64,000 nt of DNA, taken from Pedobacter sp. PLR (GTDB taxonomy: Bacteria; Bacteroidota; Bacteroidia; Sphingobacteriales; Sphingobacteriaceae). Positions 1 to 64,000 of the stretch are shown piece after piece (the stretch's first letter is position 1; each line of letters opens with the position of its first letter). A program made the position numbers and the translations under genes. Under the pieces are notes generated by a model. That model ran no database searches, was not told where the DNA came from, and saw only the letters and a program-made list of their open reading frames with translations. The stretch is taken from the NCBI RefSeq assembly GCF_026239675.1, contig NZ_JAPIVQ010000005.1:310001-374000 (forward strand), given 5' to 3'.

Positions 1-1
1 G

Positions 2-841
2 GTTAACGGAACAAGTAGATCAAGCCATTATTATTGGCATAACTGTTCCTACTGGAACTGGGGAGAGCCATGGTATGGCGGATTTAGGGAGTCTCAGGGG
101 GACTATCGTTTAGAAAATCAGCCTTTTTTAGAAAGGAATTATATGCCTAATATGCTGGGATGGTTTTTACTATCTTCTACAACAACAGCAGAAGATATTG
201 AATGGATGATGGCAAGAGCTGCGGGTTACAATGCCGGATTTGCATTGGTGGCCCGCTACAAAAACCTGCAGAAAAATCCGGATACTAAAGAATTACTGGC
301 CCTGATCAAGCTTTGGCAGGATGCTTACAGAACGAAAATTTTCTCTCCGGATCAATTGGCAAGATTGAAGAATCCTGAAAACGATTTTCACCTGGAGCAG
401 AACAATAAGGGCTGGAACCTTTATCCCTTTAAGAAATTCAAATTTGAGCACGCTAAACAAGTGCTTCAACCCGGACAACCAACCTTTTCGGAATGGTCTT
501 TTGTAAATAATAATGCGGAACAACCTTTAAATTTTAGCCTGACTTTTATGGGGAAAGAAGGGGTCATTAGTAATCCATGGATTGAATTGGATGGGTATTT
601 TAAGCTGGAATTGCCGGGAGAATATGAGGCAGGAAATTCCATTGTTTGCAACGGAACAACGATTAAAATTTACAATAGCAAAGGTGGTTTTAAGCAGGAA
701 GTAGCATTGAAACAAGCCATTCCTAGCTTGAAGCCAGGAAAACATACCATTAAATTTGATTGTGGATTTCCTGAGGAAACAGAACTTACAAACAGGTTTA
801 TTGTTAAAACCATCAGTAATCCGGAAGTTATCTCCAGGTAG
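2..841 (+). CDS. C-terminal part of a glycosidase-like protein (5' truncated by window)
   Basis: The frame is open from base 2, so the gene begins before the window and the ATG at 143 is internal. The visible part has an aromatic stretch (HYYWHNCSYWNWGEPWYGG) and then GWFLLSSTT and EDIEWMMARAAGYNAGFAL. The last 120 or so residues look like an all-beta module ending in KPGKHTIKFDCGF. This resembles the end of the large polysaccharide-active proteins of Bacteroidota, with the tail of a catalytic barrel followed by a beta-sandwich. I cannot assign a family. It ends 17 bases before a strong hairpin, so it closes a transcription unit. It may belong to another carbohydrate locus upstream. The reading frame is certain and the function is a guess. 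Confidence 0.6.
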   Translation, partial: VNGTSRSSHYYWHNCSYWNWGEPWYGGFRESQGDYRLENQPFLERNYMPNMLGWFLLSSTTTAEDIEWMMARAAGYNAGFALVARYKNLQKNPDTKELLALIKLWQDAYRTKIFSPDQLARLKNPENDFHLEQNNKGWNLYPFKKFKFEHAKQVLQPGQPTFSEWSFVNNNAEQPLNFSLTFMGKEGVISNPWIELDGYFKLELPGEYEAGNSIVCNGTTIKIYNSKGGFKQEVALKQAIPSLKPGKHTIKFDCGFPEETELTNRFIVKTISNPEVISR

Positions 842-858
842 ATAATAAGGAAGGAGAC

Positions 859-911
859 AAAGGGTTCTATGGTTCGAAGAGTTACATCCCTCGAACCATA
901 GAACCCTTTTT
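859..911 (+). terminator. Strong intrinsic terminator
   Basis: Perfect 19-bp stem (859-877 paired with 891-909), 13-base loop and a run of T at 906-911. It lies between the truncated plus-strand gene and the convergent MscS gene that ends at 914. The T run makes it read mainly on the plus strand. Confidence 0.85.
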
Positions 912-913
912 AA

Positions 914-3271
914 TTATAACATTTCTATTTCTTTTTCTTCAAAAGTCTCAAATATTTGTGCAATAATTATATTTCTGGTTAGGTCTGCATTGGAAATATC
1001 CTTGCACCAGAAGTATATCTTTATATTACTCTTTAACTTACTCACAGGGATGATCATGATCACGGGTTCTTTATTGACAAAGACGTTGTTGTTCTGGATG
1101 ATAATATCCCTGATCTGATTCACTACTTCAGTAGAATTGAAAGGTTTAGCGATATTTAAAGAAATATCTACGCGCATTTGGTTATTGCTAAGGGTCCAGT
1201 TGATAATGTTGTTTGATAAAATGGATCCGTTAGGGATAATAATCTCTGCACCTTCCTCACTAAGCAATGTACTGGCGCGGACACCGATTTCTTTAACTCT
1301 TCCTTTTTTATTGCTCAGCTCAACAACATCTCCGATACGGATCGTCTTATCAAAAATAAGAATGATCCCTGAGACGAAATTACTCACGATATTCTGTAAA
1401 CCCAGTCCGATACCTACACCAAGGGCACCAAGGATCACGGTGATTTTGTCAATTGGTAGTCCGGATGCTGCAACAGCGATCATGAATCCTCCAATCAGCA
1501 GTACCAATCGTGTAATTAGTAGTTTTGAGCGTTGTCCTTTGTTGTCTTCGATGTCATCGTCTCCGGTATCACCAAAGAAATAGGCGATGTATTTCTGTAA
1601 AAAGTTGGCTGTCCAGATGATCCCTAAAAAGAGGACGATCCCGCCAAAGTCAAAGGAGAAGTTTCCTATAGTTCTTTTTTCAATAAGGATCTCCATTAAA
1701 GACTCATACAGACCATTAAAAATATTAAGGTTCGTTGTAAATATCACAAACCAGATGATGGTAGCGCCAACTCCGGTGAGCCTTTTCAGACCCGAGATTA
1801 CCGGACGCCATTCAAAATATTCAGGATAGCCTTTACGGATTCTGCTACTTTTCATTTGAAGTAAGAAGGCTTCTACCAGTACTTTCGCCAGAATCGTTAA
1901 GGATATCGCATTTAACAAAGAGTTTACGCCTGTCGAGTAAAAAATCTGGGTCAGTGTGAAGCGACCAAAGAGATTACATAAGATTGCAATGAATGCGAAG
2001 ATGGTATAGATGAATCCAGTTACCAATATCATTTTATACCTTTTTGCCTGCTCATCCAGCTTTCTCAGGATCATGCTACCAAAGATGGTAGAGCTGAGAC
2101 TTAGGAAAAGTAAAAGCCAGCGCTGAAATCTTGGGGGCATTCCCAAAAGACGCAGAAAAACCGGGGCAAGCAGGAGTAGGGCAAAGATGCACCAATAGTA
2201 GAATAGCTTTGAAGAAAGTCTTTTACGGAAGAATACAGTGAGTAAAATGGCAAGTAAGATCTGTACTGATTCGATATACAGTGCCGGAGCCTTGAGGTCG
2301 AAGATCGGCGCCAGGGTAAACAGCATCATAAAAGTAATCAGATAGGGCTGCGGACTCAGTAAAGAGAAATCGTCAAGCGCCTCTAACCGGTCGCGCTGTT
2401 TCATACTCCTGAAATTGAAAAATACCCAAAAGAAGAACGTAGCGCAGGTAAAGAGTAGTAACATACGGCTACTTCGCGTGTACACAAAGTAATAACCTGA
2501 TATTTCCTGTTCGCCATTGATAAACTTCCGGAAGCCAACACCTCTGGTCTTATTCTTTCCTGACTCCCAAAGATAACGTCGCTCTTTCCCGAAAGCTTTT
2601 ATGCTTACCGCATCAAGATTTCGGTCTGTAAGGTACATCAACTCTTTAATGTTGATCAGGTTAGCTGATGTTCGCGCCTGCAGGTTGTTAATTGATAAGG
2701 TGGTCGTCTTTAACAGACTATCCATGACCATGTGTTTTTTCTTCAACTCTGCAAATTGGTCTTTAAACATAATACGCATAGCCGGCAGGGTGAAAACTTT
2801 AATCAGCACCGTATCCTTCCTTAGGTTAAGGATTTCCGTTTTTAGCGCTCTTAATTCTTTTTCATACTCATCGAGATCCGTCAGGCAATCTGTGTTATTG
2901 GTATGAAGCTCTTCCAGTAAGGTTTGATCCATTTGCAGATTTTGCAGGTTCGGCGTTCTGTCACTTTGGGTAAGCCTGCTTTTAAGTAAGGCCAGAGCAG
3001 CTTCATCCTGTGTTAAATGTGCAGCTATCGGGGTTAGTTTCTTAAAAGAGCCTACGGTTACGGGAACTTTGTTTATCGTCTCGAATACTTTTTCAAGATG
3101 AACCAGGTAGTCGCCTTTTGTCAAGGTTGCAGAATCGGAAAGGATAGAAATGTCCTGACCTTTATCCATTGACTTATTTTTCTGTGCAAGCGTAGGAATG
3201 GAAAAGCACAAAGCCATTAACAGGGCTATCGTATTCAGAATTGATATTGAAAAGGGATTTTTTATTATCAT
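914..3271 (-). CDS. Large MscS-family mechanosensitive channel
   Basis: Inner-membrane channel that would open under membrane tension during hypo-osmotic shock. I chose the ATG at 3271, which gives 785 residues and puts a clean signal peptide at the N-terminus (about residues 1-30, ending IPTLAQ). The longer frame from 3334 would bury that signal. A periplasmic, partly coiled region of about 270 residues follows, then many hydrophobic segments. Next comes the pore helix rich in Gly and Ala (GALGVGIGLGLQNIVSNF, about residue 615) and the MscS beta domain (IRIGDVVEL, then IIPNGSILSNNIINW). The length and periplasmic region resemble the MscK/MscM-like group rather than the 286-residue MscS. It stands alone and converges on the upstream gene. 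Confidence 0.9.
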   Translation of the reverse strand: MIIKNPFSISILNTIALLMALCFSIPTLAQKNKSMDKGQDISILSDSATLTKGDYLVHLEKVFETINKVPVTVGSFKKLTPIAAHLTQDEAALALLKSRLTQSDRTPNLQNLQMDQTLLEELHTNNTDCLTDLDEYEKELRALKTEILNLRKDTVLIKVFTLPAMRIMFKDQFAELKKKHMVMDSLLKTTTLSINNLQARTSANLINIKELMYLTDRNLDAVSIKAFGKERRYLWESGKNKTRGVGFRKFINGEQEISGYYFVYTRSSRMLLLFTCATFFFWVFFNFRSMKQRDRLEALDDFSLLSPQPYLITFMMLFTLAPIFDLKAPALYIESVQILLAILLTVFFRKRLSSKLFYYWCIFALLLLAPVFLRLLGMPPRFQRWLLLFLSLSSTIFGSMILRKLDEQAKRYKMILVTGFIYTIFAFIAILCNLFGRFTLTQIFYSTGVNSLLNAISLTILAKVLVEAFLLQMKSSRIRKGYPEYFEWRPVISGLKRLTGVGATIIWFVIFTTNLNIFNGLYESLMEILIEKRTIGNFSFDFGGIVLFLGIIWTANFLQKYIAYFFGDTGDDDIEDNKGQRSKLLITRLVLLIGGFMIAVAASGLPIDKITVILGALGVGIGLGLQNIVSNFVSGIILIFDKTIRIGDVVELSNKKGRVKEIGVRASTLLSEEGAEIIIPNGSILSNNIINWTLSNNQMRVDISLNIAKPFNSTEVVNQIRDIIIQNNNVFVNKEPVIMIIPVSKLKSNIKIYFWCKDISNADLTRNIIIAQIFETFEEKEIEML

Positions 3272-3484
3272 TTGATCTATAAGAAGTATGGAACAGGTAT
3301 CCGAAAAGCAGGGATTTGCTTTTGAAGCCCTCAAAAATAAGCATTAATTTCGCTTTAGGCCTGCAGTTTTACATTTCTACAAAAATGGAGCCCTTACCTG
3401 TTTTTATGTCAACTTTCCAGGTTGTTCAGCCGCTAACTTAATAAGTTGCTATCTTTATCCTTTCTAATCGTGATAAAAAATAAA

Positions 3485-3919
3485 ATGGCAGAGCAACGCG
3501 TCCACATCTGGGCAGGAACAACCAATAAAACAGAAGAACAATTTTACAAATATTTTGACCAAAGCAAGTTCCTAAAAGATAACCACCTGTTCAAAACGGA
3601 TGAAAACTATTCGAGGAATAGTCCGGACTTTAACATGCGCTCCCAGTTCAGCAAGGCAATAGAGCAGCAGTACGATTACGATGCCAACTGGATTACCATC
3701 TTTTTCAGCCGTAAAAGAATCAGCATTCAGGCTGCTATCGAAGAATTACCAATATGGAACGATAAAACAGAAGTTGAAATCTACCAGGCCTGTGTTAACA
3801 AAGGAATTTCAGCCGTAAATGTGATACTTTGTTATGCCGATAATGACCTTAAGATAGACAAGCCACTAGACAATTACAACGACATGAGCTATATTGGTTG
3901 TTTTAACATCCCTGGCTAA
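3485..3919 (+). CDS. Imm22-like immunity protein (orphan)
   Basis: Small soluble protein of 144 residues from the ATG at 3485. The longer frame from 3446 adds a short hydrophobic stretch that does not look like part of the fold. The start VHIWAGTTNKTEEQFYKYF, the acidic middle and the C-terminal pattern (ISIQAAIEELP, then GISAVNVILCYA) resemble immunity protein 22 (formerly DUF4284), which neutralises polymorphic toxins in the cytoplasm. No toxin gene lies beside it: the neighbours are an MscS channel and a putative lipoprotein. It would therefore be an orphan immunity gene, kept perhaps against toxins of competitors. The family call rests on pattern recognition only. Confidence 0.55.
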   Translation: MAEQRVHIWAGTTNKTEEQFYKYFDQSKFLKDNHLFKTDENYSRNSPDFNMRSQFSKAIEQQYDYDANWITIFFSRKRISIQAAIEELPIWNDKTEVEIYQACVNKGISAVNVILCYADNDLKIDKPLDNYNDMSYIGCFNIPG

Positions 3920-3953
3920 GCAACAGCATAAATCCAGGATAAACCTGTTTACG

Positions 3954-4382
3954 CTACAGATGCTGTTTGAGGCTAATATATTCCATCTTAAAGCCGTCAT
4001 AAACGTTATCAGCAATGATTAAGGTGTCATTTCGCAACGAAATGACACTGTTTTTATCAGGTTGACTTGATGTCGGGTTGAAACGAATCGCAAGATCTTC
4101 TTTCCCTGAGTAGATGCTCTTAGCCTTATAAAGTTCATAAGATCCTTGTTCGGAAACCTGATCATTTATCTTTTGCTGGTAACGAAACCCATTTTTAAAT
4201 TGAAGGATATGATTCAGTTTCGGATCGGCTTTTTCGTGTTTGCCCGCGTATCCACCACTTTTACCAATATATTTCCATTCGCCGAGGAGCCTGTCCTCCA
4301 GCTGAGGGCCCCGAGGGGGTTTTCTGCAAGTTGCAGAACTGAGTAGCAAGATGACCATAAGGGAATAGAAAACAGCTTTCAT
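3954..4382 (-). CDS. Putative small lipoprotein, lipocalin-like
   Basis: 142 residues with a hydrophobic N-terminal segment followed by Cys19 (LLLSSATC), a possible lipidation site although Thr at -1 is not ideal. The rest has the pattern LLGEWKYIG, LQFKNGFRYQQ and LRNDTLIIAD. That pattern of GEW followed by alternating strands is common in the small lipocalin-like lipoproteins of Bacteroidota. I do not recognise a specific function. It may form a short minus-strand unit with the membrane protein upstream at 4424-4603. Confidence 0.5.
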   Translation of the reverse strand: MKAVFYSLMVILLLSSATCRKPPRGPQLEDRLLGEWKYIGKSGGYAGKHEKADPKLNHILQFKNGFRYQQKINDQVSEQGSYELYKAKSIYSGKEDLAIRFNPTSSQPDKNSVISLRNDTLIIADNVYDGFKMEYISLKQHL

Positions 4383-4423
4383 AATGAAGATTTTTTAAGG
4401 ATGAACTGCAGGTGCTTTTTGTC

Positions 4424-4603
4424 TCATTCTTTAAAATATAATGCAAATACAGCCATGGCAAGTAATACCAACAGGACTGCAGCGACCATTATCCAAATGC
4501 TTACTGAGCTGGCAGCAGTCGCATAAGCTAATCTAAACAGCATGGCTGAAGCTGCTAAAAGCAGGAGTGATATACCCATTTTTCGCTTGTTCCTATCCAG
4601 CAT
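4424..4603 (-). CDS. Small two-helix membrane protein
   Basis: 59 residues from the ATG at 4603, which has an AAGGA-type ribosome site about 9 bases upstream. A start at 4630 would add nine residues and has no such site. A basic N-terminus (DRNKRK) is followed by two hydrophobic helices, about residues 10-27 and 33-55, so it should sit in the inner membrane as a hairpin. No family recognised. The gap to the downstream lipoprotein gene is about 40 bases. Confidence 0.45.
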   Translation of the reverse strand: MLDRNKRKMGISLLLLAASAMLFRLAYATAASSVSIWIMVAAVLLVLLAMAVFALYFKE

Positions 4604-4756
4604 GCTATTCGTTCCTTTTGATAAAAACAATTAAAACCTCAAATGGTTCAGTTTTTCAGCAGTAGGGTATGTCATTTTATCAATAATTAAAATCAATTTG
4701 AGGTTAAGCTTGTTTTTAATTACTAATCCTGGAAAATCAAATAATACGGGTAAGTT

Positions 4757-5251
4757 ATGGAACAAAAAAACGAACGAATAGATTCTGCTTCGAGAATTAT
4801 CAAGGCACCGGTACATCGCATCTATCTTGCATTTTTAGACCCCATGGCTATTGTCAAATGGCGGCCACCTTCCGGGATGGAATGCGAGATTTATGAGTTT
4901 GAACCACATGTAGGGGGTAAATACCGGATGGCCTTCAAATATATAAATGCTGAACAGGGAGTTGAGGGGAAAACAACTGTTGGTTCGGATGTTTTTCAGG
5001 GGACGTTTGTTGAACTTGTCCCGGATCGAAAAATAGTTGAGCGGATTAAATTTAAGTCTGATGATCCGGTCTACGACAAAGAAATGACGATTACCACCAG
5101 GTTGACGCCGGTTAGCGAAGGAACCGAAGTTACCATTATCGCTGAAGATGTGCCGGAAGCCATCAAAAAAGAAGACCATGATGAAGGTATGCAATCTTCA
5201 CTGGAGAATCTTGCGCAATTTACAGAGTTTGAAAACAGAATCTCTTCCTGA
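4757..5251 (+). CDS. SRPBCC / AHSA1-like domain protein
   Basis: 164 residues matching the START-like AHSA1 fold: an N-terminal strand with RIIKAPVHRIYLAFLDP, then KWRPPSGMECEIYEFEPHVGG, a central strand FVELVPDRKIVERIKF, and a C-terminal helix after EDHDEGMQSSLENLAQF. Proteins of this kind bind hydrophobic ligands or assist other proteins in the cytoplasm, and their exact roles are rarely known. The ATG at 4757 follows GGGTAAGTT. Upstream genes run the other way, so it has its own promoter. A terminator-like hairpin lies 250 bases downstream. Confidence 0.8.
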   Translation: MEQKNERIDSASRIIKAPVHRIYLAFLDPMAIVKWRPPSGMECEIYEFEPHVGGKYRMAFKYINAEQGVEGKTTVGSDVFQGTFVELVPDRKIVERIKFKSDDPVYDKEMTITTRLTPVSEGTEVTIIAEDVPEAIKKEDHDEGMQSSLENLAQFTEFENRISS

Positions 5252-5501
5252 GTATGTAATCGCATTGTCCATCATAAACGTTTCTTAATCTATTTCTTCA
5301 AATAGGCCTTTCAGATAGATTTGGTTTACTAACCAAACTATATTCGTTATGATGGGTTCTTACCGCGACGATCGTTTTTACGCCAACAACCGGTCCTCTG
5401 GTTTTCCTGGATAAAATGTATTTTATGCCGATACAACAAAGCGAAATCAGTAAGAATGGATTTTTGCTGCAAAGCCCAAATTGGTAAAATTGTTAATCTC
5501 A
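5252..5501. other. Non-coding gap with a small inverted repeat
   Basis: No convincing gene. TTTGGTT at 5320-5326 is matched by AACCAAA at 5331-5337, a 7-bp stem with a 4-base loop that could be an operator. Just after it, an ATG at 5349 opens a 20-codon frame ending at 5411. I cannot support it as a gene. Confidence 0.35.
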
Positions 5502-5540
5502 CCCGTACTTTAAGTACTTTGCTTAAAGTACGGGTTTTTT
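5502..5540 (+). terminator. Intrinsic terminator
   Basis: Perfect 13-bp stem (5502-5514 with 5522-5534), 7-base loop, then TTTTTT at 5535-5540. It ends plus-strand transcription arriving from the SRPBCC gene side and separates it from the convergent fucose locus. Confidence 0.85.
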
Positions 5541-5560
5541 AATAATGTATATTTTGGGTT

Positions 5561-6463
5561 TTAATTCCCGATTTTATTTATTTTTCGGTAAGCGACCGGC
5601 GACATCCCCATCACTTTATTAAAAATCCTTGAGAAATAATAAGGGTCTGAATACCCGATACCGGAAGCTATTACTTTTATCCGAAGATCTGATAAGGCTA
5701 AAAGCTGACAAGCTTTCTGTAGTTTCAATTGTATAAAATAGTCGATTGCCGATATCCCTGTTTTCTTTCTGAATAAATTCTGGAAATGGGAAACAGAATA
5801 AGAGAATTCAACAGCTAAATCTTCAACAGTCAGCTTTTTAGCCAAATTGGCTTTCATATAATCAATAATTTTATCTGTTAATTCCGGATTAGAAACAGAG
5901 ACCAATTCGGTGTTTTTCTTTGGAAATAGAAAATTAGCGATAAAATAATATAAGGTTAAATTAGCATAAATTAGATTTTCAGCACTATACCCATTTTCTA
6001 AGCTATTGTACATAATGTTCCAGAGCTTTATTTTGTGCTCATCAAAAGGGATTGTTTTGGGAGCTAGGAAGCTGCAGATGGAGAGGGAATCATTTAGGTC
6101 TGGTAATTTGCTCCCCGTAAAATGAACCCAGTAAATTGTCCAGGGATCAGCAGGGGATGATGAATATTGTACATGCTGATCGGTTGCCGGTATGATAAAA
6201 AATTCATTCGGCCCGACCTGATGTTGCGCTGTTCCAATACTAAATGAACCTTTGCCGTCTACACAATAAATAAGGATATTATCGGAACAACCTTTAGGCC
6301 TGTTCCGATAATGTCCTTCGGCTTTTGGGAAGTAGCCTATATGAGTAATGTATAATGAATTTAAGAAATTTCTGCTTTCACTATTACGTTCATGTATGAA
6401 TTTGGGTAAGCTAATTAGCTTTTCACCATTAAAGCCATCTTTCTTTTTTTTAGCTACTTTCAT
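5561..6463 (-). CDS. AraC-family transcriptional regulator (fucose locus)
   Basis: 300 residues. The N-terminal half is the cupin-like sugar-sensing domain of AraC proteins (GCSDNILIYCVDGKGSF, then FFIIPATDQHVQYSS). The C-terminal 100 residues hold two helix-turn-helix units (LTVEDLAVEFSYSVSHFQNLF and SGIGYSDPYYFSRIFNKVMG) ending PVAYRK. It is the last gene of the minus-strand fucose locus, about 75 bases after the SDR gene. The likely role is activation of this locus by L-fucose or a breakdown product. Known relatives activate sugar operons by binding direct repeats near the promoter. The inducer is inferred from context only. Confidence 0.88.
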   Translation of the reverse strand: MKVAKKKKDGFNGEKLISLPKFIHERNSESRNFLNSLYITHIGYFPKAEGHYRNRPKGCSDNILIYCVDGKGSFSIGTAQHQVGPNEFFIIPATDQHVQYSSSPADPWTIYWVHFTGSKLPDLNDSLSICSFLAPKTIPFDEHKIKLWNIMYNSLENGYSAENLIYANLTLYYFIANFLFPKKNTELVSVSNPELTDKIIDYMKANLAKKLTVEDLAVEFSYSVSHFQNLFRKKTGISAIDYFIQLKLQKACQLLALSDLRIKVIASGIGYSDPYYFSRIFNKVMGMSPVAYRKINKIGN

Positions 6464-6539
6464 ATCTCGTTATGATTCCTTTTTTTGCTGAAAATAGCAA
6501 AATAGTTTTTGAATCTCTGTGAATTAGAAGCGCAATAGG

Positions 6540-7310
6540 TTAGTAATTTCTTCTATACCCCAATTCTGCGCCACCGCTTACTGCTAATGTAGTCCCCGTG
6601 ATGAACCTCGCCTTATCCGAAAGAAGAAATACACAGGCATCCGCAATGGCATCTCCCTCCGGGCAATAGCCCAACGGATGGATGTCGTCCAGGTATTTTT
6701 CAATAGAACCAGAGTTGGGTTGTTCCTGACTCCATTTACGTAACATTGGGGTCCATACTCCGGCAGGCATCACTGCATTGACACGGATTTTGTCTTTTGC
6801 ATAATCCAATGCCATGGATTTGGTTAAAGCATTCATGCCTCCTTTTGTGGCCGTATAAGCGGCATGGTTCTCCTGGCCAATGTCGCCTACTAAGCTACTG
6901 GTATTGAGGATGCAACCCTTGCTTTTTTTGAGCGCTTCATAACCGAACCTGGTAGTCAGTAAAACGCTTTTTAAATTTACATTCATTAGGTTCTCCCATT
7001 CTTCGTCACTGGTTTCGTGCAAAGGTTTAGAAGGAGAGGCAATGCCTGCATTGTTGTGGATGGCGTCTATTCTGCCATATTTATCCAGGGTTTTCTGTAT
7101 GGCATTTTCTACTTGTGAAGCACTGGATACATTGCAGGTGATGCCCATATGTTTTGAGCCTAACATGGCTATGGCTGCTGCGACAGGCCCTGATGGATAG
7201 GCTGCGATGACTACAATAGCCCCTTCTTTTGCATAGCTTTTTGCGCATTCCAAACCAATACCCATGGATCCACCAGTGAGGAAAATAACTTTATCAGATA
7301 ATAATTGCAT
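6540..7310 (-). CDS. SDR dehydrogenase, probably for L-fucose or 2-keto-3-deoxy-L-fuconate
   Basis: 256 residues from the ATG at 7310. A longer frame to 7403 would overlap the upstream mutarotase gene and lacks homology-like sequence. Classical short-chain dehydrogenase features are present: TGGSMGIG nucleotide motif at 12-19, NNAG at 86-89, catalytic Ser around 138-139, and YTATK with Tyr152 and Lys156. It would oxidise a hydroxyl or sugar hemiacetal with NAD(P)+ in the cytoplasm. In oxidative fucose pathways, SDR enzymes carry out either the first step (L-fucose to fuconolactone) or the oxidation of 2-keto-3-deoxy-L-fuconate. The neighbours make one of these two likely, but the sequence does not choose between them. 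Confidence 0.85.
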   Translation of the reverse strand: MQLLSDKVIFLTGGSMGIGLECAKSYAKEGAIVVIAAYPSGPVAAAIAMLGSKHMGITCNVSSASQVENAIQKTLDKYGRIDAIHNNAGIASPSKPLHETSDEEWENLMNVNLKSVLLTTRFGYEALKKSKGCILNTSSLVGDIGQENHAAYTATKGGMNALTKSMALDYAKDKIRVNAVMPAGVWTPMLRKWSQEQPNSGSIEKYLDDIHPLGYCPEGDAIADACVFLLSDKARFITGTTLAVSGGAELGYRRNY

Positions 7311-7324
7311 GTGTTTTTGTATAC

Positions 7325-7741
7325 TTAATTTGTGTGGAAGACTTCCTCCATTGGGGTCCATATTTCGTGCTTTGCTGCAGCTTCCGGCAATGGTTGCTGA
7401 CAAGGGTCAGTTTCTTTCCACCAACGTTGTGTGTTGGGGTCAGCCGCCATCTTTTTCATGTCTCCATCAAAATCTGCTCCTGTATGTTCAAAATAGCTGA
7501 ACAGGTAATATTCGTTGTTTATTTTCTGGAGGTAAATGGAGTAGTTCTCGATATGACAGTCTTTTATTTTTTTCAAAACCTCCGGCCAGGCATTTGCATG
7601 CAATGCTTTATAGGCCTTCAGTTGATCAGCTTTTAATCCGGTTACCGAAGCAAAGCGTTTTACATCGTGGGTTTTGTTTTCTTTTTGGCAGCCGCACAGG
7701 AGAAATCCTGACAACAATACCATGATCATACTTAATTTCAT
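7325..7741 (-). CDS. RhaM-superfamily sugar mutarotase with lipoprotein signal
   Basis: 138 residues. After a hydrophobic leader with a possible lipobox (LLCGC, Cys18) comes a RhaM/YiiL-type mutarotase domain of about 105 residues. The family pattern is visible: Tyr44, His48 and Trp52 in YKALHANAW, then NYSIYLQKI, then the RWW pair at 106-108. These enzymes interconvert the alpha and beta anomers of 6-deoxy sugars. Here the neighbours make L-fucose the likely substrate. A typical RhaM is about 104 residues and cytoplasmic, so the export signal is unusual and would place this enzyme in the envelope, before uptake by the symporter. The next gene starts 3 bases upstream, so the two are co-transcribed. 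Confidence 0.85.
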   Translation of the reverse strand: MKLSMIMVLLSGFLLCGCQKENKTHDVKRFASVTGLKADQLKAYKALHANAWPEVLKKIKDCHIENYSIYLQKINNEYYLFSYFEHTGADFDGDMKKMAADPNTQRWWKETDPCQQPLPEAAAKHEIWTPMEEVFHTN

Positions 7742-7744
7742 TTT

Positions 7745-9388
7745 CTATCTGAATATATAATATAAGACACCCGTAACAGTTAGCAGGAGGGCAGAGAGTA
7801 CTTTGTAATTTCCAAGTCCTTTCCATGCCGGACCTTGTAGCGGCTCCCATGGCGTTTTCCAATATAGTTTGGAACTTTCTGAAGTATGTTGAACTGGATA
7901 TACATAAGAAAAAACAACCTGAATGACCACGCAGGTAATGAACAGGTAAAAAGCCATCATCATGAAAGGGATATGCCCAATCAGTGATTCAGGGAAAACT
8001 TTGTTAATGATAAATACAATTACTCCCAATGCGGAGCCAATCCAAAGGGTCAATTTTGCCGATGCAGCGGAAGCGCCTTTCCAAAAAACACCTAATAAAA
8101 ACACACAGGTAATAGGGGGTGCAATGTGGGCGATGATGTCATTGATTCCGCTGAAAATACTTTCATATCTATTGAGCAAAGGCAATAAGCCAAGAGAAAA
8201 CACCAGGGCAATTCCGGCGGCAATTTTCCCTATGCGGATCAGCTGTTTATCTGTCGCAGCAGGGCGGTAACGCTGATACATATCGTAACTGACCATGGTA
8301 GATATGGAGTTCAGCGCTCCCGAAACCTGACTCATCAATCCGGACAATAAAGCGGCAACGAGCACGCCCACCAATCCGGAAGGTAATAACTGGGTAATCA
8401 TCAAGGTATAAATCCCCTTTGAATTCACATTTCCTTTGTCATCTAAACCCAGACTGCTGATATCCAGATGTCCTGTTTTGGAAAGGGTATAGGCAAATAG
8501 TCCGGGCAAGACAAAGATGAAGACCGGTAATAATTTAATGAAACCACAAAACAGCGGCCCGATGCGGGCATGATTCTCATCTTTAGCGCCCAGTACCCGC
8601 TGCACAATTGTTTGATCTGCACACCAATACCAAATGCCCAAAATCGGGTAACCTAAAAATATGGTATACCAGGGCATTCCACTGCTATCGCCATGAGGAC
8701 GCAACATGGAAAGTTTATCCATCTGGTCATTTGCTTTAAGGACGTCGGTCATTGGTTCCCAGCCACCCATCTTTTGAAAAGCGGCATAGCTGATGATGAA
8801 AGCACCGGCAAGCAGTACCACCGTTTGAATAGACTCCGTAACCACCACCGCTTTTAATCCACCAATAATAGTGTATATCGCGGTAATGACGCAAATGACA
8901 ATGATGCTGACGTACATATTCAGTCCAAAAAGTGTTTTCAATACGATGCCTCCGGCCAGCATAGAAAAGGCAATATGGATAATGATCGCAGAAACGACAG
9001 AAATGATCGCAAGCCAATCCCGACTGGATCTATCGTACCGTTTTTCGAGGAAATCTGGCAGTGTTGCGACTCCGGATTTGATATAAAAGGGGACAAAGAA
9101 TAAAGAAAGCAGAATCAAGGTGAATGCAGCCATCCATTCAAAATTTCCATTGAGTAAACCGCTGTCAAAACCGCTTTGCGCCAGACTAACCAAATGCACG
9201 GTAGAGATGTTGGTGGCAAATAGTGCGAGTCCGATTGCAGGCCATTTTAAGGTTTTACCAGCCAGAAAATATTCACCGGCAGCATTTGCTTTGCTCTTGC
9301 GGCGATGACTGATTCCAGCCCAGAGACCCACAGCCAGAATGCCGAGAATGTATATAATGCTGATGCCTAAGTCGAGTGAATTTAACAT
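7745..9388 (-). CDS. SSS-family sodium/sugar symporter (fucose locus)
   Basis: 547 residues with about 13-14 hydrophobic segments. It has the SGLT-type signatures near the N-terminus (GEYFLAGKTLKWPAIGLALFA), the central GLKAVVVTESIQ region and the WYWCADQTIVQRVLGAKD segment. It would import a monosaccharide across the inner membrane using the Na+ gradient. It lies between the mutarotase (3-base gap) and the fuconate dehydratase (13-base gap), so L-fucose is the likely cargo. Specificity cannot be read from the sequence: SSS members also carry arabinose, galactose and N-acetylneuraminate. Confidence 0.88.
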   Translation of the reverse strand: MLNSLDLGISIIYILGILAVGLWAGISHRRKSKANAAGEYFLAGKTLKWPAIGLALFATNISTVHLVSLAQSGFDSGLLNGNFEWMAAFTLILLSLFFVPFYIKSGVATLPDFLEKRYDRSSRDWLAIISVVSAIIIHIAFSMLAGGIVLKTLFGLNMYVSIIVICVITAIYTIIGGLKAVVVTESIQTVVLLAGAFIISYAAFQKMGGWEPMTDVLKANDQMDKLSMLRPHGDSSGMPWYTIFLGYPILGIWYWCADQTIVQRVLGAKDENHARIGPLFCGFIKLLPVFIFVLPGLFAYTLSKTGHLDISSLGLDDKGNVNSKGIYTLMITQLLPSGLVGVLVAALLSGLMSQVSGALNSISTMVSYDMYQRYRPAATDKQLIRIGKIAAGIALVFSLGLLPLLNRYESIFSGINDIIAHIAPPITCVFLLGVFWKGASAASAKLTLWIGSALGVIVFIINKVFPESLIGHIPFMMMAFYLFITCVVIQVVFSYVYPVQHTSESSKLYWKTPWEPLQGPAWKGLGNYKVLSALLLTVTGVLYYIFR

Positions 9389-9401
9389 GTCGTTTTCCGG
9401 A

Positions 9402-10631
9402 TTAATTCAATGATTTTAAATCGCAGCTGCTTCCAGGTTCCATGGGAGTCTGATATACGCCACCTTCAATTTTGACAGGATGAACGAAATGTTGCTGTAA
9501 ATGCGGAATATGCTCCAGGAACAAGGCTTCATGGCCCATAGAAATGTGGTTAAACAAAACCAGGTGTTGGTGCAACTGCCCCATATCACCCACATGCGGA
9601 ACCACAGGGATATTGAATTTACGACAGAGCAAGCTGACCGTAATAAACTCACTGACACCACCCACGCGAACGGCATCAACCTGCATGAAGCCAGCAGATC
9701 CGGTTTGCAGATAATTCTTAAAAATAATGCGGTTAGGCACATGCTCTCCTAAAGCAAGCTTAGTAGGTGCAATGGCTTTTGCCAAAGTTGCATGAGCAAG
9801 GACATCATCAGGATGGGTAGGTTCCTCAATCCAGTAAGGGTTCATACTTTGTAATTCTTTACAGATCTTAATTGCTTGTGGTAAGGTCCATTGCTGGTTG
9901 GCATCCAACATCACTTTGATGTCTGCTCCGGCTACTTCGCGAACAATATGCGCCCTGCGAATGTCGCGCTCCGGATCAGTACTGCCTACTTTTAACTTCA
10001 TGGCAGTAAAACCTTCCGCTACCGCTTTCTTGCAGTTTTCACGGACTTTTTCATCGGGGTAATTAAACCAGCCAATAGAAGTGTCATACCCGGGATATCC
10101 CGCCTCAATAATACCAAGACGCTCAGATTTGCTGTTGATGTTGCTTTGCAATAAAACCAGGGCCTGTTCCCGTGTCAGTTCATCTTCCAGATAGGAGAGG
10201 TCCAAAGTATTCAGGATCTCCTGAGCGCTTAAGTCAGTCAGGAGTTTCCATAAAGGGACTCCTCTCTTTTTTGCCCATAAATCATAACAGGCATTCGTTA
10301 CTGAGGCTAGCGCGAGATGTACTACTCCTTTATGAGGACCCAGCCAGCGGAATTGTTGCTCATTAGAAAACTGATGGAAAACTGTACCAAAATCAGCCAT
10401 TAGCGCTTCAATATCTTTTCCTTTAAGTTGTTCCGCATAAAATGCCGCGGCTTTACAAACCAGGTCATTGCCTTCGCCCAGTGTAAAAGCGAAACCTGTA
10501 CCAATATGGCCACTGTCATCTATTAGATTGGTTACGGCATAAGAATAAATCGGGTCACGGTGAATGGCATCACTACCAGCACCTTTGCCCAGAGGGAATC
10601 GCGCGTCGTTAATTTGTATCTTCGTAATCAT
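9402..10631 (-). CDS. L-fuconate dehydratase (enolase superfamily)
   Basis: 409 residues, near the length of the characterised Xanthomonas FucD and human ENOSF1. It removes water from L-fuconate to give 2-keto-3-deoxy-L-fuconate. Residues of the mandelate-racemase subgroup are visible: Lys212 and Lys214 in MKLKVG, metal ligands Asp243 (MLDANQ), Glu269 (WIEEP) and Glu296 (LGEH), and the base His346 in PHVGDMGQ. The N-terminal part (FPLGKGAGSDAIHRDPIYSY) is typical of fuconate dehydratases. It acts in the cytoplasm and is the key evidence that this locus uses the non-phosphorylating fucose route rather than FucI/FucK/FucA. Confidence 0.9.
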   Translation of the reverse strand: MITKIQINDARFPLGKGAGSDAIHRDPIYSYAVTNLIDDSGHIGTGFAFTLGEGNDLVCKAAAFYAEQLKGKDIEALMADFGTVFHQFSNEQQFRWLGPHKGVVHLALASVTNACYDLWAKKRGVPLWKLLTDLSAQEILNTLDLSYLEDELTREQALVLLQSNINSKSERLGIIEAGYPGYDTSIGWFNYPDEKVRENCKKAVAEGFTAMKLKVGSTDPERDIRRAHIVREVAGADIKVMLDANQQWTLPQAIKICKELQSMNPYWIEEPTHPDDVLAHATLAKAIAPTKLALGEHVPNRIIFKNYLQTGSAGFMQVDAVRVGGVSEFITVSLLCRKFNIPVVPHVGDMGQLHQHLVLFNHISMGHEALFLEHIPHLQQHFVHPVKIEGGVYQTPMEPGSSCDLKSLN

Positions 10632-10646
10632 GGTTCAGGCTGTGGT

Positions 10647-11966
10647 TTAAGAGATTACAGGAAGTTTTTCTGCGTTTGTATTGAGCTCCAATACAATCAC
10701 TGAATCATCTGTATTCGGGAGTTGTTCAGGTAATTGAAGCGTAATGCTTCCGGCAGCATCCTGACGATGGTTGATTTTACCACCTTTTAACAAATAAGCC
10801 TTGTTAATTTTAACTCCTTTTAATGCAGGTAAGGTTAAATCAGCAGATTTTCTTTCAAAAACATGGACATAAAGCTTATTGCCTTTACGTGTGGTTGCAA
10901 AAACCTCAGTCGGTTTAAAAGGACCTCCTTTAGTGCCATAAACACTTTCACCATAGTTGTTTAACCAGTCGCCCATCTCTTTTAGTCTGTTGATCTGGCG
11001 CTGCTCGATTCTACCATCAGCCATCGGACCAACGTTAAACAATAGGTTTCCATTTCCTCCAGACGTTTTAGCCAAAGTCTGGATACACTCTTTTAATGTT
11101 TTTAGCTTGTCATTCGGTTTCCATGCCCATTGTTGACAAATGGTCATGCAAGTTTCCCATGGATTATTCATGTTCAGCTCCCCGATTTTTTGTTCCGGAG
11201 TAGCATAGTCTCCGAGAATTTCAGGACCCAATTTTGGGTGGCTACCAGGCTGGCCTCCGCCAATTCTATTGTTAATGATCACATCAGGATCTAATTTTTT
11301 AAGAAAAGTATAAATATCTGCCCCATACTCGTTTTTCCATGGACTTTCCCAATTGCCGTCAAACCAAAGCATATAAGGTTGATATTGGGTGACAATTTCC
11401 TGTAACTGGTTTTTCATGGTAGTCACAAATTTGGTCATATCGGCTTTTGGATCCGGGTTTTTTCCATCAGGGAGATGGATCGGATAATTGGGGTCATGCC
11501 AATCTAGTACGGTAAAGTAAACGCAAAATTTGATATCATACTTTTTACAGGCCTTAGCCAACTCACCCACAATATCTTTTTTGTAAGGAGAATTCATGAT
11601 GTTATAATCCGAGAATTTTGTCGGCCAAAGACAAAACCCATCGTGGTGTTTAGCAGTAATGGTTAGGTATTTCATCCCGGCATCTTTAGCTGTTTTTACC
11701 CAGGTTTCTGCATCAAATAAAACTGGATTAAACTCTTTATATAAATTGTCATATTCTTGCATTGGTACATTGGTGCCTCTGCTCCAGCCAATCTCTGTTC
11801 CACGTAAAGCCACCGGTCCCCAGTGGATAAACATGCCGAATCGCTGATCCATAAAGTCGTTTAAAACGGCTTCTGATGTTTTTACAGCTGGACTAACCGT
11901 TGCGGTCTGTGCATGGCTTCGATAAAACAAGGAAAGTAATACCAACAGGTTAAAAAGATACTTCAT
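10647..11966 (-). CDS. GH29 alpha-L-fucosidase, secreted
   Basis: 439 residues from the ATG at 11966, which gives a signal peptide (about 1-20, ending SHAQ). The frame runs on to 12095 but those 43 residues look non-coding. GH29 motifs are clear: FGMFIHWGP at 43-51, AKHHDGFCLW around 105-114, and the nucleophile Asp203 in YMLWFDGNW. It releases terminal alpha-linked L-fucose outside the cytoplasm, supplying sugar to the symporter and dehydratase downstream. It is the first gene of the minus-strand fucose unit, 15 bases before the dehydratase. About 200 bases of non-coding DNA upstream hold its promoter and the terminator of the aldo/keto reductase. Confidence 0.92.
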   Translation of the reverse strand: MKYLFNLLVLLSLFYRSHAQTATVSPAVKTSEAVLNDFMDQRFGMFIHWGPVALRGTEIGWSRGTNVPMQEYDNLYKEFNPVLFDAETWVKTAKDAGMKYLTITAKHHDGFCLWPTKFSDYNIMNSPYKKDIVGELAKACKKYDIKFCVYFTVLDWHDPNYPIHLPDGKNPDPKADMTKFVTTMKNQLQEIVTQYQPYMLWFDGNWESPWKNEYGADIYTFLKKLDPDVIINNRIGGGQPGSHPKLGPEILGDYATPEQKIGELNMNNPWETCMTICQQWAWKPNDKLKTLKECIQTLAKTSGGNGNLLFNVGPMADGRIEQRQINRLKEMGDWLNNYGESVYGTKGGPFKPTEVFATTRKGNKLYVHVFERKSADLTLPALKGVKINKAYLLKGGKINHRQDAAGSITLQLPEQLPNTDDSVIVLELNTNAEKLPVIS

Positions 11967-12105
11967 GGTGTTTCGGTTTATATTTGGTTTAAGAAAGACT
12001 AAATTATTGTCTTTATGCCTATCGAACAATGAATTATTCTTTGTTTTTGATGGATTATCATACGATTTGTATTGCAATCTGAAATATGAGCACATACAAA
12101 TAAAG

Positions 12106-12132
12106 CCCCCTCTTAAACATGTTAAAAGGAGG
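12106..12132 (-). terminator. Probable terminator of the aldo/keto reductase gene
   Basis: On the minus strand, 11 pairs (two of them G-T) form between 12122-12132 and 12106-12116, with a 5-base loop, followed by CTTTATTTG. It lies 35 bases after the reductase stop codon. The T run is weak. Confidence 0.45.
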
Positions 12133-12166
12133 TTCCTGTATTTTCAATGCGATTAGTTCATTTTGG

Positions 12167-13563
<1,397 letters not shown>

Positions 13564-13778
13564 TTTTTCATAGCAAGATTGCTTTTGATACAAGTTTACA
13601 GATTCCGGTACAGATGCAATCATCACCAAACCCAAATCAGTAATATTGGTAAGCAATGCCGTAATCTGTATAACGATCCGCCCCACTATTATCCGTCATT
13701 TAGTTCTTTTATGGCTCCTGATATATAGATGATTTAACACAAATTTAACACAATTCTAGCGGTGGTTACTTAAATAAA

Positions 13779-13795
13779 GTTTAGTTTTGCTAAAC
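13779..13795. promoter_or_regulatory. Candidate operator palindrome
   Basis: GTTTAG at 13779-13784 and CTAAAC at 13790-13795 form a perfect 6-bp inverted repeat with a 5-base spacer. It lies about 60 bases before the phosphonatase-like gene, in a 290-base gap between divergent units. TAGTTTTG at 13782-13789 also fits the TAnnTTTG promoter element of Bacteroidota, so a bound protein would cover the promoter. Confidence 0.4.
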
Positions 13796-13855
13796 ATTGT
13801 TTACAAATAATAGCGCTTTACATGGAACAATTATATACTAATCTAAATTTCGAAT

Positions 13856-14539
13856 ATGAAAGAAAATAAAATAGCAATGGTGGTTTTTGATATGGCTGGA
13901 ACCACAGTGAATGAAGACAATCTGGTTTACAAAACACTCAGAAATGCAATCAATGATGCTGGCTTTGACTTCAGTCTTGATGAAGTACTTGCCATGGCTG
14001 CTGGTAAAGAAAAAAGGCAGGCCATCCGTTCTGTACTTTCCACTTACGCAGGAATCAATGATGAAGAACTGATCTCAAAGATTTATGATGAATTTATCAT
14101 TACCCTTACCGATGCCTATGCCAGGGAAGAGATCTTGCCTCAACCAAATGCCACTGCAATCTTTTCAGCGCTTAAAGAAAGGAAAATACTAGCTGTGCTC
14201 AACACAGGTTATGACCGTGCTACGGCAAGTTCAATTATTGAAAAACTTGGATGGAAAGAAGGAGTAGACTTCGATGCACTGGTTACCGCTTCTGATGTTG
14301 CTGGCAACAGGCCTGATCCGGATATGATTGAGTTTGCAATGAAACGATTCAATATTACAGATAGCAGCAGTGTCGTTAAAGTCGGAGATTCAACAATTGA
14401 TATCGAAGAGGGGCAGAATGCAGGTTGCGGACTCAGTATCGGGATCACCACAGGCGCACATACAGCTACCCAACTTCAGACAGCTAATCCCGATAAAATC
14501 ATCAATAACCTAATTGAACTCTTACCACTAATCGATTAA
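13856..14539 (+). CDS. Phosphonatase-like HAD hydrolase
   Basis: 227 residues. HAD motifs in order: DMAGT with the nucleophile Asp12 and Ala14, LNTG near 116, then NRPDPDM, then VGDSTID. The DxAGT form is typical of phosphonoacetaldehyde hydrolase (PhnX) and its close PhnX-like sister group. PhnX uses a cap-domain lysine to form an imine with its substrate. The cap here reads MAAGKEKRQAI, so lysines are present but the PhnX context is not, which favours the PhnX-like group of unknown substrate. It starts a three-gene unit with an alcohol dehydrogenase and an organophosphate transporter, which suggests use of an imported phospho- or phosphonate compound. Confidence 0.8.
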   Translation: MKENKIAMVVFDMAGTTVNEDNLVYKTLRNAINDAGFDFSLDEVLAMAAGKEKRQAIRSVLSTYAGINDEELISKIYDEFIITLTDAYAREEILPQPNATAIFSALKERKILAVLNTGYDRATASSIIEKLGWKEGVDFDALVTASDVAGNRPDPDMIEFAMKRFNITDSSSVVKVGDSTIDIEEGQNAGCGLSIGITTGAHTATQLQTANPDKIINNLIELLPLID

Positions 14540-14599
14540 TAGAAGATATAGCGATCTTCGGCATTTCCTGCTGATCAATTACATTTTAAAAGAAAATTA

Positions 14600-15685
14600 A
14601 TGAAAGCGAAGCTAATGGTATTTATTGGACAAGGGGAACCGATGTCTTTACAGGAACAGACCATCCCTGATTTAAAATCAGGGGAGGTACTCGTTAAAAA
14701 CCTATACACTTCTATCTGCGGTAGCGATCTGCATACGTACTGTGGATTGCGTCAGGAAAAGGTGCCTACCGTTTTGGGACATGAAATTGTTGGGGAAATC
14801 ATCTCATTTTCTGAGGATCACCCGCAAACAGATCACCTGGGAAATAAACTGAATCCTGGCGATAGAGTAACCTGGAGCATCTTTTCTTCTGATCCGGATT
14901 CTCTGATGTCCAAGGCAGGAATGCCTCAAAAAGGAGAACGGCTTTTTAAATATGGCCATGCACAGGTTACTGCTGAAGATGCACTTCACGGCGGATTATC
15001 AACCCATTGTATCCTTAAACCTGGTACTGCTGTCCTTGGAATTTCAAAAGAAGTTCCTTTGCCTGTTGCAGCCATTATAAACTGTGCTGTTGCTACAGTT
15101 GCAGGGGCTTTAAGACTTGCAGGTACCCTAAAAGAGAAAACAATACTCATTACAGGTACCGGATTACTAGGGATGGTGTGCGCAGCAATGTGCAAAGATG
15201 CCGGCGCTAAATTTATCCATGTGGCCGATATCAATGCGCAGCGTCTGGAACAAGCAACCGGTTTTGGTGCAAATGAAACCCATTTGCTGGCAGATTCCGC
15301 GGTTAAACTACCCGGAGGAATTGACATTGCATTCGACATGAGTGGCTCCGCTGATGCGATGGAAAATAGTCTGGATACACTTGCAACAGGAGGAATAGCA
15401 GTATGGATAGGGGCTGTATTTAATACCCGAAAAGTACAGATTGACGCGGAATCTGTTGTTCGCAGATTGATTACCATCAAAGGCCTGCACAATTATAATT
15501 TTGAAGACTTTGTCTATGCGGTAGACTTTATCAATAGAAACCATCAGGTCTTTCCTTTTGAAAAAGTAGTATCAAAAGAGTTTAGCCTTTTAGAGACAAA
15601 TGAAGCATTTCAATATGCCGTAGCGCATAAACCACTGCGGGTGGGCATTCATCTAAACCAACAAACAGACCATACCAATGGATAG
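14600..15685 (+). CDS. Zinc-type alcohol dehydrogenase, phosphonate-catabolism-associated group
   Basis: 361 residues of the medium-chain dehydrogenase family. The catalytic zinc ligands Cys40 (SICGSD), His61 and Glu62 (VLGHE) are present. The Rossmann motif TGTGLLG lies near residue 180. The segment LFKYGHAQV, followed by GGLSTHCILKPGTAV, resembles the alcohol dehydrogenases found beside phosphonate genes. The structural zinc lobe, which normally has four cysteines, has none here (the stretch SIFSSDPDSLMSKAG replaces it), so that zinc is lost. The gene starts 60 bases after the HAD gene, and its last 8 bases overlap the transporter gene. Probable role: oxidation or reduction of a small alcohol linked to the phospho-substrate. 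Confidence 0.82.
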   Translation: MKAKLMVFIGQGEPMSLQEQTIPDLKSGEVLVKNLYTSICGSDLHTYCGLRQEKVPTVLGHEIVGEIISFSEDHPQTDHLGNKLNPGDRVTWSIFSSDPDSLMSKAGMPQKGERLFKYGHAQVTAEDALHGGLSTHCILKPGTAVLGISKEVPLPVAAIINCAVATVAGALRLAGTLKEKTILITGTGLLGMVCAAMCKDAGAKFIHVADINAQRLEQATGFGANETHLLADSAVKLPGGIDIAFDMSGSADAMENSLDTLATGGIAVWIGAVFNTRKVQIDAESVVRRLITIKGLHNYNFEDFVYAVDFINRNHQVFPFEKVVSKEFSLLETNEAFQYAVAHKPLRVGIHLNQQTDHTNG

Positions 15686-16925
15686 AAAATATAGGGCACA
15701 GCAATGGAAAATGCTGCTGGTTACCATGTTCTGTTACCTGTTTTTCTATACCGGAAGACATAATTTCGGCTGGGCTGCAATGGGAATGGCAGCTGATTTA
15801 AATATCCCATATACCACTATAGGCTGGATTAGTTTCTCCATGCTGATCGGCTATTCCTTAGGGCAATTGATCAACGGAAATCTGGCCGATAGATTTAGCG
15901 CAAGGTTGATGGTTACCCTGGGCGCATACTTGTCTATTATGACAAATATTGCCATCAGCTTCTCCAGTAGCACTACAATGATCATGATTCTTTGGGCATG
16001 CAATGGTTATTTTCAGTCGATGGCCTGGGCACCGGGTGCAAAGTTGATCAACAACTGGTGGAATGAAAGAGAACGTGGGAAAGCCTTTGGATTCTATACC
16101 ATGGCAGCTGGAATGTCCTCCATGTTAACCTACCTGATCTCCATTGTTTTATTACAACAAGGCTATGAATGGCGTATGCTCTTTAGATTACCTGTACTCT
16201 TATTGCTGATATCTGCCACCGTATTCTTGATCCTCGCAAGAGATAAACCAATTGTTAAAGCAGACCCTGATGCTCCGGTAGCACCGGTAATGAACTGGAA
16301 AGATCAGTACCGCATGGTATTGCGAAATAAAAAATTCATGATCGCCTGTCTGGGATTTGGATTTGAGAGTATGGCACGTTATGGGCTTATTTTCTGGGTT
16401 CCTGTTCATTACCTTGGTAACAACTGGAAGGACAATCCGGGAAACTTATGGGTTACCTTTTTATTACCTGTGGGAATGGCTGCGGGTGCCCTTACATTCG
16501 GCATGCTTTCCGACAGCCTGTTCAGAAAGGACAGAATAAAGGCGATTTCTTTTGGGATGCTGGTCAGTGCAGTAATAGCAGTATTGGTCTACATATCTCC
16601 CAGTGATAACCTGTGGTTGGGCGGTGGATTGATGTTGCTGGCAGGTTTCTTTGTCTATGGACCACAGGCCTGTTTCTGGCCTTTAAGTCCGGACTTACTT
16701 GGAAGCAGTCTTACCGGTACCGGAATAGGTTTTATGAACATGATAGGCTATCTTTTTGCTGCTTTTGGCGAACCCCTGCTCGGTTATGCAATTGATGTTA
16801 CAGGTGATACAAACAGCATTTTTATAGTAATTGCTGTCCTGTGTTTGTTATCGGCGCTAAGTGTGGCTGCAGTCCGGCGTGTTACCGGACCTCAAAGTTT
16901 TGCGCTGTCAATTTCTAAAGAATAA
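15678..16925 (+). CDS. MFS transporter of the organophosphate:phosphate antiporter (OPA) type
   Basis: 415 residues with about 12 hydrophobic segments. The N-terminal part (FCYLFFYTGRHNFGWAAMGM, then IGWISFSMLIGYSLGQLING) and the NNWWNERERGKAFG loop match the GlpT/UhpT family, including the conserved Arg in the first helix (YTGRHN). Such carriers exchange organic phosphates for inorganic phosphate across the inner membrane. Its position after the PhnX-like hydrolase and the dehydrogenase, with an 8-base overlap, suggests it brings in the shared substrate. The C-terminal 34 bases overlap the convergent lipoprotein gene. Confidence 0.88.
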   Translation: MDRKYRAQQWKMLLVTMFCYLFFYTGRHNFGWAAMGMAADLNIPYTTIGWISFSMLIGYSLGQLINGNLADRFSARLMVTLGAYLSIMTNIAISFSSSTTMIMILWACNGYFQSMAWAPGAKLINNWWNERERGKAFGFYTMAAGMSSMLTYLISIVLLQQGYEWRMLFRLPVLLLLISATVFLILARDKPIVKADPDAPVAPVMNWKDQYRMVLRNKKFMIACLGFGFESMARYGLIFWVPVHYLGNNWKDNPGNLWVTFLLPVGMAAGALTFGMLSDSLFRKDRIKAISFGMLVSAVIAVLVYISPSDNLWLGGGLMLLAGFFVYGPQACFWPLSPDLLGSSLTGTGIGFMNMIGYLFAAFGEPLLGYAIDVTGDTNSIFIVIAVLCLLSALSVAAVRRVTGPQSFALSISKE

Positions 16926-17389
16926 CCAGGACGCCCAATCTTATCAGAGCTCATAAAATGACCGCAATTTTCTTTTGATATAGAAGCCAATGAACCATCA
17001 GGTCTACGCAGATTTCCTAAGTCCAAAGGGAGTCTGCTTAACTTACCATAAGCAACAACTTTATTTTGTTTCAATACAATTAACTGAACGTATTGATCTC
17101 CAGCGGAAACGGTCAAAACCCAGCTTTTTATAGCTGAAAAATTTTCTGCTTTGATTTTATCTATCTGAGCCGGAGCTGCATATGGTGTGATGATCCAGAT
17201 CAAATCCCAGTCAACATTTATAAGCTTACAAAAATCAATGTTGTTGGTGCCCTTCGTTAAATTTTTAGCGATGCCAGCAGTTTTAACGTTTTCATCAAGG
17301 TCGATCACCTGAATTCTGCCGGACTGTTTACAAGCCACGAATTGCAGCATTATTAATAAGGCCAATGATGTAATTTTAATGGAGTTCAT
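16892..17389 (-). CDS. Hypothetical lipoprotein
   Basis: 165 residues with a hydrophobic leader and a lipobox-like end (LQFVAC, Cys20), so it should be anchored in the envelope. The mature part has no family I recognise. It reads like a small alpha/beta protein (VDWDLIWIITPYAAP, then YVQLIVLKQNKVVAYG), with two cysteines that might pair. It converges on the OPA transporter and overlaps its last 34 bases, which argues for careful reading of both ends. The upstream gap of 249 bases is shared with the divergent metallophosphoesterase gene. Confidence 0.6.
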   Translation of the reverse strand: MNSIKITSLALLIMLQFVACKQSGRIQVIDLDENVKTAGIAKNLTKGTNNIDFCKLINVDWDLIWIITPYAAPAQIDKIKAENFSAIKSWVLTVSAGDQYVQLIVLKQNKVVAYGKLSRLPLDLGNLRRPDGSLASISKENCGHFMSSDKIGRPGYSLEIDSAKL

Positions 17390-17515
17390 ACCTGTTGATT
17401 TATGGGAGAATTAATAATCTAATATATAGAACTTAATTGTTTTTCATCACCAGTATTGCCGGATTCCTAACCTTGTTCACAAAGCTATAATGGAATTAAA
17501 TATTATTTTTAATAC

Positions 17516-17527
17516 GCAAACGGTTGC
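17516..17527. promoter_or_regulatory. LacI-type operator-like palindrome
   Basis: GCAAACGGTTGC, an imperfect palindrome centred on CG, resembles the GCAAnCGnTTGC sites bound by LacI-family repressors. It lies 110 bases before the metallophosphoesterase. No LacI-family gene is in the window, so this rests on the base pattern only. The rest of the 17390-17638 gap shows only one short inverted repeat (ATGATT at 17536-17541 with AATCAT at 17545-17550). Confidence 0.25.
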
Positions 17528-17638
17528 ATTTCAAGATGATTTGTAATCATAGTTATTTATAATTAGCATTGTTACGGACAAACAGGGTAAATCCTAAATT
17601 ATAACAGTACCATAACAACCTTTAACCAACCAAACCGC

Positions 17639-18850
17639 ATGAAAGAGAATTTATTGAAAGAAAACAGAAGAAGCTTTCTGAAGGGTGGACTTGTCCTTGG
17701 TGGACTAACGTTATTAAACCCGGAAAGGGTGATTTCCAGTCCCGTCCCTGATCAATCTGAGGAATTTAAAATTATCACCGGCCCTTATTTACAGACTAAT
17801 TTTGGCAATAGCATTTCCATTTTATGGATTACCAGTAAAGACAGTTCCAGCTGGGTGGAATATGGTCTTTCTCCCGATCAGCTGGATAAAAAAGCATACG
17901 GTAAAAGCGAGATGGGTTTTAAACCTGCAGGCCGGTTAAACTGCGTTAAACTGGAACATCTGAAGCCAGGCATGACCTATCATTATAAAATTGTCTCTAA
18001 GGAAATTAAAGATTTTCAGCCTTACAAAATGACTTACGGTGATACCATTTCCGGCAATACCGAAAGTTTCTTAAATACAGACCCTTCAAAAGAGGAAGTT
18101 TCCTTCCTGATGTTAAATGATCTTCATGACCGGCCAAAATCTATCCCCCGACTTTTGGATCTGGATAAGGGAAATAAACGTGATTTTATTTTCTTTAACG
18201 GAGATATCTTCGACTACCAGGCTGATGAACAACAGATCATAAATAATATGCTGCAACCCTGTGTAGATTACTTTGCCAGAAGTATCCCTTTTGTATATGT
18301 CCGTGGAAATCATGAAACCAGAGGTAAATTTGCACGTGATTTTCCTGAATATTTTGATCAGGTCGGGAATACAGCATTCACACTAGGGCCTGTTCGTTTT
18401 GTGATTCTGGACACAGGAGAAGACAAGGAAGATTCACATCCTGTATATGCGGGCATTGTAGATTTTGATCAATACAGGGAGGCACAAGCGGTATGGCTGG
18501 AAAATGAAATTAACCGCAAGGAGTTTAAAAATGCGCCATTTCGTGTGGTGATGATGCACATTCCTCCCCGTTATTCAGGGGATGCTCATGGGGCTGTTCA
18601 TTGTACAAAACTATTTGAACCGATCATGAACCGCGGAAAAGTAGACCTGGTATTAAGCGGGCATACCCATAAATATATAGTTCACCAACCTGATAAAAAA
18701 TTGAACAACTATCCCATTATTATTGGGGGTGGACCTAAGGATGGATTTAGGACCTTGACAAAGATTAAAGCAACTAATAAGCAAATTCAAGTTAGTATGG
18801 TTGATGATTCCGGTAAGGAAGTTGGCAGCTATCTGGTGGCAAAGCGCTAA
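17639..18850 (+). CDS. Exported metallophosphoesterase with N-terminal FN3-like domain
   Basis: 403 residues. The N-terminus has a twin-arginine-type signal (NRRSFLKG followed by a Gly/Leu-rich stretch), so it may be exported folded. Residues of about 40-150 look like the beta domain found before purple-acid-phosphatase catalytic domains (GPYLQTNFGNSISILWIT). The catalytic part shows all metal motifs: LNDLHD, NGDIFD, RGNHE, MMHIPP and SGHTHKY. It should hydrolyse phosphomonoesters or diesters outside the cytoplasm using two metal ions. It stands alone. A link to the organophosphate transporter unit nearby is possible but not shown. Confidence 0.88.
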   Translation: MKENLLKENRRSFLKGGLVLGGLTLLNPERVISSPVPDQSEEFKIITGPYLQTNFGNSISILWITSKDSSSWVEYGLSPDQLDKKAYGKSEMGFKPAGRLNCVKLEHLKPGMTYHYKIVSKEIKDFQPYKMTYGDTISGNTESFLNTDPSKEEVSFLMLNDLHDRPKSIPRLLDLDKGNKRDFIFFNGDIFDYQADEQQIINNMLQPCVDYFARSIPFVYVRGNHETRGKFARDFPEYFDQVGNTAFTLGPVRFVILDTGEDKEDSHPVYAGIVDFDQYREAQAVWLENEINRKEFKNAPFRVVMMHIPPRYSGDAHGAVHCTKLFEPIMNRGKVDLVLSGHTHKYIVHQPDKKLNNYPIIIGGGPKDGFRTLTKIKATNKQIQVSMVDDSGKEVGSYLVAKR

Positions 18851-18876
18851 ATTGTTGATCCGGTAAAGATTCATGG

Positions 18877-18956
18877 AAATTCATTCAAATGCAATTAAGT
18901 TGCTTTAGTAAATCTAAAAACTTATACTTGCAACTTAATTGCATTTGAATGAATTT
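18877..18956. promoter_or_regulatory. Perfect 27-bp inverted repeat enclosing the promoter and start codon of the COG0523 GTPase
   Basis: Arms at 18877-18903 and 18930-18956 are perfect reverse complements, separated by 26 bases. The right arm holds TGCAA-N5-TTGCA (18929-18943) and the left arm its near copy (18890-18903). A promoter fits between them: TTG at 18900-18902, 20 bases, then TATACTTG at 18923-18930. The right arm also includes the ATG at 18949. A repressor bound to both copies would cover both promoter elements. The context (a COG0523 metallochaperone) suggests a Fur-family zinc regulator, which is inference. Confidence 0.7.
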
Positions 18957-20139
18957 AAAGAAACTACCCGTTACTGTACTTAGCGGCTTCCTGGGAAGCG
19001 GCAAAACCACCCTGTTAAATTATATCCTCCACAACAAGGAAAACCTGAGGGTGGCCGTTATTGTGAATGATATGAGCGAAGTGAATATCGATGCTCAGGC
19101 TGTGAAGAATGAGGGAGCGCTCTCCAGAACGGAAGAAAAACTAGTTGAAATGAGCAACGGCTGCATCTGTTGTACGCTCCGTGAAGATTTAATGATAGAA
19201 GTTGAAAAACTCGCCAGAGAAAATCGCTTCGATTATCTGTTAATTGAAAGTACCGGAATTTCTGAGCCGATCCCGGTCGCGCAAACCTTTTCCTTTATTG
19301 ATGAGGAAAACGGAATAGACCTTTCCCGATTCAGTTATGTAGATACGATGGTGACCGTAGTCGATTGCTTTAACTTTTACAAAGATTTCGGTTCTTTGGA
19401 ATTATTGAAAGACAGAGCCCTTACCGATATGGAAGGGGATGAGCGGACGATTGTAAACCTGCTGACTGATCAAATCGAGTTTGCCAATGTAATTGTATTG
19501 AACAAAAAGGACCTGGTGACAACGGATGAACTAAACCTGTTAAAGGCTGTCCTCCATAAATTAAATCCAGAAGCCAAAATCATTGAAAGCTTGTTTTCCA
19601 GAGTGGATCCCAAAGAGCTGTTGAATACAGGTCTGTTTGATTTTAATTCAGCTTCTGAATCAGCAGGCTGGATCAAAGAGTTAAATAGTATTCATCAACC
19701 TGAAACGGAGGCCTATGGCATCAGCTCCATGGTATTCAGAGATCAGCGGCCATTTCATCCCAAAAAGTTGATGCATTTTCTGCAAAACGAATTTCCTCCC
19801 AATATCATCAGGTCTAAAGGCTTGTTCTGGACAGCCGACCGGCCTAATGATGCGCAAAATTTTTCTCAGGCTGGTGGTTCTTCCAGATTGGAAGATGCGG
19901 GAGTATGGTGGTGCAGTATGTCATTTCAGGAACGTATTACTTATGCGGATTTCGTAGAAAATAGAATGATCATTGAAGAAAAATGGGATAAAAACTATGG
20001 AGACCGTTTAAATGAAATGGTATTCATCGGTCAGCAGCTCAATAAGGAAACACTTCAGCATCTTTTGGAGAACTGTCTGCTTGATGATTTTGAGTTGAGC
20101 GATTTTAAAAATGGAAATTGGGGCATAGCTACTATTTAA
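18949..20139 (+). CDS. COG0523 / CobW-family GTPase (putative zinc metallochaperone)
   Basis: 396 residues. P-loop GFLGSGKT at 13-20, the family hallmark GCICC at 71-75 which binds metal, EST near 100, and LNKKDL as the base-specificity motif. The C-terminal CobW_C domain covers roughly residues 260-390. Members insert or deliver metals using GTP. Those induced by zinc starvation supply Zn to essential enzymes. Its promoter lies between the arms of a long inverted repeat of the kind expected for tight metal control. The transcript leader must be very short, because the probable -7 box ends 18 bases before the ATG. No partner gene is adjacent. Confidence 0.88.
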   Translation: MNLKKLPVTVLSGFLGSGKTTLLNYILHNKENLRVAVIVNDMSEVNIDAQAVKNEGALSRTEEKLVEMSNGCICCTLREDLMIEVEKLARENRFDYLLIESTGISEPIPVAQTFSFIDEENGIDLSRFSYVDTMVTVVDCFNFYKDFGSLELLKDRALTDMEGDERTIVNLLTDQIEFANVIVLNKKDLVTTDELNLLKAVLHKLNPEAKIIESLFSRVDPKELLNTGLFDFNSASESAGWIKELNSIHQPETEAYGISSMVFRDQRPFHPKKLMHFLQNEFPPNIIRSKGLFWTADRPNDAQNFSQAGGSSRLEDAGVWWCSMSFQERITYADFVENRMIIEEKWDKNYGDRLNEMVFIGQQLNKETLQHLLENCLLDDFELSDFKNGNWGIATI

Positions 20140-20201
20140 CTACTGAACAGGCGCGACTTAAATACTAATCTAAATCGAAGAACGGAAGTAGATACGCTAA
20201 G

Positions 20202-20337
20202 ATGACGTTATATTATTGTAATTTTTATAAGGATTTTCCAAGTAGGTTGCCAGGGCCCTGACTGGTTAAATTGCCTGCGAAGGATGTCTATGGCTTGAAT
20301 CAAGCTATTGAAATGTTACTGAAAAATATAACGTCAT
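20202..20337. repeat. 13-bp inverted repeats bounding a 136-base non-coding element
   Basis: ATGACGTTATATT at 20202-20214 is repeated in perfect reverse complement at 20325-20337. The 110 bases between them carry no open frame of useful length. It could be a small MITE-like element or the base of a folded RNA. I see no clear target-site duplication. It occupies most of the 276-base gap between the GTPase and DUF6266 genes. Confidence 0.4.
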
Positions 20338-20415
20338 TATAGAATAATCTTAAATTATCCACTTGTTTATCAGTATTTTAGTTGCTGTCAACTCTGGCAA
20401 ATTAACCTCTTAATC

Positions 20416-21252
20416 ATGGCTAAATGTACTGTAGGTCCTTTTGGGGCCCCTTCGGGAAAAATAGGAAACACGGTTTTCTATATGTTAAATGGGCAACTGA
20501 TATGTCGCCTCATTGGTAAACCTGGAAAACCGAGCACCAAACAACTCGGAAACCGACAGGCGATGTCGGTGACCATGGAAGTGCTGAAACCGATGAAGGA
20601 TTTTATCAATGTCAGTTTTAAGCTGGAAGCGGAAGGGACCCTTAAAAATCCACACAATCTTGCCACCTCTTATAATAAAAAACAAGCTTTAACCGGCGAA
20701 TACCCTAATATTAAAGTCGATTATAACAAAGTAATCCTCAGTCGCGGAACATTGGAAAAGCCAGTGGATCTGCAAATTAGTAAAGGGACAGATGGCCTGA
20801 ATCTAAGCTGGGATTCCGGTATTTTGAATAATGCAGGCGAAGATGATATCCTGATGGTGGTGATCAGTCACCCTACAAAAAAACAGGCAAGTACCTTCCT
20901 AAACGCTGCTAAAAGAGCAGATGGTAGCTGTTTTATCCCGCTTTACGAAGGATGGAAGATGACCGCGCAAATGGAAGTTTATGTATGCTTTAAATCTTCA
21001 AATGAAAAATTAATCTCTGATAGTGCCCATGCGGGCAATCTCAACGGTGCTCCGGAAAGCGAATCAGAAACAGCAGATACAGCAAAATACAATGTTATTA
21101 AAGCTCGCTTTGATCAGGTTGCTGCGGATTATGAGCAGAAAAGGATGGACTTTGCGGAGGGAGTTATCGAAACCAAAGCTTTCCGGCACCGGGAAAAAGA
21201 ATACCGTGTTTTAAAAGAGAAACTGGAACACCTGCCAGGGAAACCTTCCTGA
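20416..21252 (+). CDS. DUF6266 family protein
   Basis: 278 residues. The start GPFGAPSGKIGNTVFYMLNG and the following GKPGKPSTKQLGNRQ are characteristic of DUF6266, a family I know from Pedobacter and relatives, often in several copies per genome. There is no signal peptide. The middle is beta-rich (LNLSWDSG, VVISHPTKKQA, MEVYVCFKS) and the last 60 residues form a charged helix that could be a coiled coil (DQVAADYEQKRMDF through LKEKLEHL). The function of the family is unknown. It stands alone, followed by a strong hairpin. Confidence 0.8.
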   Translation: MAKCTVGPFGAPSGKIGNTVFYMLNGQLICRLIGKPGKPSTKQLGNRQAMSVTMEVLKPMKDFINVSFKLEAEGTLKNPHNLATSYNKKQALTGEYPNIKVDYNKVILSRGTLEKPVDLQISKGTDGLNLSWDSGILNNAGEDDILMVVISHPTKKQASTFLNAAKRADGSCFIPLYEGWKMTAQMEVYVCFKSSNEKLISDSAHAGNLNGAPESESETADTAKYNVIKARFDQVAADYEQKRMDFAEGVIETKAFRHREKEYRVLKEKLEHLPGKPS

Positions 21253-21337
21253 AATTAGAAGAATATTTTTAGTTTAAAATCTTAAAAAGCTAGCATTACA
21301 GTGGTTTAATGGCCGGGATTTGCCGAAATATTTGAAA

Positions 21338-21375
21338 GGCCCAAATTGAATTGGAAATGAAATTCAATTTGGGCC
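21338..21375. terminator. Hairpin terminator between convergent genes
   Basis: Perfect 15-bp stem (21338-21352 with 21361-21375) and an 8-base loop. It is flanked by ATATTTT on the right and TTTGAAA on the left, so it may serve both DUF6266 and the arabinose operon that ends at 21408. Confidence 0.75.
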
Positions 21376-21407
21376 ATATTTTAAAATTGTTAGTGGAATA
21401 ATTCTAT

Positions 21408-23093
21408 TTACCAGAACTTCACATAAAGCGCCATTATGATTAGCAGGGTAAGCATAATCAGCACCATGGTAGAGTTGCTTACTTTAAACATCCCCTTGTC
21501 CAGTTCAAATGCTTTTGGATTGACTTTCGGTCCTGCTAAACTCATCAGTATCATGATGAGCATTGTAAATCCGAAGGAAAGACCCATACAGATATGGAAA
21601 GGGATCTCATAAGCACCAGCGCCATTTGGATAGGCAGTATATAGAAAAGTATCATTGCCTAATAGCTTCGGGGCGAGCTCGTTGAAAAACACGGAAAATA
21701 GAAATCCGGACAACACACCTGCAATTGCGGCGCTTCCTGTGGTTCTCTTCCAGAACATACCCAGAATAAACATGGCGAAAACCCCCGGACTAATAAAGCC
21801 GGTGTACTTCTGAATAAAAGTAAATCCACCCGCACCACCGATACCCAGCAAATCATTCCAGGTAAAGAGTACGGCCAGGATCATGGCCACAAATACCGTC
21901 GCTCTTCCAACAAAGACAAGCTTCCTTTCGCTGGTCTCCCTGTGGAAATATTTCGCATAAATATCAAGCGTAAAAATGGTAGAAATACTATTCACTTTAC
22001 CAGCCAGTGAAGCTACAATTGCTGCGGTTAATGCCGCCACAGATAAGCCTTTTAAACCGACAGGGAGGAAGGTTAATACTGCGGAATACGCGCCGTCTTT
22101 TCCACCGATAAGTTGAGGTAAATGACCGCCTTTGTACAAAACGTAAGCGGCAATACCTGGTAACATCACGATTAGTGGCATCAGCAACTTTAAGAAACCG
22201 GCAAAAAGAATACCTGTTCTGGCTGTTTGCAGGTCTGCACCTAATGCTCTTTGTGTAATGTATTGATTGCAACCCCAGTAATTCAGGTTGATGATCCAGA
22301 TACCGGCAACATAAGACGCCATTCCGGGGAAAGTCAGGTATTTGCTGATCTCATTCTGGGTAGAGCTGGCAGTAGGTTTAGGTATGATCATTTTAAAATG
22401 CTCAGGAGCCTGTTCCATGAGGATATTGAATCCGGCAATGGCATTACTACCAGCGCCAAATTTCTCCCCAACCACGGTAAGTGCGATATAAGTGGTCACC
22501 AGACCACCAAAAATCAAGACCGCTACCTGAATCACATCAGTATAGGCCACAACTTTCATCCCGCCGAGCGAAATCATCAATGCAAATACGGCAAGGCCGA
22601 TCATAATGACATGCAGGTAATCGCCTCCGGTGAGGCCGTTAATGGCTACAGCGCCCAGATAAAGAATAGAGGTCAGGTTGACAAAAACATATAAAAACAA
22701 CCAGAAAACGGCCATAATCAAGGCCACAGGCTCATTATACCGCGTCTTTAAGAATTGCGGCATGGTATAGATTTTGTTTTTAAGGTATACCGGGATAAAC
22801 CAAACGGCCACAATGATTAGGGCAATGGCGGCGATCCATTCATAGGCAGCGACAGCTATTCCCAGAAAGAAACCTTCCCCGCTCATGCCGATAAACTGCT
22901 CCGCGGAGATGTTAGAGGCAATTAATGAAGCGCCGATAGCCCACCAGGTAAGCGTCCCCTCGGCCAGAAAGAAAGCTTTTGCATCATGTTCTCCCTTTCT
23001 ACGCTTGCGGTAGATGTAATATCCATAACTGGATACCAAGAGGAAGTAGATGATGAAAACTACATAATCTGTAGTTACTAAACTGTTATTCAT
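21408..23093 (-). CDS. SSS-family sodium/sugar symporter (arabinose operon)
   Basis: 561 residues with about 14 membrane segments. SSS signatures are visible: AFFLAEGTLTWWAIGASLIAS near the N-terminus, GGMKVVAYTDVIQV in the middle, and NYWGCNQYITQRALGA. It imports a sugar with Na+ across the inner membrane. It is the last gene of the araB-araD-araA unit, 26 bases after araA, so L-arabinose is the expected cargo. It differs clearly from the symporter of the fucose locus (7745-9388), as the signature stretches show. The unit ends at the hairpin beyond 21375. Confidence 0.88.
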   Translation of the reverse strand: MNNSLVTTDYVVFIIYFLLVSSYGYYIYRKRRKGEHDAKAFFLAEGTLTWWAIGASLIASNISAEQFIGMSGEGFFLGIAVAAYEWIAAIALIIVAVWFIPVYLKNKIYTMPQFLKTRYNEPVALIMAVFWLFLYVFVNLTSILYLGAVAINGLTGGDYLHVIMIGLAVFALMISLGGMKVVAYTDVIQVAVLIFGGLVTTYIALTVVGEKFGAGSNAIAGFNILMEQAPEHFKMIIPKPTASSTQNEISKYLTFPGMASYVAGIWIINLNYWGCNQYITQRALGADLQTARTGILFAGFLKLLMPLIVMLPGIAAYVLYKGGHLPQLIGGKDGAYSAVLTFLPVGLKGLSVAALTAAIVASLAGKVNSISTIFTLDIYAKYFHRETSERKLVFVGRATVFVAMILAVLFTWNDLLGIGGAGGFTFIQKYTGFISPGVFAMFILGMFWKRTTGSAAIAGVLSGFLFSVFFNELAPKLLGNDTFLYTAYPNGAGAYEIPFHICMGLSFGFTMLIMILMSLAGPKVNPKAFELDKGMFKVSNSTMVLIMLTLLIIMALYVKFW

Positions 23094-23119
23094 AAAATAT
23101 ATTTGGTTAGGTTGGTCGT

Positions 23120-24610
23120 TTATTTGTAGTAAACTTCATTCCAGTGCAGTTCATTTCTGAAGTGATTCAGATTGGTCTCAGCACCGATATTCAGGTATTC
23201 AAGACCGGCAATGTTTGCAAAATCCAGTAAATGTGCACTGCTCAGATTCTGACTGTAAGCGGTATGATGGGCACCACCGGCATAAATCCATGCTGCACAA
23301 CCTGTTTTCATATCAGGAAGCGGTTTCCATAACACCCTGGCCACCGGTAAATTCGGTAAATCCTGACTGGCTTCCACAGCTTCAACCTCATTTACCAACA
23401 GGCGGAAACGGTTGCCCATATCGATTAATGAAGCATTTAGAGCCGGACCTCCGGCAACATTAAACACCAGACGGGCGGGATCCGATTTGCCACCAATTCC
23501 AAGTGGATGTACCTCAAGGCTGGCTTTTCCTTTGGCTAAAGAAGCATCAACTTCCAGCATATGAGAGCCCAGTACCATGGAGTTTTCCGGATCAAAATGG
23601 TAAGTGTAATCTTCCATAAAAGCATTGCCACCGGCCAAACCAGCACCCATTACCTTGCAGGCTCTCACCAGTGCCGCTGTTTTCCAGTCGCCCTCACCAG
23701 CAAAACCGTAACCATCTGCCATCAGACGTTGCGCAGCAATACCCGGCAACTGGATCATACCATGTAAATCTTCAAAAGTGTCGGTAAAACCTTTGAAATC
23801 TCCTTCCGTAAGGAACTTTCGTAAGCCCAATTCAATCTTTGCCGCTTCATAAACGGAAGCACGTTTCGCGCCGCCATGCAGTAACTCCGTATCCAGCGTA
23901 TAGTTCTGTTCATAGACTTCCAGCAATTCCTGAATAGCTTCTTCCTCAATGCTATCGATCAGGGCCACAAGATCGCCGATACCATAAGTGTTTACCGAAA
24001 AACCAAATTTCATTTCGGCCTCCACTTTATCCCCGTCAGTTACTGCTACATAGCGCATGTTGTCTCCAAAACGGGCAAATTTAGCACCCTGCCAATCGTG
24101 CCAGCCGGCAGCTGCTCTGGTCCAGGTATTGATCTGTTCCAATACTTCTTTATCTTGCCAGTGACCTACAACAACTTTGCGGTCTTTACGCATTCTCGAA
24201 ACGATAAACCCAAATTCACGGTCGCCGTGGGCACTTTGATTCAGGTTCATGAAATCCATATCGATGGTATTCCATGGAATATCTCGGTTAAATTGAGTAT
24301 GCAGGTGTAACAGTGGTTTTTGCAGGATATTCAGTCCTCTGATCCACATCTTTGCAGGGGAAAAAGTATGCATCCAGGTGATGACACCGATACAATTAGC
24401 CGCGGCATTGGAGGCCTGAAGTGTTTCAAATATCTCGTCAGGAGTTTTTACTACAGGTTTGTAAACGACTTTTACAGGGATTTGCGATGACTGGCTTAGC
24501 GAATCTGCCACCTGTTTAGCATGTTCTGCAACTTTATTTAAGGTTTCTTCCCCGTATAAATGCTGACTGCCGGTAATAAACCAAACTTCTAGTTCTTTTA
24601 AATTTATCAT
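23120..24610 (-). CDS. araA: L-arabinose isomerase
   Basis: 496 residues, the usual AraA length of about 500. It converts L-arabinose to L-ribulose in the cytoplasm with Mn2+. Family sequence is clear throughout: [12 protein letters not shown] at the start, [29 protein letters not shown], and the region around ASSLE-type acidic and histidine metal ligands later ([27 protein letters not shown]). The C-terminal part [10 protein letters not shown] matches the substrate region. It sits 18 bases after araD and 26 bases before the symporter. Control is probably by the Nudix-type regulator upstream. Confidence 0.97.
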
Positions 24611-24628
24611 ATGATTTTGTGTGCTAAA

Positions 24629-25327
24629 TTATTGTCCGTAATAGCTGTTTACTCCGTGTTTGCGTTCGAAATGCTTCTTGATCAGCGCATCTTTTAAATT
24701 TGGAGCAGCAGGGTTAATTTGTCTTGTTAATAGTGCCATTTGTGCTACCGTTTCCAGTACAGCGCTGTTGTAAACGGCTTTCTCTGCGGTTTTAGCCCAG
24801 GTAAAAGGAGCGTGGTTGCCCACTAAAATCATCTCTGCTTCTTTATAACTTAAGCCGAGACTTTTAAAGTGGTTGATAATCTGGAAACCGGTTTCATATT
24901 CATAATTTCCGGCAATCATTTCATCGCTCATGGCCGGAGCACAAGGGATATCACAGGTCAGGTGATCCGCATGGGTGGTACCGAAAATCGGAATGTCCAT
25001 TTGTGCCTGTGCCCACGCTGTGGCATAGGTAGAATGGGTGTGGACAATGCCGGATATGTCATCCCAGTTCTTGTAAAGTACAGCATGTGTCCGCGTGTCT
25101 GATGATGGCCTTAAATCCCCTTCTACCGTATTTCCATCAAAATCAACGATGACCATGTTGGAAGGGGAGAGTTGGTCATAAGGCACTCCACTTGGTTTGA
25201 TCGCAAAAACACCAAGGTTGCGGTCGGCAGCACTTACATTTCCAAAGGTGAAAAGTACCAGTCCCAGCTTCGGTAGCTGCATATTTGCAGCATAAGCTTC
25301 TTCCTTTATTTCTTGATATGGATTCAT
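24629..25327 (-). CDS. araD: L-ribulose-5-phosphate 4-epimerase
   Basis: 232 residues, the normal length of AraD (231 in E. coli). It converts L-ribulose-5-phosphate to D-xylulose-5-phosphate, feeding the pentose phosphate pathway. Zinc ligands and substrate motifs of the class II aldolase fold are visible: FTFGNVSAADR, then IKPSGVPYDQL, SSDTRTHAVLYK, and HTHSTYATAWAQAQ with two histidines, then TTHADHL. The gene starts 15 bases after araB. All three catabolic enzymes of the arabinose pathway are therefore present and adjacent. Confidence 0.96.
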   Translation of the reverse strand: MNPYQEIKEEAYAANMQLPKLGLVLFTFGNVSAADRNLGVFAIKPSGVPYDQLSPSNMVIVDFDGNTVEGDLRPSSDTRTHAVLYKNWDDISGIVHTHSTYATAWAQAQMDIPIFGTTHADHLTCDIPCAPAMSDEMIAGNYEYETGFQIINHFKSLGLSYKEAEMILVGNHAPFTWAKTAEKAVYNSAVLETVAQMALLTRQINPAAPNLKDALIKKHFERKHGVNSYYGQ

Positions 25328-25342
25328 GAGCTCTTATTGTTT

Positions 25343-27058
25343 TTAGGTTAATTGAGGCTGGGATTGCACTTTTTCAGGAGTACTGATGGTGTTTTGCTCC
25401 AGGTAATCACCCAATGATTTATAGCGAAGAAAACGTGTGGCGTAATAGTCCAGATTTGCGGGATTTGGATGGTATTCCGCGTCAAAGCCGCTGCCCATTG
25501 CTTCCATAGCGTCTTCGATGGTCGGATAGATGCCGGCTGCAACAGCAGCGAACATCGCTGCACCCAAAGCACAAGTATGACTGAACTGGTGAATACGGAT
25601 TGGCATGTTTAACACATCGGCCATCATTTGCATCACAAAAGGAGATTTTTTGGCGACGCCGCCGATTCCAATAATTCCTTTAACCGGGATACCTTCTGAA
25701 ATAAAGCGGTCAACAATGTTTTTAGCACCAAAGCAGGTGGATTCTGCCAGAGCCTTAAAGATCGCCGGGGCATCGGTACCCAGATCCAGCTGGAATAAAG
25801 CGCCTTTTAATTCCTGATTGGCATCAGGTGTTCTTCTGCCGTTTAACCAGTCGATACCCAGTTCATCATCCAGATGATTTGGTAGTAAAGCTGCCTGTTT
25901 GCTAAGTTCAGGGATGATTTTATCCAGCATTTCTTCTTCGAGTGCTTTTGCTGTGCTGGCATCGATAATAGCGGAATCAGCCAGGAGCCGTTTTACCGGC
26001 CAGGCCAGTATGCTTTTAAACCAGGCATAAGTATCACCAAAAGCAGATTGACCGGCTTCCAGACCAACCATGCCGGGGATCACCGAGCCGTTGACTTGTC
26101 CGCAGATACCCTTGATCAGTTTACCTTCAATATCTGCAGTAGGGGCAATGAGAATGTCACAAGTAGAAGTACCCATTATTTTACTGAGGTGGTAAGGTTC
26201 AATTTGTCCGCCAACAGCACCCATATGTGCATCAAATGCACCAACGCCAATCACCACGGATGTATTCAGTCCTAAGCGCTTCGCCCATTCCGGACTTAAA
26301 GTTCCTGCGGATTGGTCTGAAGTATAAGTTTCTGTGAATAAACGGGATGTAAATCCATCTAACAAAGGATCCAGGGTAGCGAAAAATTCATTTGGGGGCA
26401 GGCCGTCAAATTCTTCCGCCCATAAAGCTTTATGACCGGCTGCACAGCGGCTCCTTTTCATCTCGCGGATGTTACTGCCACCGGTCAGTACAAATGGAAT
26501 CCAATCGCAATGCTCCACCCAGGAGTGGCAGGCAGCATTGACCTGCTCATCTGCCCTTAACACATGGAGTAGCTTGGCCCAGAACCATTCCGAAGAATAG
26601 ATACTGCCTACATATTTCAGGTAATTCGTATCAAATTTTGTAGCGTGCGCATTGATCTGCGCAGCCTCTTTAACTGCGGTATGGTCTTTCCAGAGGACAA
26701 ACATGGCGTTCGGGTTTTCTTCAAAACCAGGGATGAGCGCCAGCGGAGTTCCATGCTGATCTACGGCGACAGGACTAGAACCAGTGGTATCGACAGAAAT
26801 CCCTTTAATGGCCTCAGCAATGTGCTTTCCGCCTGCTTTTTCAATACAATCTTTAATGGTGATTTCCAGCCCTTCCAGGTAATCCAGCGGATGCTGTCTG
26901 AACTGATTGTTTGAAGGGTCGCAGAAAAGGCCCTGCTGCCACCTTCTGTAGTAATGGACAGAGGAGGAGACCTCAGATCCCGTCCTGGCGTCAACGATTA
27001 CTGATCTGACGGAGTCAGAACCGTAATCAATACCGATAACATATTTGGTTGTTGTCAT
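25343..27058 (-). CDS. araB: L-ribulokinase
   Basis: 571 residues, FGGY carbohydrate kinase family, close to the 566 residues of E. coli AraB. It phosphorylates L-ribulose with ATP. The N-terminal ATP-binding motif is GIDYGSDSVRSVIVD. The middle holds GISVDTTGSSPVAVD and SEWFWAKLLHV. The C-terminal domain holds AFDAHMGAVGG, KIMGTSTCDI and GIIGIGGVAKKSPFVMQMMAD. It is the first enzyme gene of the arabinose unit. Its start codon lies 4 bases from a long palindrome likely to be the operator. The regulator gene ends 76 bases upstream on the same strand. Confidence 0.96.
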   Translation of the reverse strand: MTTTKYVIGIDYGSDSVRSVIVDARTGSEVSSSVHYYRRWQQGLFCDPSNNQFRQHPLDYLEGLEITIKDCIEKAGGKHIAEAIKGISVDTTGSSPVAVDQHGTPLALIPGFEENPNAMFVLWKDHTAVKEAAQINAHATKFDTNYLKYVGSIYSSEWFWAKLLHVLRADEQVNAACHSWVEHCDWIPFVLTGGSNIREMKRSRCAAGHKALWAEEFDGLPPNEFFATLDPLLDGFTSRLFTETYTSDQSAGTLSPEWAKRLGLNTSVVIGVGAFDAHMGAVGGQIEPYHLSKIMGTSTCDILIAPTADIEGKLIKGICGQVNGSVIPGMVGLEAGQSAFGDTYAWFKSILAWPVKRLLADSAIIDASTAKALEEEMLDKIIPELSKQAALLPNHLDDELGIDWLNGRRTPDANQELKGALFQLDLGTDAPAIFKALAESTCFGAKNIVDRFISEGIPVKGIIGIGGVAKKSPFVMQMMADVLNMPIRIHQFSHTCALGAAMFAAVAAGIYPTIEDAMEAMGSGFDAEYHPNPANLDYYATRFLRYKSLGDYLEQNTISTPEKVQSQPQLT

Positions 27059-27062
27059 AGCG

Positions 27063-27093
27063 AATATTAAACGTCTAATTAACGTTTAATATT
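27063..27093. promoter_or_regulatory. Palindromic operator candidate before araB
   Basis: Arms AATATTAAACGT (27063-27074) and ACGTTTAATATT (27082-27093) are perfect reverse complements with a 7-base spacer. The site lies between the Nudix regulator gene and araB, 4 bases before the araB start codon. Nudix-type AraR/NrtR regulators bind such palindromes, so this is the likely site of arabinose control. Confidence 0.65.
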
Positions 27094-27134
27094 TTTGAAA
27101 CAAGAATTTCCAGGGATTTTTTTCCGTTTTTTAA

Positions 27135-27833
27135 CTAAGCTTCGGGGTGGGGCATGAAGTTCAGGAAGGACTGAAATTTGGCTTTGTACTTCACTAAATC
27201 CAGCTTAAAATAGAATGCGCCGCGTTTTGAAACGGATTTATCCTTTTCTTCAAGTTTGATTAACAGCCCTGTAGAATTTAATTTCCTGATGAAATTTCTG
27301 TTGTCAATTACCGTATCGTAAACCTGTTCGTAGAGATTTTGTAATTGCGGGACGGTAAATTTTTCCGGTAAAAGTTCAAAAAGCACCGGATGCAGGGCTG
27401 CATTGTACCTCAGTTTTTTCTTCGCATCAGCTACCATCAGATCATGGTCGAAAATCAACTTCGGAGCGTCTTTAAGTAAAAACCACTCCGCATGATAGCG
27501 CTCGGAGATCTGTTTTTCGTATTTATTGATATCAATTAATGCAAAGTAGGCGATAGAAATAGTGCGCTCAATGGGATCTCTGCCGGGGTCAGAATAAGTT
27601 TTAAACTGCTCCAGATAAATGTCTTTCAGTCCGGTCAATTCGCTTAAAATCCGTTGGGCAGCACCGTCGGCAGATTCTTCCTGACCAACAAAACCGCCCA
27701 TCAGACTCCATTGATCTTTTTCAGGTTCAAAGCCTCTTTTGATAAGTTGAATCTTTAGGTTTTCTCCGTCAAAACCGAAAATAATGCAATCAACTGCAAC
27801 AAGGGAGCGCGCTTGCGCTGAATATTTGATCAT
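27135..27833 (-). CDS. Nudix-domain transcriptional regulator of arabinose use (AraR/NrtR type)
   Basis: 232 residues. Residues 10-145 form a Nudix domain and residues about 150-225 a winged-helix DNA-binding domain (FTVPQLQNLYEQVY, then DNRNFIRKLNSTGLL and KRGAFYFKLD). The Nudix box (GFVGQEESADGAAQRILSEL) keeps the first Glu and the Arg but has Ile and Leu where two of the catalytic Glu residues should be. This points to ligand sensing rather than hydrolysis. A Nudix-type AraR is known in Bacteroides as an arabinose-responsive repressor. The gene is directly upstream of araB, with a palindrome between them. Confidence 0.88.
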   Translation of the reverse strand: MIKYSAQARSLVAVDCIIFGFDGENLKIQLIKRGFEPEKDQWSLMGGFVGQEESADGAAQRILSELTGLKDIYLEQFKTYSDPGRDPIERTISIAYFALIDINKYEKQISERYHAEWFLLKDAPKLIFDHDLMVADAKKKLRYNAALHPVLFELLPEKFTVPQLQNLYEQVYDTVIDNRNFIRKLNSTGLLIKLEEKDKSVSKRGAFYFKLDLVKYKAKFQSFLNFMPHPEA

Positions 27834-27891
27834 TTGTAATTAAGCTACTGAGTATATTTTGTCAAATATAGAGTTGATTTTCCAGAATTGC

Positions 27892-28671
27892 TTAAAGTGT
27901 GGCTACACCAATTCTTTCTTCGATCTTTTTGGCACATTTTTTAACTTCCAGCAGGATTTCATCATTGTTCATTTCCTGATTTACATTTAAGGCCGTCAGA
28001 CTGGAAACAGTCAGGCAGGCAATAATTCCGGTATTACTGATCCCAATCGGGACAGATACATCAATTACGCCATTCGCAAGATCACTGTTTCTTAGGTCAG
28101 CGCCTTTGGATTGTATTTCCAACAAGGAGTTTAGAAAGTTTTTCTTTTCCTGATCCGGATAGGCCATATAGATTGGATAGCCGCTCAGTGCAATTTCGCG
28201 TTCAGAATTTTGCATATAACTCAGGAAGACCCTTCCGGAAGCTGTTAATGGGAGTGGGAATAAATTACCCTCCTCAATAGACAAGGCAATTGGTCCCGGA
28301 CTCTTGGCATGAATAATCACCATGATCTGGTTCATATATAAGATACTAAGGTGGCAGGATTGTCTTATCTTATTCGCTAGCTCTTCCAATGGATACTGTG
28401 CCGCTTTACGCAATTCATCAACAGGAGAGTGTCTGTGTGAAAGGTAAAAGAGTTTTAAGGAAAGCCTGTATTTGCCCGAAACCTCATCTCTTAGAATATA
28501 CCCGCGACTTTCTAAACTCATCAACATCCGGTAAATTTCATTCGGGCTTTTATCAAGACCCGTAGCAATCTCAGTCTGAGAAAGGGGGATGGATTGAGCG
28601 GAGAGGTGTTCTAGAATATCAAGGCCTTTGTCCAGTGCCGGAGCCTGATATTTAATTTCTTTATCCTTCAT
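27892..28671 (-). CDS. IclR-family transcriptional regulator
   Basis: 259 residues from the ATG at 28671. A start at 28701 would add ten residues of unclear value. The N-terminal winged helix (GLDILEHLSAQSIPLSQTEIA, then SPNEIYRMLMSLESRGYI) is followed by the IclR effector domain (CHLSILYMNQIMVIIHAKS, then LTASGRVFLSYM and DVSVPIGI). It diverges from the 35-kb carbohydrate operon with 215 bases between start codons, and is the only regulator next to it. IclR proteins often sense aromatic or sugar-acid breakdown products, for example KDG-type compounds in pectin-degrading bacteria (KdgR). That makes it a plausible controller of the operon. Confidence 0.88.
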   Translation of the reverse strand: MKDKEIKYQAPALDKGLDILEHLSAQSIPLSQTEIATGLDKSPNEIYRMLMSLESRGYILRDEVSGKYRLSLKLFYLSHRHSPVDELRKAAQYPLEELANKIRQSCHLSILYMNQIMVIIHAKSPGPIALSIEEGNLFPLPLTASGRVFLSYMQNSEREIALSGYPIYMAYPDQEKKNFLNSLLEIQSKGADLRNSDLANGVIDVSVPIGISNTGIIACLTVSSLTALNVNQEMNNDEILLEVKKCAKKIEERIGVATL

Positions 28672-28788
28672 GCAAACTAAATCTGGTTTTTTTATAAACA
28701 AACATACTAAATGGTTTCAATACCCCATTCTTCGAAATGGAGTGTAAATGTTACCTAAATATATGTTTTCATATTTGAAATAAATATT

Positions 28789-28796
28789 TATATTTG
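28789..28796 (+). promoter_or_regulatory. Probable -7 element of the carbohydrate operon
   Basis: TATATTTG matches the Bacteroidota consensus TAnnTTTG exactly, 90 bases before the GH78 start codon. I see no clear -33 TTTG at the usual spacing. The surrounding stretch 28768-28798 is unusually AT-rich, with repeated ATATTTGAA at 28771-28779 and 28790-28798, which could be paired binding sites for the divergent IclR regulator. Confidence 0.45.
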
Positions 28797-28886
28797 AATT
28801 AACAACCATTTATAAACCAACAGCCTGTAAATCTTGAGGATTAATTTAAGCAATTAATCTGAACAGGTATTAATCAAGTAACCAAA

Positions 28887-31655
28887 ATGAGCAAACTCAT
28901 GTACTTTCTGAGTGTATTACTCTTTTCGCTACCCGGCTATGCGCAAAACCTGAGTATTGAGGACTTGCAATGTGAATATAAGGATAATCCTTTGGGTGTT
29001 GAAACACTTCATCCGGCATTGAGCTGGAAAATTAAATCCAGCCAACGAAACGTATTACAGTCTGCCTACCATATTATTGTAGCTGACAATCCTGCCTCAT
29101 TAGCTAAAAATATAGGCAATGTCTGGGATTCTATGAAAATAAAATCTGGTAAATCCTTACAGATTGGTTATGATGGTAAGGCCCTGGCCTCCGGTAAAAC
29201 CTATTTCTGGAAAGTGAAAATATGGGATAACCTAAATAACGTTTCTGCCTGGTCCGAAGCCAACAGCTGGCAAATGGGACTTTTGCTGCCTTCCGACTGG
29301 AAAAATGCCCAATGGATTGCCTGGGAAAAGATGGCAGATTCTTCCGTGACCATACTCCCGCTGGATACTAAAAAAGACAAGCCAACCGGCAATAATATAC
29401 AACCACTTTTAAGGAAAGATTTTAATATTCAGAAAGAAGTCAAAAAAGCGACGATGTATATTTCTGGTCTTGGTCATTTCGAATTGTATTTGAATGGGGC
29501 TAAGGTAGGCAATCATTTTCTTGATCCCGGCTGGGCGAAATACGATAAGGAAGCATTGTATGTGGTTTTCGACCTGACCGATCAGTTAAAATACGGAAAG
29601 CACACCCTTGGTGTAATGTTGGGAAATGGATTTTACTATATTCCGCCAATTAAATCAAGGTATAAAAAATTGAGGGCCTCCTTTGGATACCCTAAGATGA
29701 TTTGTCGACTGGCCATTGAATATAAAGATGGGACCTCAGCCAATATAATTAGCGATGAAAGCTGGAAAACAGCAGCTTCTCCAATCACTTTTTCCAGTAT
29801 TTATGGAGGCGAAGATTATGATGCCAACCTGGAACAAACAGGCTGGGATAAACCCGGTTATCGGGATCAGCATTGGAAAAAAGCAGTTGTCGTTACCGGG
29901 CCGGCATTGGTTTCCCAAAAAGCAGAGCCGGTTAGGGTCTTTGATGAATTTAAACCAATATCCATCAAACAAGCACTTTCAGGAGATTGGGTTTATGATC
30001 TTGGTCAGAATGCATCTGCTATTGTCGAATTAAAAGTAAAAGGCAAAAAAGGAGATACGATTCGGATTAGTCCGGCAGAATTGATTAAGCCAGATGGCTC
30101 CGTAAATCAGAAAGCAACGGGAACGCCTACCTATTTTCAGTACATCTTAAAAGGTGGGGATATAGAAACCTGGAGACCCAGATTTATGTATACTGGTTTC
30201 AGATACCTACAGGTAAAAGGGGGAGTACCGGTTGATAAAAAGAACACCTCAAATAAAGCCCTTGTCCTACAATTAAATGCGCTTCATGTGCGGAATGGGG
30301 CAGCTATAGCTGGTTCATTTGTCAACTCAAATAACCTGTTTAACCGTACGGATACCTTGATCAACTGGGCGATAAAAAGCAATATGATGAGCGTTTTTAC
30401 CGATTGTCCACACCGTGAAAAGTTGGGCTGGCTGGAAGAACTGCATTTAATGGGCAGCTCCGTACGTTATAATTATCAGGCCGCACCACTGTTTAAAAAA
30501 GCATTGCAGGACATGAGCGCTTCGCAGACTCCGGAAGGGCTAGTTCCTGGAATCTCACCGGAATATGTAAAATTTGAATATGGTGATGGGATGTTCCGCG
30601 ATTCTCCGGAATGGGGCAGTAGCAGTATCCTGATGCCCTGGTATCTATATGAATGGTATGGGGAGGAGCATGCGCTGACAGAAAACTACCCGATGATGCA
30701 AAAATACCTGAGCTATCTGGGTACAAAGGCTAAAGACCATATCCTTTATCAAGGTCTTGGCGATTGGTATGACCTTGGTCCGGAACGTCCTGGCGTATCA
30801 CAGTTGACCCCAATGGGGGTAACCGGGACGGCAATTTATTATTACGACCTGAATATCATGGAAAAGATTGCCCGCTTACTGGGTAAAATAGCGGATGCAG
30901 ATCAGTATAAAAAACTGGCTGCCGAAGTGCGGACATCTTTTAATAAGACCTTCTTTAATCAGGAAAAAAAGCAATATGCAACGGGAAGTCAGGCAGCTAA
31001 TGCAATGGCCGTTTACATGAAATTAGTAGAACCAAAATATAAGGATGCCGTAGTAGCGAATATTGTGAAAGACATCAGAAGCCGGAAGAACGGACTCAGT
31101 GCCGGAGATATCGGCTACCGTTATTTGTTAAGGGTTTTAGAAGAGGAAGGCCGCTCAGATGTGATTTTCGACATGAACAGCAGAACGGATATTCCAGGCT
31201 ATGGTTATCAGCTGGCTCAGGGCGCAACCGCCTTAACTGAGTCATGGGCTGCATTACCAACCGTTTCTAACAACCATTTTATGTTGGGCCATCTCATGGA
31301 ATGGTTTTATAGTGGCATCGCAGGAATCAGACAGGAAGAAGGCGGTGTTGCCTTTAACCGTATTAAAATTTACCCTGAAATAGTTGGAGACCTAAGCCAT
31401 GCAAAGGGCGTTTATGCTTCTCCTTATGGGGAAATTTCCACAGCATGGATAAAGTCTGCTCACGCTTTTGAACTCGAATTAATGGTGCCGCCAAATGCGA
31501 TAGCAAAGGTTTATATCCCGGCTACTGCTCAACAGGAAATTACGGAAAACGGGTTGAATATTAAGGAAATAAAAGGGATTACCCTGGCTGGTTTTGAAAA
31601 GGGCAGAGCTGTTTTAAAGGTGGGTTCCGGCAGTTATAAATTTAAAGTACAATAG
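28887..31655 (+). CDS. GH78 alpha-L-rhamnosidase, secreted
   Basis: 922 residues with a signal peptide (about 1-20, ending LPGYAQ). Domain order follows GH78: an N-terminal FN3-like domain (ALSWKIKSSQRNVLQSAYHI), a beta-sandwich with the sugar-binding pattern (LRKDFNIQKEV, GHFELYLNGAKVG), then the (alpha/alpha)6 catalytic domain and a C-terminal beta domain. The catalytic-domain motif FTDCPHREKLGWLEE, near residue 507, carries family acidic residues. It removes terminal alpha-linked L-rhamnose, as found in rhamnogalacturonans. It is the first gene of the long plus-strand operon. The next gene starts 5 bases after its stop. Confidence 0.92.
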   Translation: MSKLMYFLSVLLFSLPGYAQNLSIEDLQCEYKDNPLGVETLHPALSWKIKSSQRNVLQSAYHIIVADNPASLAKNIGNVWDSMKIKSGKSLQIGYDGKALASGKTYFWKVKIWDNLNNVSAWSEANSWQMGLLLPSDWKNAQWIAWEKMADSSVTILPLDTKKDKPTGNNIQPLLRKDFNIQKEVKKATMYISGLGHFELYLNGAKVGNHFLDPGWAKYDKEALYVVFDLTDQLKYGKHTLGVMLGNGFYYIPPIKSRYKKLRASFGYPKMICRLAIEYKDGTSANIISDESWKTAASPITFSSIYGGEDYDANLEQTGWDKPGYRDQHWKKAVVVTGPALVSQKAEPVRVFDEFKPISIKQALSGDWVYDLGQNASAIVELKVKGKKGDTIRISPAELIKPDGSVNQKATGTPTYFQYILKGGDIETWRPRFMYTGFRYLQVKGGVPVDKKNTSNKALVLQLNALHVRNGAAIAGSFVNSNNLFNRTDTLINWAIKSNMMSVFTDCPHREKLGWLEELHLMGSSVRYNYQAAPLFKKALQDMSASQTPEGLVPGISPEYVKFEYGDGMFRDSPEWGSSSILMPWYLYEWYGEEHALTENYPMMQKYLSYLGTKAKDHILYQGLGDWYDLGPERPGVSQLTPMGVTGTAIYYYDLNIMEKIARLLGKIADADQYKKLAAEVRTSFNKTFFNQEKKQYATGSQAANAMAVYMKLVEPKYKDAVVANIVKDIRSRKNGLSAGDIGYRYLLRVLEEEGRSDVIFDMNSRTDIPGYGYQLAQGATALTESWAALPTVSNNHFMLGHLMEWFYSGIAGIRQEEGGVAFNRIKIYPEIVGDLSHAKGVYASPYGEISTAWIKSAHAFELELMVPPNAIAKVYIPATAQQEITENGLNIKEIKGITLAGFEKGRAVLKVGSGSYKFKVQ

Positions 31656-31660
31656 TGTTT

Positions 31661-32779
31661 ATGAAGAATTTTAGCTGCTTTTTAACGCTTTTGCTTTGCT
31701 GTTCTTTTACAGTAATGGCACAGTCGGACAAGAACAAAGTTTCTCCTGTCAAAATGCAGGAGATTTATGAAGAAGTGAAAACGCCTTATAAATATGGGTT
31801 GGTCATGGTGCCGGAAGATGAACAACATAAAATGGATTGCCCGACGATATTTCGGGAAGGAAATACCTGGTACATGACTTACTTAATTTATGGCGGTCGT
31901 GGTTATGAAACCTGGTTGTCGAAAAGCAATGATCTTTTGAACTGGGAAAATATGGGTCGTTTAATGTCCTTCTCTGATGCAGGAAATTGGGATGACAACC
32001 AGAAGGCAGGGTATAACGCTTTAACGAGTACCAAATGGGGAGGTGATTATGCCTTAGGGAAGTTTAATGGCAAATACTGGATGTCTTATTTCGGAGGTAA
32101 GGAACGTGGTTATGAGGTAGAACCATTGTCGATTGGTATGGCTTATACCGATAAGCATCCTTCTATTGTGCAGGAATGGACACGACTGGAAAAACCGGTA
32201 TTAAGTTCCTCGGATGCAGATGTGAGCTGGTGGGAAAACCGCAATAAGCTATTTAAAAGTAGTGTGATCGAAGATCAGGAAAGACTTACGGGACACCGGT
32301 TTGTGATGTATTATAATGCAGTAGGAGATTCCCTGACTAATCATAAAAAAACAAGGTGGTATGAACGTATCGGAATGGCCGTTTCAGACGATATGAAAAA
32401 CTGGAAAAGGTTTGGCAAAGGGCCTGTGGTTCATCATCCGGTAGGGATTACGGGAGATGGTGTGGTTCAGAAAATCGGAGACACCTGGGTAATGTTTTAT
32501 TTCGGTGCTTTCTGGTCAGACAGAAAAGGTGGATTCAATCGCTTTGCAGCTTCAAAAGATCTGGTAAACTGGACCGACTGGACCGGGGATAACCTGATAG
32601 AATCCTCTACACCCTATGATGAATTGTATGCACACAAATCCTTTGTGCTAAAGCATAAAGGTATAGTCTACCATTTTTATTGTGCGGTAAATCAGAAAGA
32701 TCAGCGCGGTATCGCTGTAGCAACCTCTAAAGATTTAGGAAAGAGTGCCGTTGAGTTTGTACCCACAACGGTTAATTAA
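31661..32779 (+). CDS. Secreted five-bladed beta-propeller glycosidase-like protein (GH43/GH117/GH130-like)
   Basis: 372 residues from the ATG at 31661. A GTG at 31655 would overlap the GH78 stop and adds nothing. There is a signal peptide to about VMAQ. The body repeats the propeller signature of a DxP or DCP motif followed by WYM and SxDLxNW: MDCPTIFREGNTWYMTY, SKSNDLLNWENMG, MAVSDDMKNWKRFG, ASKDLVNWTDW. These repeats identify the five-bladed fold shared by GH43, GH32, GH117 and GH130. I cannot choose the family, so activity is open: arabinosidase, galactosidase or mannosidase-type. It lies between the GH78 and GH2 genes, so a role on a pectin side chain is likely. Confidence 0.7.
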   Translation: MKNFSCFLTLLLCCSFTVMAQSDKNKVSPVKMQEIYEEVKTPYKYGLVMVPEDEQHKMDCPTIFREGNTWYMTYLIYGGRGYETWLSKSNDLLNWENMGRLMSFSDAGNWDDNQKAGYNALTSTKWGGDYALGKFNGKYWMSYFGGKERGYEVEPLSIGMAYTDKHPSIVQEWTRLEKPVLSSSDADVSWWENRNKLFKSSVIEDQERLTGHRFVMYYNAVGDSLTNHKKTRWYERIGMAVSDDMKNWKRFGKGPVVHHPVGITGDGVVQKIGDTWVMFYFGAFWSDRKGGFNRFAASKDLVNWTDWTGDNLIESSTPYDELYAHKSFVLKHKGIVYHFYCAVNQKDQRGIAVATSKDLGKSAVEFVPTTVN

Positions 32780-32794
32780 GTCAATTGTAAAGAT

Positions 32795-35215
32795 ATGATG
32801 TTAAAAAAGAACCTGGTATTGCTTTTATTGATGATGATTGTTGGTTTTAATGCCAGCAGTCAATCTCGTATTCATGAAAGTTTTAATCCGGGATGGCGCT
32901 TTTTTCCGGGAGATGATGCCGCGGCTAAATCGCCGGACTTTAACGATTCCAGCTGGCGAAAGTTGAATTTGCCGCATGACTGGAGCATTGAGGGGAAGTT
33001 TGATATCAAGAATCCTGCAAAACCGGAAGGTGGAGGTTTGCCTACAGGCATTGCCTGGTACAGGAAATCTTTTGTGCTGCCTAAGACTTTTCAAAAGAAG
33101 AAAGTACATATAGAATTTGATGGGGTGTATAAGAACAGTGAAGTTTGGATTAATGGCCATTGGCTGGGTAAACGCCCTTATGGCTATATCGCTTTCCGAT
33201 ATGAACTGACAAAATATTTAAAACCGGGTAAGAATGTAATTGCCGTACGCGTAGATAATTCTGCACAACCTGATTCGCGCTGGTATTCCGGGTCTGGCAT
33301 CTATAGAAATGTGTGGTTAACCGCTACCCAAAATATTGCGATAGACCATTGGGGTACAACGGTAAGCACGCCAAAGGTTAGTAAAACTGCGGCAGAGCTT
33401 AGCTTTAAAACCAGAATCCGCAGCCCGAAAAATGGAAAAGAGCAGGTTGATTTACTGTCGAAAGTATATGATGGAAAAGGGAATCTGGTGGCTGAAGTCA
33501 GGACAAACGATGTTTTATTGAAAGATACCCTGACGGAAATCGCGCAGCTGGTAACGGTGAAAAACCCGCAATTATGGTCGGTAAAACAGCCTGACCTTTA
33601 TAAAGTCGTAACACAGGTGTTTGCGAATAAACGATTGTCTGATGATTATGAAACCACATTTGGGATTCGCTATTTTAATTTTGATGCCCAAAAAGGCTTT
33701 TCGCTAAACGGCGAATACCTAAAGATCTTAGGGGTGTGTATGCACCATGATCTGGGAGCTTTAGGCGCGGCAACCAATCTGAGGGCAATGGAACGCCAGT
33801 TGGAAATATTAAAAGAAATGGGCTGTAATGCAATCCGCACCGCGCACAATCCACCTGCCGCAGAGTTCCTTGACCTTTGCGATAAAATGGGCTTTTTGGT
33901 GATGGATGAGGCCTTTGACATGTGGAAGAAGAAGAAAAATGCTAAAGATTACCACTTAAACTGGGAAGAATGGCATGTTGCCGATTTGCAGGATATGGTG
34001 AAACGAGACAGAAATCACCCTTCTATCATACTATGGAGCATCGGAAACGAAATTCGGGAGCAGTTCGACAGTTCAGGAGTCGCGATGACGAAAGAACTGG
34101 TGAAACTGGTAAAAGATCTGGATACGACTCGTTTGGTGCTTTCGGCATTGACAGAAACAGACCCTAAAAAGAATTTCATTTATCAGGCTGGTGTACTGGA
34201 TATGTACGGGCTTAATTACAACCATAAGCAGTATAAAGATTTTCCGAAAAACTATCCGGGGCAGAAGTTTCTGGCCACAGAAACCACTTCTTCTTTAGAC
34301 ACCCGCGGTTTTTATGAAATGCCATCAGACAGTATTCGCCGCTGGCCAAAAGATGGTAAAACCAAATTTACTGAAGGCAATGCCGAATTTGCAGCTTCTT
34401 CCTACGATAACGTTTCTGCTTACTGGGGCTCTACACATGAGGAAACCTGGAAGGAAGCAAAAAAATATGACCACGTTTCTGGATTGTTCGTATGGACAGG
34501 ATTTGATTATTTAGGTGAGCCATTGCCTTATCCATGGCCGGCAAGGAGTTCTTATTTCGGGATTGTGGATTTAGCAGGTTTCCCTAAGGATGCCTATTAT
34601 ATGTACCAAAGCGAGTGGACCAATAAGCCGGTATTACATGTGTTCCCACATTGGAACTGGACACCAGGAAAAACGGTTGATGTATGGGCCTATTACAACA
34701 ATGCCGATGAGGTAGAACTATTCCTTAATGGGAAATCATTAGGCAAAAGATCAAAACAGGGAGAAGACCTTCATGTGGTATGGAAAGTGAAATATGAACC
34801 CGGTACGATAAAAGCCATTTCCAGAAAAGATGGTAAAACCGTATTGGAAAAAGAAATCAGCACCGCAGGGAAGGCTGCAAAAATAGAACTGTTAGCAGAT
34901 CGGAATGAAATTGCTGCCGATGGTAAGGACCTTTCTTTTGTCACCGTAAGGATTTTAGATGCGCAGGGAAATGTACTGCCGGATGCAGATCACCTGGTTC
35001 AGTTTAAACTGGAAGGTGAGGGCACAATTGCAGGGGTCGATAATGGATTTCAGGCCAGCCTGGAACCTTTTAAAGCCGATTACAGAAAAGCTTACCGCGG
35101 ACTTTGTCTGGCAATTATCCAGGCAAAGAATAAAGCCGGGACATTAAAATTAACCGCAACAGCTGCCGGACTGCAATCATCAGCAATTTCCATCAGTGTA
35201 AAAGCAATAAAATAA
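32795..35215 (+). CDS. GH2 beta-galactosidase-like enzyme, secreted
   Basis: 806 residues with a signal peptide to about residue 23. GH2 layout: jelly-roll domain (LPHDWSIEGKF, GVYKNSEVWINGHWLGKRPYG), Ig-like domain, TIM barrel, then DUF4982-type and C-terminal Ig domains (VWAYYNNADEVELFLNGKSL, then DGKDLSFVTVRILDAQGN). Catalytic residues are visible: acid/base Glu419 in LWSIGNE and probable nucleophile Glu496 in LATETTS. CMHHDLGALG and IRTAHNPP are typical of beta-galactosidases of this group. It would remove beta-linked galactose (or glucuronate) from side chains outside the cytoplasm. It ends 6 bases before the cytoplasmic module. Confidence 0.9.
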   Translation: MMLKKNLVLLLLMMIVGFNASSQSRIHESFNPGWRFFPGDDAAAKSPDFNDSSWRKLNLPHDWSIEGKFDIKNPAKPEGGGLPTGIAWYRKSFVLPKTFQKKKVHIEFDGVYKNSEVWINGHWLGKRPYGYIAFRYELTKYLKPGKNVIAVRVDNSAQPDSRWYSGSGIYRNVWLTATQNIAIDHWGTTVSTPKVSKTAAELSFKTRIRSPKNGKEQVDLLSKVYDGKGNLVAEVRTNDVLLKDTLTEIAQLVTVKNPQLWSVKQPDLYKVVTQVFANKRLSDDYETTFGIRYFNFDAQKGFSLNGEYLKILGVCMHHDLGALGAATNLRAMERQLEILKEMGCNAIRTAHNPPAAEFLDLCDKMGFLVMDEAFDMWKKKKNAKDYHLNWEEWHVADLQDMVKRDRNHPSIILWSIGNEIREQFDSSGVAMTKELVKLVKDLDTTRLVLSALTETDPKKNFIYQAGVLDMYGLNYNHKQYKDFPKNYPGQKFLATETTSSLDTRGFYEMPSDSIRRWPKDGKTKFTEGNAEFAASSYDNVSAYWGSTHEETWKEAKKYDHVSGLFVWTGFDYLGEPLPYPWPARSSYFGIVDLAGFPKDAYYMYQSEWTNKPVLHVFPHWNWTPGKTVDVWAYYNNADEVELFLNGKSLGKRSKQGEDLHVVWKVKYEPGTIKAISRKDGKTVLEKEISTAGKAAKIELLADRNEIAADGKDLSFVTVRILDAQGNVLPDADHLVQFKLEGEGTIAGVDNGFQASLEPFKADYRKAYRGLCLAIIQAKNKAGTLKLTATAAGLQSSAISISVKAIK

Positions 35216-35221
35216 AAGGTT

Positions 35222-36382
35222 ATGATCGATAAAATTAGTTTAAAAGGAATAACATGGAATCATAGCCGGGGATTTGTCCCAATGGTCGCTACCGCACAGC
35301 GGTTTTCGGAATTAAATCCATCAGTAGAAATTACCTGGGAAAAAAGAAGCTTACAGCAGTTCGCTGATTTCTCGATACAGGAGCTTGCACAACGCTTTGA
35401 TTTATTAGTGATAGATCACCCATGGGCAGGTTTTGCAGCTAAAACACAGTCTATTTTGCCTTTGGATAAGTATCTTTCCAAAGCGTATTTAGCCGATCAA
35501 AGAGAAAACAGCGTAGGCCATTCCTATGAAAGTTATGGGTACCAGGGCCATCAATGGGCATTACCGATTGATGCGGCTACACCAGTAGCCTCCAGCAGGC
35601 CGGATCTATTGGAAAAGCATGGTTATTCCTTGCCCAAAACATTTGCTGATTTATTAAATCTGGCAGATAAAGGGCTGGTTGCTTTTGCAGGGATTCCAAT
35701 TGATGTGCTGATGAATTTTTATACTTTTTGCTGCTCTTTGGGAGAAGATCCCTGTCAGCAGGAAGAGCAGATTGTATCTCCCGAAACAGGTATTAAAGCG
35801 TTAAAAATGTACCGCGAACTGGCCTCGAAAATTGACGCTGAGAACTTTAACAGAAACCCGATTCAGGTGTATGAAGCGATGACGCTGAGCGATGATATCG
35901 CTTATTGTCCTTTTGCTTATGGTTACTCCAATTATTCGAGAAATGGATATGCCCGTAAACTGTTGCATTTTCATGATATGATCACCCTGGATGGCCGTAA
36001 TAATTTGCGCAGCACACTAGGAGGTACAGGATTGGCGGTATCTTCAAGTTCAGAACACCTGAACATCGCCCTGAAATATGCGGAGTATGTAGCCTCAGGT
36101 TCTTGTCAGCAAACTGTTTTCTTCGAAAACGGAGGGCAGCCCGGTCATTTGGATGCCTGGAAAGATGTAGCCGTAAATCGTAAATCCAGCAATTTCTTTA
36201 GCAATACTTTACCTGCTTTACAACGTGCTTTCCTTCGTCCGCGTTACCATGGACATATGTTCTTTCAGGACCATGCCGGAGATATTGTAAGGGATTACCT
36301 GATGAATGGAGGAGAGGAATCCGCAGTGCTGGAAGAAATGAATAAATTATATGTTGAATCAAGAAGCTTGCAGTTATCATGA
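35222..36382 (+). CDS. Family-1 solute-binding-like protein without export signal (A)
   Basis: 386 residues, two-lobed periplasmic-binding-protein fold by pattern (VEITWEKRSLQQF, FDLLVIDHPWAG, HQWALPIDAATPVASSRPDLL, YAEYVASGSCQQTVF). There is no signal peptide: the protein begins MIDKISLKGITWNHSRG, and the GH2 stop lies 6 bases upstream, so no longer start is possible. It should therefore be cytoplasmic, unlike normal ABC-transporter binding proteins. No ABC permease or ATPase is in the window. The last 4 bases overlap the first CoA-transferase gene, so it is translationally coupled to it. Possible roles are binding or delivering a small acid or sugar to the CoA-transferase, or sensing it. 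Function unknown. Confidence 0.8.
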   Translation: MIDKISLKGITWNHSRGFVPMVATAQRFSELNPSVEITWEKRSLQQFADFSIQELAQRFDLLVIDHPWAGFAAKTQSILPLDKYLSKAYLADQRENSVGHSYESYGYQGHQWALPIDAATPVASSRPDLLEKHGYSLPKTFADLLNLADKGLVAFAGIPIDVLMNFYTFCCSLGEDPCQQEEQIVSPETGIKALKMYRELASKIDAENFNRNPIQVYEAMTLSDDIAYCPFAYGYSNYSRNGYARKLLHFHDMITLDGRNNLRSTLGGTGLAVSSSSEHLNIALKYAEYVASGSCQQTVFFENGGQPGHLDAWKDVAVNRKSSNFFSNTLPALQRAFLRPRYHGHMFFQDHAGDIVRDYLMNGGEESAVLEEMNKLYVESRSLQLS

Positions 36383-37530
36383 GAAAACCGCTGGAAGGAA
36401 TCGTAGTTTTAGAATTTTGCCAGTTTCTTGCCGGCCCATCCGCAGGCTTAAAACTAGCCGATCTTGGTGCCCGTGTGATTAAAATTGAACGCCCCGGTAA
36501 AGGAGATGCCTGCAGGCAATTGGCCATAAAAAACCTGTTTATTGAAGAAGATAGCTTGCTTTTCCATACCATCAACCGCAATAAAGAATCTTATGCGGCG
36601 GATTTGAAGAACCCGGAAGACTTGAAACTGATACAGCAGTTGATTGCCAAAGCGGATATCATGACGCATAATTTCAGACCGGGAGTCATGGAAAAAATAG
36701 GGCTGGACTATCCGGCTGTTCAAACCTTAAACCCTAAAATTATATATGCCACAGTAACCGGTTACGGCAATGAAGGCCCCTGGGTTAATAAACCCGGACA
36801 GGATCTGCTGATCCAGTCTGTTTCTGGCATGAGTTATTTAACAGGCAGCAAGGAAGACGGACCAGTTCCTTTTGGATTATCCGTTACCGATATTATGTGC
36901 GGGAACCACCTGACACAAGGAATTATCGCGGCATTGATTAAGCGTGCGAAAACAAATAAAAGTGTGCTGGTAGAAGTCAGCTTGCTGGAGTCCGCATTGG
37001 ATGTGCAGTTTGAGGTGCTGACTACCTACTTAAATGATGGCGGACAATTGCCGGAAAGAAGTGCGGTAAAAGGTAGTGCACATGCTTACCTGAGTGCTCC
37101 ATACAGTACCTATGAAACCAGCGAGGGCTATATTGCCCTGGCCATGGGTGATTTGAAAACGATAGCTGAGCTGATCGGTTGTGACATTTCACCGGCCTAT
37201 ACCAATCCTGCTGATTCATTCGAAAACAGGGATGAACTCTTGCTGTTGCTTGGACAAAAGTTCAGGGAAAACACCAGTCAGCATTGGTTGGGCTTACTGG
37301 AATCAAAGGATATCTGGTGTGCCCCGGTACTGGATTATAAAGCAGCAACAGATTTGGACGTATTTAAAAATATGGAAATACGCCAGCAACTTGATCTGGG
37401 AAATGGCAGCAGCTTATACACCACCAGAATCCCGATGCAGATTGACGGACAGAAGCTGTTTGCCAGAAAGGCTGCGCCAAAAATTGGTGCCGATAACGAT
37501 AGGATTAATTTAGAATTTGAATTAAAATAA
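36379..37530 (+). CDS. CaiB/BaiF family (class III) CoA-transferase A
   Basis: 383 residues. Class III CoA-transferase features: the N-terminal stretch [33 protein letters not shown], the NRNKESYAADLKNPE segment, [15 protein letters not shown] and GQDLLIQSVSG. The likely catalytic Asp171 lies in SVTDIMCG; in this class an Asp forms the acyl and CoA intermediates. It would move CoA between carboxylic acids in the cytoplasm. Its ATG overlaps the solute-binding-like gene by 4 bases. A second, similar copy follows after 3 bases. Such enzymes are not a usual part of polysaccharide loci. The acid substrate is unknown. Confidence 0.9.
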   Translation: MRKPLEGIVVLEFCQFLAGPSAGLKLADLGARVIKIERPGKGDACRQLAIKNLFIEEDSLLFHTINRNKESYAADLKNPEDLKLIQQLIAKADIMTHNFRPGVMEKIGLDYPAVQTLNPKIIYATVTGYGNEGPWVNKPGQDLLIQSVSGMSYLTGSKEDGPVPFGLSVTDIMCGNHLTQGIIAALIKRAKTNKSVLVEVSLLESALDVQFEVLTTYLNDGGQLPERSAVKGSAHAYLSAPYSTYETSEGYIALAMGDLKTIAELIGCDISPAYTNPADSFENRDELLLLLGQKFRENTSQHWLGLLESKDIWCAPVLDYKAATDLDVFKNMEIRQQLDLGNGSSLYTTRIPMQIDGQKLFARKAAPKIGADNDRINLEFELK

Positions 37531-37533
37531 GAT

Positions 37534-38703
37534 ATGAAACCTCTGGAAGATTATTTAGTGGTAGATTTTAGTCAGTTTTTGTCTGGCCCTTCAGCGAGTT
37601 TGAGGCTGGCTGATATGGGCGCAAGGGTGATTAAAATTGAACGTTCAGGAGTTGGCGATATTTGTCGCAGTTTGTACACTTCTAATGTGATCATGAACGG
37701 GGAATCTTCAGTTTTCCATGCGATAAACCGGAATAAGGAAAGCTTTGAGGTAGACTTAAAGAATCCGGAAGATTGTAAAATGGTGCGGGAGCTATTGGCG
37801 AAGGCCGATGTGATGATGCACAATTTTCGTCCGGGAGTGATGGAAAGACTGGGCTTCGATTATGCATCTGTGCAAGAGCTCAATAAGGATATCATCTATG
37901 CCTCGCTCTCTGGTTACGGCGTTGAAGGAAAGGGAAAGGGTAAGCCTGGTCAGGATTTATTGCTGCAATCGGTTACCGGATTAACCTGGTTAAGCGGAAA
38001 TGCCGATAGCGGCCCCGTAGCAATGGGCTTATCGATTGTGGATATGCTTGCCGGTTCTCACCTGGCTCAGGGTATTTTAGCCTGTTTATTCCGTAAGGCA
38101 ATAAGTGGTGAAGGAGGCAGGGTAGAGGTGAGTATGATAGAATCTGCCTACGATTTCCAGTTTGAAACGATTACAACCTTTATGAATGATGGCGGAGCAC
38201 TTCCGGAACGTACGGCAAAGAACAATGCAAACGCGTATTTAGGCGCTCCTTATGGCATTTATAAAACTGCAAATGGTTTTGTGAGCCTGGCGATGGGCTC
38301 TGTTCCTGTCCTCGCCGTTTTGCTGGAATGTGAAGCACTGCAAGCTTTTACAGATCCGGCGGAAGCATTTACCAAACGTGATGAAATAAAAACGATTTTA
38401 GCGGAGCACCTGCTCAGTAGAGATACGGCTTGTTGGCTGGGTGTTTTAGAACCTGCTGACATTTGGTGTGCGGATGTATTAAACTGGCAGCAATTGATGG
38501 AGCATGATGGGTTTAAAGCTTTAGCTATGATTCAGGAGGTAGAAATGAAGGATGGTTATCAATACCAGACGACCAGATGTCCGATAAGAATTGATGGAGA
38601 ACTGTTAACTTCAGCCAAAGGTTCTCCTAAATTAGGGCAGGACAATGAAGAGATCATTAACCAGTTTGTAAACCTAAAAACAGGCATCCATGAGTCACAA
38701 TGA
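37534..38703 (+). CDS. CaiB/BaiF family (class III) CoA-transferase B
   Basis: 389 residues, colinear with the gene before it along its whole length (for example [65 protein letters not shown]). The likely catalytic Asp170 is kept in SIVDMLAG, so both copies may be active. They are plainly paralogues that have diverged, which suggests different substrates or a mixed complex. These enzymes normally work as interlocked dimers, so a heterodimer is conceivable. The 3' end overlaps the second solute-binding-like gene by 14 bases. Confidence 0.9.
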
Positions 38704-39925
38704 AGTGTTCCGCATAGCGGTTCGTAAGTTCGGTCCTTTTGAAAGCACGATGCATAAGTTATGGGATAAGTATTGTCTCCATTCCGGTTGCCGGTTAAAG
38801 GCAGACCTGATTCCTATGGATTTGCATGAGCTTCATGAAAGCACCCTGAGCAAGAATGGCTTGAAAAATGGAAGCTGGGATATTGCCCATATCAATACCG
38901 ATTGGTTATTGGAAGGCTATACCGCTGCTGCTTTTGAAGATTTGAAGCCATATATTCAGGAGAATCCGCCTGCTGCATTTCCGGAAGGTTGGAGCAATTC
39001 GTTATTGGCCTCCCAGCAATTTGAGGAGCAAATCGTCGGACTACCTTTTCATGATGGTCCGGAATGTCTGATTTATAGAAAAGATTTATTTGATGACCTT
39101 GCTGAGCAACAAAAATACTTCTCGGAATACGGGAAAGCATTGCGGGCCCCTCAGACCTGGGCGGACTTTCTGGAGGTCGCTCAATTCTTTAACCGTCCGG
39201 AACAACATTTATATGGGACAGCATTTGCTTGTTTCCCTGACGGACACAATACGGTGTTTGATTTTTGTCTGCAATTATGGAGCAGAGGTGGAACCTTGCT
39301 GGCGGCAGATGAAAGCATACAAGTAGATAGCCCGGAAGCTATAGCAGGATTGGAATATTACCGGAAAATAGTAAAGGATAAAACGGCTGTTCATCCGGAC
39401 TCGGCAAATTTCGACTCTGTGCAGGCGGGTGCAGCATTTGCAAGAGGAGAGGTGGCGATGATGATCAATTGGTTTGGTTTTGCTTCCGTTTGTGAAGTCG
39501 ATGCCAGCTCAAATGTTAAAGGTAAGGTAGAAGTGGCGGTGTTGCCGGTTACTGAGGGTAGCCAATCGGCCTCCTTAAACGTGTACTGGTTGTATACGAT
39601 TGGTTCCGGCAGTAAACATAAACAGCTGGCCTACGATTTTATCCGCTTTGCAGTAAACGAAGAAAACGATAAACTCCTGACGCTGGAAGGGGGCATTGGT
39701 TGCCGGATTTCTACCTGGAAAGATGCAGCCGTAAATGAACTCATTCCTTATTACCATAAATTAGAACAGCTTCACGAGTGTGCGCAAACCTTGCCTCAGA
39801 AGAGCAATTGGGCAGCAATAGCAACGGTAATTGATGAAATGGTGCTGAGCGCCTTAAACACCGAAGCGTCTACGGCAGCTATTTTAAAAGCTGCTCAGGA
39901 TAAAATTAATTTAACAGACAAATAA
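38690..39925 (+). CDS. Family-1 solute-binding-like protein without export signal (B)
   Basis: 411 residues with the binding-protein pattern ([61 protein letters not shown], and [17 protein letters not shown] near the end). It begins [19 protein letters not shown] with no signal peptide, and its start lies inside the CoA-transferase B gene, so a hidden leader is excluded. It is only distantly similar to the first solute-binding-like protein. Together they flank the two CoA-transferases in the order binding-protein, transferase, transferase, binding-protein. Role unknown; see the first copy. It is followed after 4 bases by the oxidoreductase. Confidence 0.8.
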
Positions 39926-39929
39926 GCAA

Positions 39930-41042
39930 ATGGACATTATATATAAACCTCAGCTTCCGGTTACAGTACAACCTATCATCATCATTGGTGCAGGTGGTAT
40001 TGTAGCTGATGCACATCTACCGGCCTATAAAAAGGCAAACTTTACCGTTCATGGAATTGTGAACCGGACCAGAGCAAAGGCAGAGCAGCTGGCGCAGGAT
40101 TTTGGGATTCCTAATGTCTATGATTCCGTAGCAGAGGCAGTTGCAAAAGCGCCCTTGCATGCGGTATACGACCTGACCATTATGCCCGGTCAATATCTGG
40201 AAGTGCTAAAGCAACTACCTAATGGTGCTGCGGTATTGATCCAGAAACCTATGGGTGATGATTTTGATCAGGCCATGGAAATACTGGAACTGTGCAGGAC
40301 AAAAAAACTGGTAGCCGCCATTAATTTCCAGCTGCGTTTTGCACCTTTTGTGACTGCGGCAAGGGATATGATCCAAAAGGGATTAATCGGTGAGCTTTAC
40401 GATATGGAGGTTAGGGTGACGCTAAAAACACCATGGGAACTTTTTCCGCTGGTCATGGTTCATCCACGCCTGGAAATTCAATACCATAGCATTCATTATA
40501 TCGACCTGCTGCGTTCCTTTTTAGGAGAGCCGGAAACGGTGATGGCCAAAACGTTGAAACATCCTGCTAAGAATTTATCTTCTTCCCGATCCACTATTTT
40601 ACTGGATTATGGAGATACGATGCATGCCGTGATCAATACCAATCACGACCATGATTTTGGTGCTACTCATCAGGAGAGTTTCATCAAATGGGAAGGTACT
40701 AAAGGCGCTATAAAGGCAAAAATGGGTTTACTGATGGATTATCCTCATGGCCTTCCTGATGTATTTGAATATTGCCTGCCGGAAGCAGGAAAAGCTCCGG
40801 AATGGAAAGAGCTGAAACTGGAAGGCTCCTGGTTTCCAGATGCATTTGTGGGCACGATGGCGAATTTAATGCGCTATAAAGAAGGTTCATCTGAGGTCCT
40901 GTATACCAGTGTAGAAGATGTGATCAAAACCATGGCCGTAGTAGAAAGTGCTTACCAGGCCAGCGATCATGGCGGGGTAAAAGTAAGCGGTCAGCATAAA
41001 AAAATCAAAACCCCTCTAAAGAAGAAAAACGATGTATTTTAA
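39930..41042 (+). CDS. Gfo/Idh/MocA-family oxidoreductase
   Basis: 370 residues. N-terminal Rossmann domain with [14 protein letters not shown] around residues 20-33, and the catalytic-lysine motif as QKP (Lys106) where most members have EKP. The C-terminal domain has [14 protein letters not shown], with the His and Asp expected for proton relay. There is no signal peptide, so this is a cytoplasmic NAD(P)-dependent enzyme, usually acting on sugars, inositols or their acids. The Glu to Gln change next to the catalytic lysine may alter cofactor or substrate handling. Its last 11 bases overlap the MaoC gene. Confidence 0.88.
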
Positions 41043-41472
41043 ATCAATATTTTTTGAAGATTACCTGTTGCAAGATCAACGGATTACACTTGGACGAACG
41101 ATTACGGAAACCGATTTTGTGGTTCATGCCGGACATACCGGAGATTTCTTTCCACATCATATGGACGAAGAATGGTGTAAAACCCAGCCTTTTAAACATA
41201 GAATCGCGCATGGAACCATGATATTCAGCATAGGAGTCGGACTAACAGCTTCTGAGATCAACCCTGAAGCTTTTTCTAAAGGTTATGATCGTCTGCGCTT
41301 TGTAAAACCAGTTTATATCGGAGATACCATTCATTCAGAAGTTACCATTTCCGAAAAAGGAGCAGCTAAAAAACCAGAATACGGAACAGTAACCGAACAT
41401 GTAGAAATAAAAAACCAACATGGAGAAGTGGTGCTGGTCTGTGACCATCTGCTCCTGGTAAAAAAGAAGTAG
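41032..41472 (+). CDS. MaoC-like (hotdog fold) enoyl-CoA hydratase
   Basis: 146 residues, a single hotdog domain. The (R)-hydratase active-site motif is present as [15 protein letters not shown], with Asp38 and His43, followed by RIAHGTM, which normally packs against it. It would add or remove water on a CoA-thioester in the cytoplasm. Together with the two class III CoA-transferases this gives the core of a CoA-ester pathway. Pairs of this kind are known from mesaconyl-CoA and itaconyl-CoA metabolism. No acyl-CoA synthetase, lyase or dehydrogenase of a beta-oxidation kind is near. The gene starts inside the oxidoreductase gene. Confidence 0.88.
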
Positions 41473-41526
41473 TACATTCCCTTATTATTCAACCGAAAAA
41501 GACCAAACCTGATATCAACCAAATAT

Positions 41527-42843
41527 ATGAACCACAGCACAACAGAGGAATTAACCATCCCGGCAGCTGCAGCTATTCGTAGTGAAGCAGCGCAAACAAC
41601 CAGCAAGGAATATTTAGTGCCATTTATTTTGGTCGTGAGCTTGTTCTTTTTATGGGGAATGGCACACAACCTGGATTCTATCCTGATCCCTCATTTGAAG
41701 AAAGCCTGCGATTTGAATAACCGCCAGTCTACGCTAATAGATACTTCAGTCTTTCTGGCTTATTTTTTAATGGCCATTCCAGCAGGGATGATCCTTAAAA
41801 AATGGGGATATAAAGCAAGTATGATTATTGGATTACTGGTGTTTGCTATTGGCGCATTCTTATTTGTGCCGGCAGCCAATCAATTGTCGTATGTTACTTT
41901 TCTGATTGCCTTGTTCATTATTGGTTGTGGATTAACCATATTAGAAACTTCAGCAAATCCATACGCCGCAGTTTTAGGAGATCCGGAAAAAGCGACCAGC
42001 AGGTTAAATCTTGCGGCCTCTTTCAATGGTCTGGCTGCTATGGTTGCGCCATTTATCGGCTCGATGTTTATCCTTTCCGGTAAATCTCATACCCCGGAAG
42101 AACTAAGTGCGATGACAGATGTAGCGCGTTCCAGCTATTTTCTGGAAGAAGCGGCTTCGGTAAAGATGCCTTACATCGTTCTGGGTACAGTATTGGTGAT
42201 TATGGCCATCATCATTTATTTTGTGAACCTTCCGGAGATAAAAACCAAAAGTAAAGATGGTGTTGCTAAAGGCAGTTTTTTTGGTGCATTACGTCATAAG
42301 CACCTGAGGTGGGCGGTAGTTGCGCAGTTTTTCTATGTTGGTGCGCAAGTTTGTGTCACTAGTTTTTTTATCAGAATGGCGCAGCAAGGTGCCGGATTTG
42401 ATGAGAAAACTGCCGCCTATTATCTGGCCATTTATGGTTTGTTATTCATGGCAGGCCGTTTTGCGGGAACCGCAATTCTACAGGTGATTGCTTCTCATAA
42501 ATTATTAGCGCTTTATGCAGGGATAGCCGTTTTCCTATGCCTGATCGCTATTCTTGGTCAGGGAACCTATGTGGTGTATGCGTTGGGAGCCATCGGGTTT
42601 TTTATGTCGATCATGTTCCCTACCATTTTTGCGCTTGGAATTGATGGCATTGGCGATGATACCAAACCGGGATCTTCCTGGTTAATTATGTCCATTGTTG
42701 GTGGTGCAATCCTGCCTTATGGCATGGGTACTATGATTGATTTAAACGGAGATAATATTCAGATTGGTTACAGTATCCCATTGGTGTGTTTTCTCATCAT
42801 CTTATTTTTTGGGCTTAAAGGGTATAAGATTGCCGCTAAATAA
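41527..42843 (+). CDS. FucP-like sugar MFS transporter
   Basis: 438 residues with 12 hydrophobic segments. Family sequence matches the fucose:H+ symporter group: LFFLWGMAHNLDSILIPHLKK in helix 1, MAIPAGMILKKWGYKASM, and GCGLTILETSANPYAAVLG with the conserved Glu and Asn. The second half has VTSFFIRMAQQGAGFDEK and SIMFPTIFALGIDG. It imports a sugar or a related compound with protons. It follows the MaoC gene after 54 bases and precedes the GH106 rhamnosidase. Its cargo may be rhamnose, fucose, or the compound handled by the CoA module. Confidence 0.9.
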   Translation: MNHSTTEELTIPAAAAIRSEAAQTTSKEYLVPFILVVSLFFLWGMAHNLDSILIPHLKKACDLNNRQSTLIDTSVFLAYFLMAIPAGMILKKWGYKASMIIGLLVFAIGAFLFVPAANQLSYVTFLIALFIIGCGLTILETSANPYAAVLGDPEKATSRLNLAASFNGLAAMVAPFIGSMFILSGKSHTPEELSAMTDVARSSYFLEEAASVKMPYIVLGTVLVIMAIIIYFVNLPEIKTKSKDGVAKGSFFGALRHKHLRWAVVAQFFYVGAQVCVTSFFIRMAQQGAGFDEKTAAYYLAIYGLLFMAGRFAGTAILQVIASHKLLALYAGIAVFLCLIAILGQGTYVVYALGAIGFFMSIMFPTIFALGIDGIGDDTKPGSSWLIMSIVGGAILPYGMGTMIDLNGDNIQIGYSIPLVCFLIILFFGLKGYKIAAK

Positions 42844-42866
42844 ATACGCTTAACAATAAGTATGCT

Positions 42867-45800
42867 ATGGGTTTTTTATTAAAAAGAAGTTTCTACCTTA
42901 TTTTATTGAGCTGTGCCCTGCATTTATCTATGGCTAAGGCACAGGGTAATAACAGCGCTAAGCCCTGGGTGTTTTGGTATTGGATGCAGGCCGGGGTTTC
43001 CAAAGCAGGCATAACCGCCGATCTTGAAGCGATGAAAACAGCCGGAATAGGTGGCGCTTACCTGATGTCGATCAAAGGGGCCACAAATCCACCGCTATTT
43101 AATCCGCCGGCAGTACAGCTGAGTCCGGAATGGTGGGGGATGGTGACCTTTGCTATGGAAGAAGCTAAACGGTTGAATTTGAAAATCGGGATGCATGTGA
43201 GTGACGGTTTTGCCCTTGCCGGTGGTCCATGGATTACACCTGAACTTTCTATGCAAAAAATCGTGTCAGCCCGGGTAAATATTAAAGGAGGAACCGCATT
43301 AAAATTAAAACTCCCGCAACCGGAAATGGTGGAGAATTATTATAAAGATATTGCCGTATATGCTTATCCTTCTGTAGCAGGAGCGGGTATATCAACGCAA
43401 ACGGTTGTCCCTAAAGTCAGCACAAGTACTGGTGTAGATGCAAGTGGATTACTGAAATCAGACAATAAAAAAAGCTTTGGTTCTGCTGAACCTTGCTGGA
43501 TTCAATATGAATTTGAGCAGCCTTTTACTGCAAGGACAGTGACGGTCAGGACTAGTGGAAATAATTATCAGGCAGAGCGCCTGGAGATCCGGGTGAGTGA
43601 GGATGGAAAAGTATTTCGTGCTATCGGCAGACTGGAACCACCACGTCATGGCTGGCAGGATACTGATGCGGATTTGACCCATTCGATTGTTCCTGTAACC
43701 GCAAAGTATTACCGTTTTGTGTATGACAAAAAAGGCTCGGAAGCAGGTGCGGAAGATCTGGATGCCGCGAAATGGAAACCATCTTTAAAATTGCTCCATC
43801 TGGAGCTTTCCTCAGAACCGGCAATCAATCAATATGAAGGAAAATCAGGGGCAGTATGGCGGGTAAGCAAGCGCAGTGAGGAAGCGCAGATCGCGGATCA
43901 GTTATGTGTGCCTTTAAACAAGATACTCAACATCACAAAACTGCTCAAAGCGGATGGCAGCTTAGCCTGGACAGCTCCGAAAGGAAACTGGACCATCATC
44001 AGAATAGGCCATACTTCTACCGGTCATAAAAATGCGACAGGTGGCGGTGGCATAGGTTTGGAAAGTGATAAGTTTAATCCGGCAGCAATAAAGCTGCAGT
44101 TTGACAGCTGGTATGGGGAAGCGATTCGTAAGGCAGGACCCGAACTTTCGGCTGAAGTATTGACCGCTTTTCATGTAGACAGCTGGGAATGTGGCAGCCA
44201 GAACTGGTCGCCATTATTTGCAGCCGAATTTCAAAAACGCAGGGGCTATGATTTAATGCCATACCTACCTGTAATGGTTGGGATTCCTGTACAAAGTGCC
44301 GATGTTTCTGAAAGCTTTTTATACGATCTGCGTCTTACGATTGCCGAGCTGGTTGTGGATCAGTTTTATGGTACGCTGGCAGGCCTGGCAAAAGAAAAAG
44401 GTAAAATATTTACCGCAGAAAGTGTGGCCCCAACTATGGTGAGTGATGGTTTAATGCATTATAAAATGGTTGATGTGCCGATGGGTGAGTTTTGGCTCAA
44501 CAGTCCAACACATGATAAACCAAATGATATGATGGATGCCATTTCCGGCGCACATATCTATGGTAAAAACATCATCCAGGCAGAAGCTTTTACAACAGTT
44601 CGTATGGACTGGAATGAGCATCCTGGTCATATGAAAACATTGCAGGACAGAAATTATGCTTTGGGTATAAATAAGCTGGTTTATCATGTGTTTACGCACA
44701 ATCCATGGGTAGATAGAAAGCCGGGGATGACCCTGGACGGAGTTGGGTTATACTTTCAGCGGGATCAAACCTGGTGGAAACAAGGTAAGGCCTGGGTGGA
44801 TTACGCAGCACGTAGTCAGCAGCTTTTACAGCAAGGGAAACCTGTTGCTGATATCGCTGTTTTTATCGGGGAAGAAATCCCGCGCAGGTCTGTTTTACCA
44901 GATCGTCTGGTTCCGTTTTTACCAGGGCTTTTCGGTGCGGCTGTAGTAACATCAGAAGCCATCAGATTGGCGAATACCGGACAACCTTTAAGGCAAATGC
45001 CTGCGGGGGTAACACATTCTGCAAATATGGCCGATCCTGAAAACTGGGTGAATCCACTGAGAGGTTATGCCTACGATTCTTTTAATCCGGATGTATTGAT
45101 GACCGCCATGGTACACAATGGAAATGTTGAATTTACAAGTGGCGCCAGCTATAAGGTATTGGTGATTCCCGGCAAGACAGCGATGAATCCCAATTATAAA
45201 TGGATGAGTTTAGCGGTAGCCGGTAAATTACTGGAACTGGTAAAAGCCGGGGCTACGATTATAGTTAATGAACAACCAGCCCATCAGCCCGGACTTTTGA
45301 AAGCTGATCATGACGCCTATAATCAGGTCATCCAGGCACTTTGGACAGCTGGTCCTGTAGGTAAGGGCAGGGTAATTAAAGGTCCTTATCAGCCGGAAAG
45401 CTTAGATGATCTGGGTTTACAAAGAGATTTAATCGTTTTAGACGAACAAGGTTTATATGCAAAAAAAATAGCCTACACGCATCGCATCGCAGCAGATAAA
45501 GAACTGTATTTTATCGCCAACCAGGTTAATGAAGAAAGAGTTTTACAGTTTTCTTTCCGCCTGGATGGAAGTGTCCCTCAATTGTATGATGCGGTAAGGG
45601 ATCAAACTATCAGCGTTAAGAATTGGAGCAATGCGAATGGGCGGACTAGCATGACTTTGAAGTTAGCACCTAATGCATCCATCTTTGTTATTTTCAATAA
45701 AGAGAACCAGGTTGCTGGAGCTAAGACAGGAAACAATCAGCCGATGATCGGGGGAAACTCGTTAAAGACTCCCGATAATTCGCCTAAAACCGGTAATAAC

Positions 45801-46352
45801 TCAACGGACACAAGGAGTAGCCTGCTTAAAAACGGGAATAACTGGTCGGAAACAAAAGTTCTCCAGACGCTTAAAAATGACTGGCAGGTTAGTTTTGATG
45901 CAGCTTTGGGCGGGCCGGCAGAACCGGTTGTGTTTAAAGAATTGACGGATTGGAGCAAAAATCCGGATACGCTGATCAAATATTATTCGGGTACAGCATC
46001 GTATAAAACCAGTATTAAATTTGATAAAAAGGAAGGTCAGCAATACCTGTTAGATCTGGGTACAGTATCGAATATTGCGGAGGTAAAAGTAAACGGTATT
46101 TCTTGTGGGGTACTGTGGACAGCCCCTTTTCAGGCAGATATTACTGCCGCTTTGAAGCAGGGTAAAAACGAGTTGATTATTGAAGTTACGAATACCTGGG
46201 CCAATAGGTTAATGGGAGATCAGCGCCTGCCGGAAAGTAAGCGGATTACAAAAACAACAGCGCCTTACAGACTGGAAGGGAAACCTTTAAATCCGGCAGG
46301 ATTACAAGGTCCGGTTCGGATTTTAGCTGCTGAGCTAAACGACTTAAAATAA
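42867..46352 (+). CDS. GH106 alpha-L-rhamnosidase-like enzyme, secreted
   Basis: 1161 residues with a signal peptide to about residue 25 (SMAKAQ). The start of the mature protein, PWVFWYWMQAGVSKAGITADLEAM, and IGMHVSDGFALAGGPWITPE are typical of GH106. The barrel is followed by beta domains and a C-terminal jelly roll (KTSIKFDKKEG, DLGTVSNIAEVKVNGISCGVLW, NELIIEVTNTWANRL). GH106 enzymes remove L-rhamnose from rhamnogalacturonan, including RG-II. A low-complexity stretch rich in Asn, Lys, Thr and Gly lies near residues 950-985 (KTGNNQPMIGGNS, then KTPDNSPKTGNNS), an unusual insertion just before the last domain, probably a surface linker. Confidence 0.9.
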   Translation: MGFLLKRSFYLILLSCALHLSMAKAQGNNSAKPWVFWYWMQAGVSKAGITADLEAMKTAGIGGAYLMSIKGATNPPLFNPPAVQLSPEWWGMVTFAMEEAKRLNLKIGMHVSDGFALAGGPWITPELSMQKIVSARVNIKGGTALKLKLPQPEMVENYYKDIAVYAYPSVAGAGISTQTVVPKVSTSTGVDASGLLKSDNKKSFGSAEPCWIQYEFEQPFTARTVTVRTSGNNYQAERLEIRVSEDGKVFRAIGRLEPPRHGWQDTDADLTHSIVPVTAKYYRFVYDKKGSEAGAEDLDAAKWKPSLKLLHLELSSEPAINQYEGKSGAVWRVSKRSEEAQIADQLCVPLNKILNITKLLKADGSLAWTAPKGNWTIIRIGHTSTGHKNATGGGGIGLESDKFNPAAIKLQFDSWYGEAIRKAGPELSAEVLTAFHVDSWECGSQNWSPLFAAEFQKRRGYDLMPYLPVMVGIPVQSADVSESFLYDLRLTIAELVVDQFYGTLAGLAKEKGKIFTAESVAPTMVSDGLMHYKMVDVPMGEFWLNSPTHDKPNDMMDAISGAHIYGKNIIQAEAFTTVRMDWNEHPGHMKTLQDRNYALGINKLVYHVFTHNPWVDRKPGMTLDGVGLYFQRDQTWWKQGKAWVDYAARSQQLLQQGKPVADIAVFIGEEIPRRSVLPDRLVPFLPGLFGAAVVTSEAIRLANTGQPLRQMPAGVTHSANMADPENWVNPLRGYAYDSFNPDVLMTAMVHNGNVEFTSGASYKVLVIPGKTAMNPNYKWMSLAVAGKLLELVKAGATIIVNEQPAHQPGLLKADHDAYNQVIQALWTAGPVGKGRVIKGPYQPESLDDLGLQRDLIVLDEQGLYAKKIAYTHRIAADKELYFIANQVNEERVLQFSFRLDGSVPQLYDAVRDQTISVKNWSNANGRTSMTLKLAPNASIFVIFNKENQVAGAKTGNNQPMIGGNSLKTPDNSPKTGNNSTDTRSSLLKNGNNWSETKVLQTLKNDWQVSFDAALGGPAEPVVFKELTDWSKNPDTLIKYYSGTASYKTSIKFDKKEGQQYLLDLGTVSNIAEVKVNGISCGVLWTAPFQADITAALKQGKNELIIEVTNTWANRLMGDQRLPESKRITKTTAPYRLEGKPLNPAGLQGPVRILAAELNDLK

Positions 46353-46362
46353 TATAGAAGAT

Positions 46363-47814
46363 ATGAAGAAATTTAAAACCATCATTTCAAGGTTGATTCT
46401 GATCGCATTATGCTTTGCATTTTGCAGGGAATCAGCTTTTGCAGAGGTAAAGCCCGGAGCTCTTTTTACCGATCATATGGTGCTTCAACAGCAGTCGGAA
46501 GTTGCGGTCTGGGGTTGGGCAAAACCGGAAAGTAACGTTTCTCTTTTGAGTTCATGGAATAAAAAGAAATACCAGGTGAAGAGCGATGCAGCCGGAAAGT
46601 GGAAGTTTAAAATAGCCACTCCGGTAGCTGGTGGACCTTATGAAATCACGATTTCTGATGGTCAGGCCATCACTTTAAAGGATGTTTTAATTGGTGAAGT
46701 ATGGTTTTGCGGAGGACAGTCCAACATGGAAATGCCGATGAAAGGTTTTAAAAGTCAGCCGGTTTTAGGCTCCAATGAGGCGATATTAAAATCCTCAAAC
46801 AATCAGCTCAGGTTGTATACTGTTCCACGTTCTTCGGTAACGGAAAGACAGGACACCAGTAAAACCTCAGCATGGAAAATTGCTAAACCTGAAACGGTCG
46901 CGAATTTTAGTGCGACGGCCTATCACTTTGGAAAATTGTTAAGCGAAATGTTGCAGGTGCCGGTAGGTTTAATCAATGATAGTTATGGGGGTTCCTCTAT
47001 CGAAGCATGGATGTCGCCGGAGCAGTTGAAAGCTTTTCCTGAAGTCATCATTCCGGCAAAAGGAGCAGTTATTAAAGAGGTTAGCCGTACCCCAACAACC
47101 TTGTATAACGGGATGTTATATCCGGTGATCGGTTTCGGGATCCGCGGAGCGATATGGTATCAGGGGGAATCCAATTATGAGCGTCCGGATCGCTATGAAG
47201 AACTTTTTCCTGCAATGGTTAAGGCATGGCGTGCCGATTGGGGTATGGGAGAATTTCCTTTCTTTTATGCACAAATTGCACCCTATAATTATGCACAGCT
47301 GCCAGTCAACAGCACAGCGCCGAAATATAATTCCGCATTGATCAGGGATGCACAGCGTAAATCTCTTAATAAAATAACCAATTCCGGAATGGCTGTCCTC
47401 CTGGATATCGGGGAAGAAAACTCCATTCATCCTGCCAATAAAACAGCGGGAGGAACACGCTTAGCCTATCTTGCTTTGGGGAATACCTACGGCATTAAGG
47501 GCTTTGGCTATGCTAGTCCGGCTTATGAATCCATCAGCATCAAAGAGAATAAAGCAATTTTAAAATTTGAAGGCGCAGCGAATGGTCTAACCAGCTTTGG
47601 GAAGGCCCTGACTTTATTTGAGGTTGCTGGTGCAGATCAAAAATTTTATCAGGCAAAGGCCAGCATTTCCGGAAGCAGCATTACGGTGTCTGCGGAGCAG
47701 GTAAAGGTACCGTTAGCAGTACGCTACGCCTTTAAAGATTTTGTAAATGGAGAGTTGTTTGGTAACGACGGTTTGCCGGTATCTTCATTTAGAACCGACA
47801 ATTGGGAGAATTAA
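46363..47814 (+). CDS. Sialate-O-acetylesterase-type carbohydrate esterase, secreted
   Basis: 483 residues with a leader to about residue 27. A short beta domain (VAVWGWAKPESNVSL) precedes an SGNH-hydrolase core: catalytic Ser120 in GGQSNMEMPM, YGGSSIEAWMSPE, IWYQGESNYERPDRY, and the late Asp/His pair in DIGEENSIHPANK. These enzymes remove acetyl esters from sugars. In this setting the substrate is probably acetylated galacturonate or rhamnose of pectin, or an acetylated RG-II sugar, rather than sialic acid. It follows the GH106 gene after 10 bases and precedes the DUF5703 gene by 9. Confidence 0.88.
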   Translation: MKKFKTIISRLILIALCFAFCRESAFAEVKPGALFTDHMVLQQQSEVAVWGWAKPESNVSLLSSWNKKKYQVKSDAAGKWKFKIATPVAGGPYEITISDGQAITLKDVLIGEVWFCGGQSNMEMPMKGFKSQPVLGSNEAILKSSNNQLRLYTVPRSSVTERQDTSKTSAWKIAKPETVANFSATAYHFGKLLSEMLQVPVGLINDSYGGSSIEAWMSPEQLKAFPEVIIPAKGAVIKEVSRTPTTLYNGMLYPVIGFGIRGAIWYQGESNYERPDRYEELFPAMVKAWRADWGMGEFPFFYAQIAPYNYAQLPVNSTAPKYNSALIRDAQRKSLNKITNSGMAVLLDIGEENSIHPANKTAGGTRLAYLALGNTYGIKGFGYASPAYESISIKENKAILKFEGAANGLTSFGKALTLFEVAGADQKFYQAKASISGSSITVSAEQVKVPLAVRYAFKDFVNGELFGNDGLPVSSFRTDNWEN

Positions 47815-47823
47815 AAATAAAAC

Positions 47824-50148
47824 GTGAAAAGAATCATTGTCATAGCTATCGCTTTACTATCCGCTTGCCTGAGTAGCGCTCAGGCACAGGTTACTGTAAT
47901 GAATTCCAGGCAGCTTAGTGTAGTGGATACGAATTTCGCCTGGAGCAGTCAGAGTAAAAACAGTGCTGAATCTATGCCTTGCGGTGGGGGTGATATCGGC
48001 TTAAATGTATGGGTGGAAAAAGGAGACTTGCTGTTCTATATTTCCAGATCCGGTGCTTTTGATGAAAACAATACTTTACTAAAGCAGGGGAGAGTACGCC
48101 TTAAATTAAGTCCGAATCCTTTTGATCCGGATGCTGAATTTAAACAAGAACTTGTTTTAAAGGAAGGTTATGTGCGGATTACCGGTAAAAAAGGGAACCT
48201 GACTACAATAGTTAAAGTATGGGTCGATGTGTTTAAACCTATTGTTCACCTGGATATTAAAAGCAATCAGAAAACTATGGCGGAGACGGGCTATGAAACC
48301 TGGCGGTTTGAAGATCGCATCACCAAAGGCAAAGAAAATAATCAGAATTCCTATAAATGGGCACCCCGGGGCGAACTGAAAACATTTAAAGATAGCATTG
48401 CTTTTCAGCAGAATGAAGTCGTGTTTTTTCATCAGAATAAGGCCCAATCGGTTTTTGAGGTTACGGTTAAACAACAGGGATTGGAAAGCCTGACTGCGCA
48501 ATTATTTAATCCACTAAAGGACCTGGTTTTTGGGGGTTCCATGAAAGGGAATGGGATGAAAAACGCCGGCAATTACGCTGGTGTTTACCAGGGAACAGCC
48601 TATAAAGGATGGAAATTGAAAAGCAGTCAGGCATTAAAATCTATTGATATCGCCATCACTTTACACACAGCGAGGACAGCCTTCTTGAATCAATGGGACG
48701 CTGACTTAAAAAAGACGGCCTCAGGCGCAAACCCAGCTAAAGATTTTAGGGCGGCTACAAACTGGTGGAAAGCTTATTGGGATAGAAGTTTTATTAAGAT
48801 CAGCAGTCCGGCAGAACCCCTTGCAACTGAGGCCGCCCGCAATTACACGCTTTTTCGTTACATGCTGGGTTGCAATGCCTATGGTACTTATCCTACTAAG
48901 TTCAACGGTGGATTGTTTACTTACGATCCCATATTAGTTGATACCACTTTAAAGTTCAGCCCTGATTTTAGAAACTGGGGTGGAGGAACACATACGGCAC
49001 AAAACCAACGATTGGTTTACTGGCCAATGCTCAAAACCGGAGACGCTGATTTGATGAAACCGCAGTTTGATTTTTATAAAAACCTGGTCGGAAATGCAGC
49101 ATTAAGGTCGGAATTTTATTGGGGGCATAAAGGGGCCAGCTTTACGGAACAAATAGAGAATTTTGGGTTGCCAAATCCGGCTGAATATGGTTGGAAAAGA
49201 CCGGGAGATTATGATAAGGGCATGGAATATAATGCCTGGTTAGAATATGAATGGGATACTGTTCTGGAATTCTGTATGATGATACTGGAAACGGAAAGTT
49301 ATGCCGGAAAAAATATTAAAGAATACCTGCCGCTGATTGAAAGCTCGCTTACCTTTTTTGATGCGCATTATACGTATCTGGCTAAGCAAAGAGGAAGTAA
49401 GGCATTGGATGGAAATGGTCATTTGGTCTTGTTTCCGGGATCAGCCGCGGAGACCTATAAAATGACTTACAATGCGACCTCTACCATTGCTGCGTTAAAA
49501 ACAGTATTGAAACGTGCATTGGAGGTTCCGGGTATCTCTGTTCAACAGCAAGCTACCTGGAAGTTGATGTTAACCCGCATTCCGCCAATAACTTTCAGGG
49601 AAATTGATGGGCATATGACGATTGCTCCGGCAAAGGTTTGGGAACGTATCAATAACACCGAAAGTCCGCAGTTATATCCGGTATTTCCCTGGGGGATTTA
49701 TGGGATTGGCAGGCCCGGATTAGACACCGCAATCAACACGTTTAAGTATGATCCGGATGTCCTTAAATTCAGAAGCCATGTAGGCTGGAAGCAAGACAAT
49801 ATTTTTGCCGCCAGACTGGGGTTAACCAAAGAAGCTGCGGAGCTGACCTTACTGAAATTAAAAGATTCGGGCAGGCGCTTCCCTGCATTCTGGGGACCCG
49901 GTTTTGATTGGGTGCCCGACCATAACCATGGTGGGTCCGGAATGATCGGCATGCAGGAAATGCTGCTTCAAACCCATGAAAACAAGATTTACCTTTTTCC
50001 GGCATGGCCAAAAGAATGGGATGTGCATTTTAAGCTTCACGCCCCTCAGCAGACTATTATTGAGGCGGTGCTAAAAAACGGAAAGGTAGCATCATTAAAA
50101 ATATCACCTGAATCCCGAAGAAAGGATGTGGTGATTTTATTAAAATAA
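47824..50148 (+). CDS. DUF5703-family putative glycosidase, secreted
   Basis: 774 residues starting with a GTG codon, the only one I accept in this operon. A signal peptide runs to about residue 21 (SAQAQ). The N-terminal part (SAESMPCGGGDIGLNVWVEKG, then LFYISRSGAFDENN and RVRLKLSPNPF) is the DUF5703 pattern: a beta-sandwich as in GH95 and GH65 relatives. The second half is an alpha-helical barrel with WGGGTHTAQNQRLVYWPML, WKRPGDYDKGMEY and WKQDNIFAARLGL. The layout suggests an (alpha/alpha)6 glycoside hydrolase whose activity I do not know. Glu or Asp residues in the barrel could be catalytic. It sits between the esterase and GH105, so a pectin side-chain role is likely. Confidence 0.75.
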   Translation: MKRIIVIAIALLSACLSSAQAQVTVMNSRQLSVVDTNFAWSSQSKNSAESMPCGGGDIGLNVWVEKGDLLFYISRSGAFDENNTLLKQGRVRLKLSPNPFDPDAEFKQELVLKEGYVRITGKKGNLTTIVKVWVDVFKPIVHLDIKSNQKTMAETGYETWRFEDRITKGKENNQNSYKWAPRGELKTFKDSIAFQQNEVVFFHQNKAQSVFEVTVKQQGLESLTAQLFNPLKDLVFGGSMKGNGMKNAGNYAGVYQGTAYKGWKLKSSQALKSIDIAITLHTARTAFLNQWDADLKKTASGANPAKDFRAATNWWKAYWDRSFIKISSPAEPLATEAARNYTLFRYMLGCNAYGTYPTKFNGGLFTYDPILVDTTLKFSPDFRNWGGGTHTAQNQRLVYWPMLKTGDADLMKPQFDFYKNLVGNAALRSEFYWGHKGASFTEQIENFGLPNPAEYGWKRPGDYDKGMEYNAWLEYEWDTVLEFCMMILETESYAGKNIKEYLPLIESSLTFFDAHYTYLAKQRGSKALDGNGHLVLFPGSAAETYKMTYNATSTIAALKTVLKRALEVPGISVQQQATWKLMLTRIPPITFREIDGHMTIAPAKVWERINNTESPQLYPVFPWGIYGIGRPGLDTAINTFKYDPDVLKFRSHVGWKQDNIFAARLGLTKEAAELTLLKLKDSGRRFPAFWGPGFDWVPDHNHGGSGMIGMQEMLLQTHENKIYLFPAWPKEWDVHFKLHAPQQTIIEAVLKNGKVASLKISPESRRKDVVILLK

Positions 50149-50181
50149 ACACCAGATAAAACCATTTATAATATAATCCTT

Positions 50182-52110
50182 ATGAAACAATTAAGACCCT
50201 TGATTTTTACCTTACTGGCACCGGTTGTGATTGCCTTTACGGCAAATGTGGCGGCAGTAATGGGACAGGAAAAACCGTTATCAGAGAAAATGGCTGCGAC
50301 TGCAATGGAAATCTGGCAGCAAAAACCAGGGAAATGGTCTTATGATCATGGGGTGGTTCAGGATGGTTTGGATGCTTTATGGAGGAGGACCGGTAACGCT
50401 GACTATTTTAAATACATTCAGCAACGAATGGATGAATCAATATCGGCCGATGGTCTGATTGATACTTATCAGCAGGATCATTTCAATATTGATAATGTGA
50501 AAAACGGGACCGTATTGCTGATGCTTTATGAGGTAACCGGACAACAGAAATATTTTAAAGCAGCAACCACACTATGGGAGCAGTTGCAAAAGCAACCAAG
50601 GACTAAAGAAGGTGGTTTCTGGCATAAGAAGATCTATCCCAACCAAATGTGGCTGGATGGTTTATACATGGGACAGCCTTTTTATGCGGAATACGCGAAA
50701 CTGATCAGGAATAAGGAAGCCTGTAATGACATCGCCAATCAATTCAAATACATGGAGCAACATGCGAGAGATCCTAAAACCGGGCTTTTGTACCATGGCT
50801 GGGATGAATCAAAAACAGAACGCTGGGCAGATCCTAAAACCGGTCTTTCTCCTCATGTTTGGGGGAGGGCGATGGGTTGGTATGGTATGGCCCTGGTTGA
50901 TGTGCTGGATAATTTTCCTGTGGATCACCCTCAGCGTCAGGAATTGCTCCTGATTTTAAACAGATTCGCTGCTGCGGTTAAAAGTGTGCAGGACAATAAA
51001 TCAGGAGTATGGTATGATATTTTGGATCAACCGGGTAGAAAAGGCAATTATTTTGAGTCTTCCGCCTCCGCGATGTTCGTTTATGCCCTGGCCAAGGCAG
51101 TGCGTATGGGTTACATTCCTCCCGCTTATTTTGCAGTGGCAGCTAAAGGGTATAAAGGGATGCAAAAGGAGTTTATCGAAGAACGTGCAGCTGGTAAAGT
51201 AAATCTGAAAGGTACCGTATCCGTATCCGGTTTAGGTGGTAAGCCATATCGCGATGGCAGTTACGACTATTATATGAAGGAAAAGGTTATCACCAACGAT
51301 CCTAAGGGAGTTGGCGCGTTTTTAATGGCTGCAAATGAAATGGAAATAGCCGCCATGCCAAAGCCTGGATTGGGTAAAACCGTACGACTGGATTATTACT
51401 ATAATAATGAGGCTAAAAAGGACCAGACAGGCAACCTGAAATCCTGGCATTACAAATGGGAGGAAAGAGGAAATAATGGTTTCTCTATGTTTGAAGAGGT
51501 ATTTAAGAATGCCGGTTTCAAAACAGGTTGGTTAAACCATGCGCCTACAGTCGGAAATTTACAAGGAACTTCGGTCTATATTATTGTTGATCCGGATACG
51601 AAAAAAGAAAACCCTAATCCCGGGTTTATAGGGGAGAAAGACATTCAGGAGCTCAGCAGCTGGGTGAAAAAAGGTGGTGTTTTAATCTTAATGGCCAATG
51701 ACACCGGAAATGTAGAACTGGATCATTTTAATCAGCTGGCAAAAGTTTTCGGTATTCAATTCGACAAAAACAGCAAGGGCAGGGTGGTTAAAAATCAATT
51801 TGAAATGGGTAAGGTAACTGTGCCTGCCGGTAATGGAATCTTTAAAACAGCGAAGGACTTATACATCAAGGAGTACAGTTCGCTGAGCATTGAACCGGGA
51901 GTCCGTTCGGTTTTAAAGGATAAAGATGGCGATCACGTAATCGCTACCAAAAAGTATGGAAAAGGCAATGTGTTTGTGATCGGTGATCCATGGCTTTATA
52001 ATGAATATGTTGATGGAAGAAAGCTCCCTGCAGAATATGAAAACTTTAAAGCAGCGCAGGATCTGGTCAACTGGATTGGAAAAAATAGTACGGTTGACAA
52101 TATCCTATAG
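50182..52110 (+). CDS. GH105 unsaturated rhamnogalacturonyl hydrolase fused to a DUF4350-like domain
   Basis: 642 residues with a leader to about residue 28. Residues about 30-375 are a GH105 (alpha/alpha)6 barrel: WSYDHGVVQDGLDALW, QMWLDGLYMGQPFYAEYA with the key Asp159, LSPHVWGRAMGWYGMAL, and RDGSYDYYM. It removes the unsaturated uronic acid left by rhamnogalacturonan lyases. Residues about 395-640 form a second, Rossmann-like domain of the GATase/DUF4350 kind (SMFEEVFKNAGFKTGWLN, VKKGGVLILMANDTGNVE, KKYGKGNVFVIGDPWLYNE). A plain GH105 is about 370-400 residues, so the extra domain is notable. The gene is followed by the longest gap in the operon (122 bases). Confidence 0.88.
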   Translation: MKQLRPLIFTLLAPVVIAFTANVAAVMGQEKPLSEKMAATAMEIWQQKPGKWSYDHGVVQDGLDALWRRTGNADYFKYIQQRMDESISADGLIDTYQQDHFNIDNVKNGTVLLMLYEVTGQQKYFKAATTLWEQLQKQPRTKEGGFWHKKIYPNQMWLDGLYMGQPFYAEYAKLIRNKEACNDIANQFKYMEQHARDPKTGLLYHGWDESKTERWADPKTGLSPHVWGRAMGWYGMALVDVLDNFPVDHPQRQELLLILNRFAAAVKSVQDNKSGVWYDILDQPGRKGNYFESSASAMFVYALAKAVRMGYIPPAYFAVAAKGYKGMQKEFIEERAAGKVNLKGTVSVSGLGGKPYRDGSYDYYMKEKVITNDPKGVGAFLMAANEMEIAAMPKPGLGKTVRLDYYYNNEAKKDQTGNLKSWHYKWEERGNNGFSMFEEVFKNAGFKTGWLNHAPTVGNLQGTSVYIIVDPDTKKENPNPGFIGEKDIQELSSWVKKGGVLILMANDTGNVELDHFNQLAKVFGIQFDKNSKGRVVKNQFEMGKVTVPAGNGIFKTAKDLYIKEYSSLSIEPGVRSVLKDKDGDHVIATKKYGKGNVFVIGDPWLYNEYVDGRKLPAEYENFKAAQDLVNWIGKNSTVDNIL

Positions 52111-52139
52111 TCTTTTGGGGAAATACTACAGTAAAGCAC

Positions 52140-52209
52140 ATAGGGCTGTCCCTATATTTGAAATTCGCCTAAATAACCAAATATAGCTTAAGTCATTTTT
52201 TAGACTTAG
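52140..52209 (+). promoter_or_regulatory. Possible internal promoter and small hairpins in the 122-base gap
   Basis: TATATTTG at 52153-52160 fits the TAnnTTTG element exactly. It overlaps a 6-bp hairpin (ATAGGG at 52140-52145 with CCCTAT at 52150-52155). A second weak hairpin (TAAGTC at 52189-52194, GACTTA at 52203-52208) is followed by GGTTTTT, so partial termination is also possible. This is the only gap in the operon long enough to hold a second promoter. Confidence 0.35.
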
Positions 52210-52232
52210 GTTTTTCTGAAAAACTGTATTGA

Positions 52233-54980
52233 ATGAGAAATTTCCCAATTTTTATTTTATTGGGACTGCTGCTTTTTAGTATACCTGAATCCAGCGCGTC
52301 CCCTGTTCTTCCAAAGAACAAGTATACTCTTGTAATCCCTGCAAAACCTAACTCCAGGGTTAGATTCGGTGCGGAGCAATTAGCGAAATCATTGTCGTCC
52401 ATTGGCCATACGGTTAATATCGTACAACGAGACAAGGTGCCTTCTGGTAGCAATCTGATTGTGATTGGTACCAAAGGTGATGGCTTGCTTAAAGGTTTAG
52501 CTGAGGTACTGAATAAGGATAAGCCCGCAGGAAAAGAAGGCTTTAACATCAGGTTCGATAAAAACAAAGTATTAAGTGTTGAAGGGACCGATCCTTCAGG
52601 AGCCTTGTATGGTTGTATGGAACTGGTTGATGAACTTCAGAAAAATGGCAAGCTGCCTGATCAGATTTCCAGGACCGATCAACCGGAAATGGTATTGCGC
52701 GGTACCTGTGTAGGTCTGCAAAAACCGGATTATTTGCCGGGAAGAGACGTTTACGAATATCCTTATACGGAAGAATCCTTCCCCTGGTTTTACGATAAAG
52801 CGCTCTGGATTCAATACCTGGACATGATGGTCGGCAACCGTTACAATTCACTATACCTCTGGAATGGTCACCCTTTCTCCTCATTGGTGAAGCTTAAAGA
52901 TTATCCTTATGCCTTAGAGGTCGATGAAGCTACTTTTAAGAAAAATGAGGAAATGTTTAAGTTCCTGACGGAGGAAGCCGATAAACGTGGAATCTGGGTA
53001 ATCCAGATGTTCTATAATATCATTATCCCTAAGCCTTTCGCAGAAAAACATGGCTTAAAAACACAGGATAGAAACCGCCCGATCATGCCATTGATCGCCG
53101 ATTATACGCGTAAATCCATTGCTGCCTTTGTAGAAAAATATCCCAATGTTGGTTTATTGGTTACCCTCGGTGAAGCGATGGAAGGAGCAGGACAAGATGA
53201 TGTGGACTGGTTTACAAAAACAATTATACCAGGTGTTCAGGATGGTTTAAAAGCATCAGGGCTCAGCAATGAACCTCCAATCGTATTGAGAGCGCATGAT
53301 AGTGATGCACCAAGAGTGATGAAAGACGCCTTGCCTTTATATAAAAACCTGTATACCATGGCTAAATATAACGGAGAAGCTTTAACCACTTATACTCCCA
53401 GAGGAAGCTGGGCAGAATTGCATAGAAAACTAAGCAGCATTGGCACCGTGCACATTCAAAATGTACACATTCTGGCTAACCTGGAGCCATTCCGTTACGG
53501 ATCAGCAGATTTTATTCAGAAGTCGGTAAAAGCCATGCACGAAGTTTATGGGGCCAATGGTTTGCATTTATACCCACAGGCCTCTTACTGGGATTGGCCA
53601 TATACCGCTGATAAGGCGGATACGCGCTTGTTGCAGGTAGACAGGGACTGGATCTGGTACAAAGCATGGGCACGTTATTCCTGGGATTCCAGGCGGGAAA
53701 GAACCGGAGAAATCAACTATTGGGGCGATCAGCTGGCCGGTAAATATGGTACAGACCTCAACAGTGGTAAAGAAATTCTGAATGCTTATGAAGAATCCGG
53801 AGAGATCTCGCCCAAATTGTTAAGACGCTATGGGATTACCGATGGAAACAGGCAAACCCTGACTTTAGGTATGCTGATGACCCAATTGATTAACCCATTC
53901 CGCTACGGATTATTTACCATGCTTTATGAATCGGAAGCCCCGGAAGGAGAAATGATTATTGAATACGCAGAAAAAGAATGGAAGAAACAAGGACATATCG
54001 GAGAAACCCCGGTTCAGGTGGCTAAAGAAGTCATCGATCATGGCAGAAAAGCAGTGGAATCCATTGATAAAGCGGCGCCGGCGGTAACCAAAGAGAAAGC
54101 AGAGTTCGATAGGTTGAAAAATGACATGTATTGCTATAATGAAATGGCCATTTCTTATGCTGAAAAGGTGAAAGCTGCCCTATGGATTCTTCGTTATAAA
54201 TACTCTAATGACCTGAATGATTTGAGAAAAGCATTGCCTTTTCTGCAAAAGAGCTTAGACCATTATGCGAAATTGGTGAAGCTCACCGAAAATGAATACC
54301 TGTATGCCAACAGCATGCAAACCAAGCAGCGTAAAATTCCGATGAGAGGGGTGGATAAAACCTTTATTCACTGGAAGGAAATGTTGCCGGTATATACCAA
54401 AGAACTGAACCATTTTAAAAGAAGCATCGATTCTTTAACTGCGGTTGCCGGTTCCGGAAAAACAAATGTCCTGCAACCATTTAAAAATGCAGTGGTTAAA
54501 CTGGATCCGGGTTATGAAAGCTACATCACCAATAAAGACGCAGTGGTATTTGCAGACACAGCGGCGAACATTAAGGATGTTACAGCACAGCTAACAGGGC
54601 TCAAAGGACTTAAATTAAATAAAGCACAGCAAGTCAGTAAGGGTACTGTTCTTAAGTTCAGTTCAGACAAGCCAGTGAAGGTCTTGGTTGGCTTTTTTAA
54701 GGGAAAAACACCTGGTTACCTGACTGCACCGGAATTAGAAACTGATGCCAGTGCCAATAATTACGGGCAGTCGGAAATTAAGATTGCCAATGCCCTGGTA
54801 TTAAATGGTTACCCTCCCGTAAATGTGCATGCTTATTCCTTTGGTACTGGTACGAATACCCTAACCCTGGGTAAAGGTGCCTGTATGATCCTCGGATTCA
54901 TTAATGAGGATCAGGAGATGAGAATTTACAATGCAGGATTGGATGGAAATGGAAAAGATATTGATTGGTTGTTTGAATAA
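52233..54980 (+). CDS. GH67-like alpha-glucuronidase-fold enzyme, secreted
   Basis: 915 residues with a leader to about residue 23. The N-terminal 130 residues are the beta-alpha domain common before GH20, GH67 and GH84 barrels (RVRFGAEQLAKSL, NLIVIGTKGDG, VEGTDPSGALYGCMELVDEL). The barrel follows: LRGTCVGLQKPDYL, DMMVGNRYNSLYLWNGHPFSS, VLRAHDSDAPRVM, GLHLYPQASYWDWPYTADK. A helical region and a beta-rich end finish it. Alpha-glucuronidase or alpha-galacturonidase activity on a uronic-acid side chain would suit this locus, but the sequence does not prove it. I cannot name the exact family. The stop codon overlaps the next start by one base. Confidence 0.7.
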   Translation: MRNFPIFILLGLLLFSIPESSASPVLPKNKYTLVIPAKPNSRVRFGAEQLAKSLSSIGHTVNIVQRDKVPSGSNLIVIGTKGDGLLKGLAEVLNKDKPAGKEGFNIRFDKNKVLSVEGTDPSGALYGCMELVDELQKNGKLPDQISRTDQPEMVLRGTCVGLQKPDYLPGRDVYEYPYTEESFPWFYDKALWIQYLDMMVGNRYNSLYLWNGHPFSSLVKLKDYPYALEVDEATFKKNEEMFKFLTEEADKRGIWVIQMFYNIIIPKPFAEKHGLKTQDRNRPIMPLIADYTRKSIAAFVEKYPNVGLLVTLGEAMEGAGQDDVDWFTKTIIPGVQDGLKASGLSNEPPIVLRAHDSDAPRVMKDALPLYKNLYTMAKYNGEALTTYTPRGSWAELHRKLSSIGTVHIQNVHILANLEPFRYGSADFIQKSVKAMHEVYGANGLHLYPQASYWDWPYTADKADTRLLQVDRDWIWYKAWARYSWDSRRERTGEINYWGDQLAGKYGTDLNSGKEILNAYEESGEISPKLLRRYGITDGNRQTLTLGMLMTQLINPFRYGLFTMLYESEAPEGEMIIEYAEKEWKKQGHIGETPVQVAKEVIDHGRKAVESIDKAAPAVTKEKAEFDRLKNDMYCYNEMAISYAEKVKAALWILRYKYSNDLNDLRKALPFLQKSLDHYAKLVKLTENEYLYANSMQTKQRKIPMRGVDKTFIHWKEMLPVYTKELNHFKRSIDSLTAVAGSGKTNVLQPFKNAVVKLDPGYESYITNKDAVVFADTAANIKDVTAQLTGLKGLKLNKAQQVSKGTVLKFSSDKPVKVLVGFFKGKTPGYLTAPELETDASANNYGQSEIKIANALVLNGYPPVNVHAYSFGTGTNTLTLGKGACMILGFINEDQEMRIYNAGLDGNGKDIDWLFE

Positions 54981-56527
54981 TGAAGAAAACGAAAATTTTT
55001 ATAGTCATGGCTTTGTTCCTGTTGACGGGGACAGTCGCTTATGCACAGCAGGGAGCCGGTACAGCGAAACTGAAAAAGTATGTAACGTACTTTAATTCAA
55101 TTGATACTGAGGCGGTGAAGAATCATGTGCCCAATGCACAGTCATTCGATTGGCTGGCGCAAAATGTGCCTTTACTGGATTGTCCGGATGAGGTGTTGGA
55201 GCAGAACTATTATTATCGCTGGTGGTCTTTTCGCAAGCACCTGAAGAAAACACCTGAGGGTTTTATCTTCACTGAATTTATCGAGCCGGTTAAACATGCC
55301 GGTAAATTCAATTCGATAAGTTGCGCTCTGGGACACCATATTTATGAAGGTCGCTGGCTTAAGAATAAGGATTACCTGAATGAGTATATAGATTTTTGGT
55401 TGTACCATGCCGATGTAGGGCAAAGCAAACAACGTTTCCACCAGTTTAGTAGCTGGCTGGATGATGCCGTTTACCAGAATTATTTGGTAACGGGAGACAA
55501 AACACACCTTGAGCGGACTTTGCCGGCATTAGATGCCGATTATTCCAAATGGGAAAAAGAACGACAGCTAAACAGCGGTTTGTTCTGGCAATTTGATGTA
55601 AAGGATGGGATGGAAGAGTCTGCCAGTGGATCCAGAAAAGAACAAAACAGAAGGCCAACCATCAACAGTTACATGTATGGAAATGCGAAAGCCTTAGCCG
55701 ATATCGCTGGTGTTGTGGGGAATGCTGAAATGCAGCAAAAATATCAGGGCAAAGCTGCAGTACTTAAAAAGCTGGTGCTGGATAGTCTCTGGGATAGTCA
55801 GCAAAGCTTTTTTAAGACCAGGTTGGTAGATGGAAAACTGGCCGGCGTTCGTGAAGCCATAGGATTTGTGCCCTGGAATTTTAACCTTCCTGCCGATCAA
55901 CCTGCATACGCCAAAGCATGGGATCAGTTATTGGATACGGCTGGTTTCAACGCAAAATGGGGCCTGACAACTGCGGAAAGAAGGGATCCTACCTTCAGGA
56001 CCCGTGGCTCCGGACATGGCTGCGAATGGGATGGTGCATTATGGCCATTTGCCAGTTCGCAGACTTTAAAAGGCCTTGCTAACTTACTGACCAATTATAA
56101 GAATCATGGTAAAATGACCCCAAATGTCTTTTATCAGGAACTCCATAAATATGCGGCTTCTCATCAGAAAAATGGTAAGCCATATTTAGGTGAATACCAG
56201 GATGAATCGAATGGAGAATGGCTAAAAGGAGACAATTCCAGAAGTAGCTTTTATAACCATTCTACTTTTTGTGATTTAGTGATCAATGACCTGATCGGGA
56301 TTAAGCCACGTGCAGACCATGCTTTTGGATTTTATCCGCTGATTCCGGAAGGAAAATGGGACTGGTTCAAATTAGACAATATCAGTTATCATGGTAAAAC
56401 CCTGAGCCTTTTATGGGATAAAACCGGTAAGAAATATAACAAAGGCAAAGGTTTTAGGGTGTATGCTGATGGAAAAGAAATCTATCAGTCTGCCGCATTA
56501 AAACCTGCAATAATTAAACTTAAATAA
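54980..56527 (+). CDS. Six-hairpin glycosidase (MGH1/GH63-like), secreted
   Basis: 515 residues with a leader ending about residue 22 (GTVAYAQ). The body is an (alpha/alpha)6 barrel with YYYRWWSFRKHL, a pattern seen in MGH1-like and GH63-like glycosidases, then SWLDDAVYQNYLVTGD, DVKDGMEESASGSR, TINSYMYGNAKALADIA, RGSGHGCEWDGALWPFAS, and GEYQDESNGEWLKG. Acidic residues in DGMEESASG and DESNGEW are candidate catalytic ones. Substrate unknown. It is co-transcribed with the GH67-like gene (one-base overlap) and GH28, which suggests these act on the same pectin region. Confidence 0.75.
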   Translation: MKKTKIFIVMALFLLTGTVAYAQQGAGTAKLKKYVTYFNSIDTEAVKNHVPNAQSFDWLAQNVPLLDCPDEVLEQNYYYRWWSFRKHLKKTPEGFIFTEFIEPVKHAGKFNSISCALGHHIYEGRWLKNKDYLNEYIDFWLYHADVGQSKQRFHQFSSWLDDAVYQNYLVTGDKTHLERTLPALDADYSKWEKERQLNSGLFWQFDVKDGMEESASGSRKEQNRRPTINSYMYGNAKALADIAGVVGNAEMQQKYQGKAAVLKKLVLDSLWDSQQSFFKTRLVDGKLAGVREAIGFVPWNFNLPADQPAYAKAWDQLLDTAGFNAKWGLTTAERRDPTFRTRGSGHGCEWDGALWPFASSQTLKGLANLLTNYKNHGKMTPNVFYQELHKYAASHQKNGKPYLGEYQDESNGEWLKGDNSRSSFYNHSTFCDLVINDLIGIKPRADHAFGFYPLIPEGKWDWFKLDNISYHGKTLSLLWDKTGKKYNKGKGFRVYADGKEIYQSAALKPAIIKLK

Positions 56528-56548
56528 TCATTCTATAATATAGTTCAA

Positions 56549-58147
56549 ATGAAGTTTTTTAATCCTATTCATCAGCTTGTGACTACGTTTACGCTAGGCT
56601 GTTTTATGCTGATTTTCAGCTTAAATACCAATGCACAGGTTTACTATAATGTATTGAAATACGGTGCTGCCAACGACAGCAGTAAACTGGCTACTTCAGC
56701 CATTAAAAAAGCGATCGATGCCGCCTCAAAAGCGGGTGGTGGAACGGTGTATTTCCCTGCAGGGAAATACCTTACAGGCTCTATTCACCTGAAAAGTAAC
56801 ATCACTATTTTTATTGATGCTGGTGCCGAACTTCATTTCAGTGATAATTTTGACGATTACCTGCCCATGGTTAAAAGCAGGTATGAAGGGGTAGATGTTA
56901 CCAGTTTCTCTCCTTTGTTTTATGCTTATGAAGCAGAAAATATTGCCATTATTGGCCGTGGTATTATTGATGGCCATGGTAAAAAGTGGTGGGATTTTGT
57001 AGAAGGCTATAAAGAAGGGCAAGCGCGTTCTAAATGGCAGATCATGTTCGATGACTTAAATAAGGATATTTTATTACCTGATGATCCGAAACAGATGACA
57101 CGTGGTTTCCTGCGTCCGCCATTTATCCAGACCATTTATTGTAAAAACGTGCTGATTGAGGGGATTACCATTCGTAACTCGCCATTCTGGACGGTCAACC
57201 CTGAGTTTTGTGAGAATGTAACGATACATGCAGTCAGCATTTTTAATCCACATTCTCCAAATACGGATGGTATCAATCCTGAATCCTGTAACAATGTGCG
57301 GATTTCTAATTGCCACATAAGCGTGGGCGATGATTGTATCACCATCAAATCAGGGAAGGATAAGCCGGGAAGAGCAAAAAATGTTCCGGCAGAGAATTAT
57401 ACCATTACCAATTGTACCATGCTATCTGGCCATGGAGGAATTGTGATCGGCAGTGAAATGTCGGGCGATGTCAGAAAAATTACGATTTCTAATTGTGTAT
57501 TCGACGGCACAGATCGAGGTATCCGCATTAAATCAGCACGTGGAAGAGGCGGTATTGTGGAGGAAATCAGGGTAGACAATGTCATCATGAAGAACATTGG
57601 TCAACAGGCCATTGTATTGGATTTACAGTATGCTAAAACGACAGTCGAGCCGGTTTCGGAGCGTACGCCAGGGTTTAGAAATATCCATTTCAGTAACATT
57701 ACCGGCCAGGCAAATGAGGCTGCTTTTTTAAACGGTCTGGAAGAAATGCCGATAGAGAACATCACCTTTAACAACATCAATCTGGATGTAAAAACAGGCT
57801 TTAATATTAACAACTCCAATCGCATAGAATTTCACAACGTTCAGGTAAATACAGAAAGCGGTCCCTCGGTAAAAGGGAGTAACGTTAACGATTTAACGAT
57901 AAACGGACTCAAAAGCTATACGCCACATCAAAATATACCTGTTATAGACCTTAAAAATGTAAATAACGCTTTTATATACAATAGCTTCCCTGCGGTAGGT
58001 ACAGATCTGTATCTAAAGCTAAGTGGTGAGAAAACGAAGCATATCACACTGGGTAACAATAATTTTAGCAATGCTAAAAAGGCAGTGTTAACGGAAAAAG
58101 AGGTGACAGCAGCAGTAAGGGTGATTTCCGGGGATCCGGTTAAATAA
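56549..58147 (+). CDS. GH28 polygalacturonase / rhamnogalacturonase, secreted
   Basis: 532 residues with a signal peptide to residue 30 (NTNAQ). A right-handed beta-helix with the full GH28 catalytic set: NTD at 238-240, GDD at 260-262, GHG at 294-296 and RIK at 326-328. It hydrolyses alpha-galacturonosyl links in the pectin backbone or in rhamnogalacturonan. The N-terminal pattern (YNVLKYGAANDSSKLATSAI) is the usual cap of the helix. It sits 21 bases after the six-hairpin gene and 17 bases before GH95. It is the clearest sign that this operon targets pectin. Confidence 0.94.
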   Translation: MKFFNPIHQLVTTFTLGCFMLIFSLNTNAQVYYNVLKYGAANDSSKLATSAIKKAIDAASKAGGGTVYFPAGKYLTGSIHLKSNITIFIDAGAELHFSDNFDDYLPMVKSRYEGVDVTSFSPLFYAYEAENIAIIGRGIIDGHGKKWWDFVEGYKEGQARSKWQIMFDDLNKDILLPDDPKQMTRGFLRPPFIQTIYCKNVLIEGITIRNSPFWTVNPEFCENVTIHAVSIFNPHSPNTDGINPESCNNVRISNCHISVGDDCITIKSGKDKPGRAKNVPAENYTITNCTMLSGHGGIVIGSEMSGDVRKITISNCVFDGTDRGIRIKSARGRGGIVEEIRVDNVIMKNIGQQAIVLDLQYAKTTVEPVSERTPGFRNIHFSNITGQANEAAFLNGLEEMPIENITFNNINLDVKTGFNINNSNRIEFHNVQVNTESGPSVKGSNVNDLTINGLKSYTPHQNIPVIDLKNVNNAFIYNSFPAVGTDLYLKLSGEKTKHITLGNNNFSNAKKAVLTEKEVTAAVRVISGDPVK

Positions 58148-58164
58148 TTTTAATTCGCATCAAT

Positions 58165-61026
58165 ATGAACATTACGATTTTTAAAATCTCCCTGGTCTTT
58201 GTTAACCTTCTGGCCTTTTCTGCCGGATTTGCGCAGCAAGCGGAGCGCCCGGAATCTGCTGAGGAATTACCGATAGCTAAACCATCGGCTGCCCAACTCT
58301 GGTATACTAAGCCAGCTGAAAAGTGGACAGACGCCTTGCCCATTGGGAATGGACGTATTGGAGCAATGATATTTGCTGGTGTAGCGCAAGAACGCATTCA
58401 GTTTAACGAAGAGACTTTGTGGACTGGTGCACCCAGAGATTACAATCATGCAGGTGCTGCAAATTACCTTTCAGAAATCAGGCAACTTTTGTTTGAAGGT
58501 AAACAGGAAGCGGCAGAAAAGCTGGCAGCCGAAAAGTTTATGGGTACGCAAAGTACTGCCGGCGACCGGTACAAATGGGTTGAAGAAATGAAGGCTTTAA
58601 AAGGCATAAATGGAAACCCTGCCGGATTTAATTACGACGATTCAAAATGGAAAAGTATAAAAGTTCCCAGCTATGAAGGCTGGGAAACGGTTGGCCTTTC
58701 GGGCTTTGATGGCGCAGTTTGGTTGCGTACCACGATTGATGTGCCGGCCAGCTGGCTCGGTCAGAATCTGGTGCTGGATCTGAACCGTATCCGCGATCAG
58801 GATTTTACCTACATCAACGGAAAACTGGCAGGAAATACGGATGGTACTTCGCCAAGAAAATATACCATTCCAGCTAAGCTGATTAAAAAGGGTAAAAATG
58901 TAATTGCCATACAGGTGTTGAATTATTTTGATAAGGGTGGCGTCGCTGGTTATAAGGATACCAGCAGGCCAATAGCTATATATCCGGTGGGTACCGGGCC
59001 CCAAAACGGTTTGTCTTTAGTGAAAGAATGGAAGTATAAAATACAGAACGACGAACCGCCATTGGTTTCTCAGTTTCAGGCCAGTTATCAGCCTTTTGGC
59101 GAACTCTATTTGAATTTTAAAAACCAGGAAGGTTCGGTTAGCAATTACAAACGCAAACTGGATTTAAGTACGGCAATTGCCAGCACTTCTTATTCGGTAG
59201 CGGGAGTAAATTATTTAAGGGAATACTTCGCCAGTCAGCCGAACCAGGCCCTGGTTATCCGTCTGACTGCTGATCAAAAAAACAGCATTAGTTTAGCCGC
59301 TATACTGGGAAGCCCGCATAAGTATACCGTCCTCAGAGAAGTAGATGCAAACACCATTGCGCTTTCTTTAAAAGTCAGAGACGGGGAATTAAAAGGCGAA
59401 ACTCAGCTGAAGGCTGTGGTAACGAAAGGGGAATTACTAGTGAAGGAGGGGAAGCTCATCATTAGCAATGCGGATGAGGTTTTGCTATACCTAACCGCGG
59501 GTACCAATTTCATCAATGATCATAATATAACTGCTGACCCGGAAGATGCCTGTGTAAAGGCTTTCGCCAGTCTTAAGCATAAAAATTACAACCAGGTCAA
59601 AGCAGCACATTTAAAGGAATACCAGAAATATTATAACACTTTTTCGGTAAGCTTTGGAAGTAGTGCAGCTGAAAATCTGCCAACGGATGAACGTATTGAA
59701 CGTTTTCCATTTACTCCCGATGCGCCTTTGGCTGCTTTGTATATGCAATATGCCCGGTATCTGTTGATTTCCAGCTCCAGGCCAGGCACACAGCCGGCCA
59801 ACCTTCAGGGGATCTGGAATGATTTACTAACTCCGCCATGGGGAAGCAAGTATACTACCAATATTAACCTGGAAATGAATTACTGGCCTACCGGTCCTTT
59901 GAACCTGCCGGCAATGAATGAGCCCTTGTTTAAAAAAACGGAAGCATTGGCAAAAAATGGTGCGGTAACAGCTAAAGTTCATTACGATGCAAGGGGATGG
60001 GTGCTCCATCATAACACGGATCTATGGAATGCAACAGCGCCGATCAATGCTTCAAATCATGGAATCTGGGTGGCAGGTGCCGGCTGGTTAAGTCAGCATT
60101 TATGGGAGCATTACCGCTTTACGCAGGACAAGGATTTCCTTAAAAACAAAGCTTATCCGATCATGAAGGAGGCTGCAACTTTCTTTGTGGATTTCCTGGT
60201 CAAAGACCCTAAAACCGGCTGGTTAATCAGTACACCTTCAAACTCCCCCGAGAATGGTGGATTGGTTGCCGGCCCGGCTATGGATCATCAGATCATCCGG
60301 GCACTTTTCAAAAATTGTATTCAGGCCGGAAAGCTGTTGAATATCGATGCTGAATTTAGAGATACCCTGCAAAATAAGCTAGGCCTGATTGCTCCGGATC
60401 AGATTGGGAAATACGGTCAGCTACAAGAGTGGCTGGAAGATAAAGACGATACGACCAATAAACACAGGCATGTATCGCACCTTTGGGGCGTATATCCCGG
60501 TGAAGAGATTACCCGGGACAGACCTGAATTGATGAATGCGGCTAAGCAATCTTTAATTTACCGTGGTGATGAAGGAACCGGCTGGAGTCTCGCCTGGAAG
60601 ATTAATTTCTGGGCAAGGTTTAAAGACGGAGACCATGCCATGAAAATGGTAAAAATGCTGATCAGCCCCGCTGAAAAAGGGGGAGGAGCTTACCTGAACC
60701 TGTTCGATGCACACCCCCCATTTCAGATTGATGGGAATTTTGGTGGCGCAGCAGGAATGGCGGAAATGCTTTTGCAAAGTCATACAAAAGATATTGAGCT
60801 TTTACCGGCATTACCAGCTGATTTTTCAACAGGAGAGGTAAAGGGGATTTGTGCCCGTGGTGGTTTTGAACTTAGTTTTAAATGGAGTAATAGCGTGTTG
60901 ACTTCGGTAGAAGTAGAGGCTAAAGACGGTGGTCCATGCAGCTTACGGTATGGAGATAAAACCATTAGTATAGCCACACAAAAAGGAAAGACCTACAAGT
61001 TTAATGGAGATTTAGAGAAATTATGA
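58165..61026 (+). CDS. GH95 alpha-L-fucosidase/galactosidase with an inserted beta-sandwich domain
   Basis: 953 residues with a leader to about residue 24. The N-terminal GH95 domain starts WTDALPIGNGRIGAMIFAG and IQFNEETLWTGAPRDY. It is interrupted at about residues 140-290 by a galactose-binding-like module (SGFDGAVWLRTTIDVPASW, DFTYINGKLAGNTDG, KKGKNVIAIQVLNYF), after which the GH95 sequence resumes. Residues known to be catalytic in the family are kept: the Asn pair in NINLEMNYWP, Glu in TPSNSPENGG and Asp in FQIDGNFGG. It removes alpha-linked L-fucose or L-galactose, both found in RG-II. The next gene overlaps by 4 bases. Confidence 0.92.
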   Translation: MNITIFKISLVFVNLLAFSAGFAQQAERPESAEELPIAKPSAAQLWYTKPAEKWTDALPIGNGRIGAMIFAGVAQERIQFNEETLWTGAPRDYNHAGAANYLSEIRQLLFEGKQEAAEKLAAEKFMGTQSTAGDRYKWVEEMKALKGINGNPAGFNYDDSKWKSIKVPSYEGWETVGLSGFDGAVWLRTTIDVPASWLGQNLVLDLNRIRDQDFTYINGKLAGNTDGTSPRKYTIPAKLIKKGKNVIAIQVLNYFDKGGVAGYKDTSRPIAIYPVGTGPQNGLSLVKEWKYKIQNDEPPLVSQFQASYQPFGELYLNFKNQEGSVSNYKRKLDLSTAIASTSYSVAGVNYLREYFASQPNQALVIRLTADQKNSISLAAILGSPHKYTVLREVDANTIALSLKVRDGELKGETQLKAVVTKGELLVKEGKLIISNADEVLLYLTAGTNFINDHNITADPEDACVKAFASLKHKNYNQVKAAHLKEYQKYYNTFSVSFGSSAAENLPTDERIERFPFTPDAPLAALYMQYARYLLISSSRPGTQPANLQGIWNDLLTPPWGSKYTTNINLEMNYWPTGPLNLPAMNEPLFKKTEALAKNGAVTAKVHYDARGWVLHHNTDLWNATAPINASNHGIWVAGAGWLSQHLWEHYRFTQDKDFLKNKAYPIMKEAATFFVDFLVKDPKTGWLISTPSNSPENGGLVAGPAMDHQIIRALFKNCIQAGKLLNIDAEFRDTLQNKLGLIAPDQIGKYGQLQEWLEDKDDTTNKHRHVSHLWGVYPGEEITRDRPELMNAAKQSLIYRGDEGTGWSLAWKINFWARFKDGDHAMKMVKMLISPAEKGGGAYLNLFDAHPPFQIDGNFGGAAGMAEMLLQSHTKDIELLPALPADFSTGEVKGICARGGFELSFKWSNSVLTSVEVEAKDGGPCSLRYGDKTISIATQKGKTYKFNGDLEKL

Positions 61027-64000
61027 AGAAAGGAATAGGATTTGTTTTTCTGGTTGGTCTTTTTTTTACGGGCATGGCTTTTACGCAGGCTCAGGTACGC
61101 AAAAGTATCCCCTTAAATGAGAACTGGCAGAGTATTGCCGATGAGCTGAATATCAAAGCATTTGAGGGGTTTGAACAAAAGGGTTTTAATGATAAAAGCT
61201 GGAAAACAGTTCATGTTCCGCACAATTGGGATCAATATGAAGGCTTTCGACGGATGCTCCATGGCAACAGACATGGCTACGCCTGGTACCGCAAAACATT
61301 CAGTACGCCGGAGAAGAAAACAGGCAAGCGGTTTTTCCTTTATTTTGAAGGGGTAGGTTCTTATGCGAGTATCTGGCTGAACGGTAAAAAGGTCGGCTAT
61401 CATGCCGGCGGACGGACTACGTTTACACTGGATGTAACCTCAGTCATTAAATTAAATAATGAGCCAAACTTATTGGCCGTTCGTGCCGATCACCCGGCAA
61501 ATATACAAGACCTGCCCTGGGTAGACGGCGGCTGTTCTACCGAACGCGGTTTCTCTGAAGGTTCGCAGCCGATGGGTATTTTCAGACCGGTACACTTGCT
61601 GGTGACCGGGGAGGTCAAAATCGAGCCTTTCGGTGTCCATATCTGGAATGACGATAAGGTCTCTGAAAAATCAGCCATCCTGAAAATGGAGACTGAAGTA
61701 AAGAATTACAGCCAGATTCCACGTGACATTACCATCCTGAATCAGCTGTTTGACGCCAATGGGCGTAAGATCACTGAATCCAGCGCTGTTAAAAGGATCA
61801 TGCCGTCAAAGCATGTTATGGTTAGTCAGCAAACCGCAGAACTTAAAGATGTAAAGCTATGGTCTATTGAAAACCCTTATTTGTACACACTTAAAACCAG
61901 TATCAAAGAAGGGAATAAGATCATTGACGAATTGAGTACGCCTTACGGTATTCGCTGGATCAGCTGGCCGATAGGTGAAAATCCTGTAGATAGTAAACGG
62001 TTTTTATTGAATGGGAAAGCAGTTTTCATCAACGGTGTAGCAGAGTATGAACACCTGATTGGTCAGAGCCATGCCTTTAGTCCGGAACAGATCAAAACCA
62101 GGGTGATGCAGATTAAAGCTGCGGGTTTTAATTCCTTTCGGGATGCCCATCAGCCCCATAACCTGCTTTATCAGGAGTATTGGGATAAACTAGGCATCTT
62201 ATCCTGGACACAAATGGCAGCCCATATCTGGTACGATACCCCGGAGTTTAGAGCGAATTTCAAATCATTGCTGAGCGATTGGGTCAAAGAAAGGCGTAAC
62301 AGCCCATCTGTGGTGCTTTGGGGTTTAGAAAACGAAAGCACTTTGCCCGAAGATTTTGCCAGAGAATGCACGGAACTCATCCGTAAACTCGATCCTACAG
62401 CCTCTTCGCAAAGGAAAGTGACAACTTGTAACGGAGGCAAAGGGACGGATTGGGATGTGCCGCAAAATTGGACCGGAACTTATGGCGGTGATCCTTTAAC
62501 TTATGCGGATGATATCCAGAAACAAGTGCTAATCGGCGAATATGGCGCCTGGCGCACCCTTGATTTGCATACAGAAGGGCCTTTTGTACAAAACGGTGCC
62601 TATAGTGAAAACAACATGACCCAGCTGATGGAAACTAAAATCAGGCTTGCCGAATCGGTAAAAGATAAAACCGCAGGACATTATTTCTGGCTCTTCAGTT
62701 CTCATGATAATCCGGGTAGGGTGCAAGGTGGAGAAGGTTTGAGGGAGCTGGACAGGATTGGTCCCGTAAATTATAAAGGTCTGTTTACACCATGGGAGGA
62801 ACCTTTGGATGTTTTTTATATGTTCCGGGCAAACTATGCGCCAAAACAGACAGAGCCAATGGTCTATATTGTATCGCATACCTGGCCGGAACGCTGGTTA
62901 AAACCCGGTAAAAAAGATAGCATCACCATCTATTCAAATTGTGATGAAGTGGAACTTTTTAATGACGTCAATAAAGCTTCCTTAGGAAGAAAAAAAAGAG
63001 GGGGTATTGGCACTCATTTCCAATGGGATGCTGTAAATATTCAATACAATGTGCTGTATGCGATTGGTTATGTGAACGGAAAGGCGGTTGCCAAAGATTA
63101 TGTGGTGTTAAATAACCTGCCGGCAGCACCTCATTTTAATGATTTTAATAAGGATGCAAAGCCTGTCACCGCTGCAGTAAAGGGGTATCATTATTTATAC
63201 AGGCTGAATTGTGGCGGACCGGAATACAAAGATCAGAACGGACAACTCTGGTCGGCAGACAGGCAGCTAAGCAAAGGCGGTTTCGGCTCTCAGTCCTGGA
63301 CAGAGGCTTTTCAAGGAATCCCTGCTTTTTTCGCGAGTCAGCGACGCACATTTGATCCGATTGAAGGAACAACCGACTGGAAGTTGTTTCAGACTTTCAG
63401 GTATGGCCGCGACCAGCTCAGCTTTGAATTCCCTGTGCCTGATGGCGAATACCTGGTGGAACTTTACTTTGCAGAGCCCTGGTTGGGAACCGGCGGTGGA
63501 ATGGATGCTTCCGGAATGCGTTTATTTGATGTGGCCCTAAATGGAAAAACGGTGATTAAAGACCTGGATCTATGGAAGGAAGCAGGTCATGATATGGCAT
63601 TGAAAAAGACCCTGAAAGCACAGGTGAAAGGTGGTAAACTGGTCATCTCCTTTCCTCAGGTTAAATCTTCCCAGGCCGTCATTTCAGCGATTGCCATTGC
63701 ATCCGCTAATCCCAATATCAAACCGGCTAAAGAAAGCCAGGCGATTGTGGAATTAATTGACAAAAATGCGGCGGAACTGTCCAGTTGGATGGACCTTGGA
63801 GATCAGCAATATATAGACGAGCCCGTTTATTTTACCGCTTTACCTTCGGGACTTTATGGCGCTGAATGGATCAGGATGCCAAATAAGGGAAATCAGGAAC
63901 TGCAATTTAAAGTGAACAGCGAAGCGGATGTGTATATCGCAACTGCGATCCATACAAAAGATGGTTTAACCTGGCGGTCTGGTTATGAGGATACCAAGAC
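61023..64000 (+). CDS. GH2 glycosidase with malectin-like domain (3' end beyond window)
   Basis: Open from the ATG at 61023, in a 4-base overlap with the GH95 stop, to the end of the window: 992 codons without a stop. Signal peptide to about residue 22 (TQAQ). GH2 layout: jelly roll (PHNWDQYEGF, EGVGSYASIWLNGKKVGYH), Ig-like domain, then a TIM barrel with acid/base Glu438 (WGLENES) and nucleophile Glu506 (LIGEYGAW). A malectin-like carbohydrate-binding domain follows near residues 780-900 (YLVELYFAEPWLGTGGG, RLFDVALNGK). The likely activity is beta-galactosidase or beta-glucuronidase on pectin side chains. The true stop lies outside. Confidence 0.88.
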   Translation, partial: MKKGIGFVFLVGLFFTGMAFTQAQVRKSIPLNENWQSIADELNIKAFEGFEQKGFNDKSWKTVHVPHNWDQYEGFRRMLHGNRHGYAWYRKTFSTPEKKTGKRFFLYFEGVGSYASIWLNGKKVGYHAGGRTTFTLDVTSVIKLNNEPNLLAVRADHPANIQDLPWVDGGCSTERGFSEGSQPMGIFRPVHLLVTGEVKIEPFGVHIWNDDKVSEKSAILKMETEVKNYSQIPRDITILNQLFDANGRKITESSAVKRIMPSKHVMVSQQTAELKDVKLWSIENPYLYTLKTSIKEGNKIIDELSTPYGIRWISWPIGENPVDSKRFLLNGKAVFINGVAEYEHLIGQSHAFSPEQIKTRVMQIKAAGFNSFRDAHQPHNLLYQEYWDKLGILSWTQMAAHIWYDTPEFRANFKSLLSDWVKERRNSPSVVLWGLENESTLPEDFARECTELIRKLDPTASSQRKVTTCNGGKGTDWDVPQNWTGTYGGDPLTYADDIQKQVLIGEYGAWRTLDLHTEGPFVQNGAYSENNMTQLMETKIRLAESVKDKTAGHYFWLFSSHDNPGRVQGGEGLRELDRIGPVNYKGLFTPWEEPLDVFYMFRANYAPKQTEPMVYIVSHTWPERWLKPGKKDSITIYSNCDEVELFNDVNKASLGRKKRGGIGTHFQWDAVNIQYNVLYAIGYVNGKAVAKDYVVLNNLPAAPHFNDFNKDAKPVTAAVKGYHYLYRLNCGGPEYKDQNGQLWSADRQLSKGGFGSQSWTEAFQGIPAFFASQRRTFDPIEGTTDWKLFQTFRYGRDQLSFEFPVPDGEYLVELYFAEPWLGTGGGMDASGMRLFDVALNGKTVIKDLDLWKEAGHDMALKKTLKAQVKGGKLVISFPQVKSSQAVISAIAIASANPNIKPAKESQAIVELIDKNAAELSSWMDLGDQQYIDEPVYFTALPSGLYGAEWIRMPNKGNQELQFKVNSEADVYIATAIHTKDGLTWRSGYEDTK

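Follow-up and report, generated by a model that had tools for sequence, protein, structure and literature searches.

The window, that is, the whole 64,000-nucleotide stretch of Pedobacter sp. PLR DNA analysed here, carries an operon in which the genes for SBP-A, CoA-transferase A, CoA-transferase B, SBP-B, a Gfo/Idh/MocA oxidoreductase (Gfo), a MaoC-type protein (MaoC) and a FucP-type symporter follow one another in this order (Table 1). The symporter is the probable importer for this cassette. The IclR-type gene accompanies the cassette in many loci of Bacteroidota, as it does in Ensifer and Labrenzia. The surrounding DNA is a pectin-type locus, with GH78, GH137-like, GH106, GH28, GH88 and GH95 proteins and an esterase. 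The frame at 31655-32779 matches the NCBIfam beta-D-glucuronidase/beta-L-arabinofuranosidase model over its first quarter only (512 bits); the matched quarter appears to be its GH137-type part, which suggests a rhamnogalacturonan-II-like target for the locus. In Pedobacter insulae, a GH78 rhamnosidase and a GH137-like protein are fused in one frame of 1279 aa (L037:3636-7472). Additionally, about 22 kb upstream of the cassette, positions 5561-13150 of the window form a second locus, with AraC, SDR, an SSF transporter, an enolase-type dehydratase, a GH29-type fucosidase and an aldo-keto reductase.

Table 1. Positions of the cassette genes and of other features of the window.
Feature	Position	Strand	Basis
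SSF transporters	7745 and 21408		domain/family match
Second MFS transporter	15678		domain/family match
IclR-type regulator, divergent	27892-28701	-	Pfam IclR_C 1.6e-18
SBP-A, leaderless SBP_bac_1 protein, 386 aa	35222-36382	+	ORF, Pfam, homologue starts, AlphaFold2 model
ATGA, 4 bases shared by the stop of SBP-A and the start of CoA-transferase A	36379-36382	+	
CoA-transferase A, family III	36379-37530	+	Pfam CoA_transf_3 1.9e-92, full length
CoA-transferase B, family III, paralogue of A	37534-38703	+	Pfam CoA_transf_3 2.8e-90, full length
SBP-B, second leaderless SBP_bac_1 protein, 411 aa	38690-39925	+	Pfam 4.9e-27
Gfo/Idh/MocA oxidoreductase, 370 aa	39930-41042	+	Pfam 2.3e-13
MaoC-type hydratase/dehydratase, 146 aa	41032-41472	+	Pfam 5.4e-21
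FucP-type L-fucose:H+ symporter (MFS)	41527-42843	+	TIGR00885 fucP 373.6 bits, cut-off 280.4

The nearest solved relatives of CoA-transferase A, with which it was aligned, are the formyl-CoA and succinate-hydroxymethylglutarate (SUGCT) CoA-transferases, and it also matches benzylsuccinate CoA-transferase (PDB 9fn0). Its residue D171 is invariant among the 17 aligned members, and the aspartate, which we take to be catalytic as in other family III enzymes, is kept in both transferases. By their domain and this aspartate, CoA-transferases A and B are family III CoA-transferases, for which CoA-transfer activity is predicted. The SBP-B gene overlaps that of CoA-transferase B by 14 bases, and the SBP-B homologues of the Bacteroidota loci likewise have leaderless starts. 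SBP-B and the transporter SBP of the Ensifer fucose locus, which has a leader, are 27% identical. The best PDB match of MaoC is 4ffu (E 1e-58), and PaaZ (6jql) was also matched; 4ffu is listed merely as 'oxidase' and may be a ready-made structure for the cassette MaoC.

We then considered the start of SBP-A. The open reading frame begins at an ATG, and the TAA stop codon of the preceding GH2 gene (35213-35215) lies in the same frame, six bases 5' of it. SBP-A could therefore be extended upstream by two residues only (K and V), and a longer start is impossible. In the AlphaFold2 model the first strand already occupies residues 5-11, and the motif LKGITWNH(S/T)RG lies within a few residues of the start in all 80 Bacteroidota homologues, none of which has a leader. 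Neither a Sec leader nor a lipobox was found in SBP-A by frame, by fold or by an N-terminal hydropathy scan against transporter SBPs. Hydropathy alone is insufficient as a signal-peptide test, as two cytoplasmic controls, CoA-transferase A and Gfo, likewise exceed a score of 2 on account of their first strands; the case for an absent leader thus rests on the frame and fold arguments. These bear out the view of the first-pass annotation, that SBP-A has no signal peptide and that its start is boxed in by GH2, and the location of the protein looks cytoplasmic.

SBP-A matches Pfam SBP_bac_1 (2.8e-10) and SBP_bac_8 (1.7e-8). Its AlphaFold2 model, calculated from an alignment of 48 homologues, presents a full two-lobed SBP fold (pLDDT 91.8, pTM 0.88), so that the binding-protein fold assumed earlier holds at the level of structure prediction. 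The closest structure is the MalE3 protein of T. maritima (6dtq, TM 0.82), and VIA-align gave Z scores up to 37.8 with an rmsd of 2.9 over 370 aligned residues. The CUT1 sugar-binding proteins, namely MalE3, the T. litoralis trehalose/maltose-binding protein and SmoF, resemble SBP-A in fold over the full length and, distantly, in sequence. SBP-A differs from the trehalose/maltose-binding protein by GGT in place of GGW and by IDAA in place of YIDA. Unlike them, SBP-A has no leader or lipobox, no permease and no ATPase, and has a fixed CoA-transferase partner instead. The alignment of 18 members contains 44 invariant columns; the motifs TWxHxRG, DHP, WALxIDAA, GGQPGH and RPR are strongly conserved over 31-79% identity, and the polar or charged residues H14, R16, D65, H66, D117, R339 and R341 are invariant across phyla.

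The absence of a transport partner was then followed through the genome. Its 5.8 Mb encode no SBP_bac_1 protein besides SBP-A and SBP-B. The BPD_transp_1 domain occurs in seven places, and the corresponding permeases, typed by their neighbour genes in our own reading of the sequence rather than by curated assignment, look like permeases of the Dpp type, of the betaine type (two of them), MetI and PstC/PstA. No CUT1-type ABC permease was found among the BPD_transp_1 proteins of the genome typed in this way, nor was any MalF/MalG-like CUT1 permease ORF present in the flanks of the 80 Bacteroidota loci. The permeases are thus of apparent peptide, betaine, methionine and phosphate type, and the search revealed no ABC importer for sugars to which SBP-A could belong. 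The earlier statement that no permease or ATPase exists in the 64 kb stands as regards the ABC partner; it does not extend to transporters of other kinds, since FucP-type MFS, SSF and further MFS transporters are present in the window. SBP-A has the fold and the SBP_bac_1 match of an ABC solute-binding protein, but it fails two of the tests that define one, the export signal and the cognate permease/ATPase.

In a scan of 84,980 species genomes, 261 relatives were matched and 80 loci were kept; these belong to Pedobacter, Mucilaginibacter, Hymenobacter, Olivibacter, Flavobacterium and other genera. In a sample of 296 Bacteroidota genomes, SBP-A is present in 16. The core gene order is intact in nearly all full-length loci, whether flanking glycosidases are present or not. 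CoA-transferase A adjoins SBP-A on the same strand in 79 of the 80 loci, and the 4-base overlap with the CoA-transferase gene, reported for the window by the first-pass annotation and found there as ATGA, recurs in 54 of these 79 adjacent pairs. The sole exception to the adjacency is a Hymenobacteraceae MAG, in which an open frame of 1068 aa separates SBP-A from the fused CoA-transferase (L055:3127-6330). In the same way, SBP-B adjoins CoA-transferase B in 78/78 loci. CoA-transferases A and B form one open frame with a variable linker, 791-835 aa from the likely start, in 11 Hymenobacteraceae loci (L043, L044, L049, L051, L052, L053, L055, L056, L057, L067 and L069), and these fusions support contact between A and B. 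A structure model of a natural A-B fusion was of low confidence (pLDDT 56.5, pTM 0.45, 13 sequences) and was not used. No fusion of an SBP with a CoA-transferase was seen among the collected loci. The arrangement around SBP-A is conserved throughout the family and is no isolated oddity.

The same couple was found in other phyla, in a sample drawn from plasmid records only. The order is reversed relative to Bacteroidota, CoA-transferase first and SBP second, in Alpha- and Betaproteobacteria and in Streptomyces (Sinorhizobium, Ensifer, Labrenzia, Thalassospira, Variovorax, Streptomyces and Methylobacterium), and it is SBP-first in Croceibacterium. In Sinorhizobium meliloti 1021 the SBP lies on pSymB, at about 732456-733580 of NC_003078. 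Most of the couples outside Bacteroidota show the 4-base overlap, with short gaps in Sinorhizobium K101 and Methylobacterium, and the paired SBPs are 31-41% identical to the SBP-A of the window. Between Pedobacter and Ensifer, identity reaches 68% for MaoC (68% also with Labrenzia), about 50% for the CoA-transferase and 48% for Gfo. At seven loci (Ensifer, Croceibacterium, Halostagnicola, Labrenzia, Thalassospira, Variovorax and Sinorhizobium K101) the nearby SBP of a genuine ABC transporter carries a hydrophobic leader, whereas the paired SBP has none. A haloarchaeal locus holds a relative of SBP-B (37% identical) together with a CoA-transferase, MaoC, Gfo, a mutarotase and an alpha-L-fucosidase. 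In a tree of 30 rows, the transferase-linked SBPs lie on one side of a branch with a support of 100/100; this split alone was used, because several of the transporter rows sit on long branches. In the Streptomyces, Variovorax and Sinorhizobium K101 loci a crotonase-type enoyl-CoA hydratase replaces MaoC and the couple is unchanged. A second type of CoA-transferase-SBP locus (L104, L107 and L109) contains a crotonase-type enoyl-CoA hydratase in place of MaoC, and a DUF4432 or aldose-epimerase protein.

Neighbouring genes link the cassette with L-fucose-type catabolism. In Ensifer and Labrenzia, the annotated neighbours are IclR, an amidohydrolase, a mutarotase, an SDR, a FAH hydrolase and L-fuconate dehydratase. 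The Flavobacterium cassettes diverge from genes that encode an L-fucose dehydrogenase (354 bits, above the NCBIfam cut-off), a fuconolactonase-like protein (268 bits, below it), a GH141 protein with a fused RhaM mutarotase domain, a Zn alcohol dehydrogenase and, at three of the four loci read, a 2,4-didehydro-3-deoxy-L-rhamnonate hydrolase-like (FAH) protein. The Pedobacter genome itself bears, on another contig (G000:C43:13456-22400, L121), a canonical oxidative L-fucose operon with alpha-L-fucosidase, FucP, RhaM, an altronate-type (UxaA-like) dehydratase, an SDR, a FAH hydrolase, a lactonase and fucose dehydrogenase. The neighbours that the cassette has in common with the oxidative, non-phosphorylating L-fucose pathway are L-fucose dehydrogenase, fuconolactonase, the FAH-type diketo-acid hydrolase, the mutarotase and FucP. 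The Flavobacterium loci match the canonical Pedobacter operon in their kinds of gene apart from the dehydratase: no enolase-, IlvD- or altronate-type dehydratase was seen at them, and they have both SBPs, both CoA-transferases, Gfo and MaoC instead. Across genomes, L-fucose dehydrogenase is present in 14/16 with the cassette and in 29/280 others (Fisher p 2e-11, uncorrected and confounded by shared ancestry). The partner genes, together with L-fucose dehydrogenase, fuconolactonase and the FAH hydrolase, connect the cassette with 6-deoxyhexose catabolism. The absence of RhaA is uninformative on a role in rhamnose use, as it is absent from 24/24 tested genomes, 8 of them without the cassette.

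The dehydratase missing from the locus can be present elsewhere in the genome. Altronate-type dehydratases occur away from the cassette in most cassette genomes, including G170, G025 and G222; a second IlvD/EDD-type protein is found in G202, G222, G182 and G286, and a 424-aa enolase-type protein in G021. A genome-wide absence of fuconate dehydratase was therefore dropped as proof of replacement. In Ensifer and Labrenzia, L-fuconate dehydratase is encoded at the cassette locus itself, so that the cassette is there no simple replacement for it. Since dehydratases are kept in Ensifer, Labrenzia and other cassette genomes, fuconate itself may not be the substrate, but rather a variant form of it such as methylated fuconate.

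A working partnership with the CoA-transferase is the best-supported claim that the sequences allow for SBP-A. The pairing of SBP and CoA-transferase genes is well supported; a physical complex, its ligand, the reaction and the roles of Gfo and SBP-B are what we infer. The gene overlap, common in bacterial operons, by itself indicates co-translation and is no proof of binding. Among the roles offered by the first-pass annotation, substrate carrier, subunit or sensor, that of subunit accounts best for the conserved leaderless start, the adjacency and the recurrence of the pair across phyla, whereas the sensor lacks an output domain. Our reading is that SBP-A is a cytoplasmic substrate-binding partner of the CoA-transferase pair which, together with MaoC, would dehydrate a fuconate-like sugar acid as its CoA thioester, and we give it about an even chance of being right.

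Family III CoA-transferases move CoA between carboxylic acids via an aspartyl intermediate, and MaoC proteins can remove the 3-hydroxyl of a 3-hydroxyacyl-CoA. The operon of the window encodes two couples: SBP-A goes with CoA-transferase A, and SBP-B with CoA-transferase B. Judging from the natural A-B fusions, the two transferases probably form a heterodimer, and with the two SBPs they would make a heterotetramer or a larger assembly. The acid that the SBPs would hold and offer to the transferase is proposed to be L-fuconate or a closely related 6-deoxy-sugar acid, and the transferase would convert it to the sugar-acyl-CoA. MaoC would then eliminate water from this thioester, giving a 2-keto-3-deoxy acid after tautomerisation, and the transferase would hand the CoA to the next acid, a catalytic use of CoA like that of carnitine dehydration by CaiB/CaiD. 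The product would join the 2-keto-3-deoxy-acid branch of the oxidative fucose pathway. That crotonase-type hydratases adjoin the couple in Streptomyces, Variovorax and Sinorhizobium K101 is in keeping with a hydratase role.

Gene content is what suggests such a CoA-dependent dehydration. In the CaiB/CaiD (carnitine) and FldA/FldBC (phenyllactate) systems, a family III CoA-transferase and a separate (de)hydratase carry out dehydration with recycling of CoA. They resemble the cassette in having a transferase and a separate hydratase that act on CoA thioesters, but are not known to contain an SBP-fold partner, and the hydratase of the cassette is a MaoC or crotonase protein in a sugar locus. Benzylsuccinate CoA-transferase is a family III enzyme of two different subunits and hence a precedent for an A-B heterodimer; in contrast with the cassette, its substrate is aromatic and it has no SBP. 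We propose more tentatively, and as a rather doubtful extension, a hitherto undescribed multi-subunit system in which a 6-deoxy-sugar acid, perhaps O-methylated, is brought by cytoplasmic SBP-fold proteins to a heterodimeric family III CoA-transferase, and MaoC dehydrates or demethylates the CoA thioester. It would be an alternative to the metal-dependent sugar-acid dehydratases, common to Bacteroidota, Proteobacteria, Actinomycetota and haloarchaea.

The couple may also be real and act on a substrate other than fuconate, such as a deoxysugar acid that bears O-methyl or acyl groups and is released from the side chains of pectin, or a carboxylic acid from later in the pathway. This is possible, though we think it improbable on balance. 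The pectin-type setting of the window and the standard-type dehydratase retained besides the cassette in Flavobacterium and Ensifer genomes speak for it, as does the resemblance of the cassette MaoC to the PaaZ domain, which opens an enol ether; against it counts that nothing points directly to any particular modified sugar.

SBP folds have become enzymes in THI5 and in MqnA/MqnD, and SBP-A might likewise act, for example, on a sugar acid, a lactone or an acyl-CoA. The seven invariant polar or charged residues exceed the strict needs of a binder, but they are equally explicable as a pocket tuned to an anionic ligand. Catalytic residues could not be assigned in SBP-A and the catalytic families for the expected chemistry are already in the cassette, and we judge such a conversion unlikely. 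The Pfam and NCBIfam matches include neither THI5 nor MqnA/MqnD.

Slightly less likely still is a purely regulatory role, in which SBP-A would sense a ligand in the cytoplasm or act as an allosteric regulator, reporting the pathway metabolite to the transferase or to IclR and standing outside catalysis. SgrR and other regulators use SBP domains as intracellular sensors, and the IclR gene is linked to the cassette as described above. In SgrR-like regulators, however, a DNA-binding domain is joined to the SBP domain, whereas Pfam shows the SBP domain alone in the 386 aa of SBP-A, without a DNA-binding or other output domain; moreover, the constant neighbour is the CoA-transferase, and some couples lie beside LacI genes without IclR. 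That SBP-A is what remains of an ABC uptake system in decay, preserved by operon inertia or exported non-classically, is very improbable: it belongs by sequence to the ABC sugar-binding proteins, and the identity of SBP-B with the Ensifer transporter SBP makes an ancestral uptake link plausible, but SBP-A is open, leaderless and strongly conserved in every lineage examined, as its invariant columns attest, and Proteobacteria have a complete ABC transporter with its own SBP alongside.

The substrate-binding partner of a CoA-transferase pair, our preferred reading of SBP-A, adds to the first-pass annotation both the link to L-fucose-type catabolism and the recurrence across phyla, which come from the present analysis. 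The full-text literature, the coverage of which was partial, yielded no account of a CoA-transferase paired with a leaderless SBP, and this absence is weak evidence. In public records such proteins bear the label 'extracellular solute-binding protein' or 'ABC transporter substrate-binding protein', which looks wrong as to location and is probably wrong as to function. If the pairing is physical, it would represent a new use of the binding-protein fold, the presentation of a substrate to an enzyme, and would add a CoA-thioester route to sugar catabolism. It would also correct the annotation of a family of soil, plant-associated and marine bacteria, together with an archaeal relative.
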